DNA from: Acidobacteriota bacterium
GTDB taxonomy: Bacteria; Acidobacteriota; Blastocatellia; Pyrinomonadales; Pyrinomonadaceae
Assembly: GCA_029557535.1 (NCBI GenBank)
Contig: JAKQII010000340.1
Coordinates: forward strand, 1 to 55,831
DNA length: 55,831 nt
Direction of reading: 5' to 3'
A program made the position numbers and the translations under genes. The notes under the pieces are model-generated. The model did no database searches and was not told the origin of the DNA. It was given only the letters and a program-made list of their open reading frames with translations. Within the stretch, counting starts at the first letter, position 1; each line of letters starts with the position of its first letter. Positions 1-55,831 of this stretch are shown piece after piece.

Positions 1-451
1 TCCAGAACGCGAGCCACGGACGACCGGTATGGAGCAGCGGGAACAGACCGGCGTTGGCGACCGCGAAGAGCGTCATCGCTTCCGCGAAACGGTTAATCGA
101 GGTCCTCCATTTCTGGTTCAGGAGCAGAAGGATCGCGGAAATAAGCGTTCCGGCGTGACCGATACCGATCCACCAAACGAAGTTGATGATCGGGAACGCC
201 CAACCGACGGGCTGGTTGTTGCCCCAGATCCCGACGCCCTTCAGCACGAGATAAGTCACGGTCATCAGCAGCAGCTGCGCGACGAGAAACGCGATCCCGA
301 ACCCGATGAACCAGTGGAACGGCGTTTTCTTCTTCAGCGTCAGGTCGCTGATCTTGTCCGTGACGGTGGCGAAGGAGTGATCGCCTTCGACCATCGGCGG
401 GTAAATTTTTGTCTGAACCTTTTTCAGTTCATCGACTTTCAGTTCTGCCAT
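1..451 (-). CDS. actC: Alternative Complex III quinol-binding membrane subunit ActC (NrfD/PsrC family), N-terminal part
   Basis: The gene runs off the left edge, so only about 150 N-terminal residues are visible. ActC is the large integral membrane subunit of Alternative Complex III, a quinol:electron-acceptor oxidoreductase that stands in for cytochrome bc1. The visible protein starts MAELKVDELKKVQTKIYPP, has a soluble N-terminal segment of about 45 residues, then hydrophobic helices (around FHWFIGFGIAFLVAQLLL and VWWIGIGHAGTLISAILLLL). The WWIGIGHAGTLISA stretch and the following NRFAEAMT fit the NrfD family. It lies 50 bp downstream of actB in the order actA-actB-actC expected for this complex. 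I see no strong ribosome binding site before the ATG. The family call rests on sequence and context together. Confidence 0.88.
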   Translation of the reverse strand, partial: MAELKVDELKKVQTKIYPPMVEGDHSFATVTDKISDLTLKKKTPFHWFIGFGIAFLVAQLLLMTVTYLVLKGVGIWGNNQPVGWAFPIINFVWWIGIGHAGTLISAILLLLNQKWRTSINRFAEAMTLFAVANAGLFPLLHTGRPWLAFW

Positions 452-501
452 AACGTGTCTGCATTACCGCGGCGATCGACGTCGACCGCCGTCTTGAAAT
501 C

Positions 502-3500
502 CTAGTGGCCCGCCGACTTCGTCCCGACCGCTTCTTTCTTCGGTGCGACGTAATCCGGCATTTCCTTGTTCTGGTTCTTGAGCCCGGCAAGGTACGTCGT
601 CCGCGGCTGCGTATTCAGTTCATTCAGCAAACGATAGTTCCGGCGATCGGACTTGAGCTTCGCAACGCGGCTTTCCTTGTCGTTGATGTCGCCGAAAACG
701 ATCGCGTCGGCCGGACACGCGGCCTGGCACGCCGTCACGATCTCGCCGTCCCGGACCGCGCGGCCGTCCTTCTCGGCCTCGATGCGCGCCGCGGCGATGC
801 GCTGCGTACAGTACGTGCATTTCTCCATCACACCGCGCGAGCGGACCGAAACCTCAGGATTGCGCATCAGCTTGTACTGCGCAGTATCCCAATCCTGGTA
901 AAGAAGGAAGTTGAAGCGACGCACTTTGTACGGACAGTTGTTCGAGCAATATCGCGTTCCGATGCAGCGGTTGTACACCATATCGTTCAGGCCTTCCGCG
1001 CTGTGGACCGTGGCATGGACCGGGCAAACAACCTCGCACGGCGCTTGTTCGCATTGCTGGCAAAGCACCGGCTGGAAATTCGGTCCTTCCGGTTTCTCCG
1101 GCGATCCGCCATAGTAGGCGTCGACGCGTATCCAATGCATTTCGCGGCTGCGTTCGACCTGTTCCTTGCCGACGACCGGAATGTTGTTCTCTGACTGGCA
1201 CGCAAGGACGCACGCATTACAGCCGACGCAGCTGTTGAGATCGATCGTCATACCCCAGCGGTGATATTTTTCGTAACCGGGCTCGAAGATCTCGGGACGG
1301 TACATCGTCTTGTCCTTCTCATCGTGCTGCTCGCCGAGTTCCTCGTTGTGTTCGAATTCCTCGACAGCGTATGTGCGGAGCAGATCGCGGCCTTCCATGT
1401 TGAAGTGGATCTGCGTCGAAGCGATCGTCGTCTTAGCGCCGGTCGGCGTCAGTTCGCCCTTGCCGAAGCTCATCGCGTCGGACTTGCGGACTTCGTATGC
1501 GTTGTAGCCGAGATCGTTCCCGACGCGTCCGGCCTTCTTGCGACCGTAGCCGAGGAATACGGTGACCACGTCGTCGGGCTGACCCGGGGCGATCCAGACC
1601 GGGACGGGTTTCGAGATCGCCGCGCCCTGATACTTGAGCGTGCAGAGGTCCGAATACATGTTGCCGCCCTTCGAATTCACGAAGGCCGTCGGACGTTCAC
1701 CGCCGGATTGCTCATCGGAGTCGTTCCCGCGGTTGAGGTTCATCTTCGCGGCCGTCGCCGGGCTCACAAGCGCAACGTTTTCCCAAGTGACCTTCGTCAG
1801 CGGATTCGGCAGTTCCTGCAGCCAGCCGTTGTTAGTGAACCGGCCGTCGTAAACGCTCGGATCGGGCAGTATCGATATCTCAAGGCTTCCCGCGCCGCTC
1901 GTTGCCGAGTCAGGCTGCGACATAAACGCCGGATTGACCTTGACCTCCTTCGCCGCCGCGGCGGTGTTCGGAACGAAGCCGTCGTGGACGATCTTGCGCC
2001 AATTGTTGTCAAACGAATTCGTACCGCCCGTCGCCGGTGCCGGAGTCGCCGCAACGGTCGCCGAGGGTTTGGCTTCCGGCGTCGCGTCTGTCTTGGTTTC
2101 AGACTTCGTCTCTGTCTTTTCGGCGGCGGCAGGTTTGACGTTCATGTTGATAGTCTGCTTCTGCCAAAATTCACGGACGATGTCGTAATCCTTCTTCTCG
2201 AAGTTTTCCTTCAAGAAAAGCTGGACTATTTCATGGGCGCTCCGGCTCCCGTACAGCGGTTCGATCAGCGGCTGAACGATCGAGACCGTGCCGTCAAAAG
2301 CGCGGGAATCGCTCCAGCCTTCGAGGTAATGTTTTTCGGAAACGTGCCACTGGCACAGTTCGCCGGTTTCGTCACGATAGCGGCCGAGGTGGACCTTGAA
2401 CGGAACCTTGTTCAGTCGGTCGGCGTCGAGCCTGACGTCCGCGGGTGTGTTGTATGTCGGATTTCCGCCGAGGATCACCAGCATCTTGACCGCGCCGGCG
2501 TCAATGTCCTTCGCAAATTCCTTCAGTCCGTCAATCTGCAGGGTATCCGCGTTCGCCTGCGTGGGTTCCGTGTAAACGACTGTCTTCCCGACGTTGCCGA
2601 GCGTCTCGTTGATCGCGTGGGCGATCGCATGAACGGCGGGGGACTGGTTGTCGCCGGCGATCACGATCGACTTTCCGGCATGCGCCTTGAGATCTTTCGC
2701 CATCGCCTCGATCCAGGCGGAGTTTTCGCCATAGCTCGAAGCCGCGCCTGCGACGCCGACCGCCTTCGCGACCGCTTTCGCGACATCGGCCATCTGGCTT
2801 GGTCTGACCGCCAGCCGGTGATCGGCTTTCGCCCCGGTCAAGGTAACGGTCGTCTCGATCGCATAAAGGCGGTTGATCTCTTTCTTTTCTTCGGACCAGG
2901 CACGGGCCTTCGCAAAATCCCTGATGTAGCGAATATTGAAGCCCGAGAAAAGGTCCGCATCGAGCGCCAAAACACGCTCGGCCTCTTCAAACTTGTAAAC
3001 GGTGTTGACCGCGGATCCGAACGCAAGTTTCGCGCCGGCGACGGCGTTGTCCTTGTTGACCGGCTCATACTGATACCATTTGGCGTTCGGAAGTTCGGTC
3101 TTTAGCTGAGCAAATTGGCCGATCAGCGTCGGCGATGAGACGGTTTCGGTGAGAAAACGGATCCCGGCACCGCCTCCGGGACGTTCGTCATCGATCTTCG
3201 CGCGAAGATCGTTCATAAACGCCTGCCACGTCTTGGGCTCCCCGCGATACGCGATTTCCTGCGAGCGATCCGGATCGTAAAGATCGAGCAGCGTCGCCTG
3301 GGTCAGGACATCCGTCGCGCCAAGGCTTCCCGGATGGTCGGGATTTCCCTCGATCTTGGTCGGCCGGCCTTCGTTCGATCGGGCGAGAAGACCGTTCGCG
3401 ACGCCGCCGATCGTCACGGCGGTCGCAAAATACTGCGGCTTTCCTGGGATCAGGCCTTCCGGCTGGCTAACGTACGGGACGATCTTCTCGGTCGGCTGAA

Positions 3501-3738
3501 TGACGCAGCCAGAGAGACCGGCGAGCGCCAGCGACGCGCCCATGACCTTGATAAAATTGCGGCGGCTGACGGAGTTGTCCCACTCTTCGGCGTGTGCCGG
3601 ATATTCGTACTTGACGAATTCTCCAAATTCCGGAGCGTCGACAAATTCTTCGATACTGCGCCAGTATTCTTTACCGTTCTGCTGAAGAATCCGCTCCTTC
3701 AATTGCGCAAAGTTAGTCTTGCTGTCTTTGCTCGTCAT
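502..3738 (-). CDS. actB: Alternative Complex III molybdopterin-like/iron-sulfur subunit ActB
   Basis: This is a 1078-residue fused subunit of Alternative Complex III that passes electrons from the quinol site through iron-sulfur clusters. The N-terminus carries a twin-arginine segment at residues 59-60 (SRRNFIKVMGASLALAGLSGC) with a lipobox-like Cys78, indicating export and perhaps lipid anchoring. The first ~750 residues form the molybdopterin-oxidoreductase-like half, which in ActB is known to lack the cofactor. A low-complexity Lys/Thr/Ala/Pro linker lies near residues 540-570. The C-terminal quarter holds four cysteine groups: CVGCNACVLAC (about 836), CQQCEQAPCEVVCP (about 893), CIGTRYCSNNCP (about 926) and CTYC...CQAACP (about 973-1006), consistent with four cubane-type clusters. 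It lies between actA and actC. Length and architecture are normal for the family. Confidence 0.95.
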   Translation of the reverse strand: MTSKDSKTNFAQLKERILQQNGKEYWRSIEEFVDAPEFGEFVKYEYPAHAEEWDNSVSRRNFIKVMGASLALAGLSGCVIQPTEKIVPYVSQPEGLIPGKPQYFATAVTIGGVANGLLARSNEGRPTKIEGNPDHPGSLGATDVLTQATLLDLYDPDRSQEIAYRGEPKTWQAFMNDLRAKIDDERPGGGAGIRFLTETVSSPTLIGQFAQLKTELPNAKWYQYEPVNKDNAVAGAKLAFGSAVNTVYKFEEAERVLALDADLFSGFNIRYIRDFAKARAWSEEKKEINRLYAIETTVTLTGAKADHRLAVRPSQMADVAKAVAKAVGVAGAASSYGENSAWIEAMAKDLKAHAGKSIVIAGDNQSPAVHAIAHAINETLGNVGKTVVYTEPTQANADTLQIDGLKEFAKDIDAGAVKMLVILGGNPTYNTPADVRLDADRLNKVPFKVHLGRYRDETGELCQWHVSEKHYLEGWSDSRAFDGTVSIVQPLIEPLYGSRSAHEIVQLFLKENFEKKDYDIVREFWQKQTINMNVKPAAAEKTETKSETKTDATPEAKPSATVAATPAPATGGTNSFDNNWRKIVHDGFVPNTAAAAKEVKVNPAFMSQPDSATSGAGSLEISILPDPSVYDGRFTNNGWLQELPNPLTKVTWENVALVSPATAAKMNLNRGNDSDEQSGGERPTAFVNSKGGNMYSDLCTLKYQGAAISKPVPVWIAPGQPDDVVTVFLGYGRKKAGRVGNDLGYNAYEVRKSDAMSFGKGELTPTGAKTTIASTQIHFNMEGRDLLRTYAVEEFEHNEELGEQHDEKDKTMYRPEIFEPGYEKYHRWGMTIDLNSCVGCNACVLACQSENNIPVVGKEQVERSREMHWIRVDAYYGGSPEKPEGPNFQPVLCQQCEQAPCEVVCPVHATVHSAEGLNDMVYNRCIGTRYCSNNCPYKVRRFNFLLYQDWDTAQYKLMRNPEVSVRSRGVMEKCTYCTQRIAAARIEAEKDGRAVRDGEIVTACQAACPADAIVFGDINDKESRVAKLKSDRRNYRLLNELNTQPRTTYLAGLKNQNKEMPDYVAPKKEAVGTKSAGH

Positions 3739-3803
3739 CTATTTTGATCCCTCGATGTTAGTAACTGTTTTCTCCCGAAACTGCGCCCTGATGCTCGCTT
3801 CCT

Positions 3804-4466
3804 TTACCGGTGACACGTTGAACAGCTCGTCATGAAATCCGTGCCGCGCAATTTGGCGACCTTCGCGGCGACTTCCTTTTCCTGTTCCGGCGTGATGTCG
3901 TCCGGGTTCCACGACGTATTAAAGATCTCCGATTCCGGACGGATGTTCGGAGCCGGATCGCGGTGACACGCCAGACACCATTCCATCTGGAGCGTGTTCT
4001 CCTGATAAACGCTCGGCATGTTCGCGACGTCGCCGTGGCAGGAAGCGCAGCCGACGCCCTTCGCTACGTGAATGCTGTGATTGAAATAAACGAAGCCGGG
4101 AAGGTCGTGGACGCGGGTCCACTCCAGAGGTTTGTTATCGCGGTAGCTGGCGCGGATTGGTTCAAGATACGGACTGTCCGACCAAAGCTGCGAATGGCAG
4201 TTCATGCAGGTCTGGGTCGGCGGAAGCCCTGCCGAAGCTGCGGTTTCGACCGACGTATGACAGTACCGGCAGTCTATCCCGTCGTCTCCGACATGGTGCT
4301 TGTGGCTGAACTGAACGGGTTGCGGACGCTCCAGGCCCTGATTCGTGAAATACGAAGATCGGGCGATCTGGGTGTACGAGTAAAACGCGACACCGCCAAA
4401 AACGATCGCAACGATTATGCTCGCTTTCGCAACGTTGTTTGATCCGCGATGAAAGATCTGTCCCAT
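3804..4466 (-). CDS. actA: Alternative Complex III pentaheme cytochrome c subunit ActA
   Basis: This is a 220-residue multiheme cytochrome c, first gene of the Alternative Complex III operon. There is one N-terminal membrane anchor (residues 14-33, ASIIVAIVFGGVAFYS). The periplasmic part carries five CxxCH heme-attachment motifs: CRYCH 66-70, CMNCH 87-91, CASCH 140-144, CLACH 164-168 and CSTCH 215-219. Histidines HKHH (55-58) and FNHSIH (129-133) are likely distal ligands. Five hemes and a single anchor match ActA rather than NrfH or cytochrome c3. The start is supported by an AAGGAAA element about 5 nt upstream. The gene ends 65 bp before actB. The assignment is firm because of the actB and actC neighbours. 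Confidence 0.95.
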   Translation of the reverse strand: MGQIFHRGSNNVAKASIIVAIVFGGVAFYSYTQIARSSYFTNQGLERPQPVQFSHKHHVGDDGIDCRYCHTSVETAASAGLPPTQTCMNCHSQLWSDSPYLEPIRASYRDNKPLEWTRVHDLPGFVYFNHSIHVAKGVGCASCHGDVANMPSVYQENTLQMEWCLACHRDPAPNIRPESEIFNTSWNPDDITPEQEKEVAAKVAKLRGTDFMTSCSTCHR

Positions 4467-4543
4467 GGTTTCCTTTCCGGGTTAATCCAAAACTAAACCC
4501 CGACGAGTCCCAATTCGAAGAATTGAGAACTCTCGGCAAAATT

Positions 4544-4572
4544 TTGATACGTATTAAGAACCTCTACTGCAA
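4544..4572 (-). promoter_or_regulatory. Candidate sigma70-type promoter for the act operon
   Basis: Read on the minus strand, TTGCAG (4567-4572) and TATCAA (4544-4549) are separated by 17 bp, a standard -35/-10 arrangement, about 78 bp before the actA ATG. Just downstream, CAATTC-GAA-GAATTG (4511-4525) is a perfect 6-bp inverted repeat inside the expected leader and could be an operator. Both are pattern matches only. The 239-bp gap between the ROK gene and actA contains nothing else I can name. Confidence 0.3.
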
Positions 4573-4705
4573 TCCCTGCATTTTTTCAGAAACTCCGGCC
4601 CGGCGCAAACGGCGGCTGAAAAATAGTCAGGATAATAGAACAATATTGCTGCCTGCAACCTGAGCTTAATAAGTTTATCTGATAAGGAAGATTAATACCG
4701 CAAAT

Positions 4706-5641
4706 CTAACTGCTTTCCTTCAATTTTTTCGACAACAGGGCGACACCGATGGCCGCCGCCTTGTTCCCGAGTTCGCCGGCTACGATCTTCGTCGCCTCGA
4801 ACGACGGACGGAACGTCAAATCCCGGGCACGCGCCACGATCGCATCGAGGAGCGTATGGTCAGCGTCCGTGATCTCGCCGCCGATAACGACGCTTTCGAC
4901 ATTCAATAGGTTTATGACACCGGCGATCGCCGTTCCGACATATCGACCGGTGCGCTGGAGCATCAAATGGGCAAAGTCGTCCCCACCGGCGGCCGCCCGT
5001 ACAACGTCCGCGACGGTTATGTCGGATTCCTGGAACTTACCGAGTGACGAAGTGCTGTCCTGATGGAATCGATGCCGCGTTCGGCGGACGATATTTGTCG
5101 CCGAGGCTACTTCTTCAAGCCGCGTACCGTCTTCATCGATCGCCAGCGAGCCGAACTCACCGGCGAAACCCGACGCCCCGTGCCAAATGATCCCATCGAC
5201 GATGAATGCACCGCCAACGCCGGTTCCGAGCGTTGCATAGAACATGCTCGAACAACTCCGTCCCGCGCCGAGCCCATACTCGCCGTAACCGGCCGAGTTC
5301 GCGTCGTTTTCGATCCAGACCCTGAGCCGTGTAGTCTTTTCAAGCTCGCCGAGCAGATCGACGTCCTCGTATTCAGGAAAGTACGTCGAATAAACGATGC
5401 GGCGGTCGCCTTTCCGGATGAGCCCAGGGAAAGTAACACCGAGGCTGTCGAACGGCGTGAACCTCGAACGCAGTTCGTTTATGAATCCAACTATCTGGGG
5501 TAAGACCTCATTGCCGCGGATAAGGGGGGCGGAATGGGAATTCAGTACGTCACCCGAAGGTCCGATCTCAACTGCGCGCAGAGTCGAGGGCGTGACCTCA
5601 ACTCCGATCGAATTCGCGTGGTTCGCTGCCGGGTCGCTCAT
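4706..5641 (-). CDS. ROK-family sugar kinase-like protein lacking the zinc-binding motif
   Basis: This is a 311-residue protein of the ROK family (glucokinase, fructokinase, NagC-type proteins). Seen in it are VTFPGLIRKG near 69-78, the catalytic-base motif ENDANSAGYGEYGLGAG (111-127) and the glycine-rich phosphate loop TLGTGVGGAF (137-146). The canonical ROK zinc site, GH followed by CxCGxxGCxE, is absent: after GEFGS (161-165) the sequence runs directly into IDEDGTRLEEVAS with no cysteine. Sugar kinase activity is possible because the catalytic Asp and glycine loop remain, but the substrate cannot be read. I chose the ATG at 5641 because the upstream in-frame stretch looks non-coding. There is no DNA-binding domain, so it is not a NagC-type repressor. 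It diverges from the DedA gene. Confidence 0.85.
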   Translation of the reverse strand: MSDPAANHANSIGVEVTPSTLRAVEIGPSGDVLNSHSAPLIRGNEVLPQIVGFINELRSRFTPFDSLGVTFPGLIRKGDRRIVYSTYFPEYEDVDLLGELEKTTRLRVWIENDANSAGYGEYGLGAGRSCSSMFYATLGTGVGGAFIVDGIIWHGASGFAGEFGSLAIDEDGTRLEEVASATNIVRRTRHRFHQDSTSSLGKFQESDITVADVVRAAAGGDDFAHLMLQRTGRYVGTAIAGVINLLNVESVVIGGEITDADHTLLDAIVARARDLTFRPSFEATKIVAGELGNKAAAIGVALLSKKLKESS

Positions 5642-5755
5642 TGAAGAAATCCTGTAATCGCTAGCGTTTGCGCCGAAAACTAAGTGGATTTTAGACAGTT
5701 GCCGAAGCGGTGTCAAACTTTGCCCCTGCATTTGGGAAGTGCGCGGTACCAACCG

Positions 5756-5784
5756 TTGACTGAACCTGTTTTGGGCGGTACTCT
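5756..5784 (+). promoter_or_regulatory. Candidate promoter for the DedA gene
   Basis: TTGACT (5756-5761) and TACTCT (5779-5784) are spaced by 17 bp, ending about 38 bp before the ATG at 5823. It lies in the divergent region between the ROK gene and DedA. The call is by hexamer match and position only. Confidence 0.35.
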
Positions 5785-5822
5785 TTGAGCAGTCCACCAG
5801 AAAAAACGCTTCCCGGGCCGGT

Positions 5823-6575
5823 ATGGAACAGCTTTCTCAACTCATTGAACAGTATGGTATTTACGCGGTTTTTGCGTTGTGTACTGTTGAAGGTGACATC
5901 ACGCTGCTGATATCGGGAGCAATGGCCCACAGCGGCTTTTTCGGACATTACAGCTTTCTCAAAGTTTTCCTCGCCGGCACGTTCGGAGGAATGGTCGGTG
6001 ACAGCGTCGGCTACACGATCGGGCGCGTATTTCACGAAAAAGCCAAACATTACCGTTTCTATCAGATGGCGCAACCGCGGATCGAGCGCCTGATCGACAA
6101 GTTCGGCGGATCGGCCATAGTGATCTCCAAATATATTTACGGGATCCGTGTCGGGATGTGCCTCTTTTACGGAATCGCGAAAACTCCGTTCTGGCGTTTC
6201 GTGATGCTTGACGCGATCAGTTGCGCGACTTGGGTCCTGATATTAGCGGGTACGGGATATTTCTTCAGCGGCGCGATCACCGGTATCCTAGGCAACTTCA
6301 AACAGGTCGGGATCTCACTCTTTTTCATCGTCCTGGTCGGGATCATAATCTTCTACGTCGTTGAGCGTTATTGGTTGTCGGAGAAGGTCGAGGAGGTCGC
6401 TCCGGAAACGATCCACAAGATCGAGGAAAAACTCCACGACATCGAGGACGCGGCCCAAGGCCGACTTGCCGATCTCGGTGAAAGGCTTCACCTCAAATCG
6501 ACAAAATCCGATCCCGACGATCCTGTGTCTGAAGCACCGCCGAAGGGCAAAGCCGCAAACACCTCAAATGATTAG
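5823..6575 (+). CDS. DedA-family membrane protein
   Basis: This is a 250-residue polytopic membrane protein of the DedA (SNARE-associated/VTT) family, whose members act in lipid carrier recycling and envelope homeostasis. The N-terminal amphipathic stretch is followed by LCTVEGDITLLISGAMAHSG, the family's acidic re-entrant segment, then GGMVGDSVGYTIGR and KYIYGIRVGMCLFYGI, the conserved basic G-x-R region, then two C-terminal helices. The last ~50 residues (after about 195) form a charged, helical cytoplasmic tail ending in a Pro/Lys-rich segment, which is longer than in many DedA proteins. The specific substrate is not readable. It is transcribed away from the ROK gene and followed by a GHMP kinase. 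Confidence 0.88.
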   Translation: MEQLSQLIEQYGIYAVFALCTVEGDITLLISGAMAHSGFFGHYSFLKVFLAGTFGGMVGDSVGYTIGRVFHEKAKHYRFYQMAQPRIERLIDKFGGSAIVISKYIYGIRVGMCLFYGIAKTPFWRFVMLDAISCATWVLILAGTGYFFSGAITGILGNFKQVGISLFFIVLVGIIIFYVVERYWLSEKVEEVAPETIHKIEEKLHDIEDAAQGRLADLGERLHLKSTKSDPDDPVSEAPPKGKAANTSND

Positions 6576-6629
6576 CTTACCTAATTGTTAATTCACGTCT
6601 CTAATGGTAAAAGTTAACTTTAGCTAATC
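6570..6629 (+). other. Inverted repeat between the DedA and GHMP kinase genes
   Basis: GATTAGCT (6570-6577) is repeated in inverse orientation as AGCTAATC (6622-6629), and inside it GTTAA pairs with TTAAC. The left arm contains the DedA stop codon and the right arm ends 12 bp before the kinase ATG. It could be an intercistronic hairpin that separates the two genes or weakens read-through. There is no U-tract typical of an intrinsic terminator. Confidence 0.35.
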
Positions 6630-6641
6630 CGATTTCTCAAT

Positions 6642-7664
6642 ATGATCATCGAATCGTCCGCCCCGACCCGAGTGGATCTCGCCGGAGGCACCATTGATAT
6701 TCCGCCGCTTTTTCTTTTCCATGAAGGGGCCGCGACCGTTAATTTCGCCGTCAGCCTCCTGGCGCATTGCCGGATCGAGACCCGGAACGACAACCTGATC
6801 GTACTCGAATCGATCGATCGGGGCGAACGCTTCGAGACTCCGTTGGCAAATATTGCTTCCCTGCGCGATGAGCCGCGTCTCGAACTGCTTTCAAAGCTTG
6901 TCTATTTCTTCAAACCGAACGTCGGATTCAAGATGATCACCGAGTCGAAGGCGCCCGCCGGAGCAGGGCTCGCGGGATCATCGACGCTGAACATCGCATG
7001 CATCGGTGCGTTGAACCGGCTTGTCGGCGACCGCTTTTCACCGGACCGCTTTATCCCGATCGCCGCTGCCGTCGAATGTCAGGTGATCAAGGTCCCGACC
7101 GGCTATCAGGATTATTATTCGGCTCAGTACGGCGGCGTTTCGTGCATCCACTTCGGCCCGGAAGGCATGCGCCGCGAGGAGCTGAGCGTTGACACGACCA
7201 CGCTGCAATCGCGGATGGTGGTGATCTACACCGGCGAACCGCGAAATTCGGGAACGAACAATTGGGAGATCACCAAACGCCACATCGACGGCGACCGGGA
7301 ACTTTTCGGGATCTTCGAAGGCATCCGCGACACATCGCTGAACCTGCGCGAAGCTCTCATCGCCGGCGACTGGAAATCGGTCGGAAATCATCTCCGGGCC
7401 GCTCATCCGGAGCGCAAGCGCCTTTCGCCAAATATCACGACCCCGCAAATGGACAAGCTGATCGACGTCGCCTACGCGAACGGTGCGATCGCGGCCAAGG
7501 TGTGCGGAGCCGGCGGAGGCGGATGCATCGCGTTCTTCTGCGAGGACGGACGTCGCGGAGACGTCGAGGCCGCGCTCGCGGTCCAGGAAGGCGTTGAAGT
7601 GCTGGACTGGCGGCTATCGACCGACGGTCTGACGGTTCGTGAGATCTCCGCCGGCGCAGTATAA
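6642..7664 (+). CDS. GHMP-family small-molecule kinase (sugar-1-kinase-like)
   Basis: This is a 340-residue kinase of the galactokinase/homoserine/mevalonate/phosphomevalonate family. Motif 1 is APTRVDLAGGTIDIPP (7-22), motif 2, the ATP loop, is APAGAGLAGSST (104-115), and motif 3 is VCGAGGGGCIAFFC (about 286-299). The N-terminal APxRVDLAGGxxD form resembles heptose-7-phosphate kinase (HddA) and fucokinase-like sugar kinases more than mevalonate kinase, but no heptose or fucose pathway genes are adjacent. It is probably cytosolic phosphorylation of a sugar or a sugar-like alcohol. The substrate is left open. Confidence 0.85.
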   Translation: MIIESSAPTRVDLAGGTIDIPPLFLFHEGAATVNFAVSLLAHCRIETRNDNLIVLESIDRGERFETPLANIASLRDEPRLELLSKLVYFFKPNVGFKMITESKAPAGAGLAGSSTLNIACIGALNRLVGDRFSPDRFIPIAAAVECQVIKVPTGYQDYYSAQYGGVSCIHFGPEGMRREELSVDTTTLQSRMVVIYTGEPRNSGTNNWEITKRHIDGDRELFGIFEGIRDTSLNLREALIAGDWKSVGNHLRAAHPERKRLSPNITTPQMDKLIDVAYANGAIAAKVCGAGGGGCIAFFCEDGRRGDVEAALAVQEGVEVLDWRLSTDGLTVREISAGAV

Positions 7665-7751
7665 TCTTCCCAACTCAATTATTTAGTTGAACCGGGCGGA
7701 CCGAAATCGGCTCCGTTCCGGGTCGGCCGTCATCGGCTTATGGGAGGATCG

Positions 7752-8477
7752 ATGAGAAGCATACTGTTGCCCGTTTTTCTGTTGCTTGCCGCGTTCGCGG
7801 CGAATGCCCAGCAAATCTACACACCTTCGTCGCGGATGGAAACGCTCGTCGATCGTCTTCGGGACGAAGCGGAAACACTGGCCGATGCGGCTGTCGATTC
7901 CGTCAAGCGCGGTGACGGATCCGATGCGGCGTTGCTCAACGAGTCGTTCTTTGCCGTACAATTCGCCGGTTCGGCGCGTTTGCTGCGGGATTTGGTCCGT
8001 GGCCAGCGGCCGGTCGGCGAAGTCCGCAGTTCGATCGCGATCGTCGACGACCTGACGCGACGCACGCCTTCGGGCTCTGCGCTCGCGGATCGCTGGCAAA
8101 GCATCCGCGGTATCGTCGCCGACATTTCCGCCGAGATCGGGACAGATGCCGGCGATCGCCCGAACCCGGAAAATCGCCCCGTCGCCGGTCGGGTATTTTG
8201 GCGCGGCATGGTCGACGACAAACTTCAACTGTTGATCAAGGGAAACCAGATCGAATACCGGACGGTCTCGGGACGGACGATGCCGAACGGAACATTCAGT
8301 TTCACGACGCGGCTGCCTGAATCGGATGTCTTTGTCGGAGTTACAAAAGCGAAAGGCCGAGGAACGGTCCGGGTCGTCGAACAGCCCGCCAGTTCGAACG
8401 ACTTCACGGCAGTTGTCGAGATCTACGACAGTGGCGGCGGTGCAAAAGAATACGAGTTGGAGATTTACTGGAAGTGA
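7752..8477 (+). CDS. Secreted protein of unknown function
   Basis: This is a 241-residue protein with a clear Sec signal peptide (MRSILLPVFLLLAAFAANAQ), cleaved probably after Gln20. I chose the ATG at 7752 over 7740 because GGGAGG at 7742-7747 then sits in ribosome-binding position. The mature part has a helical N-terminal half (about 25-130) and a beta-rich C-terminal half with RVFWRGMVDDKLQLLIKG and a final EYELEIYWK strand. I recognise no domain. It ends directly against the word-repeat patch and converges on purQ. Confidence 0.7.
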   Translation: MRSILLPVFLLLAAFAANAQQIYTPSSRMETLVDRLRDEAETLADAAVDSVKRGDGSDAALLNESFFAVQFAGSARLLRDLVRGQRPVGEVRSSIAIVDDLTRRTPSGSALADRWQSIRGIVADISAEIGTDAGDRPNPENRPVAGRVFWRGMVDDKLQLLIKGNQIEYRTVSGRTMPNGTFSFTTRLPESDVFVGVTKAKGRGTVRVVEQPASSNDFTAVVEIYDSGGGAKEYELEIYWK

Positions 8478-8481
8478 GTAC

Positions 8482-8680
8482 AGTGAGCGGTGGTCGGTGG
8501 TCAGTGGCCGGTGGTCAGTGGCCGGTGGCCGGTGGTCAGTGGTCAGTGGCCGGTGGCGGTGGTCAGTGGTCAGTGGTCAGTGGTCAGTGGTCAGTGGTCG
8601 GAAGTATTGTTGACGCCGATCGCAAATTGAAATCTACTGACCACTGACCACCGGCCACTGACCACTCGCCGCAGCAATCG
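8482..8680. repeat. Word-repeat patch of GGTCAGTGGCCGGT units with a complementary right arm
   Basis: About 120 bp of degenerate tandem units (TGGTCAGTGG and TGGCCGGTGG) run from 8482 to about 8597. After a spacer of about 40 bp, complementary words (CCACTGACCACCGGCCACTG) follow at 8639-8664, so the transcript could fold into a long hairpin. It lies between two converging genes and its right arm forms the 3' end of purQ. The spacing is too irregular and the units too short for a CRISPR array. Confidence 0.9.
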
Positions 8681-9359
8681 CCTTCGTCAGTGACCTGAAG
8701 ATCTCGCGACCGTCGTTCGACCCAAGCATTTCCTCGCATGCGCGTTCCGGGTGCGGCATCATTCCGAGGACGTTTCCGTTCTCGTTGCAGATGCCGGCAA
8801 TATTCGATCGCGCGCCGTTCGGATTCGCTTCTTCCGTTATCTCGCCGACCTCGTCGCAATAACGAAATACGATCTGTCCGTTCTCTTCGAGACGATGGAA
8901 AGTGTCGTCATCGCAGACGTAATTGCCTTCGGCGTGTGCGATCGGGATCGAGAGGACGTCGCCGGAATCCAGTTCCGAGGTAAACGGCGTACGGTCGTTT
9001 TCAACGCGGAGGCGGACATGCTTGCAAATGAAATGGAGACCGCGGTTGCGGATCAGCGCACCGGGCAGCATTCCGGCCTCGCAAAGGATCTGGAAACCGT
9101 TGCAGATCCCGAAAACGTACTTTCCGGCGGCCGCGAAATCCTTGACGGCGCCCATGACCGGTGAGAACTTCGCAAGCGCGCCGCACCGCAGATAATCGCC
9201 GTACGAGAAACCGCCCGGGACGATCACCGCGTCGTATCCGCTGAGGTCGGTCTCACGGTGCCAGACAAAATCGACCGGTTGGCCGACGTGCTTCGAGATC
9301 ACGTGATACGCGTCGTGATCGCAGTTTGAACCTGGAAAAACAAGGACTCCGAATTTCAT
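8634..9359 (-). CDS. purQ: Phosphoribosylformylglycinamidine synthase glutaminase subunit PurQ
   Basis: This is a 241-residue class I glutamine amidotransferase that supplies ammonia for FGAM synthase in purine synthesis. The N-terminus [19 protein letters not shown] is typical of PurQ. The nucleophile elbow is FGICNGFQ with Cys86, and the His-Glu pair is in [13 protein letters not shown] near the C-terminus. The ATG at 9359 is chosen because upstream in-frame codons lie in a repeat patch. The last ten residues ([10 protein letters not shown]) are encoded by the adjoining GGTCAGTGG word repeat, which also supplies the TAG stop. This looks like a repeat that grew into the gene end without harming the core enzyme. 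purS lies just upstream on the same strand. Confidence 0.95.
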
Positions 9360-9367
9360 ATCTTTTG

Positions 9368-9456
9368 AGTGAGCGGTGAGCAGTAAGCAGTGAGCAGCAC
9401 AAGTAATCACGAATCACTGCTTACGTCTGACTGCTCACTGCTCACTGCTAACCGTC
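9368..9456. repeat. Word-repeat patch of GAGCAGTGA units with inverted right arm, between purS and purQ
   Basis: The left arm (9368-9398) is AGTGAGCGGTGAGCAGTAAG and related words. The right arm (about 9416-9450) has the complementary words CACTGCTTACG, TGACTGCTCACTGCTCACTG. The arms can pair into an imperfect stem of about 30 bp. It sits in the intercistronic gap of two genes whose products form one complex, and its right end overlaps the last codons of purS. Confidence 0.85.
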
Positions 9457-9693
9457 AACCTCCACCCGATAATCCTCGATCACCGGATTCGAAAGTACAT
9501 CCTTCGCGATTTGCTCAGCAATGCGACGCACGTCATCAGACGTCAGCGATTCATCCAGAGCCATTTCGAAATACTTTCCCTGACGAACGTCATTGACCCC
9601 CGATACCCCCAACAGTTCGATGGAATGATGGATCGCCTTGCCTTGAGGATCGAGCACACTCGGCTTCAAAGTCACATACACCTTTGCTTTCAT
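9448..9693 (-). CDS. purS: Phosphoribosylformylglycinamidine synthase subunit PurS
   Basis: This is an 81-residue small subunit that bridges PurL and PurQ in the three-part FGAM synthase. The family signature is clear: MKAKVYVTLKPSVLDPQGKA at the start and KYFEMAL followed by EQIAKDVLSNPVIEDYRVEV at the end. It precedes purQ on the minus strand, separated by 88 bp that are filled by a word-repeat hairpin. purL is not in the window. Confidence 0.95.
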   Translation of the reverse strand: MKAKVYVTLKPSVLDPQGKAIHHSIELLGVSGVNDVRQGKYFEMALDESLTSDDVRRIAEQIAKDVLSNPVIEDYRVEVDG

Positions 9694-9738
9694 AACTCTT
9701 GAAATTTCCCGGCGGAAGCTAAATTCTTGCGCAAATTC

Positions 9739-9768
9739 TTGTTAATGGCAACGTCTTTGTGCTAAATT
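9739..9768 (+). promoter_or_regulatory. Candidate promoter for the Tic20/DUF4870-like gene
   Basis: TTGTTA (9739-9744) and TAAATT (9763-9768) with an 18-bp spacer lie about 72 bp before the ATG at 9841. An AAGGAG element follows near 9820, rather far (about 14 nt) from the start codon. Pattern match only. Confidence 0.3.
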
Positions 9769-9840
9769 CTCGATACGAGTTCGGCTTCCATTCTACGATT
9801 AAATCGTTGATTCAGAAAAAAAGGAGATAAATCACTTAAT

Positions 9841-10245
9841 ATGCAAAATAATGCTGGCAAATCTGCCTTGGGTCTTGATGCAAACATTGTTGCGGGACTC
9901 TGCTATGTGGCCAACTTTGTGTGCTACCTCGGCCTGGTCTTGAGCATCATTACGATCGTGACAGATAAGACCAATAAGTTAGCTCGATTTCACGCTTTTC
10001 AGTCGCTGCTTTTGATTCCGCTCGGCATTATTCTCGGAATCGTCTACGCCGTTGGGTTCTTTATTGGCGCCGTGATCGATTCGGCGATCGGCTTTCCGAT
10101 CTTCATGCTTTTGGTTTGGCTGATCGTTGTGGTTATCGGTCTCGGAATGCTGGTGATGACGATCATCGCAGCGGTCAAGGGCTTCCAGGGTGAAGTTTAC
10201 AAGCTCCCGATCATCGGCAAGTTCGCAGACGACTTCTCGAACTGA
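9841..10245 (+). CDS. Tic20/DUF4870-like four-helix membrane protein
   Basis: This is a 134-residue membrane protein with about four predicted helices (near 18-42, 50-75, 79-105 and 103-120). The motif ARFHAFQSLLL (48-58) followed by a C-terminal KLPIIGKFADDF is typical of the bacterial DUF4870/Tic20-like family. The function of the bacterial members is not established. A run of G+A (AAAAAAGGAG) precedes the start at a longer than usual distance. It converges on purB. Confidence 0.8.
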   Translation: MQNNAGKSALGLDANIVAGLCYVANFVCYLGLVLSIITIVTDKTNKLARFHAFQSLLLIPLGIILGIVYAVGFFIGAVIDSAIGFPIFMLLVWLIVVVIGLGMLVMTIIAAVKGFQGEVYKLPIIGKFADDFSN

Positions 10246-10270
10246 CATGATCGCGGGCGGACGGTCGAAG

Positions 10271-11587
10271 TCAGGTGCGATCTGCCTCGGCATGTTTGCC
10301 GAATACGCGTGTAAAAACCGTTTCGACGTTCCGCAGATAGTGATTCAGATCGAAGACGCGGGCAATTTCGTCGGGCGAAAGCCTTGATGATATGTCCGCG
10401 TCTCTCATTATCAGCTCCCGGTACTCTCCACCTTCGTCCCAGACCTTCATCGCATTGCGCTGTGTCCACGCGTAGGCGTCCTCGCGCGAAACCCCTTTCT
10501 GAGTCAGCGCAAGCAGCAATTGCCCGCTGAAAACCAGGCCGCGTGTCAGTTTAAGATTGCGGAGCATGTTCTCCGGATAAACGACAAGCGTGTCGAGAAG
10601 CGACGTTGTCTTCGCGAGAATGTAATCGAGCGCGGCGCTCGAATCGGGCAGGACGATGCGCTCGGCAGACGAATGTGAGATGTCGCGTTCGTGCCAGAGC
10701 GCGACGTTCTCCATCCCGACGACGGCATTCGCGCGGATCGTTCGCGCCATTCCGCAAATGCGCTCGGAAAGGATCGGATTGCGTTTGTGTGGCATCGCGC
10801 TCGACCCTTTTTGACCCGTTTTGAACTTCTCTTGAGCCTCGCGGACCTCCGTCCGCTGCCAATGGCGGACCTGAAGTGCGATCTTCTCGAGCGACGAGGC
10901 GATGATGCCGAGCGTGCACAGGTATTCGGCGTAGCGGTCGCGCTGAATGACCTGCGTCGAGACGTCCGCGGCGCGGATCCCGAGGCGCTTGCAGACGCGT
11001 TCTTCGACTGACGGCGCGAGATGCGCGAAGGCGCCGACCGCGCCCGAGATCTTGCCGACGGCGACGGCGTCGCGTGCCCGCACGAGACGTTCGCGATTGC
11101 GCTCAAACTCCGAATACCAAAGCGCCCAGCAGAGCCCGAACGACGTCGGTTCGGCATGGATGCCGTGCGTCCTTCCGATCTGGGGCGTGTCCTTGAACTC
11201 AAAGGCGCGGCGCTTCAGGACTTCGAGCAGCGCATCGATTTTCGTGCGCAGGAGGTCGCAGGAATCGCGCAGAAGGAGCGCGTTGGCGGTATCGACGACG
11301 TCCGAGGAGGTCAGCCCGAAATGCACGAACCGCGCCGACGGTCCGATATTCTCGGCAAGATTCGTCGTGAATGCGATGACATCGTGATCAGTCGTCTTCT
11401 CGATCTCGTTGACGCGTTCGACGGTGAATGCGGCTTTGGATCTGATATCGTCGAGGGCGTCGTGCGGGATCACGCCGTCTTCGGCATGAACCTCGCAGAC
11501 CGCGATCTCGACATCGAGCCATTTTTGGAACTTGTTCCTGAGCGACCAGAGTTCGCCCATCTCAGGCAAGGTGTATCGTTCGATCAT
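10271..11587 (-). CDS. purB: Adenylosuccinate lyase
   Basis: This is a 438-residue fumarase/aspartase superfamily enzyme that cleaves SAICAR to AICAR and adenylosuccinate to AMP in purine synthesis. The N-terminus MIERYTLPEMGELWSLRNKF is that of PurB. Also visible are TSSDVVDTA, GRTHGIHAEP (catalytic His) and the superfamily signature SSAMPHKRNPILSE near residues 258-271. Length is normal. It lies upstream of asd only in map position: both are on the minus strand and asd is transcribed towards purB across a 96-bp repeat patch. Confidence 0.95.
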   Translation of the reverse strand: MIERYTLPEMGELWSLRNKFQKWLDVEIAVCEVHAEDGVIPHDALDDIRSKAAFTVERVNEIEKTTDHDVIAFTTNLAENIGPSARFVHFGLTSSDVVDTANALLLRDSCDLLRTKIDALLEVLKRRAFEFKDTPQIGRTHGIHAEPTSFGLCWALWYSEFERNRERLVRARDAVAVGKISGAVGAFAHLAPSVEERVCKRLGIRAADVSTQVIQRDRYAEYLCTLGIIASSLEKIALQVRHWQRTEVREAQEKFKTGQKGSSAMPHKRNPILSERICGMARTIRANAVVGMENVALWHERDISHSSAERIVLPDSSAALDYILAKTTSLLDTLVVYPENMLRNLKLTRGLVFSGQLLLALTQKGVSREDAYAWTQRNAMKVWDEGGEYRELIMRDADISSRLSPDEIARVFDLNHYLRNVETVFTRVFGKHAEADRT

Positions 11588-11599
11588 TTCAGTTCAATA

Positions 11600-11690
11600 A
11601 TTCATGATTGATTCAAAATTCAATACTCAAAACTCAAGAAGTCGACCGCTTTGAATCTTGAATCTTGAATTTTGAATCTTGATTCAGATC
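11600..11690. repeat. Word-repeat patch of AATCTTGAATT units in inverted arms, between asd and purB
   Basis: The left arm (about 11606-11640) contains TTGATTCAAAATTCAATACT and related CTCAAAACTCAAG words. The right arm (about 11651-11687) contains GAATCTTGAATCTTGAATTT and TTGATTCA. The arms are largely complementary around a GC-rich spacer. The asd stop codon lies at the right edge. Confidence 0.85.
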
Positions 11691-12724
11691 ATGTTCTTGC
11701 TCGCCAGCAGTTCCGCGTTGAGGACCGCCGAACCGGCAGCGCCGCGAACCGTGTTGTGCGACAGCGAGACAAAACGGTAATCAAAGATATTGTCCGGGAA
11801 CAAGCGTCCAACGGTGATCGACATGCCATTTCCCGCGTCGCGATCAAGCCGCGGCTGCGGACGCGACGGCTCTTCGAGAACCTGGATAAACTGCTTCGGC
11901 GACGAGTGCAGATCGAGCGAAGGAAACGATTTCATCGCGTCAATGACGTCTTCAAGCGTTGCGGTCTCGCGCAGATCGACGCGGACAGAAGCCGTGTGGC
12001 CGTCTATTACGTGGACGCGAAAACACTGCGCCGAGACACTGAAATCGGCCTTCTCGATCGCGCCGTCAGTCAGTTTTCCAAGGATCTTCTGCGCCTCGGT
12101 CTCGACCTTCGGCTCTTCACCGGCGATGTAAGGCACAACATTGTCGGTGATGTCGAGCGACGGAACGCCGGGGTAACCCGCGCCCGAGATCGCCTGCAAC
12201 GTCGTGACGACGACCGATTCGACCCCGAACTTGCGGTGAAGCGCAGCCAGTGGCGGCGCGAAACTGACGACCGCGCAGTTGGGGTTCGTCACGATGAAGC
12301 CTTTCGTAAAGCCACGTTTCACCCGCTGGGTTTCGATCAGCGCGATGTGGTCAGGATTGATCTCTGCGATCAACAAGGGAATGTCGGCATCCATCCGGAA
12401 CGACGAAGAGTTGCTGATCACCGGATATCCGGCGCGGGCAAATGCCTCTTCCGTTTCGCGCGCGACCGACGACGGCAGGCTCGAGAAGACCAGGTCGCAG
12501 TCAAGCGGAGGCTCAATCGGCTGGACGACGATGTCCTTGACGTTCTCGGGCATTCCGCCGGGAAGTTTCCATGCACATGCCTCGACGAACGTCTTGCCCG
12601 CGGAGCGATCTGACGCGGCCAATGCCGTGATCTCAAACTGCGGGTGGTTCTCGAGCAACTGGCAAAAACGCTGTCCGACGGTTCCGGTCGCACCCAGTAT
12701 TCCCACTCTAAATTTCTTTGCCAT
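11684..12724 (-). CDS. asd: Aspartate-semialdehyde dehydrogenase
   Basis: This is a 346-residue enzyme reducing aspartyl phosphate to aspartate semialdehyde with NADPH, on the way to lysine, threonine and methionine. The NADP fold has RVGILGATGTVGQRF (6-20), and the nucleophile is Cys150 in VTNPNCAVVSF. A His in DGHTASVRV (about 246) fits the acid/base role. The spacing of the cofactor motif and Cys, and the C-terminal VRGAAGSAVLNAELL, suggest the archaeal/fungal-type branch of the family. The ATG at 12724 gives the canonical start MAKKFRVGILGATG. Confidence 0.93.
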   Translation of the reverse strand: MAKKFRVGILGATGTVGQRFCQLLENHPQFEITALAASDRSAGKTFVEACAWKLPGGMPENVKDIVVQPIEPPLDCDLVFSSLPSSVARETEEAFARAGYPVISNSSSFRMDADIPLLIAEINPDHIALIETQRVKRGFTKGFIVTNPNCAVVSFAPPLAALHRKFGVESVVVTTLQAISGAGYPGVPSLDITDNVVPYIAGEEPKVETEAQKILGKLTDGAIEKADFSVSAQCFRVHVIDGHTASVRVDLRETATLEDVIDAMKSFPSLDLHSSPKQFIQVLEEPSRPQPRLDRDAGNGMSITVGRLFPDNIFDYRFVSLSHNTVRGAAGSAVLNAELLASKNMI

Positions 12725-12791
12725 AAGAAAAGTAAAGTTTACGGGACGCGATTCAAAAAGGAAAGGAAGCGATTTGGCGGGCCGACGGTGA

Positions 12792-13928
12792 TCAGAGATT
12801 GAGTTCGCGACGGGTTACGAGGAAGTTGATTATCCGTTCGCGGGAAACTACCCCTCGGAGTCTCCCGTCGTCGATCACGGGCAGCTGGTTGACGTTCTCG
12901 CGACCGATTATCTCAAGGGCGTCGATGGCCGGCGTCATTGGATCCACCGTGTGCAGGTCGGCGATCGGACGCATCACGTCGCCGGCTGTCTTGAATTTCC
13001 AGAGCCGCCGTTCGACCGCGGCGATCTCGCGCGGGGTCACGAGACCGACCGGCACTCCCTGTTCGACGATCATGAACCACCTTTCGCCCGACTTGAGCAG
13101 AAAATCGTCGACGATCTGATCGATGCTCGTGTTGGATTCGATGACCGGAAAGTTGTTCTCGATCAGATTCTCGACCCGCAGATCGCCCAATGCGCGGCGC
13201 AGTTCGACTTCCAGGTACGACGCCTTCGCCGCATTGAGCAGGAACCATCCGATAAAGGCGATCCAAAGACCGCCGAAGCCGGCACCTCCGAAGAACATGA
13301 ACAGGCCGAGAACGATAAACATCACGGCCAGAAGATGCCCGGTTTTGGACGCGGCGGCCGTCGCGCGGTCACGATCGCCGGTAATCCGCCATACGATCGC
13401 GCGGAGTACCCGGCCGCCGTCCATAGGGAAGCCCGGCAGCATGTTGAAAGCCGCCAGCGCGACATTGACGAAGCCGAGCCAGACGAGGATCGCCAGCGCC
13501 GGGCTGTCGGGATCGCTCCCCGGCGTCCAGCCGATCAGACGCGCGGCTCCGAGGCAAACTCCGCCGATTACCGCGCTCGTGATCGGTCCGACGATCCCGA
13601 GCCAAAACTCGGTTTGCGGATTCTCGGATTCCTTTTCGATACGCGCCACGCCGCCGAGCGCGAACAGCGTTACCGAACTGACCGGCAGCCCTTTCAGGCG
13701 AGCGACGAAAGCATGCGAAAGTTCATGCACGATGATCGCCGCGAAAAACAGTATCGCGGTGAGGATCGACATCGACCAGATCACGGACGAGGCCCAAGTG
13801 CCGTGTTCTTCAGAGAAATAGCCGGAAAGCGAAAGAATGATAAGAATGGCGATCAGGAACCAGCTGTAATGGATTCCGATCTCGATGCCGAATATGCGGC
13901 CGAGTTTGAGTGAAGAGCCGGGGTTCAT
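12792..13928 (-). CDS. Site-2-protease-type intramembrane zinc metalloprotease with CBS domains
   Basis: This is a 378-residue M50-family protease with tandem C-terminal CBS domains (about 250-378). Zinc ligands are H68 and H72 with catalytic E69 in [14 protein letters not shown], and D170 in [13 protein letters not shown]. About six membrane segments occur in the first 230 residues. Such proteins cut membrane-bound regulators, and the CBS pair probably senses nucleotides. The substrate is unknown. The start at 13928 overlaps the stop of the upstream universal stress protein by 4 nt (ATGA), which implies translational coupling and a shared stress role. Confidence 0.92.
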
Positions 13929-14890
13929 GGCGATTTCTCCGCTTTGGATCCGTCGACTTTCGCGCGGATCACTTCCACCGAACAGGCCGCGCGTGCCGCG
14001 ACGAACGACGACACGCTGCCGAGCAGAAAGCGGCGAAATCGTCCAAGTCCTCGAGCGCCCATGAAGATCGAGTCCGCTTTCCATTCTTCCGCTTCCTGCA
14101 GGATCTTGTTCCCGGCGTCGCCCCAACGGATCACCCCGAACGTGTTCAGTCCGAGCATCTGCAGACTTTGGATCGGAACTGTCAGAACCCGATGGATCCA
14201 CTCGCGGGCACGGGGGTTGTCTTCCGGTTTGTCCTCGTCGACGTTCCAGATAAGGTAGCCGTACTCGGAACGCTTCAACGGATCGTCGACGGCGATCAGG
14301 CGTATTTCCGTCCCTTCTTCCCAGTCCCGGCTCATGATCACGCCGAGCATCACATTCGCATCCGGTGAACCGTCAACGGCAACAAGGATCCGCGCCGGCT
14401 CGTCCTTTCGATCCACCGGCCGCTCGCGGCAGATGCGAACCGACGTTCCGGCGTGATCGAGAACGCTTTTCGAGACGCTACCGAAGAATATGCGGCCGAT
14501 CACCGATCTTCCTTGCGATCCGACGACGACGAGATCCGGCCCCGATTGAGAGGCCTCACGGATCAACTGTTCGGCGGGATCGCCAATGACGCCCTTCGGC
14601 CGAACGAGCCATGACGGAAAGGTCTCACGGAGCAATTTTGCCCCGGCTTCCGCCATTTTCTGTGCCCCCAATGTCGCGGATTCGAACTCGGACTGACGCA
14701 CCGCCTCGATTTCTCCGAACGGGGTCCTGCCGGCCGCGGCGCTCGCACGATCGACGACGAACGCGGGTTCGTTGAACGCTTCGGCCGTCAGAACCGTCGC
14801 GTCGCACCGTGACGGCATTCCCGCGAGCTGAAGATCTTTGATTGCGGCGTCGGCGAATCGGGAACCATCATATCCCAGAAGTAGTTTCAT
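13925..14890 (-). CDS. Tandem universal stress protein (two USP domains)
   Basis: This is a 321-residue protein made of two UspA-like domains (about 1-150 and 160-320). The first starts [20 protein letters not shown] and ends [20 protein letters not shown]. The second has [16 protein letters not shown] and [20 protein letters not shown]. Both have the G-2x-G-9x-G-S pattern of ATP-binding USPs. The start at 14890 is chosen because GGGAGG lies about 9 nt upstream and the USP fold begins there. It overlaps the site-2 protease by 4 nt. A second, similar tandem USP lies 550 bp upstream. Confidence 0.92.
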
Positions 14891-15440
14891 AACCCGACCC
14901 TCCCGCCATTCAGTGATGCAAGCGATGTTCCACCGCCGCGTGACGGCTTGCGTTGCTCGGTGACGACTTGTACGCGCATCACGAATCGAGCCGGCAACTG
15001 CGTTTCCATTCCCGAATGGCGAGTCCAGGAAGTCTTTCGGAGATCGCCGGTCGGTTCCGGTCAAGAGAAACCGCTCGGAAGCAAGATCGCCGGAATCGTG
15101 AATTATCCGCATCTGGCGCGAAATCTCCCCCGAAATCACGGAAGGTGAAAATTAGTTGAGACATGGAAAAAACGTCGTGCGTCAAAGAAGGTCGGAGGAT
15201 GAGTACCGGCCCAAACGGTTCAGAATCCCACGGGGGCGGGGCGGAGTTTTGTTCCGAGCGCGTCAGTGCCTTCGCGTCCGCACGCCGTCGCCAGTTCGTG
15301 CTTTTCCGCCAAACATCCCGCGAGTCCAGCGAGGCGCTCGGTGCCCGTAACTTCGGCGCGGACCGGCTCGTCGGCGCTGGCGGTTGCCCGTCTCCGATTT
15401 AATATGCGGCCGTCCGGAGCGGGCACGGGCTTGCCATCTT
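14891..15440. other. 550-bp spacer between the two universal stress protein genes
   Basis: No recognisable gene, RNA or repeat fills this stretch. Several short open frames occur on both strands but none has a ribosome binding site plus a recognisable product. The only one with some support, a TTG-started frame coupled to the upstream USP, is listed separately. The part nearest 14891 presumably holds the leader and promoter of the downstream USP gene, but I could not place hexamers with any confidence. Confidence 0.4.
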
Positions 15441-15444
15441 TCAA
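15220..15444 (-). CDS. Possible small protein translationally coupled to the USP gene
   Basis: A 74-codon frame starts with TTG at 15444, overlapping the TGA stop of the upstream USP gene as TTGA. It reads about KDGKPVPAPDGRILNRRR, later AEVTGTERLAGLAGCLAEKH, and ends near KLRPAPVGF. Codon third positions are GC-rich as in the neighbours. There is no recognised domain, and the plus strand has an open frame across much of the same stretch, so it may be spurious. Confidence 0.25.
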   Translation of the reverse strand: MKDGKPVPAPDGRILNRRRATASADEPVRAEVTGTERLAGLAGCLAEKHELATACGREGTDALGTKLRPAPVGF

Positions 15445-16364
15445 GATTTCGGACGGTTAAGCCGCACGACCTCGACCGTGCAGTTTGCGCGTGAGACGAT
15501 CGCGGTCGCCACGCTCCCGAGCAGAATACTTCCGAGCAGCGACCCGCGGCCGCTGGCGCCGATGAAAATGCAATCGGCTCCCCATTCGTCGGCCGCTTCG
15601 ACGATGACCGTTTTCGGATTTCCCTCTTTGATGACATGCGAGACGCTCAAACCGGCCGCATCGAGGATCGACTGCGCTTCCTGCACGAACTTGCCGATCC
15701 AGGTCTCCGTCTCTTGCGCTGCACCGGATGCCCTTCCGGCCAGTTCCTTTGCCGTTACCAATCGGACCTCGCTCCCCATTGTCCACATCCTTCGTGCAAC
15801 CGCGCGGACGACGTCGAGCGCCGTTTCACCGCCGTCGAGCCCGACCACGATCCGGCTCGGAGAACCCTGTTTCCAAGCGTTCCCGCGAACTATCCGGACG
15901 GACGCGCCGGCTTCGTTGGCGATCTTTTGCGAAACCGAGCCGAGCGCGAACAGCCGGTTTCCGGTCGTTCCATGCGAGCCGAGAACGATGAGATCGGCGT
16001 TCCAGTCGGTTGACTGCCGGATGATCTTCGAGGCCGGCGAACCCTGCATGAAGTGCGTTTCAAGATGCCAATCCGGAAAGTACGACCGAACTTTGTTGAC
16101 GGCGTGCGTCAGCAGCAGCACGTCGTCCTCATCCGCCTTGGGTCCCTCGACGGCCCGGACCGTTTTTGCGGCGGTCGGTTCCGAACTGACCAGAACTTTT
16201 TCGGCGATCTCATACATCGACGGCGGCGGCAGCCAGGTTTCCTGCACGTAGGCGATCATGACGTCCGCCTCACGGGGAAGCCCCGCACGCGGAAGATCAT
16301 CGATCGCACTGTCCGCAAACTCGGAACCGTCGTACGCGATCAAGATCCGTATTTTTTCGCTCAT
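15441..16364 (-). CDS. Tandem universal stress protein (two USP domains)
   Basis: This is a 307-residue protein with two UspA-like domains. Domain one opens with EKIRILIAYDGSEFADSAID and ends VLGSHGTTGNRLFALGSVSQ. Domain two has RIVVGLDGGETALDVVRAVA and ends FIGASGRGSLLGSILLGSVA. Both glycine patterns match ATP-binding USPs. The start at 16364 has a perfect AAGGAGGT ribosome binding site 7-8 nt upstream. It is paralogous to the USP at 13925-14890, and both probably belong to a stress group with the site-2 protease. Confidence 0.92.
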   Translation of the reverse strand: MSEKIRILIAYDGSEFADSAIDDLPRAGLPREADVMIAYVQETWLPPPSMYEIAEKVLVSSEPTAAKTVRAVEGPKADEDDVLLLTHAVNKVRSYFPDWHLETHFMQGSPASKIIRQSTDWNADLIVLGSHGTTGNRLFALGSVSQKIANEAGASVRIVRGNAWKQGSPSRIVVGLDGGETALDVVRAVARRMWTMGSEVRLVTAKELAGRASGAAQETETWIGKFVQEAQSILDAAGLSVSHVIKEGNPKTVIVEAADEWGADCIFIGASGRGSLLGSILLGSVATAIVSRANCTVEVVRLNRPKS

Positions 16365-16601
16365 CTCGGTACCTCCTTGAACCTCGGAACGCCCGGCAAT
16401 CACGCACGGCGACACCGGAGCGCTCTTTGCTTCCGTTTGTCAACGGTGCAAGGAGCGTGCCGAAATCGAAGGCTTTTCCCGTCGAACCCGCGGACCGACG
16501 CGCGCCGCGACAACGGGCGATATTTCCCGTGCCTCGCGAGGTTTTGCACGTTTGCCGTCGCCAATAAGCTTCGAATCCACGGTTTTTTGGGTGAAATCAT
16601 T

Positions 16602-16641
16602 GGACCGCGGATTGCGGTCCGGAAATCAAACATAATTGATT
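16602..16641 (+). promoter_or_regulatory. Two inverted repeats upstream of the 76-residue Cys-rich gene
   Basis: GGACCGC (16602-16608) pairs with GCGGTCC (16614-16620) around a 5-nt loop. AATCAA (16624-16629) pairs with TTGATT (16636-16641) around a 6-nt loop. Both lie in the 307-bp divergent gap between the USP gene and the small plus-strand gene. They may be operators or leader structures. No factor can be assigned. Confidence 0.35.
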
Positions 16642-16671
16642 CGGAAGACGACGACTCGCAAGGAGGCAGCG

Positions 16672-16902
16672 ATGAAACACACCGAGGAACGACAGGACGA
16701 CGCATTCGGAAGGCGAATGGGGTTTCTAACCGGACTGTTAAGCTGCCGGCATCGACACATGAGCCGCCCGTTCACTTCGAGCGACCATGAATCATATGTC
16801 GTTTGCCTTGATTGCGGCGCGCGCCGACACTTCGATCCTATCGCCTTCGTGACATTCGGAGGATTCTATTTCCCGCCGACAGTGAATATAAAGTCGCAAT
16901 GA
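16672..16902 (+). CDS. Small Cys/His-rich (zinc-ribbon-like) protein
   Basis: This is a 76-residue protein starting MKHTEERQDDAFGRRMGFL. A CRHRHMSRPF segment (near 24) and VVCLDCGARRHFDP (near 43-56) give Cys and His pairs that could bind one metal ion. I recall similar small proteins of the form C-x-H-x-SRPF...VVCLDCG in acidobacterial genomes, but no function is established. AGGAGG at 16661-16666 gives a strong ribosome binding site and fixes the start. It diverges from a USP gene and converges on the aminotransferase with only 6 bp between the stop codons. Confidence 0.75.
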   Translation: MKHTEERQDDAFGRRMGFLTGLLSCRHRHMSRPFTSSDHESYVVCLDCGARRHFDPIAFVTFGGFYFPPTVNIKSQ

Positions 16903-16908
16903 GAGCGA

Positions 16909-18057
16909 CTAAAGGACTTCTTTCATCCGGCGTACGCCTTCGGTCATGCGCTCCTCGTCGTTGCAAAATGACACGCGGAGAAAGCCCTTGGATTCGGACC
17001 CGAAAGCCACGCCCGGAACCGTGATGACGCGGTTTTGCAGAAATCGTTCGGCGACCGCCATGTCGTCACCGCCAAGCGGCCGGATGTCGAGCATCGTGTA
17101 GAACGCGCCCTCGGGCGAGGTGCCGCGCAAACCCAGTTCCGATTGCAGGAGGTCGATCAGGAATTCGCCGCGACGCTTGTAAATCGCGCGGTGCTCGGCC
17201 TTCGCCGCTTCGGCCTCCGGCGACCACGCCACGAGGGACGCCTTCTGCGAGATCGTCGGCGTGCAGACCGTCAGAAACCCGTGCAGCGTGAGACATGCCT
17301 TGACCGCGGCCGTTTGAGTCGATGCGACCCATCCGATACGCCATCCAGTCATACTCAACGATTTCGACAGCCCGGTGACAATGATCGTTCGGTCGTAGAA
17401 CTCGCTTGCCGAACGCGGTTTTTCCGTAAACCAAAGGTCGGAATAGATCTCGTCCGAAATCAAATAGATGCCAGTACCCTCGAGCGCTTCGGCGATCTGC
17501 CTCAGGTCATCCGCGGAAAAGATCTTGCCGGTCGGATTCGACGGCGAAATGACAACCGCGGCTTTCGTCCGCGGAGTTATCTTCGACTTGAACTCGCCGA
17601 TGTCGAATTCGAATTCCCTCTCCGCCGGCAGCCTGAAATAGACCGGCTTTCCGCCCGCGATCCGGACGCAGCCTTCATACGCCGGGAAAGACGGATCGGG
17701 AATCAGGACCTCGTCGCCCTCGTCGACAAGCGCGAGGAAGGCCGACGTCATCGCCTCCTGTGAGCCGACGGTCAGGCAAACCTGATCGGCCGTCAGACCG
17801 AGATGCGAATACGTCGCCGCGATTTTCTCGCGGAGCGGCAATAGGCCGGCGTGTGATGTGTAGCCGTTCTGTTCCTCGAGCGTGACGCGCGCAGCTTCGC
17901 GGCGCATGAACCCGGGAGTCGGCAGATCGGGCTCGCCGAGTCCGAAATTGATCGATCCCGGAAGCGCGCGTTCGAAGATCTGTCTGATGAGCGTCGGCTG
18001 CACTCCCTGTAACCGATGCGGCGGAGTAAACGGCGGAATTTGAGTTTTCGGTGTCAT
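16909..18057 (-). CDS. PLP-dependent class I/II aminotransferase
   Basis: This is a 382-residue fold-type I aminotransferase of the aspartate-aminotransferase group. Seen are SINFGLGEPDLPTPG near residue 30, NGYTSHAGLLPLREKIA, the ISPSNPTGKIFSADDL substrate-binding region, SDEIYSDLWF, and the PLP lysine in TGLSKSLSMTGWRIGW (about 232). The C-terminus has GVAFGSESKGFLRVSF with the conserved arginine. The exact amino acid substrate is not readable. I start at the ATG at 18057, where similarity begins. The longer upstream extension looks non-coding. Confidence 0.9.
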   Translation of the reverse strand: MTPKTQIPPFTPPHRLQGVQPTLIRQIFERALPGSINFGLGEPDLPTPGFMRREAARVTLEEQNGYTSHAGLLPLREKIAATYSHLGLTADQVCLTVGSQEAMTSAFLALVDEGDEVLIPDPSFPAYEGCVRIAGGKPVYFRLPAEREFEFDIGEFKSKITPRTKAAVVISPSNPTGKIFSADDLRQIAEALEGTGIYLISDEIYSDLWFTEKPRSASEFYDRTIIVTGLSKSLSMTGWRIGWVASTQTAAVKACLTLHGFLTVCTPTISQKASLVAWSPEAEAAKAEHRAIYKRRGEFLIDLLQSELGLRGTSPEGAFYTMLDIRPLGGDDMAVAERFLQNRVITVPGVAFGSESKGFLRVSFCNDEERMTEGVRRMKEVL

Positions 18058-18225
18058 AGCGGTATGTCTCGATTTTACAGGATTGCGGGCGACAAATAAA
18101 TATCGGCCGGGCAGGATGTGGAGCGACGAGTCGTTAGAATTCGGTCGGCCGTGGCCAGACGCAAAGGATCGTCGGAACCCGAGTTCTTTCGCGGCCAAAT
18201 CTGATAGAATTTGACGGATCCGGTT

Positions 18226-18645
18226 ATGGACCTTATCGAAAAATCAAAGGTGCATTTTCAGGCGATCATCGACAAGCGCGTCGACGATATCCTTTCGTTT
18301 TACGCTGAGACCGCAGATCTGCAGGTGTTCGTCGAGGGTCCGCGCTGGGTGACCGTCGGATTCGACAATGTTGCCAAGGGCTGGCGCGATTTCTGTGCGT
18401 CCGAGATCTCGATGATCGAATGCCTTTGGGTCGAAGCGCTGTCTTCGAAGATCGTCGGCAAGATGGGATTCGTCGGCGGAATCGTCGAACTCACGGTTTC
18501 GATCAAAGGCGATATCAAGACGATCCGGTTTCGCGGGACGTTCGTTTTCGAAGAAGTCTCGCCGGGCGACTGGCGCGTCGTCCACGAGCATTTTTCGCAA
18601 CCGGCGGCCGACCCGTACGGCATCGGCGACTGGTTGAAGCAGTAG
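18226..18645 (+). CDS. SnoaL/NTF2-like domain protein
   Basis: This is a 139-residue single-domain protein of the NTF2-like/DUF4440 type: an N-terminal helix with IDKRVDDILSFYAETAD, then GPRWVTVGFDNVAKGWRDF and paired beta strands ending GDWRVVHEHFSQP. Members are enzymes or binding proteins, and the activity cannot be read. I prefer the ATG at 18226 to the TTG 15 nt upstream. It converges on the YCII gene over a 183-bp gap. Confidence 0.8.
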   Translation: MDLIEKSKVHFQAIIDKRVDDILSFYAETADLQVFVEGPRWVTVGFDNVAKGWRDFCASEISMIECLWVEALSSKIVGKMGFVGGIVELTVSIKGDIKTIRFRGTFVFEEVSPGDWRVVHEHFSQPAADPYGIGDWLKQ

Positions 18646-18828
18646 CGGCTCCGCTTCGGGTCCGAATTACTCTGCTTTTGTTTCGAACCACAGAGGCACA
18701 TAGACCACGCCGAGGTCCGTCGGGAACTTTAAAGCCGGCGATTCCAAATCCCGGCATTCGGGGTGTGTCGAGGCGGGAATGCTGGAATGTCGAGACATCT
18801 ATCCCGTACGATCAAACTCCGGATTGAA

Positions 18829-19119
18829 TCAAACAACCCGCGTCCATTCGTAGATGTTGTAATCGTACAACCCTTCGGAAACAAGCGGATCGGCGTCGGC
18901 GAGAGCCCGTGCATCGTCCTCCGAACCGGCCCTGAGAATGTAGCATCCGCCGCCCATTTCGGTTTCATGATCGACGAACGGGCCGGCAACAATGCATTTT
19001 CCCTGCGCTCCGAGATCTTTGAAATACGCCGTGTGGCTTGTCAGCACGCTGCGCGCGAACTCGTTCGTGACCGTCGCGCGCTTAGTTGTCTTGTGGATCG
19101 TGAAAAAGAAGTGTTTCAT
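18829..19119 (-). CDS. YCII-domain protein
   Basis: This is a 96-residue YCII-family protein with MKHFFFTIHKTTK, HTAYFKDLGAQGKCIVAGPF and ALADADPLVSEGLYDYNIYEW. YCII domains have a ferredoxin-like fold with a conserved His-Asp pair and often accompany aromatic or chlorinated-compound degradation genes as small hydrolases or isomerases. The start overlaps the MFS stop by 4 nt (ATGA). It is the last gene of the long minus-strand operon that starts at 27538. Confidence 0.88.
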   Translation of the reverse strand: MKHFFFTIHKTTKRATVTNEFARSVLTSHTAYFKDLGAQGKCIVAGPFVDHETEMGGGCYILRAGSEDDARALADADPLVSEGLYDYNIYEWTRVV

Positions 19120-20606
19120 GCGGTTGCTTCTCCATTTCGAACGGACTTCGCAGACCAAGCACCGGCAACAAGTCCGATGATCAATCCGATACCGATCGCC
19201 GGAAGAACGAGATTCACGCCCTCGCCGCCGGAGATCACCTTGAAGATCTCATTGAAAACCGGCCCGGCGATGACACCGACCAGCGCTCCGATGATCGGCG
19301 AAAGAACCAGCGGCAGCAGCCACATCGGACGTTTGAACCGCTGCCCGAAAATGTTCAGAATGACGACCATCAGAAGCGAAAGTCCGACGACGATCGTGAC
19401 GCCGAAGAACGCCGTCGTGTAATCGCCGCCGTTGGCATCCGCGATCTTTCCGGTGATGAAGGTTCCGAGCGCGCCGCCGACGGTTTCGATCACCGTCACC
19501 GCACCGAGGATCTTGCCGTATTCCTTAAGACCGAAATAGTCCGCGACCAGCAGCTGTAGCAGCACGAACGTGCCGCCGTAATTCATCCCGAAAAATATCG
19601 CGAAAAGATAAACAGTCGTCGAATTGAAGTAAAGGAAGAAAAGCGTCGCGAGGAACATTGTCGTCGCCGAGACCAGCATCACGCGATTGCCCGGGAATCG
19701 GTCCGCAAGCCAGCCGAAAAGAAATTTGCCGAAAACGCTCAAAAGGAATAGCAGCGACTGAACACGGCTCGCCTGCTCGGGAGTGAAGCCCATCTTCGGA
19801 CTTTGCAGATACAGATTCAGCTGCTGGCTGACGACAAAGATCGCATAGAAGATCAGCGCCGCGCAGACGCCGAAAACCCAGAACATCGGCGTCGCGATCG
19901 CTTCTGCCAATGTCATGCCTTGAAGGCCAGGTGACGCCGCGGAAACCTCTTCCGTGGGTGTTAAATCAACGCCGTCAATGCTCGCTCCAATGTCTGACGG
20001 ACGATTGCGGACAAGGAATATGACGGCCGGGAAGAGTACCGCCCAGATTATCAAGGAAACCATCAGCATCGCCGAGCGCCAGCCATATTTTTGGATCAGC
20101 GGCGTCGAGATCGCCGGGATGATGGCGCCGCCGAAGCTCGTTCCGGTCAATACGATCCCGAGCGCGAGACCGCGCTTGCGATTGAACCACGTCGAGATCA
20201 GCACCGTGTTTACGAGCACGCCGACGAATCCGAGCGACGTTCCGAGCAGCGCGTGCGCGCCGTACACGTAAAGCGGCGACGTCGCCCGCGAGTAAAGGAG
20301 CAGCCCCGAACCGAGGATGAAGCAGCCGATGATCAGCATCGTCTTCGCGTTCAGCCGCTGGAGCAGGAATCCGGCGACCGGCGAAAGAAATCCCGCAAGC
20401 AGAAACGTCAGCGCCGGGGCGAGCCCGTAAACAGACTGAACCTTCGCCTGCTCGACACTTCCGAGCGCGACAAGATCGGTCTGGACGAACTTGTAAAAGA
20501 CCGGGATACCGCCGATCGAAAGACCGTTGCTCACAACCAGCGCCAGCGTCGAGATCGCGACGATGATCCAGCCGTAAAAGAACCTGCTTTTATCTCTTTC
20601 CGTCAT
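19116..20606 (-). CDS. MFS transporter, oxalate/formate antiporter-like group
   Basis: This is a 496-residue major facilitator with about 12 membrane segments. The N-terminus RFFYGWIIVAISTLALVVSNG, the loop STWFNRKRGLALGIVLTGTS and the central WFxRxRG-type signature resemble the oxalate/formate antiporter and monocarboxylate groups. It probably carries an organic acid or the breakdown substrate across the inner membrane. It is placed between the hydantoinase-like gene and the YCII gene in the catabolic operon. Confidence 0.9.
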   Translation of the reverse strand: MTERDKSRFFYGWIIVAISTLALVVSNGLSIGGIPVFYKFVQTDLVALGSVEQAKVQSVYGLAPALTFLLAGFLSPVAGFLLQRLNAKTMLIIGCFILGSGLLLYSRATSPLYVYGAHALLGTSLGFVGVLVNTVLISTWFNRKRGLALGIVLTGTSFGGAIIPAISTPLIQKYGWRSAMLMVSLIIWAVLFPAVIFLVRNRPSDIGASIDGVDLTPTEEVSAASPGLQGMTLAEAIATPMFWVFGVCAALIFYAIFVVSQQLNLYLQSPKMGFTPEQASRVQSLLFLLSVFGKFLFGWLADRFPGNRVMLVSATTMFLATLFFLYFNSTTVYLFAIFFGMNYGGTFVLLQLLVADYFGLKEYGKILGAVTVIETVGGALGTFITGKIADANGGDYTTAFFGVTIVVGLSLLMVVILNIFGQRFKRPMWLLPLVLSPIIGALVGVIAGPVFNEIFKVISGGEGVNLVLPAIGIGLIIGLVAGAWSAKSVRNGEATA

Positions 20607-20740
20607 CGCTAACCGTAGTTTCCTTTCGTGTTGTCTTTTTCTTCTTGGCTTTCATCAGTGAAAGGCACAAAAACCGGAGCTGGTCCTATCAAACTCAACT
20701 CATCGAATAGGCCCGCAAGCTGCGTAATGACGCCAAATTA

Positions 20741-22195
20741 CTATGAATGCAAAGCAGTCGGCCGCTTGATGAATTCGCCGCGTTTCTCGTCTGTCACCTT
20801 GCCGTTGTCGAACATCACGCGGCCGCGGATGATCGTTTGTGTCGACCAGCCTTTGGTCATGAATCCCTCGAACGGCGTATGGTCCTGATCCGACAAGAGT
20901 TCTGCGGCGCGGATCGGTTTTTCGAGGTTCATGTCGACGATCGTCAGGTCGGCGTCGGCGCCGACCGCGATGCATCCCTTGCGTGGAAAAAGACCGAAGT
21001 TGCGCGCCGGATTTGCCGAAACCAGCTCGGCGACGCGCGTCAGCGAAACGCCGCGCTTGTGGGAGCCCTCGCTCAGCAAAACCGGATACAGGATCGAACT
21101 TCCGCCGAATCCGGGCAGCGATTCCCAGACGCCCTGCCGTTTGTGCTCCTCGCCGCAGCAGGCGTGATCGGAAACGACGGTGTCTACATGCCCGCGCTTG
21201 ATTCCTTCCCACAGGAATTCGCCGTGCTCGCGCGTGCGGATCGGCGGATTGACCTTGCCCTTGAGACCGATCCCGTTGCGATCGAGTTCTTCATGATCGA
21301 GCGCAAGATGATGGAGCGTCGTTTCGAGCTTGATGTCGTGGTCCGGATATGCGCGCCGGACGTCAATTCCCGCCTGCAGCGCGTCGCGGCTCGACAGATG
21401 GAGAAGATTGATCGGACAACCGGTCGCGTCGGCGAGGATCGCGGCCTCGTGGACAGAAAGCTTCTCGGTCAGCGGCGGACGGCCTTCGGAATAAGCCTTG
21501 AGACCGGTCATTCCCTGCTGTTTCACGCGTTCGATGAAGACGCGGATCAATTCCGGGTTCTCGCAATGCAGGCTGAGCGAAATGCGTGCTTTGTCGGAAT
21601 GCTTCGCCGCCGAGGCGGAAACGCGCGTCATCAGTTCGTACAAATGCCCGAGATCGTAATTTTCGGCCATCGTATAGTCGCTGCCCTTGGTCGAATCGGC
21701 CGAAAGCGTCAACGCTTTGTAAAACATGTAAAACTTGAAACTACCGACGCCGGCGTTTTCAACCAACCAATCCACCTCGTCGAGCTGCGACGTCGCCATC
21801 GGCGCGATGTGATAGCAGTAATCCGTATAGAAATGGCCCTTCGACAGTTCGAGGACTTCCGGGAAGATGTCGCGATAGAGCCCGGTTTTGTTCAGGTAGT
21901 GATGCCCCGTGCGGAAATAGCTGATGACGGTTCCGCACCCTCCGACGAGCGCCGTTCTAGACTCGCTCTCGGCGTCGATCGAATGCGGACGATAGATGCC
22001 GATGTGATAATGGCTGTCGACGGCCGCCGGGAAAACGTACTTGCCGGCGGCATCGACGATCTCGTCCGCTTGCGATGCATTGAACTCGTCCGCGATCGCC
22101 GCTATCCGCCCGTCGCGAATGCCGATCTCGCATTTAACTTCCCCGTGAAACGGAAAGACCACCGTTCCGTTCTTGATGATCGAATCGAATTTCAT
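20741..22195 (-). CDS. Dihydropyrimidinase/hydantoinase-type cyclic amidohydrolase
   Basis: This is a 484-residue metal-dependent cyclic amidohydrolase. The ligand set of the family is complete: H62 and H64 in VDSHYHIG, a candidate carboxylated lysine at K154 in GSFKFYMFYK, H210 in SLHCEN, H266 in NLLHLSS and D343 in TVVSDHACCGEEHK. The family opens cyclic amides such as dihydropyrimidines, hydantoins, allantoin and cyclic imides. Which ring is cut here cannot be read. It sits between the HutC-type regulator (30 bp upstream) and the MFS carrier, so it is probably an early ring-opening step. Confidence 0.9.
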   Translation of the reverse strand: MKFDSIIKNGTVVFPFHGEVKCEIGIRDGRIAAIADEFNASQADEIVDAAGKYVFPAAVDSHYHIGIYRPHSIDAESESRTALVGGCGTVISYFRTGHHYLNKTGLYRDIFPEVLELSKGHFYTDYCYHIAPMATSQLDEVDWLVENAGVGSFKFYMFYKALTLSADSTKGSDYTMAENYDLGHLYELMTRVSASAAKHSDKARISLSLHCENPELIRVFIERVKQQGMTGLKAYSEGRPPLTEKLSVHEAAILADATGCPINLLHLSSRDALQAGIDVRRAYPDHDIKLETTLHHLALDHEELDRNGIGLKGKVNPPIRTREHGEFLWEGIKRGHVDTVVSDHACCGEEHKRQGVWESLPGFGGSSILYPVLLSEGSHKRGVSLTRVAELVSANPARNFGLFPRKGCIAVGADADLTIVDMNLEKPIRAAELLSDQDHTPFEGFMTKGWSTQTIIRGRVMFDNGKVTDEKRGEFIKRPTALHS

Positions 22196-22225
22196 GACTT
22201 TTGAAGATCTGATTTTGGTCCCTCG

Positions 22226-22990
22226 CTATTTGCTATTGTCCCGGACCAGTTTCACTGAATAACCGTAAATATCGCTGCGATAAAGCGTGTGGACGTACTC
22301 GACCGGCTTATTCTCATCGGTGTAGACGGTCCGTTCGATCGACAGCAACGCAGTTCCGACCCGGACGTCCAGCAGTTTCGCAACGTACGGGTCGGCCAGT
22401 TCGGCGTGGATCTGTTGGATCGCGTTGTCGAGCTTCAAGCCGAGCTTCGTTTCCATAGTGTGGAGCAGCGCTCCGCTCGAAAGCTCTGCCATCGTCAGGC
22501 TCGACCCGATCTCGTCCGGCAAATAGTTGATTATCAGTCCAAACGGTTTGCCCTCGTTGAGACGCAACCGTTTGAGCCTGAAGATCGGTGTTCCGGGCTT
22601 GATCTCGAGCAACTCCGCCTCGTGCGCATCGGCGTCGACACGGTTCATTTCGAGAACTTTGACCGGCGTGTCCATACCCATCGCGATCAGTTCATCGAGC
22701 GAACCGGTGAGGTGGATCGTGCCGGAAAATCGCTTTTTGCGGGATCGCCGCGCCGCGACCAGCGTCCCGCGCCCCTGCTTTCTCTCGATCAAACCGTCGT
22801 CCGCGAGCGCTTGAAGTGCTTGCCTGACTGTAATTCGTGAGACGCCGTATTGCTCGATCAATTCGATCTCGGTCGGCATCCGGTCTCCCGGCTCGAACGC
22901 CCCCGAGCTGATCTTTTCTCGAAGAACGTTCTCGAGTTGGTAGTACAGCGGGATGCGTGAACTCACGAATGAAATTTTCTGTTTGGCCAT
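22226..22990 (-). CDS. GntR-family transcriptional regulator, HutC subfamily
   Basis: This is a 254-residue regulator with an N-terminal winged helix (about 11-78: PLYYQLENVLREKISSGAFE, then MPTEIELIEQYGVSRITVRQ and LIERKQGRGTLVA) and a UTRA ligand-binding domain (about 95-245, ending VYTDENKPVEYVHTLYRSD). HutC-type regulators are usually repressors released by a pathway metabolite. It is the only DNA-binding protein I recognise in the window, so it is the leading candidate for the 20-bp palindrome in front of five operons of this island. That palindrome is wider than many known HutC sites, so the link is an inference. Confidence 0.93.
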   Translation of the reverse strand: MAKQKISFVSSRIPLYYQLENVLREKISSGAFEPGDRMPTEIELIEQYGVSRITVRQALQALADDGLIERKQGRGTLVAARRSRKKRFSGTIHLTGSLDELIAMGMDTPVKVLEMNRVDADAHEAELLEIKPGTPIFRLKRLRLNEGKPFGLIINYLPDEIGSSLTMAELSSGALLHTMETKLGLKLDNAIQQIHAELADPYVAKLLDVRVGTALLSIERTVYTDENKPVEYVHTLYRSDIYGYSVKLVRDNSK

Positions 22991-23152
22991 AAGCGGTAGT
23001 CAGCAGTTGCTAGTCGGTGCCGGACGGCAGACGCCAGTTTCGTATTTCCCCCTCAGCACCGCGTTCCATGTTCCGTTCGACCTTGTCCGGGGTCGGTTCT
23101 GCACCAGGCACCGCGCGCTGCGGTCCTTTGTCCGATCTCCACTGTGCCCCGC

Positions 23153-24109
23153 TTAGTCATGCGAATGCTCGATCCCGTGCTTGTGCATATGCTCGTGAAT
23201 GTGACTATGAATGCGATCGCTCTCGGAATCGGCCGAATACTGTTCGTCAGGATGCTCAAAATCTATATGGTTGTGATCGTGCGTGAACATCCACTTGTTC
23301 AGCTCCGGCTTCTGTCTGATCAAGCGCGCCGCCGCGCGATCGGCGTTCTCTTCCGGATTCGAATACGGATTCCAATGGAAGTGATTATGTAGCTCGCCGT
23401 CGGTCCGTCCAAATCCTAGAATGCCGTGCTCGCTGTAGAACGCGCCGTGATTGACGTAGGCCGGACGCCAGAAATAACCGCCCGTCGGCAGATCGCCGAA
23501 CTGCATCATCCACGAAGTGCCCCAAACGTGATATGCCTCTTCCGCACAGTCATGATACGAAATGTTGTCCTGCTGGAATCCCGGGGTCATTGTGTACAGG
23601 AAGGTCATCGCGTGCGTCTTCTCGTCAAAACGCAGGAGTTTCAGCAGGCAGCCCGTCGCGGTCTGCGGAAAGAGCGTCGGCACCTGCCACGGCATCTCGT
23701 CATAGGTCGCGAGCTGGACCAGCCCGCCGCGGTCCGCGCCGTCCATATCCGCGTCAGATTCAACGATGTGCGGCTCGGTGTCGTTGTACATGACGAGGGC
23801 AAAACAGCCTTTGTCGGTTGAAAACGCCGGAAGCGACACGCCTCGCGGCACGAAGAAGTATCCGCCCTTGCGCCAGATCGTATCGCCGACTTTCATCTCG
23901 CCGTCCATGATGAAGATCTCAAGATCGGAATACGAGACGGACGGCGGCTGGCGATATCCGGAATCCCACTGGACGGTCATCGTGCACGCTCCCGAATCCT
24001 CGTCGATCGAGAGCATCTTGTAATTGTATCCTGACGGAATTCCTTTCATTCCGAGTCGCTTGAACTCGACGTCCCGATCGACGAACGGTTCGATATGTTT
24101 GCGAGCCAT
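23153..24109 (-). CDS. Cupin-fold protein with histidine-rich tail
   Basis: This is a 318-residue protein that looks like a double cupin of the DUF4437 kind: repeated beta segments with SYSDLEIFIMDGEMKVGDT and GGYFFVPRGVSLPA in the first half and YHDCAEEAYHVWGTSWMMQF with GGYFWRPAYVNHGAFYSEHG in the second. The last 45 residues are rich in His, Asp and Glu (FTHDHNHIDFEHPDEQ, then IHSHIHEHMHKHGIEHSHD) and may bind metal. It is probably a metal-dependent dioxygenase, isomerase or binding protein of the catabolic pathway. The ATG at 24109 has a GGAGGG element upstream. Confidence 0.75.
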   Translation of the reverse strand: MARKHIEPFVDRDVEFKRLGMKGIPSGYNYKMLSIDEDSGACTMTVQWDSGYRQPPSVSYSDLEIFIMDGEMKVGDTIWRKGGYFFVPRGVSLPAFSTDKGCFALVMYNDTEPHIVESDADMDGADRGGLVQLATYDEMPWQVPTLFPQTATGCLLKLLRFDEKTHAMTFLYTMTPGFQQDNISYHDCAEEAYHVWGTSWMMQFGDLPTGGYFWRPAYVNHGAFYSEHGILGFGRTDGELHNHFHWNPYSNPEENADRAAARLIRQKPELNKWMFTHDHNHIDFEHPDEQYSADSESDRIHSHIHEHMHKHGIEHSHD

Positions 24110-24121
24110 ATTCCCTCCGTG

Positions 24122-24391
24122 TTAATAAACGACCTTGTTCTCACGATCCGGTTTCGGATAGATCTCTTCCGGCTTGATGATCTTTTTGTTGTCCGCATGC
24201 CAATTGAAACCCGTTGTTTGAATCCGCTGCTCGAATTCGCGGTACCATTGTTCACGCTGCGGTTCGATCTCGACGTTCATTTCGTGTGCGATCGACTCGT
24301 AGCGCTCGCGCTGTTCCGAAACTTCGTCCGCGACCCACTTTTCGACCTCTTCAGTCCGGGCCGGCTTTTGTTTAAGAATTTTCTTGCTCAT
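24122..24391 (-). CDS. Small charged protein of unknown function in the catabolic operon
   Basis: This is an 89-residue protein starting MSKKILKQKPARTEEVEKW. It is helical and charged to about residue 65 and ends in NWHADNKKIIKPEEIYPKPD and NKVVY. No domain is recognised. It lies 12 bp upstream of the cupin gene and downstream of the amidohydrolase, with a word-repeat patch at its start. A small accessory subunit of the cupin or amidohydrolase is possible. Confidence 0.65.
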   Translation of the reverse strand: MSKKILKQKPARTEEVEKWVADEVSEQRERYESIAHEMNVEIEPQREQWYREFEQRIQTTGFNWHADNKKIIKPEEIYPKPDRENKVVY

Positions 24392-24396
24392 AACTT

Positions 24397-24478
24397 TCAA
24401 TTCGGATTTCGGATTTCGGATTTCGGATCTTAATCCAAAGTCCTAAAATCAAAAATCCGCATTTCCACATCCCAAATC
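24397..24478. repeat. Word-repeat patch of TTCGGAT units with AAATCC words in the other arm
   Basis: The left arm is a tandem of CGGATTTCGGATTTCGGATT words (about 24401-24428). After a short spacer, AATCC, AAATCCGC and CAAATCCTAAG words follow to 24480. The two arms are complementary in sense. The patch fills the gap between the amidohydrolase and the 89-residue gene. Confidence 0.85.
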
Positions 24479-25327
24479 CTAAGCCCATGCCTCAAGGCCG
24501 TAGACCCTGACGGCGTTTTCGACAAGCAGTTTGCGTTTCGGTCCTTCCCTCAACTCGAGCTTGTCGATCTCATCGATCGCCCGCCTGAATCCGATCACCG
24601 GCCAGTCCGTTCCGAACATCACCTTGTCCTGGCCGCGCGAATTGATGAATTTGACAAGCGATTTGTCCCAATACTTCGGCAAATGCGCGTCCGTGCCGAT
24701 GTAAACGTTCGGATGCTTCCACGCCATCGAGATCATCTCTTCGGTCCACGGATGTCCGATGTGAATGCCGATGATCTTGAGTTCCGGAAAGTCGATAGCG
24801 ATGCGATCGAGCGTGATCGGCTGCGCGACCGTCCGCAGAAACCATTGCGCCGAATGCCCGACCTGGATCTGGATCGGAACGCCGAGCTCCGCGCATTTCG
24901 CGTAAAACGGATAGTACATCCGGTCATCCGGCGGCGCTCCGAACCAGTGCGGATACAGGTGCGCGCCGACGAATCCGTGATCCTTGACCGCCCGCTCCAA
25001 CTTGCCGATCCAGGTCATAATCCGCGACGGGTTGATGCCGATGATCCCTTTGAACCTGTCGGGATGGGCGGCGCAGACCTCGGCGATCATCTCAAACGGC
25101 TTTTCGAAAAAGATGTCGGAGCCGACGGGTGCGCCGGTCGTCGCGACGAGAAGACCCTTGTCGATGCCGCCTTCGTCCATCAGGCCGAGTTCTTCGTCGA
25201 GCGTCACGCCGTTCTTCGTCATTTCGAGAATGCCGATGAGATCCCAGAACTGATCCAGTTCGCGCGGATAGAATTCCGTGATCTCACGGGTCCAGAGATT
25301 GACGACGATATCGAGTACTCTAGTCAT
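24479..25327 (-). CDS. Amidohydrolase (ACMSD-like, amidohydrolase_2 group) lacking the HxH motif
   Basis: This is a 282-residue TIM-barrel protein of the ACMSD/LigI-type group. Conserved parts are VGAHLYPHWFG, IQIQVGHSAQW, KIIGIHIGHPWTEE, YIGTDAHLP and KVMFGTDWPVIGFRRA. The first strand, where the family has DxHxH, reads LDIVVNLWTRE, so both metal-ligand histidines are missing. It may work without the usual metal, like some lactonases or decarboxylases, or may have another role. The start overlaps the stop of the acyl-CoA ligase gene by 4 nt. Confidence 0.82.
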   Translation of the reverse strand: MTRVLDIVVNLWTREITEFYPRELDQFWDLIGILEMTKNGVTLDEELGLMDEGGIDKGLLVATTGAPVGSDIFFEKPFEMIAEVCAAHPDRFKGIIGINPSRIMTWIGKLERAVKDHGFVGAHLYPHWFGAPPDDRMYYPFYAKCAELGVPIQIQVGHSAQWFLRTVAQPITLDRIAIDFPELKIIGIHIGHPWTEEMISMAWKHPNVYIGTDAHLPKYWDKSLVKFINSRGQDKVMFGTDWPVIGFRRAIDEIDKLELREGPKRKLLVENAVRVYGLEAWA

Positions 25328-26874
25328 TCAGTTTTCCGGTCCGAAAATCGATCCCGCAGTTCCTTTTTCAGGATCTTGCCCGTCAAGTTCCGGGGCAGCC
25401 GATCGATGAACTCGACGGACTTGGGTTTCTTGAAACCCGCTATCTTTCCTTCGCAAAAACCGATCACTTCGGGGGCCGTCAGATCGGTTCCTTCGCGCGG
25501 GACGACAATCGCCTTGACCTCCTCGCCCCATTTCTCGCTCGGGACGCCGATGATCGCGACTTCGAAAATATCCGGATGGGCTTGCAGTACCCGTTCGACT
25601 TCCGAGGGATACACGTTCAGCGCTCCCGAGACGATCATATCGTTCTTGCGGTCAACAAGATAGAAGTAGCCGTCGTTATCGCGCCGGGCCATGTCACCGG
25701 TGCGTAGCCACCCGTCGCGCATCACCTTGGCGGTCGCCTCCGGATTGTTCCAGTAGCCGACCATATTCGCCTCGGTACGGACCGCGATCTCGCCAACCTC
25801 ATCGGTCGGCAATCCGTTCCAGTCCCCATCGACGATCATGACGTCGACGTTCGTTTGCGCCCTTCCACACGAACGGAGACGATGCATGACGGCCTCGTCG
25901 TCAAGCGCGAGGCGATGATCTGCGGGATCGAGGACGGTTCCGGCGCAACCGGTTTCGGTCGTCGCGAATGTCTGCCGGAATCCGCATTTCGGAAAACGCT
26001 CCATCGCTTCACGCAGGACCGGTTCGGGAATCGGCGATCCGCCGTAGAGCAGCACCTCGAGCGAGCTCAGATCGTAACGGCGCGAGACCTCGGACGCAAG
26101 CAGCATCTGGATCGTTGTCGGCACAAGGTTCGTGAATGTGATCCGGTCGCGCTCGATCGTCGCACAGGCCGTCTCAACGTCGTAGTTGATCAGCGAGATC
26201 TGCGATCCGACGTAGACCGCGCAGTAGATCCCGGCGATCCCGGCGGCGGAATAGAGTGGCGACGGCAACATTACCCGATGCGATTGCCGCGACGCGATCG
26301 CATGGACGTGGACGAGCATTCCCACGAGCAGCGACCAGTGTGAATAGACGGCGCCTTTCGGAAAACCCGTGGTTCCCGAAGTGTAGAGAATCATCGCCGG
26401 ATCGCCGGCGTTGCAAACGACGAGGCGTGCCGGTTTTGCGCTATTCTCCGCACCCAGCGTTTCAAGAATCTCTGTCGTGACAAGGTGTTCGAGGGACTCT
26501 GCCCGATCGCGAACGATACGTCCGTTTGCTTCGGTCGACGCATCGCAGATGATCGCCTTCGCTCCGGAATCCTCAACGATGAATGCCACTTCCTCCGGCG
26601 TCAGGCGATAGTTCACAGTGACCGCCACCAGTCCGTGTTGGGCGAGGCCAAAGAGCGCTTCGACCCACTGGTTCGAATTCCTGGCGTAGATCGCGACACG
26701 GTCTCCCGGCTCGAGTCCGAGCCTCAAAAGCCCGGCGGCGGCCGCATTCGCCCGGTCGTCCAGTTGCTTCCAGGTCAATCGCTCGTTTTCAAAGATCAGT
26801 CCGATGCCGTCGGGGTAATCCCGCGCGTTGCGCTTGAGCAGATCACCCGCCGAATTGAGCCCTCCGAAGATCAT
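25324..26874 (-). CDS. AMP-forming acyl-CoA synthetase
   Basis: This is a 516-residue adenylate-forming enzyme. It has the P-loop MILYTSGTTGFPKGAV, the YGGSPIP and TTETGC regions, the hinge TGDMARRDNDGYFYLVDRKN and the catalytic lysine region PRNLTGKILKKELR. It would activate a carboxylic acid intermediate of the pathway to its CoA thioester. The acid cannot be read. I start at the ATG at 26874, 1 bp after the stop of the CpcT-like gene. The gene is coupled to the amidohydrolase by an ATGA overlap. Confidence 0.92.
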   Translation of the reverse strand: MIFGGLNSAGDLLKRNARDYPDGIGLIFENERLTWKQLDDRANAAAAGLLRLGLEPGDRVAIYARNSNQWVEALFGLAQHGLVAVTVNYRLTPEEVAFIVEDSGAKAIICDASTEANGRIVRDRAESLEHLVTTEILETLGAENSAKPARLVVCNAGDPAMILYTSGTTGFPKGAVYSHWSLLVGMLVHVHAIASRQSHRVMLPSPLYSAAGIAGIYCAVYVGSQISLINYDVETACATIERDRITFTNLVPTTIQMLLASEVSRRYDLSSLEVLLYGGSPIPEPVLREAMERFPKCGFRQTFATTETGCAGTVLDPADHRLALDDEAVMHRLRSCGRAQTNVDVMIVDGDWNGLPTDEVGEIAVRTEANMVGYWNNPEATAKVMRDGWLRTGDMARRDNDGYFYLVDRKNDMIVSGALNVYPSEVERVLQAHPDIFEVAIIGVPSEKWGEEVKAIVVPREGTDLTAPEVIGFCEGKIAGFKKPKSVEFIDRLPRNLTGKILKKELRDRFSDRKTE

Positions 26875-26875
26875 C

Positions 26876-27538
26876 TTACCTGCGGCGCCGGAAAACATGA
26901 CCGACGGTTCCCGGCGGCGGCCCCCATTTGTGATTGCCGGCGTCGTCAAAGCCTTGGTCGAGATTCACCCATCGATCCGGACCGATCTCACTTTCTGAAT
27001 AGGTGTAGGTCGCACCGCGCAGTTTCGACGGGCAGGTCTTCGCATTCTCGACCTTACCCCTGAATACTCCGCCGTCGCGTACATATTTCAGGTCGCAGCC
27101 TGCTTCACGCGTCAGCCTCGTCGAATCGAGCGTCCGAAGCACTTTCGGCTTTTTGTATGCGTTCACGAACTCTTCGGCGTTTCCGATCCGAAAGATCTGC
27201 ATCGTTATCGCGCCGTCGATCCTCGTCAGGAAATAGACCCGCTGCCGGTACGGCTTGCTTCGCGAATCCGCCTGCTGGTTTTCGACATAGAGCGCGATAC
27301 CGTCGCCGAGGCCCGTCACTGTGACGGCAACGACCCTGAGCAGCGCTCGTGTATGCCGGTACGGCGCATCGGATTCCTCGTCCTCATCGACCTGCGCAAA
27401 GGTGTCCCAGTCCCCCGTCATCCACTTCGCCAGCAACTTCAACTCGCGATCCCCGCGGAGTTGTTGCGCGAAAGCCGGTGCCGCCGCAATCAGAACGGCG
27501 AACGCGATCGAGACCGAGACGGCCAAGTGTCGAAGCAT
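26876..27538 (-). CDS. Secreted CpcT/CpeT (bilin lyase)-like protein
   Basis: This is a 220-residue exported protein with signal peptide MLRHLAVSVSIAFAVLIAAA...FAQ. The mature part matches the CpcT/CpeT chromophore-lyase-like family: LLAKWMTGDWDTFAQVDEDE, GIALYVENQQ, PYRQRVYFLTR, and Cys in GCDLKYVRDGGVFRGKVE and TCPSKLRGATYTYSESEIGP. In cyanobacteria the family attaches bilins to phycobiliproteins. No phycobiliprotein is present here, so the protein more likely binds a ligand of the catabolic pathway. It is the first gene of the minus-strand operon behind the 27663 palindrome. Confidence 0.82.
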   Translation of the reverse strand: MLRHLAVSVSIAFAVLIAAAPAFAQQLRGDRELKLLAKWMTGDWDTFAQVDEDEESDAPYRHTRALLRVVAVTVTGLGDGIALYVENQQADSRSKPYRQRVYFLTRIDGAITMQIFRIGNAEEFVNAYKKPKVLRTLDSTRLTREAGCDLKYVRDGGVFRGKVENAKTCPSKLRGATYTYSESEIGPDRWVNLDQGFDDAGNHKWGPPPGTVGHVFRRRR

Positions 27539-27618
27539 TTTTCTCCGATAGTACAATTCGGTAAAATGCTACCACGAAAGTTTGATATACGTCTAGGACA
27601 AAGTTCCGGTTGAATCAT

Positions 27619-27648
27619 TGACTTTGTACACCTCTTGGCATTATTATC
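27619..27648 (+). promoter_or_regulatory. Candidate hyuA promoter
   Basis: TTGACT (27619-27624) and TATTAT (27643-27648) are spaced by 18 bp. The palindromic operator follows about 15 bp downstream, near the expected transcription start. This placement fits repression by blocking. Confidence 0.5.
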
Positions 27649-27662
27649 TGTACAATTCTAAT

Positions 27663-27682
27663 TGTTATAAAACCATAACTAA
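27663..27682. promoter_or_regulatory. Regulon palindrome, site A (CpcT-like operon / hyuA)
   Basis: TTGTTATA-AAAC-CATAACTA. It is one of five related 20-bp inverted repeats with consensus TTGTTATA-N4-TATRACAA. It lies 46 bp before the hyuA ATG and 125 bp before the CpcT-like ATG, so it can serve both directions. The right half is the more divergent one. A role as operator is inferred from recurrence and position. Confidence 0.7.
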
Positions 27683-27727
27683 TTGCGTCACTTTTCAGAC
27701 GCGAAGCATCCGCGGGGAAACACGAAT

Positions 27728-29779
27728 ATGAGCTATCGACTTGGAATCGACGTCGGCGGAACGTTCACCGACCTTCTGCTTTTCAACAACCGGACCGGGG
27801 AGCTCAAGCTCGAAAAAACTGCGTCGACTCCGGCCGATCAATCGATCGGGATTCTCGACGGAATCCACAAGATCGTCGAACGCAACGGCCTTTCGGCAAG
27901 CGAGATCGATCTGATCCTTCACGGCACCACCGTGGCGACCAACGCGGTCCTCGAGGAAAAAGGCGCGCTCGTCGGCTTGATCACGACCAAGGGTTTCGAG
28001 CAGATCCTGCACGTCGCACGCTCGCAGACGCCGGGCCCGCTCGCGGGCTGGATCATCATGCAGAAGCCCGATCCGCTGGCGCCGCTTTACCTGACCCGCG
28101 GAGTTTCATGCCGCATGAGCGCGAAGGGATCCGAGACGGCTCCGGTTGACGAAGCGGAGATCCGGGCGTTTATCCGTGAACTTCACGACGCGGGGATCGA
28201 GGCGCTCACGGTTTCTCTCATTAATTCGTTCGCCAATAATTCGCACGAACGCCGGATCCGCGACATCGCGGCCGAGTTGTACCCTGATATGCCGGTGACC
28301 ATCTCGACCGACATTTTGCCGGAGTTTCGCGAATACGAGCGATGCCTGACGACCGTGATGAACTCGTACGTACGCCCGAAAATGGCAAACTATTTGAAGG
28401 GCATCCAGGACAAACTCGCGGATGCGCAGATCGATACGACCGTCAACATCGTCCGTTCTGACGGCGGCGTGATGTCGATCGAGGCCGCCAAGCGGTCGCC
28501 GGTCAACACGCTGTTGTCGGGTCCTTCGGGCGGCGCGGTCGCGGCGGCGTACGTCGGCGAACTTGCGGGCTTCGACAAGGTCCTTGGTTTTGACATGGGC
28601 GGCACCTCGACCGACGTCTGCGTGACGATCGGCGGCCAACCGAACCTCGTCCGCGAAACGCGGGTCGGCTATTATCCGGTCAAGGCGTCGTCGGTTGACG
28701 TCCGGACGGTCGGCGCGGGCGGCGGCTCGATCGCTCACGTCCCGATGACCGGCGCGCTGCGCGTCGGGCCGCAGTCTGCCGGGGCCGATCCGGGTCCGGC
28801 GGCCTACAAGAAGGGCGGCGAAGAACCGACCGTGACCGATGCGAACGTGGTCCTCGGGCATCTTCCTCCGAGGCTTCTGGGCGGGGAGATGACGCTCGAC
28901 GTCGAGGCCGCTCGGGCCGCCGTCAAGAAGATCGCCGACACGCTTGGCCTATCGATCGAGGACGCGGCGCAGGGCATCATCGACATCGTCAACGAGAACA
29001 TGTTCGGAGCGCTGCGGCTCGTCTCGGTCCAGCGGGGCCTCGATCCGCGCGATTTCGCGCTCGTCGCATTCGGCGGCGCCGGCCCGCTCCACGGAAATTA
29101 TCTTTCAAAACTCTGCGGATCGTACCCGTGCATCTCGCCGCCGACGCCGGGCGTGTTGTCGGCCTTGGGATTCCTGCATTCCGACATCCGCAACGAGTTT
29201 TCGCAGACGATGATCCGGGAACTCGAGAAGATCGACAATGCCGAATTCGGCCGGATTTTCAACGTCCTCGCCGGTGAAGCGTCCGACTGGCTCAACGGCG
29301 AAGGGATTCCCGCGGATCGTCAGCGACTCGATTATCAGGTCGACGTTCGCTATTACCGGCAGGGTTTCGAATTCCCGATCACGGTCACGCCGGACCAGTT
29401 CGCGACCGAGGACGGCAAGCAGAAGTTCATCTCGGATTTCAAGGAAACGCACGAGAAGAATTACGGATTCAACATCGATTCGCCGATCGAGATCGTCAAT
29501 CTCCGCTGCGTCGGGATCGGCCAGGTCCGAAAGGTCGAATTGCCGAAATATGAGGAAGCCGGCGAGGACGCTTCGGCGGCCAAGTACGAGGATCACGTCG
29601 CCTGGTTCGAGGGCAAACAGATCGAGACGCCGATCTACGACCGCGAGAAACTGAAGCCGGGCAACCGGATCGCGGGGCCGGCGATCATCACGCAAAAGGA
29701 CTCAACGACGGTCATCCTTCCTGATCATCACGGCAAGGTCGATGAATATCTGAACATTCTGATCTATGCTGATCAGTAG
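27728..29779 (+). CDS. hyuA: Hydantoinase/oxoprolinase family ATP-dependent subunit HyuA
   Basis: This is a 683-residue HyuA-type subunit. Seen are GIDVGGTFTDLLLFN (5-19, ASKHA-type ATP site), HGTTVATNAVLEEKGA, TVNIVRSDGGVMSIEAAK, GFDMGGTSTDVC and VRTVGAGGGSIAHV. With HyuB these enzymes hydrolyse cyclic amides (5-oxoproline, N-methylhydantoin, caprolactam) at the cost of ATP, while relatives carboxylate ketones. Its HyuB partner (39146-40948) is over 9 kb away and on the other strand, unlike the usual adjacent pair, but both lie behind the same palindrome. The ATG at 27728 is chosen because similarity begins there. Confidence 0.9.
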   Translation: MSYRLGIDVGGTFTDLLLFNNRTGELKLEKTASTPADQSIGILDGIHKIVERNGLSASEIDLILHGTTVATNAVLEEKGALVGLITTKGFEQILHVARSQTPGPLAGWIIMQKPDPLAPLYLTRGVSCRMSAKGSETAPVDEAEIRAFIRELHDAGIEALTVSLINSFANNSHERRIRDIAAELYPDMPVTISTDILPEFREYERCLTTVMNSYVRPKMANYLKGIQDKLADAQIDTTVNIVRSDGGVMSIEAAKRSPVNTLLSGPSGGAVAAAYVGELAGFDKVLGFDMGGTSTDVCVTIGGQPNLVRETRVGYYPVKASSVDVRTVGAGGGSIAHVPMTGALRVGPQSAGADPGPAAYKKGGEEPTVTDANVVLGHLPPRLLGGEMTLDVEAARAAVKKIADTLGLSIEDAAQGIIDIVNENMFGALRLVSVQRGLDPRDFALVAFGGAGPLHGNYLSKLCGSYPCISPPTPGVLSALGFLHSDIRNEFSQTMIRELEKIDNAEFGRIFNVLAGEASDWLNGEGIPADRQRLDYQVDVRYYRQGFEFPITVTPDQFATEDGKQKFISDFKETHEKNYGFNIDSPIEIVNLRCVGIGQVRKVELPKYEEAGEDASAAKYEDHVAWFEGKQIETPIYDREKLKPGNRIAGPAIITQKDSTTVILPDHHGKVDEYLNILIYADQ

Positions 29780-29940
29780 ACGGCAGACAGTAAACAGAAG
29801 TCGGAAGACGCTTGAGCGCGGCTTGCGGTTTTGATTTTGGCGAAGGCTGCGGACTGTCTTCGATTAATTCGGGGGCTGCCTGAGGTCGGGATCCCGAACT
29901 CGATAGCCGTCTGAAGTCGGACCTCCGAACGAAACTCCAA
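29775..29940. repeat. Repeat remnants and a 12-bp palindrome between hyuA and the nitrilase-like gene
   Basis: Words of the GTAGACGGCAGACAG type follow directly after hyuA. TCGGGATCCCGA (29886-29897) is a perfect 12-bp palindrome. Two imperfect direct copies of about 20 bp follow each other: TGAGGTCGGGATCCCGAAC and TGAAGTCGGACCTCCGAAC. The stretch has no convincing coding frame. Confidence 0.55.
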
Positions 29941-29944
29941 ACCT

Positions 29945-30967
29945 ATGGATTCATACCGGGCAATCGCGCTGCAGACGAGATGCGACGCGGTCAACCGCGT
30001 CCGATCGAAAGAGGACGCCTTGATCACGATGCGAACGACGATCGCTCGCATCGACGAACAGATCTTCGGGGCGATCGCGTTCATCGGTTCGGACACGAAA
30101 CTCGTCGTTCTCCCCGAGTATTTTCTGACCGGCTTCCCGATGGGCGAATCCATCGACGAATGGCGCGAGAAGGCCTGTTTGGAGATCGACGGCGAGATCT
30201 ACGAGCGGCTCGGCAAACTCGCGCAGGACCGCCGGATCCATCTTTCAGGCAATGCGTACGAGATTGATCCGCACTTTCCCGATCTCTATTTCCAAACCAG
30301 TTTCGTCATCTCGCCTGCGGGCGACATTATTCTGCGTTACCGGCGGCTGAATTCAATGTTCGCCCCGACGCCGCACGACGTCTGGCAAAAATATCTCGAC
30401 GTTTACGGTCTCGAAGGCGTCTTCCCGGTCGCGCGCACCGAGATCGGGAATCTTGCCTGCATCGCCTCGGAGGAGATACTTTATCCGGAAGTGGCACGGT
30501 GTCTCGCGATGCGCGGTGCTGAGATCTTTTGCCACTCCTCGAGCGAGGTGTACGGTATGGAACGGACGCCGAAACTGGTCGCGAAGTATGCGCGGGCGTT
30601 TGAGAACATGGCCTTTGTCGTGAGCGCGAACTCGGGAGGTCTGGCGGGAATCGCGATACCCGAAAACTCGACGGACGGCGGATCGTGCATCATCGATCAT
30701 CGCGGGATCCTGCTCGCACAAACCGGTCAGGGAGAATCGATCAACGCTTTCGCCGAGATCGATCTCGCGGCGTTGCGCCGCAATCGCCGCCGGCCCGGGA
30801 TGGCGAACACCCTCTCGCGCCAGCGCTTCGAACTCTACGCCGGATCGTATCTTTCGAACTCGTTCTATCCGCCGAATTCGCTGGACGGGAAAAGGGCAGA
30901 ACGCGCGCACTTCATCGAAACGCAGCGCGACGTGATCGCAAGACTGGCGGAAGAAAACAAGATCTGA
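29945..30967 (+). CDS. Nitrilase-superfamily C-N hydrolase with atypical active site
   Basis: This is a 340-residue protein of the carbon-nitrogen hydrolase fold. The catalytic Glu is in VVLPEYFLTGFP. The usual catalytic Lys position (YRK) reads LRYRRLN, so it is Arg. A Cys is present in IGNLACIASEEILYPEVARC, but the distance from this Cys to the PE motif is three residues longer than the usual C-YD-xx-FPE. The enzyme may still cut an amide, or be altered in activity. It lies downstream of hyuA and may be co-transcribed with it, and it converges on the TVP38-like gene with 9 bp between. Confidence 0.8.
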   Translation: MDSYRAIALQTRCDAVNRVRSKEDALITMRTTIARIDEQIFGAIAFIGSDTKLVVLPEYFLTGFPMGESIDEWREKACLEIDGEIYERLGKLAQDRRIHLSGNAYEIDPHFPDLYFQTSFVISPAGDIILRYRRLNSMFAPTPHDVWQKYLDVYGLEGVFPVARTEIGNLACIASEEILYPEVARCLAMRGAEIFCHSSSEVYGMERTPKLVAKYARAFENMAFVVSANSGGLAGIAIPENSTDGGSCIIDHRGILLAQTGQGESINAFAEIDLAALRRNRRRPGMANTLSRQRFELYAGSYLSNSFYPPNSLDGKRAERAHFIETQRDVIARLAEENKI

Positions 30968-30976
30968 AAGACAGGC

Positions 30977-31693
30977 TCAATGTTCGGCTTCGGCCGACAA
31001 ACGGAGCAGCGCGCGCCGACTGACGACGCCGAGCGTGATGACCCCGAGGATCGACGCGGCGATCCCGACCACGACCAGCCACATCTCGTGCGGCCGATCA
31101 AAATCGAGTTCGGAAAGGCTCGATCCGACGAACACCACCGCCGCGGAACGCGGCAACATCCCGACGAACGTTCCGAGGACAAAAACGGGAAATGAGACCC
31201 CCGACGAGGCGACGACGAAATTCGTCGCGGCGAACGGGATAGCGGGCGATAGCCGTACCAGGATCAGTACGAGGAACGTTCGAAGAACACTCTCGCCAAG
31301 CAGCGCCCCGTGAACAGCTTTCAGTTTTGGTTTGGCGTCGAGCAATGGTTGAAGGCGATGGGAAGCAAAGCGCCTCGCGACGACGAACATCACCGACGAC
31401 GCGCCGAGGATCCCGGCTAGGTAGGCGGCAAGTCCAAGCGGAAAATCGAAGGCGAAACCGCTGACAATGCCGAGGATATTGGTAGCGATCAGCGCTATCC
31501 CGGCAAGAACGGTCATGACCGCGACGAGCAGAACAACGCCGATCTCCCAGTTCGACTGAAGCCACGGTCCGGCGGTATAGACCGTTCCCATCAAAAAAGT
31601 CGAACCGACGACAGGCATCACCGCCGTGTAGCCGGTCATGCTGGCGACGGCGCCGTATCTTCTGATCGCTTGTCTTATCCGTTCGATGATCAA
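30977..31693 (-). CDS. TVP38/TMEM64-like membrane protein
   Basis: This is a 238-residue polytopic membrane protein of the VTT (SNARE-associated) group. The middle part GFAFDFPLGLAAYLAGILGA, then FVVARRFASHRLQPLL and LVLILVRLSPAIPFAATNFV with GTFVGMLPRSAAVVFVG is typical of TVP38/TMEM64. It is distantly related to DedA at 5823. Such proteins are implicated in lipid movement. It is the last gene of the minus-strand run starting with the CaiB gene. Confidence 0.85.
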   Translation of the reverse strand: MIIERIRQAIRRYGAVASMTGYTAVMPVVGSTFLMGTVYTAGPWLQSNWEIGVVLLVAVMTVLAGIALIATNILGIVSGFAFDFPLGLAAYLAGILGASSVMFVVARRFASHRLQPLLDAKPKLKAVHGALLGESVLRTFLVLILVRLSPAIPFAATNFVVASSGVSFPVFVLGTFVGMLPRSAAVVFVGSSLSELDFDRPHEMWLVVVGIAASILGVITLGVVSRRALLRLSAEAEH

Positions 31694-31739
31694 GTCTCAA
31701 GTCTACAAAAAAAGACCGGACGTGTTCAAAATCATCGTG

Positions 31740-32474
31740 TCAGAAAACGAAAACGCTGTCGGCGATCGGCTGATCGATCTTGAATTCGGACCAGAAGACG
31801 TCGGCGATCTTGACGCCGTCATTAAATATCCTCAGACTGCGCGGCTGGATGAACCGCGGATTCTTGCTCCACTTAAAGTCATCATAGATCCGCTGGTGGA
31901 AGCCGATCGGCGTGCGGAAGGCCGCGTACCTGATGTGAAAGGTCTTCTTGTCGATCCCGAAAATGGTCTCGCCTTTTTTCGGATCGACGATCTTGATCAG
32001 ATAACACGGGTGATCATCGATCTTGTCGTCCGGGAGCCGGATCACCGAAAATCCCTCATTTTCAACGTATCGGAAGATCGAAAATCCGAAATTATTGCCC
32101 CAACGGAGCAGCTCTTCGTGCGCCTTGGCTTCGTCACTCAAGAACTGCGACGTCGATTTGCCGTCGAAGGCGATCCGGAAGAACGTTTTATCGCCCTCCA
32201 ACGCATCGAACCGGACCTTTCCGTTGGCGTTGCGGGCGTTGTCGTTCGAACCCGGAAAAACACGCCACATATGGTAAGTCGTCATCCGATAGGATTTGTC
32301 GCCCCAGTAAAGCGTCGCCGTTCCCGAAAGTTCGAGCGTTCTCGGATCACGCCATGAGTCCCCGCCGGACGCGGCGATCGTCTTTTTGGCGATCTCAAGC
32401 GCCGAAAGCTGTTGTGCCGCGGCCGCGATCGAAAAGAACGCGACGATAATGATGGTCGATCCGATGTACTTCAT
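31740..32474 (-). CDS. Secreted LolA-like/outer-membrane-lipoprotein-sorting-type protein
   Basis: This is a 244-residue exported protein (signal MKYIGSTIIIVAFFSIAAAA, cleavage near AAQQ). The mature part starts ALEIAKKTIAASGGDSWRDP and continues as an extended beta barrel with GEDKTFF-like and IKIVDPKKGETIFGIDKKTF segments, as in LolA/LolB-fold proteins common in acidobacteria. It probably binds a hydrophobic ligand in the periplasm. The start is taken at the ATG at 32474, where the signal peptide begins. Confidence 0.68.
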   Translation of the reverse strand: MKYIGSTIIIVAFFSIAAAAQQLSALEIAKKTIAASGGDSWRDPRTLELSGTATLYWGDKSYRMTTYHMWRVFPGSNDNARNANGKVRFDALEGDKTFFRIAFDGKSTSQFLSDEAKAHEELLRWGNNFGFSIFRYVENEGFSVIRLPDDKIDDHPCYLIKIVDPKKGETIFGIDKKTFHIRYAAFRTPIGFHQRIYDDFKWSKNPRFIQPRSLRIFNDGVKIADVFWSEFKIDQPIADSVFVF

Positions 32475-32570
32475 ATGCAACAGAGATGGTGACGGACCAA
32501 GTGATTCACGGGAATACGCGAACACTTTGGCCCTTAAATCCGCGATCCGAAATTCCGGATCCGAATACCG

Positions 32571-33014
32571 TCATCCGACCTTGCGTTCGTCGATGATCGT
32601 GAGTTTGGTGAACTCGCCGTTCTCGAAATGCTGCCAGGTCCGGCTGCGATGCGTATCGGAAACGAGTGTGATGATCTCCGAATAGAAGTCGTTCGGCTGA
32701 TCTTTGTACACCCAGGTCAGGAAGATCGTGTTCGGATCGACCTCGCACGACTGTCCGCGCAGCCGCGGATTGTTGAATCTAAGCCAGCCGCCCTCGAACT
32801 CGCCCGGAAATTCCTTGACCTCTTCGCGCCCGTCGTCCCACGCATAAAGATTTTGCTGGTGATACGAATCGATGCCGTTCGTGACGCACGTCAGACGGCT
32901 CCGGTGATGATCGAGGATCACCCCCGATTTCGCGTCGATCAGGGTATACGTTCCTTCCCAGGTGCCGTGATGCCGCAGAAAAACCGGATATGGCACATTT
33001 TTGGATTCATTCAT
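32571..33014 (-). CDS. DUF3598-like (calycin-type) small protein
   Basis: This is a 147-residue protein without signal peptide: MNESKNVPYPVFLRHHGTWE, then GTYTLIDAKSGVILDHHRSR, QQNLYAWDDGREEV and RTWQHFENGEFTKLTIIDER. The WxGxY start and regular beta strands suggest a calycin-like lipocalin fold, and the sequence reminds me of DUF3598, a family distantly linked to the CpcS-type bilin lyases. That resemblance is by eye. It lies in the CaiB operon downstream of the aldehyde dehydrogenase, after a repeat patch. Confidence 0.6.
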   Translation of the reverse strand: MNESKNVPYPVFLRHHGTWEGTYTLIDAKSGVILDHHRSRLTCVTNGIDSYHQQNLYAWDDGREEVKEFPGEFEGGWLRFNNPRLRGQSCEVDPNTIFLTWVYKDQPNDFYSEIITLVSDTHRSRTWQHFENGEFTKLTIIDERKVG

Positions 33015-33027
33015 ACTCTTCTTCTTG

Positions 33028-33133
33028 AGGTAGACGGTGGGCGGTTGACAGTAGTCAGCAGGCGGTATTTGAATCGCCAATTGTCGTTCTGCTTTCTGCC
33101 GTCTCCCGTCTCCGTCTACGGTCTACCGTCTCC
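33028..33133. repeat. Word-repeat patch of GTAGACGGT units with inverted right arm
   Basis: The left arm (about 33028-33066) reads AGGTAGACGGTGGGCGGTTG and related words. The right arm (about 33097-33133) has CTGCCGTCTCCCGTCTCCGT, then CTACGGTCTACCGTCTCC. The arms are complementary in sense. The patch fills the gap between the aldehyde dehydrogenase and the DUF3598-like gene. Confidence 0.85.
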
Positions 33134-33135
33134 GT

Positions 33136-34596
33136 TCATTTAAGCCACGGGAAGATCCGTCCGCTGTAATTGATGTAAACGCCCTTAAGTTTTGTGTAAT
33201 TCTCGAGCGCCTCCAGCCCGAAATTCTGGCCCGTGCCGCTCATGTTGCGGATGCCCGCCGGCATTATCGGCGTCATATATGCCGGCATGTTGACAAAGAC
33301 CAGTCCGGCGTCGAGCGCCGCCGAAACGCGGTGGACCCGATCGACGTCCTTCGCCCAGAAATAGGCTCCGAGTCCGTAATCGCAATCGTTCGCCAACGCG
33401 ATGGCCTCGTCTTCGGAACGGAAAGGAGTGATCCCGACGACCGGACCGAAAATCTCTTCCCGCCAGATCCGCATATCCGGCGTCATCTCGCCGAAAACGG
33501 TCGGCTCCAAAAAATAGCCTTTCTTGAGATGATCCGGCCGTTTCCCGCCGGTCAGAAGACGCGCGTTTTCGGATTTCCCGACCTCGACATAACCGGTAAC
33601 ACGCTCGAACTGCTTTTGCGAGATGATCGGTCCGCAATTCGTGGACGCATCGAACGGATCGCCGAGTCTGATGGACCGGGCCCGTTCGACCAGCGCTTCG
33701 GTGAACCTCGGCACGATCGATTCCTCGACAAGTATCCTCGACGCGGCCAGACAGAATTGGCCATTGTTCCCAAGGCTCGCCTGCAGCGCGCCGTTAACCG
33801 CCATTTCGACATCGGCGTCGGCAAAAATAATGTTCGCGGACTTCCCGCCCATCTCAAGCAGAGCCGGTTTGGTCATCCGACCGCACTGCTCGCCGAGCAG
33901 TTTTCCGATCGCCGACGAGCCCGTGAAAGCGATCTTTTTCACCTTCGGATGCTGCACGAGGGCTTGGCCGGCCTCGTTTCCGAAACCGTGGACGACATTG
34001 AAAACGCCGGCCGGTATGCCCGCCTCGATCGCGAGCTCGGCGAGCATCGTGACCGTCGCCGGCGTCTGCTCGGCCATCTTCATCACTACCGTATTGCCGC
34101 AGGCGAGCGCCGCCGACAGCTTGAGAGTCGCCATCACCAACGGGAAATTCCACGGCGCGATGGCACCGATCACGCCGTACGGCTCACGGACGGCGTAGCG
34201 ATGGATCCCGGGTTCGTTGTTCGGAACCGGCGTCCGCAATTTGTCGGCGGCGCCGGCATAGTATCTGAAGAAATCCGCGCAGAACGGCACGTCGATATTG
34301 AGGTTCGACCGGTAGGTCTTGCCGGAATCCTCGGATTCCGCCCGGGCAAACTCCTCGCGCCGCTCCATCAACAGATCGGCGAGTTTGTAAATCAGTTTTC
34401 CGCGTTCGGCGGGAGCGACTCGCGACCAATCCAGGAATGCCGCGTCGGCGGACCGAACCGCCCGATCGACATCCTCTGCATCGCCGCGCGCGACCTCGGC
34501 GATCGTCTCGCCGGTCGCCGGATTCTCCGACAAAAACGTTCGGCCGGAAATGGATTCGACGCCCTTCCCGTCGATGAAATGATTGATCACGCGCAT
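33136..34596 (-). CDS. NAD(P)-dependent aldehyde dehydrogenase
   Basis: This is a 486-residue aldehyde dehydrogenase. The cofactor region has GVIGAIAPWNFPLVMATLKL and AFTGSSAIGKLL, the general base is in LLEMGGKSANII and the nucleophile is Cys in NNGQFCLAASR. REEIFGPVVGITPF and the C-terminal NYTKLKGVYIN are normal. It resembles semialdehyde and hydroxymuconic-semialdehyde dehydrogenases in general layout. The aldehyde is unknown. It lies 30 bp downstream of the HMG-CoA-lyase-like gene. Confidence 0.93.
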   Translation of the reverse strand: MRVINHFIDGKGVESISGRTFLSENPATGETIAEVARGDAEDVDRAVRSADAAFLDWSRVAPAERGKLIYKLADLLMERREEFARAESEDSGKTYRSNLNIDVPFCADFFRYYAGAADKLRTPVPNNEPGIHRYAVREPYGVIGAIAPWNFPLVMATLKLSAALACGNTVVMKMAEQTPATVTMLAELAIEAGIPAGVFNVVHGFGNEAGQALVQHPKVKKIAFTGSSAIGKLLGEQCGRMTKPALLEMGGKSANIIFADADVEMAVNGALQASLGNNGQFCLAASRILVEESIVPRFTEALVERARSIRLGDPFDASTNCGPIISQKQFERVTGYVEVGKSENARLLTGGKRPDHLKKGYFLEPTVFGEMTPDMRIWREEIFGPVVGITPFRSEDEAIALANDCDYGLGAYFWAKDVDRVHRVSAALDAGLVFVNMPAYMTPIMPAGIRNMSGTGQNFGLEALENYTKLKGVYINYSGRIFPWLK

Positions 34597-34626
34597 CGCT
34601 CCTTTTCTAAGCCAACGGCCTCCGGT

Positions 34627-35505
34627 CTACCGACGAATGTCTATTGCTCTCCTCTCGACCTGCTTCGCAAACTCCGCCGCGGCGTTCAGCTTTTCCGGAT
34701 CGATCCCGGTTTCGACGCCCATTCGGCCGAGCATCCAGACGACCTTCTCGGTCGCAATGTTGCCGCTCGCCCCGGGCGAAAACGGACAGCCCCCAAGACC
34801 TCCGGCGGATGCATCGAAGACCGCCCAACCGGACTCGAGAGCGGCATAGATGTTTGCCAGCGCGGTGAAGTTCGTATCGTGAAAATGTCCCGCAAACTGT
34901 TGGCCGGGAAACATTTCCGTCGCGCGGCGACAAAGCTCGAAAACGTCGTTCGGGACGGCGCGTCCGACCGTGTCGTTGAACGCTATCTCGTCTGCCCCGG
35001 CGTCGGCGAGTTCGCGTGCGATGTCCAGAACGCGATCTTTCGGCACGTCTCCTTCATACGGGCAAACCCAGCAGACCGCGACCGAAGCCCGAACTTTGAT
35101 CCCGGCTTCGTGCGCGTCGGCAATACAACGTTTTGTCATCTCGAGCCCGTCGGCGATCGTCGTGTTCGCGTTCTTCAGACTCATCGTCTCGGTCGCCGCC
35201 GTGACGTAACAGATCCAGTCGACGCCCGACTCGATCGCACGCCGGTAGCCGCGTTCATTGAGCGCCAGCGCGACTTCGTCGATGGCGGGATCGTCGCCGA
35301 TCGCGCGCATCACCTCATCAGCGTCGGCCATTTGCGGCACATGTTTCGGCGAAACGAAGGAGACGGCCTCGATCCGCCGGAAACCGGCCGACTTGATCAG
35401 TTCGATGAGCTTGATCTTGTCGTGAGTCGGAACGAACTCGGGCAGCATCTGCAGCCCGTCGCGCGGACTCACCTCGACGATCTCGACTTGCCTCGGTATT
35501 CTCAT
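34627..35505 (-). CDS. HMG-CoA lyase-like (HMGL/DRE-TIM) enzyme
   Basis: This is a 292-residue DRE-TIM metallolyase. EVSPRDGLQML supplies the metal Asp and base Arg, EAVSFVSPKHVPQMAD is the family signature, AGHFHDTNFT gives the metal histidines, and GLGGCPFSPGASGNIATE contains the catalytic Cys. It would split a 3-hydroxy-3-methylacyl-CoA type thioester into acetyl-CoA (or another acyl-CoA) and an oxoacid. Because the CaiB-type CoA-transferase lies just upstream, the substrate is probably made by that enzyme. An AGGGTGG element before the ATG at 35505 fixes the start. Confidence 0.92.
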   Translation of the reverse strand: MRIPRQVEIVEVSPRDGLQMLPEFVPTHDKIKLIELIKSAGFRRIEAVSFVSPKHVPQMADADEVMRAIGDDPAIDEVALALNERGYRRAIESGVDWICYVTAATETMSLKNANTTIADGLEMTKRCIADAHEAGIKVRASVAVCWVCPYEGDVPKDRVLDIARELADAGADEIAFNDTVGRAVPNDVFELCRRATEMFPGQQFAGHFHDTNFTALANIYAALESGWAVFDASAGGLGGCPFSPGASGNIATEKVVWMLGRMGVETGIDPEKLNAAAEFAKQVERRAIDIRR

Positions 35506-35527
35506 CGCCACCCTATCAACCCGTTGC

Positions 35528-36721
35528 TCAAATGATACCCTCACCGACGAGATCCTCGAACTCGGCCTGCGTCATCCCGAGGAAACCGCGGTAAATCTCT
35601 TCGTTGTGCGCGCCAAGTTCAGGTCCGATCCAATCGGTTCCGCCCGGCGTCGCTGTCAGCTTCGGCAGGACCGCCGGGATCTTCAGCGTGTCACCCGGAG
35701 CGATCTCGACTTCCTCGAACAGTCCGCGAGCGATGTACTGCGGGTCTTTCACGATATCGGCGATCGAATAAACCGGACCGCACGGAACCTCGGTCTCGAC
35801 CATCGCCGCGTACGCCTCGTCGTAGGTCTGCGTCAGCGTCCAATCCGTTATCGCCTTGTCGATCCCGGCTTCGTGGACAACACGGCCCTTGTTGTCCTGC
35901 ATTTCCGGATGCGCGGCAAAATCGGCACGGCCGATCCGCGTCATCAGGCGCCGGAAGATCGAGTCCCCGTTGCCGCCGATGATGATGAACTTGCCGTCCT
36001 TTGTCGGATAGGTCGAGGTCGGAACGATCCCGTCGAGCTTCGCTCCGGTACGCTCGCGCACGACGCCGAGCTTGTCGTATTCGGCGAGCGTAGATTCGAG
36101 CATATTAAAGATCGATTCGTAGATCGCGACGTCGACCACCTGCCCCTCGCCGCCGTTGACGTCGCGGTGGTAAACGGCGGTCAGCGCGCCGAACGCGGCG
36201 TGAAGGCCCGACAGTGTGTCACCGATCGACAGCCCGGTGCGAACCGGAGGCCGGTCCGGATCGCCTGACATGTAACGCAAACCGCCGACGCCCTCGGCAA
36301 CGTTTGCATAGCCGGGCCGTGAGGCGTGCGGCCCGGTCTGACCGTAGCCCGAAACGCGGACCATGATCAGGCCCGGATTCGTTTTTCGAAGTGCCTCGAA
36401 CCCCATTCCCCATTTTTCCATCGTTCCGGGCTTGAAGTTCTCGAGCAGGATATCGACTTTTTCCGCCAGCCGCCGGGCGATTTCCTGTCCCTTCGGATTC
36501 GTCATGTCGAGCGTTACCGACTTTTTGTTGCGGCCCATCGAATACCACCAAAGCGCTGTGCCTTTGTAAAGTTTCCGCCAGACGCGGAGCGGATCTCCGG
36601 TCTTCGGCTTCTCGATCTTGATCACGTCCGCGCCGAATCCGGCGAGCATCGAGGCGCAGAACGGGCCCGCGAGCAATTGCCCCATTTCCAATACTTTCAG
36701 TCCTTCGAGTGGTTTTGTCAT
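35528..36721 (-). CDS. CaiB/BaiF family (class III) CoA-transferase
   Basis: This is a 397-residue class III CoA-transferase: LKVLEMGQLLAGPFCASMLA, GADVIKIEKPKTGDPLR, RNKKSVTLDMTNPKG, PGLIMVRVSGYGQTGP, and the catalytic Asp in SIGDTLSGLHAAFGALTAV. It would move CoA from succinyl-CoA or acetyl-CoA to a free acid of the pathway. It starts the minus-strand operon CaiB, HMGL-like, aldehyde dehydrogenase, and its promoter region contains palindrome B. The ATG at 36721 is chosen over an upstream in-frame start because the family N-terminus MTKPLEGLKVLE begins there. Confidence 0.92.
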   Translation of the reverse strand: MTKPLEGLKVLEMGQLLAGPFCASMLAGFGADVIKIEKPKTGDPLRVWRKLYKGTALWWYSMGRNKKSVTLDMTNPKGQEIARRLAEKVDILLENFKPGTMEKWGMGFEALRKTNPGLIMVRVSGYGQTGPHASRPGYANVAEGVGGLRYMSGDPDRPPVRTGLSIGDTLSGLHAAFGALTAVYHRDVNGGEGQVVDVAIYESIFNMLESTLAEYDKLGVVRERTGAKLDGIVPTSTYPTKDGKFIIIGGNGDSIFRRLMTRIGRADFAAHPEMQDNKGRVVHEAGIDKAITDWTLTQTYDEAYAAMVETEVPCGPVYSIADIVKDPQYIARGLFEEVEIAPGDTLKIPAVLPKLTATPGGTDWIGPELGAHNEEIYRGFLGMTQAEFEDLVGEGII

Positions 36722-36792
36722 GATGATTCGCCCGCGCTCCGCTCCGAACAATTTCGAACAACGGCCACGGCCCGCTCAGAAATCCGCCAAAT

Positions 36793-36812
36793 TTGTATTA
36801 GAATTATAACAA
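36793..36812. promoter_or_regulatory. Regulon palindrome, site B (CaiB operon / VOC gene)
   Basis: TTGTATTA-GAAT-TATAACAA, an inverted repeat of the TTGTTATA-N4-TATRACAA family. It lies 71 bp before the CaiB ATG and 19 bp before the VOC ATG in a 110-bp divergent region, and can act on both genes. Confidence 0.7.
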
Positions 36813-36831
36813 ACTTGACGGAGGCTTGAAA

Positions 36832-37767
36832 ATGACAGCGAAGTGCATCGTAAGACCCATCAGAACCGTCGTCCAGATAGCTCATGATCTCGAACTGGCG
36901 ACCGACATCTTCACCAACGGGATCGGCTTCGAGATCGTCGGCGAAACGGTTGCGAAAACTGAAGATGTCGGTGAACTTTGGGGTATCCGCGACGCCGGAT
37001 TCCGTGTCAGGCGTCTGGCGCGCGCCGGAACCGAATTCGGCGCCGTCGATCTCGTCGAATCGCCCCGCGCGGCGTCACCCATGCGCGACCCGAAACGTGC
37101 CTACGACCGCGGCTTGTTTTCACTGAATTTCCGCACCGGTGATCTCGACGGTGCGATGGTCCGGCTCGCCGCCTTGGGCGCAACCGCGATATCGGATCCG
37201 GTCGGATACGACGTCGGAAAGCCGATGCGCGAAGTGCTGATGGACATCGGCGACGGGACGCGGATCACGCTTATCCAGGTCGGCGATACCGATGTCAGCG
37301 CGCCGCTCTTCGGGGAACCGGTCGCAACCTACGGCCTGATCGTCCCGTCGGTGCAATCCTCGCTGGGATTCTACCGCGACGCGCTCGGACTCGAGGTCGC
37401 GATCGCCTTCAGCCATACCGGGCCGCCGTTCGACACCGCGCTCGGCATCGAGGGCGATCTCGCGATGGAATTCGCGACGCTTACCGCCGGCGGCGAATGG
37501 ATGGCAAAGCTCGAACTGCTCGAGCTGAACGTCAGCGGCACCGCGCCGGAGAACCGGTCGGAACTCGCCGATTTCGAACACTGCGGTTATGCATTCCTGA
37601 CCTGGCTGACCAATGAAATCGGCGCGACCAGGAAGATATGCGTCGCCGCCGGAGCCGACGTCATCGTCGAACCGAAAAGGTTTACACGCCCGTTTCACGA
37701 AGGATCGCGGGCAATGATCATCCGCGCGCCCGGCGGCGAATACCTCGAATTCATCGAAACTCAGTGA
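36832..37767 (+). CDS. VOC (glyoxalase-fold) protein, two modules
   Basis: This is a 311-residue vicinal-oxygen-chelate protein with two paired modules: TVVQIAHDLELATDIFTNGI in the first and YGLIVPSVQSSLGFYRDALG in the second, ending GGEYLEFIETQ. VOC enzymes are metal-dependent dioxygenases, isomerases, epimerases or lyases. The reaction is not readable. GGAGG at 36820-36824 points to the ATG at 36832. Its stop overlaps the 3' end of the converging membrane-protein gene by a few bases. It sits behind palindrome B. Confidence 0.85.
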   Translation: MTAKCIVRPIRTVVQIAHDLELATDIFTNGIGFEIVGETVAKTEDVGELWGIRDAGFRVRRLARAGTEFGAVDLVESPRAASPMRDPKRAYDRGLFSLNFRTGDLDGAMVRLAALGATAISDPVGYDVGKPMREVLMDIGDGTRITLIQVGDTDVSAPLFGEPVATYGLIVPSVQSSLGFYRDALGLEVAIAFSHTGPPFDTALGIEGDLAMEFATLTAGGEWMAKLELLELNVSGTAPENRSELADFEHCGYAFLTWLTNEIGATRKICVAAGADVIVEPKRFTRPFHEGSRAMIIRAPGGEYLEFIETQ

Positions 37768-38318
37768 TTTGTCGATGAGACGGTTTCGGTCTTTCTGAAA
37801 ATGAACTCCTGGCCTTTCGGAACCTTGAGGTTGAGGACCGAGATCAGGCTGGCGGCAAAAACCAGTGCCCATACGAGCCACACCGCCGGCATCGCCTGGT
37901 TCATTTTCGCCCTGATCTCCGTGTTCAGCTCTTCGACGTTCGTCGCCCCGGCCTTCATCGCTTTCAGGTTCTTCAATGCGGTGCCCGAGATCGGCAGCAG
38001 ATAAAGCGCATCGACGACGATCAGTCCGTACAGAAGATGCTTCCACGAAAGCCAGCCCGTCGTGAAGATGGGCGTGCCCGTGACCCAACAAAGGACGATT
38101 CCGCTGGGAAGCATCAACAGGAAAATATAGGCGACGACGGTATCGATGCCGTGCATCACCCGGGCGCGTTCGAGCCTCTCATCGAGCGGCGCACCGGAAT
38201 CCTTGATCTTGAAATGCAGCCAGAAAACGATGAAATCGAACAGCAGCCATGCGGCGGCCATCAACGCGTGTACGCCGCGAAAAGTCATGCTGAGAACGTC
38301 GACGCCGTAGATCTCCAT
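37761..38318 (-). CDS. Four-helix membrane protein of the hyuB operon
   Basis: This is a 185-residue integral membrane protein with about four helices (near 12-35, 57-80, 91-110 and 146-165). Several histidines lie at helix ends (RGVHAL, WLHFKI, RVMHGID, WKHLLYG) and could bind heme b or metal, as in CopD/DUF2269-like proteins. I do not recognise the exact family. Its ATG follows immediately after the stop of the 60-residue gene (TGAATG), so the two are coupled. It is last in the operon hyuB, amidase, small membrane protein, this gene. Confidence 0.72.
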   Translation of the reverse strand: MEIYGVDVLSMTFRGVHALMAAAWLLFDFIVFWLHFKIKDSGAPLDERLERARVMHGIDTVVAYIFLLMLPSGIVLCWVTGTPIFTTGWLSWKHLLYGLIVVDALYLLPISGTALKNLKAMKAGATNVEELNTEIRAKMNQAMPAVWLVWALVFAASLISVLNLKVPKGQEFIFRKTETVSSTNH

Positions 38319-38501
38319 TCAGCTCCTGCGAAACAGACGGACGAGTCTTGGAAGACCGTAAACCGCAAATCCGATGTAAACGACGGCATTCAACGCCGCC
38401 GCCGCGCCGTTCTCACCGCGATAAAACGACAGCGCGTAGCCGCCGCCGAGATAAAACCCGCCGACAACGATCGTTATCCAAAGCAACCAAAAAAGAAACA
38501 T
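38319..38501 (-). CDS. Small two-helix membrane protein
   Basis: This is a 60-residue hydrophobic protein (MFLFWLLWITIVVGGFYLGG at the start, ending YGLPRLVRLFRRS) with two membrane segments and a basic tail. It begins 9 bp after the amidase stop and ends directly at the start of the next membrane gene. No family is recognised. Tight coupling to the four-helix protein suggests the two form one complex. Confidence 0.68.
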   Translation of the reverse strand: MFLFWLLWITIVVGGFYLGGGYALSFYRGENGAAAALNAVVYIGFAVYGLPRLVRLFRRS

Positions 38502-38510
38502 TTTGCCCGA

Positions 38511-39128
38511 TCACCCCGCAATCGCCTTAATTATTTCTTCGAGCGGAACGACGTCCGCGTATTTTGCGTCGAGATCGTTGAGGTTCGACTCGTGCGCGGC
38601 GGCCGAGCGGTCGCCGACGCAATCGCGGGCAACGATCGTCCGGAATCCGTGCTGGCACGAATCAACGGCGGATGCGCGGACACAGCCCGATGTCGTGCAT
38701 CCGGCAACGACAACCGTGTCGACTCGCTGGGCCGTCATCGCAGCCGCCAGTGACGTACCGAAAAAGGCCGACGCGTACTGTTTTGTCCAGACGACTTCGC
38801 CCGGTCGCGGCGCAAGACGCTCGTCGATCTCGATCCACGGCGAGCCCGGCTTGAGTTGCGCGAGGCTCGGAACCTTCCTGACGAAGACTCCGGCCGAGAC
38901 CATCGCGTCGTCATAGGCGGTAGTGGTGAAATGGACCGGCAAAGAACCCGTCCGGAATGCATCGAGCAACCGGGCGGTCGCTTCGACCTCGGCATCGAGG
39001 TTCGATCCGAGCGGACACGACGCGTCGGTGAATCCTTTGATGAAATCGATCACGAGCAACGCGGGTCTCGAACCGAATCCGACCCGGCTCGAAAACCCGC
39101 GCTGAATGTACATTTCCTTGTCGCTCAT
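38511..39128 (-). CDS. Isochorismatase-like amidase (N-carbamoylsarcosine/maleamate amidase type)
   Basis: This is a 205-residue cysteine hydrolase. The catalytic triad is Asp28 (LLVIDFIKGF), Lys116 (VVWTKQYASAFFGT) and Cys149 (GCTTSGCVRASAVD). The TTSGCVRASAVDSCQHGF form and the following DCVGDRSAAAHESNL resemble N-carbamoylsarcosine amidohydrolase and maleamate amidohydrolase (NicF) more than true isochorismatase. It would release ammonia, or ammonia plus CO2, from a linear amide or carbamoyl acid made by ring opening. It follows hyuB by 17 bp. Confidence 0.9.
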   Translation of the reverse strand: MSDKEMYIQRGFSSRVGFGSRPALLVIDFIKGFTDASCPLGSNLDAEVEATARLLDAFRTGSLPVHFTTTAYDDAMVSAGVFVRKVPSLAQLKPGSPWIEIDERLAPRPGEVVWTKQYASAFFGTSLAAAMTAQRVDTVVVAGCTTSGCVRASAVDSCQHGFRTIVARDCVGDRSAAAHESNLNDLDAKYADVVPLEEIIKAIAG

Positions 39129-39145
39129 CGCTCGGAATCGTGAAG

Positions 39146-40948
39146 CTATGCCGATTGCGCCTGCGACCAGCCATCGCCGTTCCAGTCCTTGACGACGCCG
39201 ATCGGTTCCGGAACATCGCCGATCGAGAACAGCGGAAACTCTCCGCGTTTGGCGCGCAGGTCGGCTCGGAGCGATTCGGTCGCTCCCTGGTCGATGGAAA
39301 GGTCCGGATTAAGCACGACGCCGTAATCGCTCCTTGCTTTTGCCGCCGAAACCAACCCGTTGCGGACGTCTTTCCGGACGAGCTCTGCCGGCCGGTCGAA
39401 CGGGTCCTTCCAACCTCCGCCGCCCGCCGTCCGATACACGAGGATGTCGCCCTTCTTGACCGGGATCCGGGAGATCTTCGACGCCAGATTCTCGCGCGTC
39501 CCGTCGGTCCGGATCAGTTCCTTGGTCGACATCGCGCCGGGCAATCCGCCCATGATGCCCCACGGTTTTGAGCGCTCGCGATCGTCGTGGATCGCGATCT
39601 CGCCGTCGGCCTCATACCGATAAACCTTGTGAACGGCGTTGCCGCCGCGATGGAATCCGGCGCCGCCGGTGTCCATCAGACTGCCGTACTCGAGAACTGT
39701 GATCGGGTAATAGCTCTCGAGATATTCGGTCGGAATATTCTCGAACAACGGCCACCATGAATGCGCGTCCATGCCGTCGCCCATCGGTCGGCCCGGAATT
39801 CCGCCGTAGGTGATCTCCATCAAATGGAAGAATTCGCCGTTCTCGTCGTGCCCGTTGTAGAGCATGTACGGCGACGTGCCGTAACCGGCCGCCGTCGAAA
39901 GTTCCGGCGCGCCTTTGCCGAGCGCCCCGCCGAGAACGTCGAAAAGCCGCGTCAGCGCATGCGTCCGGCAACCGAGCGCCGCCGGAAACTCCGGATTGAG
40001 CAACGACTTTTCGGGAATCGTGACGTGCAGCAGCGGGTAGAATCCGTCATTGAAAAGGATCTGCGGATCGAAGACCATGATCAGATAGACGCCGATGAAC
40101 ATCTTGAACATCTCTTCGTTGAGATAAAAGTTGATCGGCCCGGGCGCCTGCGGATCCGTTCCCGTCCAGTCGAAATACGCTTCGTGACCCTTGCGGTAGA
40201 TCGTCAGCTTCATCTTGTACGGGCCGTTGCCGCGCCCGTCATCGTCGATGTAATCCTCAAATTCGAGCGGCGTTTCGGGCAGGCACATGACGATCAACTG
40301 TTTCATCGCCTCATGCGTGCGGTCGAGCAGCATCTCGAGCCCCTTGATGTATTCGTCCTTGCCGAAACGCTCGCACATTTCACGCACGCGCTTGTCGGCC
40401 GTCCGGCAGGCGGCGACGATCGCCATCAGGTCGAAATAGTTCATCGTCGGGACGCGCGAGTTGGCGAGGATCATGTCGAGCAAATCGTCGTTGAGTTTGC
40501 CGCCGTCGAACAGCTTCACCGGCGGAATTCGCGTCCCTTCGCCGAAGATCGTGTCGGCGTCGGTCGGAAGGCTTCCCGAGACCGGGCCGCCCATGTCGAC
40601 CGTGTGCCCGAACTGCGATCCCCAGCCGACGAGTTCGCCGTCGTAGAAGATCGGCATCAGCACCATCCAGTCATTGATGTGCGAGATCGCGCCGCCGCAA
40701 CTGTACGGATCGCTGACGAGGAACACGTCGCCTTCGTTAACGCCGCGCTTCCAGTTGGCGAGAAAACCGTTGATGTACGACCCGAACTGGCCGACGACCA
40801 TCCGTCCGTCGGGATGGCAGATCATCGGAAAACCGTCGTGCTGCTCGCGGATGACGGGCGACATCGCCGATCGGAAAAGCACCGAGTCCATCTCCTCGCG
40901 CGCGTTTCGAAGCGCATTCTCAAGAATATCGAGCGTTATCTTATCCAT
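39146..40948 (-). CDS. hyuB: Hydantoinase/oxoprolinase family subunit HyuB
   Basis: This is a 600-residue HyuB-type subunit: MDKITLDILENALRNAREEM, SPVIREQHDGFPM, LVSDPYSCGGAISHINDWMV, GHTVDMGGPVSGSLPTDADT, and C-terminal YRTAGGGGWKDPFDRPAELV. With HyuA it hydrolyses cyclic amides using ATP. It heads an operon with the isochorismatase-like amidase and two membrane proteins. The operator and -10 region are 26 bp upstream. The partner hyuA is at 27728-29779 on the other strand. Confidence 0.92.
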   Translation of the reverse strand: MDKITLDILENALRNAREEMDSVLFRSAMSPVIREQHDGFPMICHPDGRMVVGQFGSYINGFLANWKRGVNEGDVFLVSDPYSCGGAISHINDWMVLMPIFYDGELVGWGSQFGHTVDMGGPVSGSLPTDADTIFGEGTRIPPVKLFDGGKLNDDLLDMILANSRVPTMNYFDLMAIVAACRTADKRVREMCERFGKDEYIKGLEMLLDRTHEAMKQLIVMCLPETPLEFEDYIDDDGRGNGPYKMKLTIYRKGHEAYFDWTGTDPQAPGPINFYLNEEMFKMFIGVYLIMVFDPQILFNDGFYPLLHVTIPEKSLLNPEFPAALGCRTHALTRLFDVLGGALGKGAPELSTAAGYGTSPYMLYNGHDENGEFFHLMEITYGGIPGRPMGDGMDAHSWWPLFENIPTEYLESYYPITVLEYGSLMDTGGAGFHRGGNAVHKVYRYEADGEIAIHDDRERSKPWGIMGGLPGAMSTKELIRTDGTRENLASKISRIPVKKGDILVYRTAGGGGWKDPFDRPAELVRKDVRNGLVSAAKARSDYGVVLNPDLSIDQGATESLRADLRAKRGEFPLFSIGDVPEPIGVVKDWNGDGWSQAQSA

Positions 40949-40973
40949 AATTTGTCCTCTGGATCGCGAAAAT

Positions 40974-40993
40974 TTGTCATAAGTCTATAACCA
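40974..40993. promoter_or_regulatory. Regulon palindrome, site C (hyuB)
   Basis: Plus strand TTGTCATA-AGTC-TATAACCA; on the minus strand it reads TGGTTATAGACTTATGACAA. A -35-like TTGAAA lies 17 bp before TAGACT inside the palindrome, so the site would cover the -10 element of the hyuB promoter. 17 of 18 bases of TTATAGACTTATGACAAATT-type sequence are shared with site E. Confidence 0.75.
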
Positions 40994-41015
40994 TTACCCG
41001 AAAATTTCAACGCGA

Positions 41016-41142
41016 TCCGCAGGGTAGTTCCAATTCCAAATTCCAGATTCCATCATTCCAGGGCGGCGCAGGATCCAAAATCCGAAATCCCTGATCCGAA
41101 ATCCTAATCCGAAATCCCCAATCCGCAATCCGAAATCCCAAA
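41016..41142. repeat. Word-repeat patch of AATCCGAAATCC units
   Basis: About 120 bp of one-direction words: TTCCAAATTCCAGATTCC on the left, then AAAATCCGAAATCCC, GATCCGAAATCC and AATCCGCAATCCGAAATCCC. The block is bracketed by GGGTAGTT (about 41021) and AACTACCC (about 41141), the latter containing the stop codon of the oxidase gene. It lies between hyuB and the flavin oxidase gene. Confidence 0.85.
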
Positions 41143-42594
41143 CTACCCCGCGATCTCTTTGACGACTCGTTCGGCCGATTCGAGCGCGCCTTCCATTCCG
41201 GGAGATATCTCGGCTGTATGTTCGCCCGCAAAATGAATGTTGCCGACGGCCGTTTTGACGTGCGGTTTGAGGCCGGTCACGTGCCCGACGGCAAAGTGTG
41301 CGTACGAACCGCGGACGAACTCATCGTTGGTCCAGGACTTTGTTGCCGATCTCTCGATCATGCCTTTCATGAACGGCAGCGCGCGGACGAATTCGGTCTT
41401 CGCCCACGCGATCCGGGCCTTATCCGAAAGCCGTTCGGCCATCGCCGCGCCATCGCCGTCCATCCAGGCCGTAAAGATCCCGCGGTCCCCGCCACGGACA
41501 CCGGCCATTTCGAAGATTCGTTCGAGCGGCGTATCGGTCCATATACTCGTCGAGATCGAGCGGCGATCCCACTCGGACCGCTTCGACTGCATAAAGACCT
41601 TCGTGATGTGCGTGTACGGAAGTTCCCGGATCGCCGCCGACTTTCCAGCGGGCAGCGCCGGCGTGAACTCAATATCGCGCAGAACAGAGAAAGGGATCGT
41701 ACACACCGCCTTTTCAGCCGTGAGCGTCCGTGGTTTTCCGCGCGGCCCGGCGAACGTCACGGACACCGTCGCCCCATTCCGCTCGATCCGTCGGATGCGC
41801 GATCCGAGGATGAACTTTGCGCCGGCCGCGACGGCCGCGCTGTGGAGCGCCTTCACCAGACCATCGTTGCCGCCGACGATCCGGACCGCCTTCGTGCCGG
41901 CGCCGATACGCCGCCGCGCGTCGAATAAAACGCCGGCGGCCGAAACGGTTTCGATCGAGTTGTAATTGAGTGAAACGTTCATCAGGCGGATCGCTTCGTC
42001 CGTTACTCCGCGCTTCCGCAGAACTCCCGCGAGCGACATCCGGTCGAGATCCCGCATCGATTCCGGCGCTTTGGCAACTTCCTGTGCGAGTGCCCGCACG
42101 TGCGTCGCAAGCAGCGTCGGCGGCAAACCCGCGGCTTCCGGTCCCTTCAAGCCGTACGGATGCGGATCGAAGACGGTGCCGACCGGAAAAAGTCTGCCCT
42201 TCATGATCGCGGTCGTCCCGGTTCCCGTCTTAAGCGTCGAAACCGAACCGCCCGTCTCGAACGCCGACGGAACCTCTTCAAAGGGAACGTTGAGTGCCTT
42301 GAGGTAGCCGATCATCCGCTTGTACCCATCGCCGATGAGCTCGCCGCCGAGTTCGACATACTGGCCACCAAGGAATGGATCGCGCAGGGTCACGACGCGG
42401 CCCCCGACCCGGTCGCGTCCCTCGATGACGGTCACGCTGAAGCCGCGTCGGGCGAGTTCGACAGCCGCCGACAATCCCGCGAGACCTGCTCCGAGAACGA
42501 GTACACGACGTTGGTCACCGGCCCGCGCAACCTGAGCCGCGGACGCGACCAGCGCGCCGGCTCCCGCAATAAATTGCCTTCGCGTCAATTTCAT
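41143..42594 (-). CDS. TAT-exported flavin monoamine oxidase-like protein
   Basis: This is a 483-residue FAD-dependent amine oxidase family protein. MKLTRRQFIAGAGALVASAA is a twin-arginine signal. The FAD site is RVLVLGAGLAGLSAAVELAR with VIEGRDRVGGRV following. The C-terminus has VRGSYAHFAVGHV and IHFAGEHTAEISPGMEGALE, the FAD-binding end of the family. It would oxidise an amine, or a pyrrole-like compound, in the periplasm. The substrate is open. It is downstream of the DUF1838-like gene by 14 bp, in the TonB receptor operon. Confidence 0.9.
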   Translation of the reverse strand: MKLTRRQFIAGAGALVASAAQVARAGDQRRVLVLGAGLAGLSAAVELARRGFSVTVIEGRDRVGGRVVTLRDPFLGGQYVELGGELIGDGYKRMIGYLKALNVPFEEVPSAFETGGSVSTLKTGTGTTAIMKGRLFPVGTVFDPHPYGLKGPEAAGLPPTLLATHVRALAQEVAKAPESMRDLDRMSLAGVLRKRGVTDEAIRLMNVSLNYNSIETVSAAGVLFDARRRIGAGTKAVRIVGGNDGLVKALHSAAVAAGAKFILGSRIRRIERNGATVSVTFAGPRGKPRTLTAEKAVCTIPFSVLRDIEFTPALPAGKSAAIRELPYTHITKVFMQSKRSEWDRRSISTSIWTDTPLERIFEMAGVRGGDRGIFTAWMDGDGAAMAERLSDKARIAWAKTEFVRALPFMKGMIERSATKSWTNDEFVRGSYAHFAVGHVTGLKPHVKTAVGNIHFAGEHTAEISPGMEGALESAERVVKEIAG

Positions 42595-42608
42595 TCGGCA
42601 CCTCACGA

Positions 42609-43379
42609 TCAGGGCTTCTGCAGCTCCTCTATCTCCGCAAGATCCTTCGGCGGACTCATCCACAGGCGGCCGTCGGATTCAAGCGCCTCGCGCATCGACT
42701 CCGGCAGGTCCCGATACCGGTCAACGCGGTATGAAACGAGCTGGAACACGCTGTCGCCGCCGCCGAAGAACGGTGGCAGACTACCGCGGCGGTTCCACGT
42801 CAGCTGATATTTTCCAGCACTTCCCGTTGCCTTCGGATTGAAAAAGAAATCGTAGTTTTCGTAGGCCTTGTAGCTGGGAAGATCGAGGAAAAGCGGCGTT
42901 GAGAAGATCGTCGTCGAGCCGAACCGCCGGATGTGGAAGGTCCCGGCCGATTCGATCGTTTGCACGCGCGGTTGTTTGCCCTGTACGACAGTCGCCCGGA
43001 TCCGCCCGTCTTTCAGCTCGTAGGTTATCTTCTGGTACGGATAGGCGATCGGCTCGACCTTCTTCCCGTTCCATTGACGCAGGATCTGACCACCCGCCGG
43101 GTCGCGGTAAAAGAAGATCTTTCGGGAAAGCTGGAGTTTCTTCGTCGGACCGGACTCAGCTTTGACGACGCGGGCCGTGTCGATCCCCTCGACCTTGGCG
43201 ATCAGCTTACCCGACGGATACTCGTAGATCTCGCCGACGCAATACCAATAGATCGGCTCGCCGCGGCCGATCCGCATCGTCGTGAAATCGTCGAAATCCT
43301 TCGGCGTAAATTCCTGCGCCCCAGCTAAGGAACAGGAAAAGATCAGTATTATCAACGGAAAAACAAGTCTATTCATCAT
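42609..43379 (-). CDS. Secreted DUF1838-like protein
   Basis: This is a 256-residue exported protein (signal MMNRLVFPLIILIFSCSLAGAQ). The mature part has RIGRGEPIYWYCVGEIYEYP, LSRKIFFYRDPAGGQILRQW, FSTPLFLDLPSYKAYENYDF and SYRVDRYRDLPESMREALES. This layout matches DUF1838, a family of unknown function often beside degradation genes. A paralog lies at 53430-54299. Both are exported and both are next to VOC, oxidase or receptor genes of the island. Confidence 0.78.
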   Translation of the reverse strand: MMNRLVFPLIILIFSCSLAGAQEFTPKDFDDFTTMRIGRGEPIYWYCVGEIYEYPSGKLIAKVEGIDTARVVKAESGPTKKLQLSRKIFFYRDPAGGQILRQWNGKKVEPIAYPYQKITYELKDGRIRATVVQGKQPRVQTIESAGTFHIRRFGSTTIFSTPLFLDLPSYKAYENYDFFFNPKATGSAGKYQLTWNRRGSLPPFFGGGDSVFQLVSYRVDRYRDLPESMREALESDGRLWMSPPKDLAEIEELQKP

Positions 43380-43399
43380 TGCAAAAGTCGTGAAGTCCG

Positions 43400-43840
43400 T
43401 TACATTCCCTGATTGGCGATCCGCGACGACTGCAGCGACACGATGCGCCACTTTCCGTCCGTCCGCCGGAAGACCGCGGTCACGCGAAACCTGGCCTCGT
43501 CGAGCGTTTTCCGCTTGCGAGTGTTTTGATAATTGACGACGACGATGCTCTTCGATAAGTGGATGAACTTCAGGTCGTCATTGCGGTAGATCTCGAACGG
43601 GTTCTTAAGGTCCGCCAGCGCCTCGGTCTTCGAATAGACCTTCCCGCTTTGCGACGTCAGCTGCAAACGATCGTCGTAGATCTCGCCGCCGGCGCTGACG
43701 TTGTTCGATAATGCCGCCGCGGCCAATCGATCAAGCACTGCCGTTATTTCCTTTTCGATCCGGGCCGAACGGTCCTGACCGGTCGCCGACCCGCATAGCA
43801 GCGTCGCCGCGACGGCGATTGCCCATATTGCTTTCTTCAT
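43400..43840 (-). CDS. Secreted SnoaL/DUF4440-like protein
   Basis: This is a 146-residue exported NTF2-like protein: signal MKKAIWAIAVAATLLCGSAT, then EKEITAVLDRLAAAALSNNV, EIYDDRLQLTSQSGKVYSKT and RVTAVFRRTDGKWRIVSLQS. The final WRIVSLQSSRI is typical of DUF4440. Activity unknown. Its start overlaps the CpcT-like stop by 4 nt (ATGA). Confidence 0.82.
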   Translation of the reverse strand: MKKAIWAIAVAATLLCGSATGQDRSARIEKEITAVLDRLAAAALSNNVSAGGEIYDDRLQLTSQSGKVYSKTEALADLKNPFEIYRNDDLKFIHLSKSIVVVNYQNTRKRKTLDEARFRVTAVFRRTDGKWRIVSLQSSRIANQGM

Positions 43841-44808
43841 TGCTTTACTGTGAATCCGGCCTGAATCCACCGGAGGTTGATGCCGATTCGCGTCGCATCC
43901 TCGTTTGCCCAGGTGTAGGCGACCGTCTTTCCTGTCGCGTTCTCGACGACGCCGAGCTTGAGAACCCGAGTTCCGTTGCGATAGGCAAGCTGCGACAACT
44001 CGGCCGAGAAACGCTCATTGATCGCGACACGACCGCCCTGATCGTGGATCGTCAGATTGCGTTTGCCGTCCCACGAGTCGGCCGGAAGGTCCTCGCCGCG
44101 CATTTCGGTCGAACCGTCCTTGAGAACCGCGGTCCAGCCCTCGAACATCCTCGCCCGCCGCAGTTTGTGATGAGTGTTCGATCTGTTGCCGAAAACATAA
44201 TTTCCCTGCTCGTCGCGCGCCTGGTCGTTGATCCAGATCTCGTCCTTCGTCAGGAAAAGATCGTCCGAGATGATCAGCGTCTTCCCGCTCCGCTTGCTGA
44301 CGACGCGGCAGGCGCCGGGCTTCATCGATCCTTCAAACTTGTCGCGCGTTGCATTCAATCGCCAGTAAACCTCGCAGCCCTTCGGGGCGTCGAGTTTATC
44401 GGCGGTCAGGCCCCGCAGCTTTGCCGGATCGAGATGTGCGTTCATTACGGCCTTTTCGTCGGCAAAGGTGTTGATCTTCAGCTCGATCGCCTTCTCGGCC
44501 TTGCTGATCGTGAACACATAAAGCCGTTGACGATAGATCTTCGTCTCGTCGCCATCCATGAATTGCTGCACATAAAAAACGTACTCGCCGATCTGCGGAA
44601 GATCGACGCGCTTGAAGATCGAATGGATCCGTTCGTGCGGAAATTCGGCTTTCGAATCCTTCTCCTCGACGGTCTGCGCGAAATTGTCGAAACGGCCGTC
44701 GAACCACGTCAGGAAAAGCCTCATATCATCTTCGAGCTTCGTTTTTGCCGAAGCGCTGAAGGCCATATTTACTACAAACAACGTTGAAAGCAGAATTTTC
44801 TTGGTCAT
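43837..44808 (-). CDS. Secreted CpcT/CpeT-like protein, second copy
   Basis: This is a 323-residue exported protein (signal MTKKILLSTLFVVNMAFSASA). LFLTWFDGRFDNFAQTVEEK, GEYVFYVQQFMDG, IYRQRLYVFTISK and PKGCEVYWRLNATRDKFEGS match the CpcT/CpeT bilin-lyase-like layout also seen at 26876. It is about 100 residues longer than the first copy, with an added C-terminal part (GWTAVLKDGSTEMRGEDLPA onward). It lies directly downstream of the TonB receptor and ahead of the DUF4440, DUF1838 and oxidase genes. Confidence 0.78.
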   Translation of the reverse strand: MTKKILLSTLFVVNMAFSASAKTKLEDDMRLFLTWFDGRFDNFAQTVEEKDSKAEFPHERIHSIFKRVDLPQIGEYVFYVQQFMDGDETKIYRQRLYVFTISKAEKAIELKINTFADEKAVMNAHLDPAKLRGLTADKLDAPKGCEVYWRLNATRDKFEGSMKPGACRVVSKRSGKTLIISDDLFLTKDEIWINDQARDEQGNYVFGNRSNTHHKLRRARMFEGWTAVLKDGSTEMRGEDLPADSWDGKRNLTIHDQGGRVAINERFSAELSQLAYRNGTRVLKLGVVENATGKTVAYTWANEDATRIGINLRWIQAGFTVKQ

Positions 44809-44881
44809 GATTCATCATTCGCGAATGTGTTTCCCGCAAAGAGATCGCCGGACGGCGAAACGAAATTACGCGGGCAAGGCC

Positions 44882-44930
44882 GGCCGCAAAACCGGTGAAA
44901 AACAGAAACGGGAAGAGTCCCCTTGCGGCC
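44882..44930. other. Hairpin between the TonB receptor and CpcT-like genes
   Basis: GGCCGCAA (44882-44889) is repeated in inverse as TTGCGGCC (44923-44930), and GGGAAGAGTCCC lies inside. It may reduce read-through from the receptor gene into the downstream genes. There is no T-tract. Confidence 0.35.
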
Positions 44931-44966
44931 ACCCCTCCCGTCCGATCGATCGATTCCAGATTGCTC

Positions 44967-47831
44967 TTATTTCTTCAGAAAATTGAAGACTTCAATCGTG
45001 AAACCAAAAACAAAACTCCGTCCGGGAGCCGGAGCCGTATTGAAATGCTCCCAGAACAGCTCGTCCGTCAGGTTGTCGATACCGGCGTTGACCGACCACT
45101 TGTATTTGTCGTTGCGCCATGAGTATCCGGCCTTGATCGCCTGCTTATCGAAGCTGTTCATGCTTGCAAACGATCCGTAGTTGATGAGCGTCGTGCCGAC
45201 GAATTGCCCCGGATCGGCGCGCTTCACACGGTTCTGGTGACGCCACGAGTACTCCGCGTAGAACCGACCCGTTCGATCCAGATACTGGACCCCTCCGATG
45301 AACCGGAACGGCGTGATTCCCGGGAACGGAAAATCGGTGGCCGAACCGGAAAGCGGGATCAGCGTATCCGATCGGTTGTAGACGGCGTTGATCTGCGCGA
45401 TCTGGGTCGTGGTCGGATTGTCGTTTCGTCCGTAAAGCGCACCCAATGTGTAAAACGGGTTCAAGCTTCCGAGCTTTCCGAGCGGAATACTCCCTTCGCC
45501 CGTCGACTCCCAACCCCTGATCAGACCCGAACCGAAGTTGATCCGTGCGTTGATGCCCACAACCGCCTGTCCGGCAACGCAGCCAAAGGCCGTCGCCGCG
45601 GGGCTGCCCGGAAGTCCGGGAACCGGCGTCACACAGTAGTTCTGCGCCGGTGCGTAGTTGAGAAAGTTCGTCAGCTCGTTGCGGAAGTATCCGAGCGAGA
45701 AATTGAAATATTTCTGTTGGACCTTGACGCCGACGTCGTAGTTCTTTCCGGTCTCCGGACTTAGATTCGGATTGCCGACGACGAGTGACGCGAAAAACGA
45801 TCCCGGAGAGAAGTTGCGGATCAGATAGCGCTCGGTGATACCGGGTTCGCGGTAGCTGCTGGCCCAGCGGAAATACGGGTTGATTCCCCACGGAAGCCGT
45901 CCCACGATCCCGAAATTATACGTGCGGGACGTGCGGTTCGACCCGACCGATCCGGTACCGCCGGCAAGTTGCGTCAACTGCGGCAGCGATGCGACGAGCG
46001 ATCCGAGCGCGCCCGGATTGGCGGTCAGACCGGGCACCGCGGCATTGAGCGCCGCGAATTCCGTGCTGAGCGGGAATCCGCCCCCCGGCTGGGCGTTCGT
46101 GACCCAGTTGTCGAATCTTATGCCCGCCGTTAGCCGCACCCAACGGATGCGGTCGAACTCGCCCTGGACATAGAAATTGTTGTCGGTGTAGTCCGAGAGC
46201 GGCGAGCTTGCACCGATCGTTGCCGTGCCGGTGAGTACCCGCTGCGTCCCGAAACCGGCGAACGGTGAAGTGTAGAAGTAGTCGCGCGAATCGTCCTTCG
46301 TGCGACCGGCTCCGACGGTCACGAGCATTCCGCGAAACGGAAGGAGCGCCGCTTGAACGTCTAACCCCTGGGTCGTGATCGTGTTCCGGTTATCCGTGAA
46401 CGATGCACCCGACAGCGTGCCTGTCGGAAGCGCTCCCGATCCAAAGATGGACGGGTTTCCGGTGAACGTCGTCGAATTCAGGTAGCTGCCCGCGGCCCCC
46501 GAAATATTCGTGAAAGTATATTGATTCTGCGGGAATGAGATCTTTTGATGAAAGAAGTTGACCGAGACGCGGGGGATGAACTTTGCAAGCTGGTAACCTT
46601 CGTATCGAACCCCAAACTTATCGAACGAGCGGTACTGGGAATAACGTTCCTGAACCTCGTACGGCGGTCCGGAAAAAGCGTTTCCGTTGTTTCCTTCGCC
46701 GCGATTCAAATAGCGACCGCGGAAATTGTGCTTCTCGGACGGGAAGAACCAGACGTCGAACTGCTTCCCGCCGCCGCTCCCCTGGCCGTTGAGGATCTCG
46801 GCATTCTTCGGCAGCGCGAAGATCGGATAGCTCGCGGCCGACTGGAACGTCGTGCCGGCGGCGTTTGTCGGGAACTGGCGGAAAAAGTTGCCATACGTGA
46901 CGTTCTGAGCAAGCGTGACCTCGCCGCCGCCCATTTTGTAGTTCTCGAGCCGGTACAGATTGCCGCTTGCGCGGAACGCCGCAAATTTGTTGGCGATGTT
47001 GAGCGTGAGGTTGCCGCGCCGGATCGCGCCGTTGGTCAGATAGTTTCCGTCGAGCCGCATGCCGATAATCGTTCCCTGGTCGGGACGCACCGGAGCTTTC
47101 GTCACGAGATTGATCGTGCCGGCGATCGAGTCCGAACCGTAAAGGCTCGAGCCCGAACCCGCAACGACCTCGACCGATTCAAGCTGCGACGGATCGATGA
47201 TCCCCATCGGCGCGCCGCTCGCACCCGGATCGGAGCGCGCGTTGTTCAACTTTTCGCCGTCGATGACGACCAGAAGCCGCGTCGAAGAAAGTCCTCGGAG
47301 CCGGGGACGTTCACGCGCCGGATTCGTTTCGATCGACGTCAGGTTGGGCGCACGTTCGATGGTCTCAAAGGTCGAGCGCGGCAAACGCTGTTCGATCTGG
47401 TCAGACGTCGCCACCGTTACGGTTTGCGGCGTTTCGACCGCCAGGCGTTCCGTTCCTTTGCCGGCGGTCACCGTGACCACGTCGCGGATCGCACCGGGGG
47501 CGAGCGTGAAGTCACTTGTGACAGACGCTCCGGCGGCGGTGATCACCACGTCCTGGGCGACCTCGCCGAATCCTTTCCCCGAAGCAATAACGCGGTAATC
47601 TCCCGGCCGAAGTCCGCTGAACTCAAAGCGCCCGCCGGAATCCGTGGTCACGTTCGTCCTTCGCCCGGTCGCCACGTCGAAAAGCGTTACCGCGGCGCCG
47701 GGAACCACGGCATCGTTCTGGTCACGAACAGTACCTGAGATCTTCCCGCCTACTTGGGCAAACGCCGTCGCCGCGAGCATCACGAGCATCGCGGTACTGA
47801 TTAATATTCTCGTCTTGATTCCTACGAACAT
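44967..47831 (-). CDS. TonB-dependent outer membrane receptor with N-terminal carboxypeptidase-regulatory-like domain
   Basis: This is a 954-residue receptor. After the signal (MFVGIKTRILISTAMLVMLA...AFAQ) comes a carboxypeptidase-regulatory-like domain (about 28-110: KISGTVRDQNDAVVPGAAVT). The plug spans about 110-240 (RPRLRGLSSTRLLVVIDGEK, VEVVAGSGSSLYGSDSIAGT). The rest is a beta barrel ending FVFGFTIEVFNFLKK, with the aromatic last strand needed for insertion. It takes up a large or scarce substrate. Its place behind palindrome D and before CpcT-like, DUF1838 and oxidase genes suggests import of the pathway's substrate. Confidence 0.93.
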   Translation of the reverse strand: MFVGIKTRILISTAMLVMLAATAFAQVGGKISGTVRDQNDAVVPGAAVTLFDVATGRRTNVTTDSGGRFEFSGLRPGDYRVIASGKGFGEVAQDVVITAAGASVTSDFTLAPGAIRDVVTVTAGKGTERLAVETPQTVTVATSDQIEQRLPRSTFETIERAPNLTSIETNPARERPRLRGLSSTRLLVVIDGEKLNNARSDPGASGAPMGIIDPSQLESVEVVAGSGSSLYGSDSIAGTINLVTKAPVRPDQGTIIGMRLDGNYLTNGAIRRGNLTLNIANKFAAFRASGNLYRLENYKMGGGEVTLAQNVTYGNFFRQFPTNAAGTTFQSAASYPIFALPKNAEILNGQGSGGGKQFDVWFFPSEKHNFRGRYLNRGEGNNGNAFSGPPYEVQERYSQYRSFDKFGVRYEGYQLAKFIPRVSVNFFHQKISFPQNQYTFTNISGAAGSYLNSTTFTGNPSIFGSGALPTGTLSGASFTDNRNTITTQGLDVQAALLPFRGMLVTVGAGRTKDDSRDYFYTSPFAGFGTQRVLTGTATIGASSPLSDYTDNNFYVQGEFDRIRWVRLTAGIRFDNWVTNAQPGGGFPLSTEFAALNAAVPGLTANPGALGSLVASLPQLTQLAGGTGSVGSNRTSRTYNFGIVGRLPWGINPYFRWASSYREPGITERYLIRNFSPGSFFASLVVGNPNLSPETGKNYDVGVKVQQKYFNFSLGYFRNELTNFLNYAPAQNYCVTPVPGLPGSPAATAFGCVAGQAVVGINARINFGSGLIRGWESTGEGSIPLGKLGSLNPFYTLGALYGRNDNPTTTQIAQINAVYNRSDTLIPLSGSATDFPFPGITPFRFIGGVQYLDRTGRFYAEYSWRHQNRVKRADPGQFVGTTLINYGSFASMNSFDKQAIKAGYSWRNDKYKWSVNAGIDNLTDELFWEHFNTAPAPGRSFVFGFTIEVFNFLKK

Positions 47832-47948
47832 GATTGGCTCCTCCGGATTTGACCTAATTTGTGCTAAAAGTCGGACAAATTTCGAGTTATCGACTTTTGA
47901 CTATCAATAGGTTATTTGGCATTTTAATGTTTGTGCACGACAGTTCAA

Positions 47949-47968
47949 TTGTTATAGTTTAAGAACAA
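47949..47968. promoter_or_regulatory. Regulon palindrome, site D (TonB receptor / citryl-CoA-lyase-like)
   Basis: TTGTTATA-GTTT-AAGAACAA. The left half is perfect and the right half keeps the terminal AACAA. It lies 44 bp before the plus-strand ATG at 48013 and 117 bp before the receptor ATG at 47831, in an AT-rich divergent region. Confidence 0.65.
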
Positions 47969-48012
47969 ATTTTTGTCAATCATTTGTAACGAATTAGTTC
48001 GGCCCGGTTGTA

Positions 48013-48777
48013 ATGAGCAGAAAATCGGCGATCTCATGGGTGGAGGCGGGATATGTCAGCGTACGCGGCTACGCGATCGACGAGTTGATCGGACGCGTTT
48101 CGTTCGGCGAGGCGGTGTTTTTGCTTTTGCGCGGCGAACTGCCGGCGCCCGCTGAGGCCGCGATCTTCAACGCCATCCTCGTCTCGGTGATCGATCATGG
48201 CGTTAGTCCGCCATCTACCATTGCCGCGGTAACTGTTGCAAATACCGGAGCCGGACTGAACTCGGCGGTTGCGGCCGGACTCCTGGCGATCAACAAGTTT
48301 CACGGTGGCGCCGTTGAAGACGCAATGCACGCGATCGGCGAAGCGTGCGCTTCTGGCTTGCGGGCCGACGAGGCCGCGAAAGACCTCGTCGAACGATATC
48401 GACGCGAAGGGCGCCGTGTTTCCGGTTTCGGTCACCGCTTTCATGCGGCTGACCCGCGAACCGTGCGGCTGTTCGAACTGGCCGACGAACTTGAGATCGA
48501 AGGAAAATTCGTGGCTCAGGCAAAGGCCATCGAGTCAGCGCTGAGCGAAAACGCCGCGCGTCCGATCCCGATCAATGCCGACGGCGCGATCGCCGCCCTG
48601 CTGCTCGAACTCGGCTTTTCGCCGAAGACCGCGAACGGTATATTCATGATCGCGCGCACGCCCGGACTCGTCGCCCACGCGGTCGAAGAACAGGAACGAA
48701 ACCCGCCGATGCGGACCGTTTCGGTCGATGAGTACGAATACGACGGTGCCCGGGGCCGGACGATCGATGAACAATAA
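48013..48777 (+). CDS. Citrate synthase-superfamily citryl-CoA lyase-like enzyme
   Basis: This is a 254-residue protein of the citrate synthase fold but much shorter than citrate synthase (about 430), close to the citryl-CoA lyase subgroup. Key residues are kept: H97 in INKFHGGAVEDA, H141 in VSGFGHRFHAADPRT and D190 in PINADGAIAALLLEL. The NTGAGLNSAVAAGLLAI helix is also typical. It would cleave a citryl-CoA-like thioester to acetyl-CoA (or homologue) and a 2-oxoacid. It shares an operon with HD, PrpD-like and SucCD-like genes. Confidence 0.87.
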   Translation: MSRKSAISWVEAGYVSVRGYAIDELIGRVSFGEAVFLLLRGELPAPAEAAIFNAILVSVIDHGVSPPSTIAAVTVANTGAGLNSAVAAGLLAINKFHGGAVEDAMHAIGEACASGLRADEAAKDLVERYRREGRRVSGFGHRFHAADPRTVRLFELADELEIEGKFVAQAKAIESALSENAARPIPINADGAIAALLLELGFSPKTANGIFMIARTPGLVAHAVEEQERNPPMRTVSVDEYEYDGARGRTIDEQ

Positions 48778-49346
48778 TGACACCCGAACACATAAAGACG
48801 ATGAAGGACCAAATAATTGAGCTGCTCCCCGAGATCAATCTGATCGCGGACGAGAACCTGCGGCGAAACACGGCGCAGGTTTGGGAAGACGCGATCCGCG
48901 ACGGCGGTTGGACGATCGGGCAGATTCTTCGGATGCCGTTCTCGGTCCATGTGGCGAACTGCGAGATCACGTTCATCGAACATGTGCGGACAGTCTGCAA
49001 GATGTGCATTGCCGTCGCCGACGTGCTGAAGGACGCCTACGGCGACCGGACCGACCTGAATTACGACACACTCATCGCCGGGGCGATCCTTGCCGACGTC
49101 GGAAAGCTGATCGAGTACGAGGAAAAGGACGGCAAGATCACGAAGGCCGGCCGCGGTCAGCATCTTCGGCACCCGTTCACCGGCGTCGCGATGAGCCACG
49201 CCCGCGGCATCCCGCCGGAGGTTCAGCACGTTATCGCAACCCATTCAAAGGAAGGCGAAATGATGGTGAGATCGAACGAATCGGTGATCTTCCACCACGC
49301 CGACTTCATTGATTTCGACCTCGTCAGCAAGAACCGTCCGTTTTGA
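48777..49346 (+). CDS. HD-domain-fold protein with altered HD motif
   Basis: This is a 189-residue all-helical protein of HD-hydrolase type: H69 (FIEHVRTVCKM), then AGAILADVGKLIEYEEKDG in place of the usual LLHDIGK, followed by H132 and H141 (RHPFTGVAMSHARGIP), H156 (VIATHSKEGE) and D176 (FHHADFIDFD). The His of the HD pair is Ala106, so metal binding may be altered. It overlaps the upstream stop by 1 nt (TAATG). A role as a small phosphohydrolase or an altered metal enzyme is possible. Confidence 0.75.
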   Translation: MTPEHIKTMKDQIIELLPEINLIADENLRRNTAQVWEDAIRDGGWTIGQILRMPFSVHVANCEITFIEHVRTVCKMCIAVADVLKDAYGDRTDLNYDTLIAGAILADVGKLIEYEEKDGKITKAGRGQHLRHPFTGVAMSHARGIPPEVQHVIATHSKEGEMMVRSNESVIFHHADFIDFDLVSKNRPF

Positions 49347-49385
49347 TCCGGAAGCAAAGATCAAAACCTCCGCACGCGATCGCAC

Positions 49386-50759
49386 ATGAAGACTATCTCT
49401 CAACAATGGGCCGAGTACGCCGTCAACCTGACATTCGAGCAGTTGCCCGAGGACGCCGTCGCGGCTGCCAAAATGTTCCTCTTCGACAGCTTCGGCTGCG
49501 CCCTCGGCGGTTCGAAGACCGATGACTTCAGAATCCTCGAATCGACTTTCGCCGCAATCGGCGGAAGGCCCGAGTGCTCGGTCATCGGCTCGGCGCTCAG
49601 AACGGACGTCCGCAGCGCGAGCCTGATCAACGGCGTCGCGATCCGTGCCCTCGATTACAACGACGTTTACTGGAAACAGGATCCGTCGCACCCGTCGGAC
49701 CTTTTGCCGGCGGCCTTTTCCGTCGGCGAGCGGATGGGACGTTCGGGCAAAGACCTCATCACAGCAACGGTCATTGCTTACGAATTGGAAATGCGCCTGA
49801 TGGAAGCCGCCGTTCCCGGAATCCGCGAGTTGGGGCTGCATCACGCGACGCTGACGGCCTTCGTCGCGCCGGTCGTCGCCGGAAAGATGCTCGGGCTGGA
49901 CGCCGACCGCATCGCGAACGCGGTCGGGATCTCGGGTTCGCACAGCGTCACGCTCGGATCGGTCACTGCCGGAACGCTGACGATGATGAAGAACACGGTC
50001 GATCCGATGGCGACCGAGGCCGGCGTTTTCGCGGCGTTGATTGCAGCGGGCGGTTACAAGGGTCCGATTCCCGTTTTCGAAGGCCGCGAAGGCCTTTTTG
50101 ACGCCATCGGCGACGATTGGAAGCCCGAAGTTCTGACCGACGGACTCGGCTCGACCTTCAAGATCGTGGATTGCTCGATCAAGCCGTTCCCTTCGGAGGC
50201 CCTGACGCACGCTCCGATTTCGGCCGTTCTCGATCTGGTGATCGCCCACGACGTTGCGCCTGAAAGCATCGACCGGATCGAGATCGCGACGCTCAAACGT
50301 GCCGCCGAAATTCTCGCCGACGACAAAAAGTACATCATCGACTCGCGTGAGACGGCCGATCACAGTTTGCCGTACTGCATCGCCGCCGCGGTGGTCCGCC
50401 ATACGCTCACGCCGCGCGAGTTCTCACCCGAAAGCCTGAAGGACGAGTCAATCCTGGCGTGCGTTCCGAAGGTCCGCGCGGTTCTCGAGCCCTCGTACGA
50501 AGACCGCTTCCCGGCGGAACAGCCGTGCCGCGTCGAGATCACGCTGACGAACGGCGAAAGGCTGTCGACGGATCGCGCTTACCCGAAAGGCGACCCGCGC
50601 GATCAACTGTCGACGGACGAACTGATGCAGAAGTTCGAAGTTCTGGCTGAAGGGATCCTGAGCCGGGACGAATGCGAAGCCTTCCACGACGCCGTCTATC
50701 GCGTCGAGGAATCCGATTCGATACGTGATCTGTTGAGTATGATCAGCGGCGCGCGCTGA
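49386..50759 (+). CDS. MmgE/PrpD family protein (2-methylcitrate dehydratase-like)
   Basis: This is a 457-residue MmgE/PrpD protein: TISQQWAEYAVNLTFEQLPE, LFDSFGCALGGSKT, LINGVAIRALDYNDVYWKQD, HPSDLLPAAFSVGERMGRSG and IKPFPSEALTHAPISAVLDL. PrpD dehydrates 2-methylcitrate, and family relatives act on citrate-like acids, cis-aconitate and related substrates. Here it could interconvert an unsaturated and a hydroxy tricarboxylate before CoA activation by the SucCD-like pair. The distance of 39 bp to the upstream HD gene fits one operon. Confidence 0.9.
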   Translation: MKTISQQWAEYAVNLTFEQLPEDAVAAAKMFLFDSFGCALGGSKTDDFRILESTFAAIGGRPECSVIGSALRTDVRSASLINGVAIRALDYNDVYWKQDPSHPSDLLPAAFSVGERMGRSGKDLITATVIAYELEMRLMEAAVPGIRELGLHHATLTAFVAPVVAGKMLGLDADRIANAVGISGSHSVTLGSVTAGTLTMMKNTVDPMATEAGVFAALIAAGGYKGPIPVFEGREGLFDAIGDDWKPEVLTDGLGSTFKIVDCSIKPFPSEALTHAPISAVLDLVIAHDVAPESIDRIEIATLKRAAEILADDKKYIIDSRETADHSLPYCIAAAVVRHTLTPREFSPESLKDESILACVPKVRAVLEPSYEDRFPAEQPCRVEITLTNGERLSTDRAYPKGDPRDQLSTDELMQKFEVLAEGILSRDECEAFHDAVYRVEESDSIRDLLSMISGAR

Positions 50760-50772
50760 CCGGGGAACATCA

Positions 50773-50898
50773 ATGAGTAAATTCCGGAATCGACTCGAGG
50801 AACCGCAAGCCGACGGCGTCGATTTACACGCCAACATCAAGACCGTCCGGGTCGCGCGCAAGTTTCCTCCGATCGTTCGCTTCGGATCAGTTGACTGA
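50773..50898 (+). CDS. Possible small protein between PrpD-like and SucC-like genes
   Basis: A 41-codon frame starts ATG at 50773 with GGGGAAC just upstream, reads MSKFRNRLEEPQADGVDLHA then IKTVRVARKFPPIVRFGSVD, and ends TGA at 50898. It has no recognised domain. It may be a real microprotein or chance. The rest of the 208-bp gap holds palindrome E. Confidence 0.25.
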   Translation: MSKFRNRLEEPQADGVDLHANIKTVRVARKFPPIVRFGSVD

Positions 50899-50941
50899 AA
50901 CCAGCAAGCCTCGTCCGGGCCATTTGCCGACTTCGGTAAAT

Positions 50942-50961
50942 TTGTTATAGACTTATGACAA
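50942..50961. promoter_or_regulatory. Regulon palindrome, site E (SucC-like)
   Basis: TTGTTATA-GACT-TATGACAA, the best match to the consensus. It ends only 6 bp before the ATG at 50968. TTGCCG with an 18-bp spacer precedes TAGACT inside the site, so the transcript would have a leader of only a few nucleotides. Bound protein would block both promoter and start region. Confidence 0.78.
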
Positions 50962-50967
50962 ATTCCG

Positions 50968-52491
50968 ATGGCGCAACTCCACGAACACAGAGCCAAGCAG
51001 ATCCTTGCGGCACACGATATCCCGATTCCACGCGGCCGGGTCGCACGCGATGCCGACGAAGCGCGGTCGATCGCCCGCGAATCGGCCGGCCCGGTCGTCG
51101 TCAAGGCCCAGATCCACTCGACGTCACGCGCCGCGGCCGGCGGGATCAGATTTGCCGATTCGCCTGATGAAGCGATGGACGCCGCGCGGGCGCTCATCGG
51201 CAAAGAGGTCGGGGGAGATCTCTGCGAAGCCGTGTTGGTCGACGAGAGACTCCCGATCGACCGCGAGTTTTACCTTGGCTTCATCATCGACAATGTCCTC
51301 AAGCGCCCGACCCTGTTGTTCTCCGCGGATGGCGGGAGCGGGATTGAAGACCGCGCCGCGTCGATGCGAAAACTTGTCTGCTCGGTCCGATCCGAGCCGA
51401 CGATCGAAACGATCCGTGAATTTTTGGGCCCTGACGCGGGCAATGACCGGGACGCGATCGCCGTGATCCTGCTCGGACTTTATCGCGCCGCCTTTTCCTG
51501 CGAGGCACGGACGGCTGAGATCAATCCGCTCGCGAAACTCAGCGACGGACGGCTTGTCGCCGTCGACGCGCGAGTTTCAGTCGATGACTACGCCGTGTTC
51601 AGGCACGCCGATCTCGGGATCGACATGGCGCGCGAACTCGGCCACACGCCGACCAAGCTCGAACGCATCGCCTGGGACGTCGAACGTGACGACTTTCGCG
51701 GGACGTTCTACTTTGTCGAGATCGAGGGCAACGGCGATTCCGGAGGGGCGAAGATCGGTTTCCACGGCGCGGGCGGCGGCGGATCGATGGCGTCGCTGGA
51801 TGCAGCCCAGCGGAACGGGCTGTCGCCGGCCTGTTACGTCGACACCAGCGGCAATCCGCCGGCTTCAAAGGTCTACCGCGCGGCGCGCATCATCCTTTCG
51901 ATCCCGGGCACCAAAGGCTATTTTCTTTCGGGTTCCGGCGTCGCCAGCCAGGAGCAGTTCGGGCTCGCCCGTGCCGTGCTCAAGGCGTTCCTCGAGGTTC
52001 GACCGCGCATTCCGGCGGTGCTCCGACTCGGTGGCAACGGCGAGGACATCGCCAAAGAACTGGTCGAGCGCTACGCGCCGATGCTTCCGGCGCCGATCGA
52101 GGCTTTCCGCAAAGAGGACTCGGCCGACAAATGCGCCGAACGTTTGCGCAAACTGATCATTGACGCCGATCCGCCGACGATTGACGTCCGGCCGGCCGTT
52201 GCGGATTTCAGAGAAGATTACCGATTCGAAACGCGGACAGGATCCGTCGCGTTCGACTACTCGCGGATCGATCTGCGGTCCGCGCGGCAGATCACCGAAT
52301 CTTGTCCGCAGAAGATCCTCAAGGTCAACGACGAAGGCCGGCCGGAACTGGCGATCGGGCGCGACGAGGCGGCTCGCGGAAAATGCACCGAGTGTCTGGC
52401 GTGCGAGTTTGCGGCGCGCGATCTGGGGCTCGACGCCGTGCGGATCGAATTCCCGATCCCGGGTCTTGAGACGACACGGGAGGGCGGCTGA
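50968..52491 (+). CDS. SucC-like ATP-grasp CoA-ligase subunit with C-terminal FixX-like [4Fe-4S] domain
   Basis: This is a 507-residue protein. The first ~410 residues match the beta subunit of succinyl-CoA-synthetase-type ligases: MAQLHEHRAKQILAAHDIPI, GPVVVKAQIHSTSRAAAGGI, ARTAEINPLAKLSDGRLVAV, GGNGEDIAKELVERYAPM. SucC is normally about 390 long. The extra C-terminus (about 410-507) holds four cysteines, ESCPQKIL (C446) and GKCTECLACEF (C473, C476, C479), in the CP...CxxCxxC arrangement of FixX/ETF-quinone oxidoreductase-type ferredoxin domains. It therefore looks like a CoA ligase beta subunit fused to an iron-sulfur domain. It is followed 4 bp later by a SucD-like gene. Confidence 0.88.
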   Translation: MAQLHEHRAKQILAAHDIPIPRGRVARDADEARSIARESAGPVVVKAQIHSTSRAAAGGIRFADSPDEAMDAARALIGKEVGGDLCEAVLVDERLPIDREFYLGFIIDNVLKRPTLLFSADGGSGIEDRAASMRKLVCSVRSEPTIETIREFLGPDAGNDRDAIAVILLGLYRAAFSCEARTAEINPLAKLSDGRLVAVDARVSVDDYAVFRHADLGIDMARELGHTPTKLERIAWDVERDDFRGTFYFVEIEGNGDSGGAKIGFHGAGGGGSMASLDAAQRNGLSPACYVDTSGNPPASKVYRAARIILSIPGTKGYFLSGSGVASQEQFGLARAVLKAFLEVRPRIPAVLRLGGNGEDIAKELVERYAPMLPAPIEAFRKEDSADKCAERLRKLIIDADPPTIDVRPAVADFREDYRFETRTGSVAFDYSRIDLRSARQITESCPQKILKVNDEGRPELAIGRDEAARGKCTECLACEFAARDLGLDAVRIEFPIPGLETTREGG

Positions 52492-52495
52492 TCAA

Positions 52496-53407
52496 ATGGC
52501 CATTTTGGTAGACAAATCGAAGCGGGTCATCGTGCAGGGAATCACCGGCCGCGAGGGTTCGGCGCGTGCGAAGCTGATGCTCGATTACGGAACCCGGATC
52601 GTCGGCGGCTGCACGCCGGGACGCGGCGGCCAGGAAGTTCACGGTTTGCCCGTATTTGAATCCGTCGGCGAGGCGAACGACGCGCTCGGTCCGATCGACA
52701 TTTCGGTGATCTTTGTACCTGCGCCACGCGTCAAGTCGGCGGCGATCGAAGCGATCGAGTCCGGCGTTCCGCTGCTCGCGCTGATCTCCGACCGGGTGCC
52801 GCTATACGACGTCCTTGAGATCTGCGAGATCGCCGACGAACACGGCGCGAAATTCGTCGGCCCGAATACGGTCGGCGTGATCTCGCCCGGGGAGGCCGTC
52901 CTCGGCATGATGGGCGGACGCGCCGAGACTGCACGTGAATGGTTTCATCCGGGACGGGTCGGAATAATGTCGCGAAGCGGCGGGTTGTCGGCCTCGACCG
53001 GCTATTACATCTGCCGGACCGGACACGGCATTTCGACGATCTGCCATGTCGGCGGCGACGCCGTGATCGGCCTGACGTTCCCCGAGATCGCGCTGATGTT
53101 CGAGGACGACCCCGAGACGGATCTGATCGTCATGATCGGCGAGATCGGCGGTTCGCAGGAGGAGCAGGTCGCGGATTTGATCGAATCGGGGCGGATCCGG
53201 AAACCTGTTGTCGCCTATGTCGGTGGCCGCGCCGCGAAATCCGGCACGCGCTATTCGCATGCCGGGGCGATCATCGAAGGCGGTCGCGGTACCTGGGACG
53301 GAAAAGTGGCGCGGCTCACGGAAGCCGGTGCGACGGTTGTTGAACAGTTTGGTGAGATCGCCGCCGGGGTCGCGGCGAAACTCGGTGACGCGGAATTCGG
53401 TTCTTGA
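52496..53407 (+). CDS. SucD-like CoA-binding ligase alpha subunit
   Basis: This is a 303-residue alpha subunit of the succinyl-CoA synthetase type. It has RVIVQGITGREGSARAKLML, GGCTPGRGGQEVHGLPVF, FVGPNTVGVISPGE, GRVGIMSRSGGLSASTGYYI and phosphohistidine H255 in SGTRYSHAGAIIEGGRGTW. With the upstream SucC-like subunit it would form an NDP-dependent acyl-CoA ligase. Because citryl-CoA-lyase-like and PrpD-like genes share the operon, citryl-CoA synthetase-like activity is a reasonable reading; malate-CoA ligase is an alternative. Confidence 0.9.
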   Translation: MAILVDKSKRVIVQGITGREGSARAKLMLDYGTRIVGGCTPGRGGQEVHGLPVFESVGEANDALGPIDISVIFVPAPRVKSAAIEAIESGVPLLALISDRVPLYDVLEICEIADEHGAKFVGPNTVGVISPGEAVLGMMGGRAETAREWFHPGRVGIMSRSGGLSASTGYYICRTGHGISTICHVGGDAVIGLTFPEIALMFEDDPETDLIVMIGEIGGSQEEQVADLIESGRIRKPVVAYVGGRAAKSGTRYSHAGAIIEGGRGTWDGKVARLTEAGATVVEQFGEIAAGVAAKLGDAEFGS

Positions 53408-53429
53408 TCGAGACCGGACGGAGGACAAG

Positions 53430-54299
53430 ATGAAAAAAATTGCACTTATGTTATTTGTTGTCGCGCTCCTGTCGGCGGGCGCTACGGCGCAGGGCGGAAA
53501 GACAAAACGGAGCATTCAGCAACTCGGGGTGGAGGCAAACTTCGCGCGGCCGGACGGCAAGGACATGGTCTTCTACATCAAGGGGTGGGCCTATTCGTTC
53601 ATACCCGGCGAGCGTCCGCAAAAGCTTTTCGGCGTCGACGGCTATAACATCCGGCGGCGGGTCGACACGCCGGAAAAGGACGGCTTCTTCCTCTCGACGC
53701 GCGAGATCGTGTTCTACACCGATCCAAAGACGGACGAGATAATCGACGAGTGGACGAATCCCTGGACGAAGGAGAAATGCGAGGTCTTTCACATTCAGAA
53801 CGATCCGGTCAACGGCCGGTTCCGCGTCCGCGACGGCAAATACATCAGCGTTTCGATGGACGGCAGATCCGAACGCGGCGAGCTCTCTCCGCCGGCGGAG
53901 ATCGGAGACCACCTTGTCTGGACGTCGGACGTCTTTCCGTTTTATCCGCTGCCCGGATTCGATCGGAACTACACCGCGAGCGAGATGTTCGACTTTTACG
54001 TTGAAAAGGAAGAGCTTTACAAAACGACGCCGCCAAAGAACGTGATGATCAGCTGGACACGTGTCGGACCGTGGCTGCCGTGGATGAAGATGCCGAAAAA
54101 CGACGGCGTGATCATCATCCACGCGCGCAGCTATCGCATGGAATCGTGGGAACTGCTTCCCGAGAGGATCAAAAAGATCGTGCGCGACAAATATCCCTCG
54201 TACATGACGGCGCCGGCGACGGTCGATCCGGCAAAGCCGAACGAGACGTCGTGGACCTTCTACAACCGCGTGATGGCGGAGAGGAAATCAAAGCAGTAA
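53430..54299 (+). CDS. Secreted DUF1838-like protein, second copy
   Basis: This is a 289-residue exported protein (signal MKKIALMLFVVALLSAGATAQ). The mature part has RRVDTPEKDGFFLSTREIVF, YTDPKTDEIIDEWTNPWTKE, FPFYPLPGFDRNYTASEMFD and VMISWTRVGPWLPWMKMP, in the DUF1838 layout also seen at 42609. GGAGGAC is placed well before the ATG at 53430, which fixes the start. It follows the SucD-like gene by 22 bp, so an exported protein is in the same run as cytosolic CoA enzymes. Confidence 0.78.
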   Translation: MKKIALMLFVVALLSAGATAQGGKTKRSIQQLGVEANFARPDGKDMVFYIKGWAYSFIPGERPQKLFGVDGYNIRRRVDTPEKDGFFLSTREIVFYTDPKTDEIIDEWTNPWTKEKCEVFHIQNDPVNGRFRVRDGKYISVSMDGRSERGELSPPAEIGDHLVWTSDVFPFYPLPGFDRNYTASEMFDFYVEKEELYKTTPPKNVMISWTRVGPWLPWMKMPKNDGVIIIHARSYRMESWELLPERIKKIVRDKYPSYMTAPATVDPAKPNETSWTFYNRVMAERKSKQ

Positions 54300-54300
54300 G

Positions 54301-54408
54301 CGGAATTTGCGATTTGCGATTTGCAATCGGCCGTTTGACTGCGGTCCGCAGTTCGATTGACGGTTTCAAGTCCGCCCGATCGCAAATCGTAGATCGCAAC
54401 CGCAAATA
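54301..54408. repeat. Word-repeat patch of TGCGATT units in inverted arms
   Basis: The left arm (54305-54332) is TTTGCGATTTGCGATTTGCA and related. The right arm (about 54378-54408) contains GATCGCAAATCGTAGATCGC and CGCAAATAA. The arms are complementary around a spacer that itself contains TGCGGTCCGCA, a near-palindrome. It lies between two island genes on the plus strand. Confidence 0.85.
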
Positions 54409-54413
54409 AGCCT

Positions 54414-55478
54414 ATGACTCGAACCATTATTTTCATTCTCTTGATTTCAATGACCGTTATGGCTCAGAACACTACGATCGGCGGCGTTTACGAGGCCGGA
54501 ATCGGCGCGACGGATGAAAAACCGCTCATTGCCTATTTTGAGCGGTTCGGCTATCGCGTCGGGGCGTCGGGCGAGATCGACGCCGCGAAGGCATTCGAAC
54601 TTTACGGGGTGCGATCGAAACTGCGTTCGATCAGGCTGCAGCATCTCGACTCGGATCATGGGCTGATCCGGATCATGGTTTGGGAAAAGCCGACCAACGA
54701 CGGCCTCCGGATGTCGCGAATGAACGTCCTCGGCAACCGTTGGGGAGCGATGATGACGGGCGACATCTACAATCTCCAAAATCACGCCGAAGAGGCGATC
54801 GCTCAGAAGATGCCTGTTTTCCTCGTTGAACCGCAGCGGGCCGAGATCTACAAGCTCGAGAAGCGGCCGACGCCGTTCCTCGAAAATTACGCAACGGTGC
54901 GCGAGATGTGCCTGATCCAGCCGCTGACCCGGCAAATACTCTTCCAACGCTTCGGGTATTCGCTGAAAAACTACGGAAAGATCAACGAGGATTCGTTTTT
55001 CAGATCGTCGCAGATCACGCATTTCGGAATGGTCGTCTACGCCAACCGTGAAAACCTGGATTTCTACGACAACGTGTTGGGCTTGCTGAGGGCGCGCGAC
55101 CACCAGGGCTACGACGCGACGTACGAAAATCCGTCCGCGCGCGCCGTTTTCAGCCTTGAGAAACACCAGAAATACGGCGCCACCGATTTCGACGATCCGC
55201 GAAGTTCGACCAACCCCGCCGAGGCCCGTTCGGGCCGGCTGAAGATAATCTGGTTCTCGCCGGACTCGAAACTCGACGACAAGACGGAGTTCTCACGTCC
55301 CGGAAGTCTCGGCTATTCGCTTTACACATATCGTGTGACCAACGTCTCCGAATATCACCGCCGGATCGCGAAAAGCAAGGCGACCAAACTGAGCAACATC
55401 ATCACGGATGAATTCGGGGAAAAGAGCTTCTCCTTTCGCGCGCCTGACGGTTACGACTGGGTGATCGTTGGGAACTGA
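54414..55478 (+). CDS. Secreted VOC (glyoxalase-fold)-like protein
   Basis: This is a 354-residue exported protein (signal MTRTIIFILLISMTVMAQ). VYEAGIGATDEKPLIAYFER and ITHFGMVVYANRENLDFYDN mark two glyoxalase-like modules. The C-terminus GEKSFSFRAPDGYDWVIVGN matches the end of a VOC unit. An exported VOC protein is unusual, since most are cytosolic. It is the last clear gene of the island, and resembles in layout the cytosolic VOC protein at 36832. Confidence 0.75.
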   Translation: MTRTIIFILLISMTVMAQNTTIGGVYEAGIGATDEKPLIAYFERFGYRVGASGEIDAAKAFELYGVRSKLRSIRLQHLDSDHGLIRIMVWEKPTNDGLRMSRMNVLGNRWGAMMTGDIYNLQNHAEEAIAQKMPVFLVEPQRAEIYKLEKRPTPFLENYATVREMCLIQPLTRQILFQRFGYSLKNYGKINEDSFFRSSQITHFGMVVYANRENLDFYDNVLGLLRARDHQGYDATYENPSARAVFSLEKHQKYGATDFDDPRSSTNPAEARSGRLKIIWFSPDSKLDDKTEFSRPGSLGYSLYTYRVTNVSEYHRRIAKSKATKLSNIITDEFGEKSFSFRAPDGYDWVIVGN

Positions 55479-55534
55479 TAAAAGATCCTGCCCGAGGATT
55501 GGATATCGAGAAACCTGATGATCAGGGCTGACCT

Positions 55535-55753
55535 TCACTCCTTCGATGAGAACGCCCCGCGGATCATGAACCCGGTGAACGCCGTCAGCACACCGCTCAT
55601 CAGGAGAAAGAACGGCAGGACCGGACCCCGGAGAAGATCGACGTCACCGAAGTTGGGTTTGACCCCGACAAAAATATAGATCACGAACAAGGTCGCGCTC
55701 GCGGCAAGCATCGCGTATCCGAGCCAGAGAATCGCCCGGCCAAGTTTCTGCAT
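55535..55753 (-). CDS. Small two-helix membrane protein
   Basis: This is a 72-residue protein with two hydrophobic segments (about 6-30, ILWLGYAMLAASATLFVIYI, and about 44-66, VLPFFLLMSGVLTAFTGFMI). No family is recognised. It is on the minus strand, converging on the secreted VOC gene. A run GGAGGCG precedes the ATG at 55753. Confidence 0.65.
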   Translation of the reverse strand: MQKLGRAILWLGYAMLAASATLFVIYIFVGVKPNFGDVDLLRGPVLPFFLLMSGVLTAFTGFMIRGAFSSKE

Positions 55754-55831
55754 CGGTTCGCCTCCGTGAGAATGGATATTAGCATTTCATTCGGGATTGC
55801 GCACGGAGGTTCGGAGGCCGCGAAGTAGCGT

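Follow-up and report, generated by a model that had tools for sequence, protein, structure and literature searches.

The window analysed here, a contiguous stretch of 55,831 nucleotides, encodes a 507-residue protein that an initial annotation described as a SucC-type CoA-ligase subunit extended by a C-terminal tail with four cysteines. This raises the question of whether the tail is a genuine iron-sulfur domain, where it came from, and what it could be doing on an enzyme whose reaction transfers no electrons.

A CoA-ligase beta subunit with a C-terminal iron-sulfur-type domain

The reading frame was found to be open throughout, and its product (hereafter SucC-Fd; Table 1) matched ATP-grasp_2 over residues 3-189 (2.9e-37, above the Pfam cut-off) and SucC models over residues 3-370 (1e-56 to, at best, 3.5e-58), in agreement with that description. 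Scores fell below the curated SucC equivalog cut-offs (197.5 bits vs. 370; 192.2 vs. 375.55), and the protein exceeds SucC by approximately 110 residues, the tail itself spanning approximately 85 residues after a linker. A separate, ordinary SucC of approximately 398 residues without tail is encoded in the same genome (G000:C18). A frame or assembly artefact was ruled out, given that independent full-length orthologs from other genomes (61-70% identity) share the same C-terminal tail and that GC3 is alike in core and tail (0.77 and 0.76). The open reading frame was confirmed to encode a SucC/ATP-grasp CoA-ligase beta subunit followed by a C-terminal iron-sulfur-type domain.

Table 1. Positions of SucC-Fd, its parts and neighbouring genes in the window.
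Feature	Position	Strand	Basis or remarks
SucC-Fd (CoA-ligase beta subunit + ferredoxin domain, 507 aa)	50968..52491	+	open ORF, profile matches, ortholog alignment
ATP-grasp / acid-binding ligase core, residues 1-390	50968..52137	+	profile, alignment, fold matches
Variable linker, residues 391-416	52138..52215	+	alignment, pLDDT dip
Ferredoxin domain, residues 417-501, one predicted [4Fe-4S] site	52216..52470	+	models, fold matches
C446 codon (last Cys, motif I)	52303..52305	+	invariant in orthologs
C473, C476, C479 codons (CxxCxxC, motif II)	52384..52404	+	invariant in orthologs
Family motifs in SucC-Fd core: DTSGNPPASK (residues 292-301), SGSGVASQEQF (residues 321-331)			alignments
Short citrate-synthase-fold protein, 254 aa	48013..48777	+	annotated citryl-CoA lyase family; H62, H97, H141, D190 conserved
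HD-domain protein, 189 aa	48777..49346	+	conserved neighbour
MmgE/PrpD family protein, 457 aa	49386..50759	+	2-methylcitrate/citrate dehydratase type
SucD-type alpha subunit, 303 aa	52496..53407	+	phospho-His motif SHAGAI conserved (H255)
Operon flanks (see text)	44970..47831, 41146..42594, 42612..43388	-
Operon flanks (see text)	53427..54296, 54414..55475	+
CpeT/CpcT-family protein	43840..44808	-
Hydantoinase B gene	39149..40948	-

AlphaFold modelled the whole of SucC-Fd at a mean pLDDT of 89, with values of 94-98 in the tail (91 when modelled alone) and a fall to 58 around residues 401-410 of the linker, whose length, measured from C389 to a TG motif, varies between 25 and 75 residues across relatives. 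The core matched the folds of succinyl-CoA synthetase, citryl-CoA synthetase and ATP-citrate lyase. For the tail, Foldseek retrieved pyruvate:ferredoxin oxidoreductase (PFOR) delta, P. furiosus ferredoxin and Rpb3-type RNA polymerase subunits (E = 0.007-0.04), and VIA-align retrieved PsaC, FwdF and PFOR delta (Z of 6-7, up to 7.1), scores that are moderate given the small size of the domain and insufficient alone. Taken with the matches of most relatives to Fer4 models (see below), they lead us to predict a ferredoxin fold, as the initial annotation had anticipated. The evidence for the fold comes from models, since a PDB sequence search with a tail profile gave weak matches, the closest being 8ys5_D, the ferredoxin subunit of a 2-oxoglutarate:acceptor oxidoreductase (E = 0.046), and a second search gave a weak match as well (E = 0.29).

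Cysteine pattern, origin and distribution of the tail

The tail cysteines are exactly the four named in the initial annotation, C446, C473, C476 and C479, with C446-P447 fitting the proposed CP...CxxCxxC pattern, and all were invariant both in the first orthologs (8/8) and in a wider alignment (40/40). Relatives were searched in one genome per species of GTDB release 220, and the best 80 of 363 were retained. An eight-cysteine CxxCx4CxxxC...CxxCxxCxxxC arrangement, the two-cluster ferredoxin pattern, was found in 73 of these 80, the remaining seven carried precisely the four cysteines of the window protein, and no intermediate pattern was seen in the set. In two-cluster ferredoxins, one cluster is bound by the first three cysteines of motif II together with the last cysteine of motif I; by this rule the four that were kept make up one full ligand set, and the four that were lost make up the other. 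We infer from this all-or-half distribution, the strongest evidence available at the level of sequence, that real clusters are bound.

In the phylogenetic tree, the window protein clustered at 100/100 with six four-cysteine sequences, several of them named Pyrinomonadaceae, and the seventh (L086) was placed elsewhere, which implies that one cluster site was lost twice. The outcome was the same when the tail residues were left out, although the placement of L086 is less sure because of its long branch. Since most relatives match dicluster Fer4 models and carry eight cysteines, the four-cysteine form can be read as a reduced one; on these comparisons, the tail in the window derives from a two-cluster ferredoxin, one of whose putative clusters was lost. 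Scanned alone, it gave sub-threshold Pfam matches (Fer4_11, E = 0.019; Fer4_9, E = 0.049), so that the domain would be missed without its relatives. Fer4_9 was matched by 40 of 43 family members (best 4e-6) and the OorD model by 34 of 43. The family thus resembles two-cluster bacterial ferredoxins and the ferredoxin subunits of 2-oxoacid oxidoreductases (OorD, PFOR delta) in the cysteine pattern of the relatives and in predicted fold, but differs from them in being fused to a CoA ligase and, in the window clade, in having a single cluster site.

The retention of four out of eight cysteines in the window clade could also be taken to mean that the tail is a decaying remnant whose cysteines bind zinc or nothing. 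This is very improbable, as the four are invariant within the clade, form a complete single-cluster set, have no intermediate patterns beside them and represent a state reached twice independently. Hardly credible at all, and rejected on the basis of the eight-cysteine relatives and the profile scans, is the acquisition of a true FixX/ETF-QO domain, as the initial annotation had supposed from the cysteine spacing: relatives keep the dicluster form, and Fer4_ETF_QO (PF05187) was matched in the Pfam scan by one of eight four-cysteine members (E = 0.096) and not by the window tail. The iron-sulfur domain of FixX and ETF-quinone oxidoreductase is a similar one-cluster remnant with a CP...CxxCxxC pattern. 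Reduction from eight cysteines makes this resemblance understandable without common descent, the SucC-Fd tail having been reduced independently inside its own family, with no family-level sequence match to FixX/ETF-QO. ETF-QO was also absent among the fold matches listed for the tail, which proves nothing alone. Of the initial proposal, therefore, an iron-sulfur domain fused to a SucC-type subunit stands, on conserved cysteines and predicted fold, and its assignment to the FixX/ETF-QO family does not.

The best 80 of the 363 relatives were nearly all metagenome-assembled and belonged to more than 10 phyla, including Acidobacteriota, Chloroflexota, Aminicenantes, WOR-3, Zixibacteria, KSB1, Calditrichota, Neomarinimicrobia, Cloacimonetes, Gemmatimonadetes, Myxococcota and others, some loci being one genome reached twice (e.g., L039 = L004, L119 = L043). 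Within the phylum of the window, the family was detected in 30 of 396 sampled genomes. This sample yielded 25 new loci, with eight cysteines in 22 and four in one, a stop codon inside the tail in another and a contig edge in the last; no tail-less family members were present among them. No relative of the tail was found in viral contigs, the matches listed from a plasmid collection were all below 60% identity and ended by residue 420, none covering the ferredoxin tail, and Rfam returned nothing in the window. The fused ligase-ferredoxin architecture, initially judged to be non-standard, was not described in the literature searched, which was covered in part.

Operon context and candidate substrate

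SucC-Fd had first been regarded as an isolated, odd SucC; it sits instead within a conserved citrate-type operon, ordered in the window as lyase, HD protein, MmgE/PrpD, SucC-Fd and SucD. The recurrent order among the best 80 of 363 loci was SucC-Fd, SucD, lyase and HD protein, followed by varying sets of LeuC, LeuD, a dehydrogenase and PrpD. The recurring LeuCD are aconitase-like, and the dehydrogenase is of the isocitrate/homoisocitrate type, scoring highest with homoisocitrate models. SucD and the lyase are fused into one protein in several Chloroflexi (L051). SucC-Fd and the short lyase co-occurred in the identical 8 of 60 related genomes and in no other, two further genomes of this set having small C-terminal citrate-synthase fragments only. 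The lyase scored above the curated citryl-CoA lyase family cut-off. H255 of SucD and H62, H97, H141 and D190 of the lyase are conserved across relatives, and we take the SucD phospho-His and the lyase His/His/Asp to be catalytic.

Several features of the surroundings were recorded in addition. The HD protein has LADVGK in place of the usual HD, with the Asp and VGK conserved in 37 relatives. The operon is flanked by genes for a TonB-dependent receptor, an FAD amine-oxidase-like protein, two DUF1838 proteins and a glyoxalase/VOC-like protein, several of which also recur beside the operon in other genomes of the four-cysteine clade, a hint of uptake or catabolism of some compound in that clade. 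The window also includes a hydantoinase B gene and, in this Acidobacteriota genome, a CpeT/CpcT-family protein (E = 1.7e-30), a family known from phycobilin attachment in cyanobacteria. Eight Chloroflexota loci (L051, L054, L056, L057, L060, L063, L072 and L110) have sugar-type ABC transporter genes upstream of SucC-Fd and several ADP-ribosylglycohydrolase-like genes preceding it, unlike the aconitase/dehydrogenase setting elsewhere. In Acidobacteriota relatives, a dihydropyrimidinase/allantoinase-like amidohydrolase follows PrpD (L053:15864-17306).

Regarding known systems, the best overall sequence and fold match was to the succinyl-CoA synthetase beta subunit, SucC (3ufx_B, 1.2e-89 by profile), from which SucC-Fd differs, apart from its score, its length and the separate SucC of the genome, in altered acid-binding motifs. 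The acid-binding half was closest to citryl-CoA synthetase (6hxq_B, E = 2.3e-13), with GNPPA.K.Y common to both; the loop that follows, SGSGVASQEQ, is family-specific and differs in 6hxq_B, so that an acid other than citrate may be the substrate. The citryl-CoA synthetase and citryl-CoA lyase of Hydrogenobacter thermophilus likewise comprise SucC-like, SucD-like and citrate-synthase-fold lyase components, but the 429-residue 6hxq_B has no ferredoxin domain, and the SucC-Fd operon adds HD, PrpD and aconitase-like genes. ATP-citrate lyase (Chlorobium, human ACLY) is alike in ligase fold and in the SucD-lyase fusion seen in Chloroflexi relatives, whereas identity in the fold matches was 17-26% and its structures have no iron-sulfur domain. 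CCS/CCL genes occur both separate and fused in Planctomycetes (PMC5459899), and the available part of that account makes no mention of an iron-sulfur domain.

These likenesses point to an ATP-dependent ligase/lyase for citrate or a close analogue. SucC-Fd would be the beta subunit of a tricarboxylate-CoA ligase forming, with SucD and the short lyase, a three-component, ATP-citrate-lyase-like system, in which SucC-Fd/SucD would convert acid, ATP and CoA to an acyl-CoA, and the lyase would cleave the latter into acetyl-CoA and a 2-oxoacid, or catalyze the reverse; citrate would be the likeliest substrate. Full-length citrate synthase is also encoded in most host genomes, and citrate cleavage would consequently need control. 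It was not found in G043, G067, G070, G072, G079, G082 and G093, and for this reason these seven genomes may have no route other than the module, incomplete assemblies or a Re-type citrate synthase being other possibilities.

It is possible, although we consider it somewhat unlikely, that the same ligase/lyase acts on 2-methylcitrate, homocitrate or another tricarboxylate in a side pathway rather than in citrate metabolism, a reading compatible with whichever role the ferredoxin domain plays. The adjoining MmgE/PrpD gene, the homoisocitrate-type dehydrogenase and homoaconitase-like genes, the peculiar acid-binding loop and the citrate synthase already possessed by most genomes would all fit such a pathway; the annotation of the lyase as citryl-CoA lyase above a curated cut-off and the seven genomes lacking a full-length citrate synthase suit citrate better.

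Possible roles of the ferredoxin domain

The tethered domain would bind one [4Fe-4S] cluster in the window protein and two in most relatives. As the ligase chemistry involves no electrons, the domain could be a redox gate, an electron carrier or docking arm, or a structural element, and sequence by itself separates neither electron transfer nor a structural role from gating. A gate, by which the ligase would be switched according to the redox state of the cluster, appears most likely for a reaction of this kind. It is preferred on three grounds: where citrate synthase and a citrate-cleaving enzyme coexist, a futile cycle has to be avoided; partners of the POR/KOR type are missing in four host genomes; and one cluster is dispensable. 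One example of its purpose would be to stop the ligase from working in a futile loop against the cell's ordinary citrate synthase. The explanation as a whole, namely a tricarboxylate-CoA ligase working with a lyase, with citrate as likeliest substrate and the ferredoxin as redox gate, is our leading one and is held tentatively.

A role as electron carrier or docking arm is rather doubtful. The domain would relay electrons between a redox enzyme, for instance a 2-oxoacid:ferredoxin oxidoreductase, and partners in a complex processing the acetyl-CoA and 2-oxoacid that are formed. The variable linker that tethers the domain would suit this role, as would the proximity of the tail profile to 8ys5_D, the OorD matches of the family, the apparent, divergent pieces of 2-oxoacid oxidoreductase subunits adjoining SucC-Fd in L114, and the presence of POR_N in 32 of 36 host genomes. 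However, POR_N is common anyway (above cut-off in 55 of 60 related genomes), which makes its presence uninformative, and it was not matched in the other four hosts (L041, L043, L044 and L045), nor in G023; POR/KOR was accordingly rejected as an obligatory partner. Moreover, 2-oxoacid oxidoreductase genes are adjacent in only one of the best 80 of 363 loci, and half of the clusters can be lost.

Alternatively, and with less likelihood still, the cluster would have no redox role and would aid structure or assembly, as in the iron-sulfur domain of the archaeal RNA polymerase subunit D/Rpb3. In its favour, Foldseek placed Rpb3-type subunits among the top matches for the tail, the ligase reaction works without redox chemistry and one of two clusters is dispensable; on the other hand, core and domain are separated by a variable linker, and such a role gives no need for the eight cysteines kept in most of the best 80 relatives.

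Returning to the redox gate, a fused ferredoxin beside genes for an electron-free, citrate-cleaving-type reaction suggests that this step is controlled by, or coupled to, cellular redox state. It is conceivable, if far from certain, that SucC-Fd represents a widespread undescribed ATP-dependent citrate-cleaving or citrate-forming enzyme with its own ferredoxin on the ligase subunit, in which the redox state of the ferredoxin pool would directly determine how fast, or in which direction, carbon flows through citrate. The family, which annotation can easily label as an ordinary SucC, could be one more version of such an enzyme that has gone unnoticed (cf. PMC9802188) in Acidobacteriota, Chloroflexota, Aminicenantes, WOR-3, Zixibacteria, KSB1, Neomarinimicrobia and others. 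With a ferredoxin on a non-redox enzyme, the idea that redox state directly controls central carbon flow becomes open to test, and nature has supplied a ready comparison in the two lineages that went from two clusters to one, within a fusion that has been maintained in hundreds of mostly uncultured bacteria.
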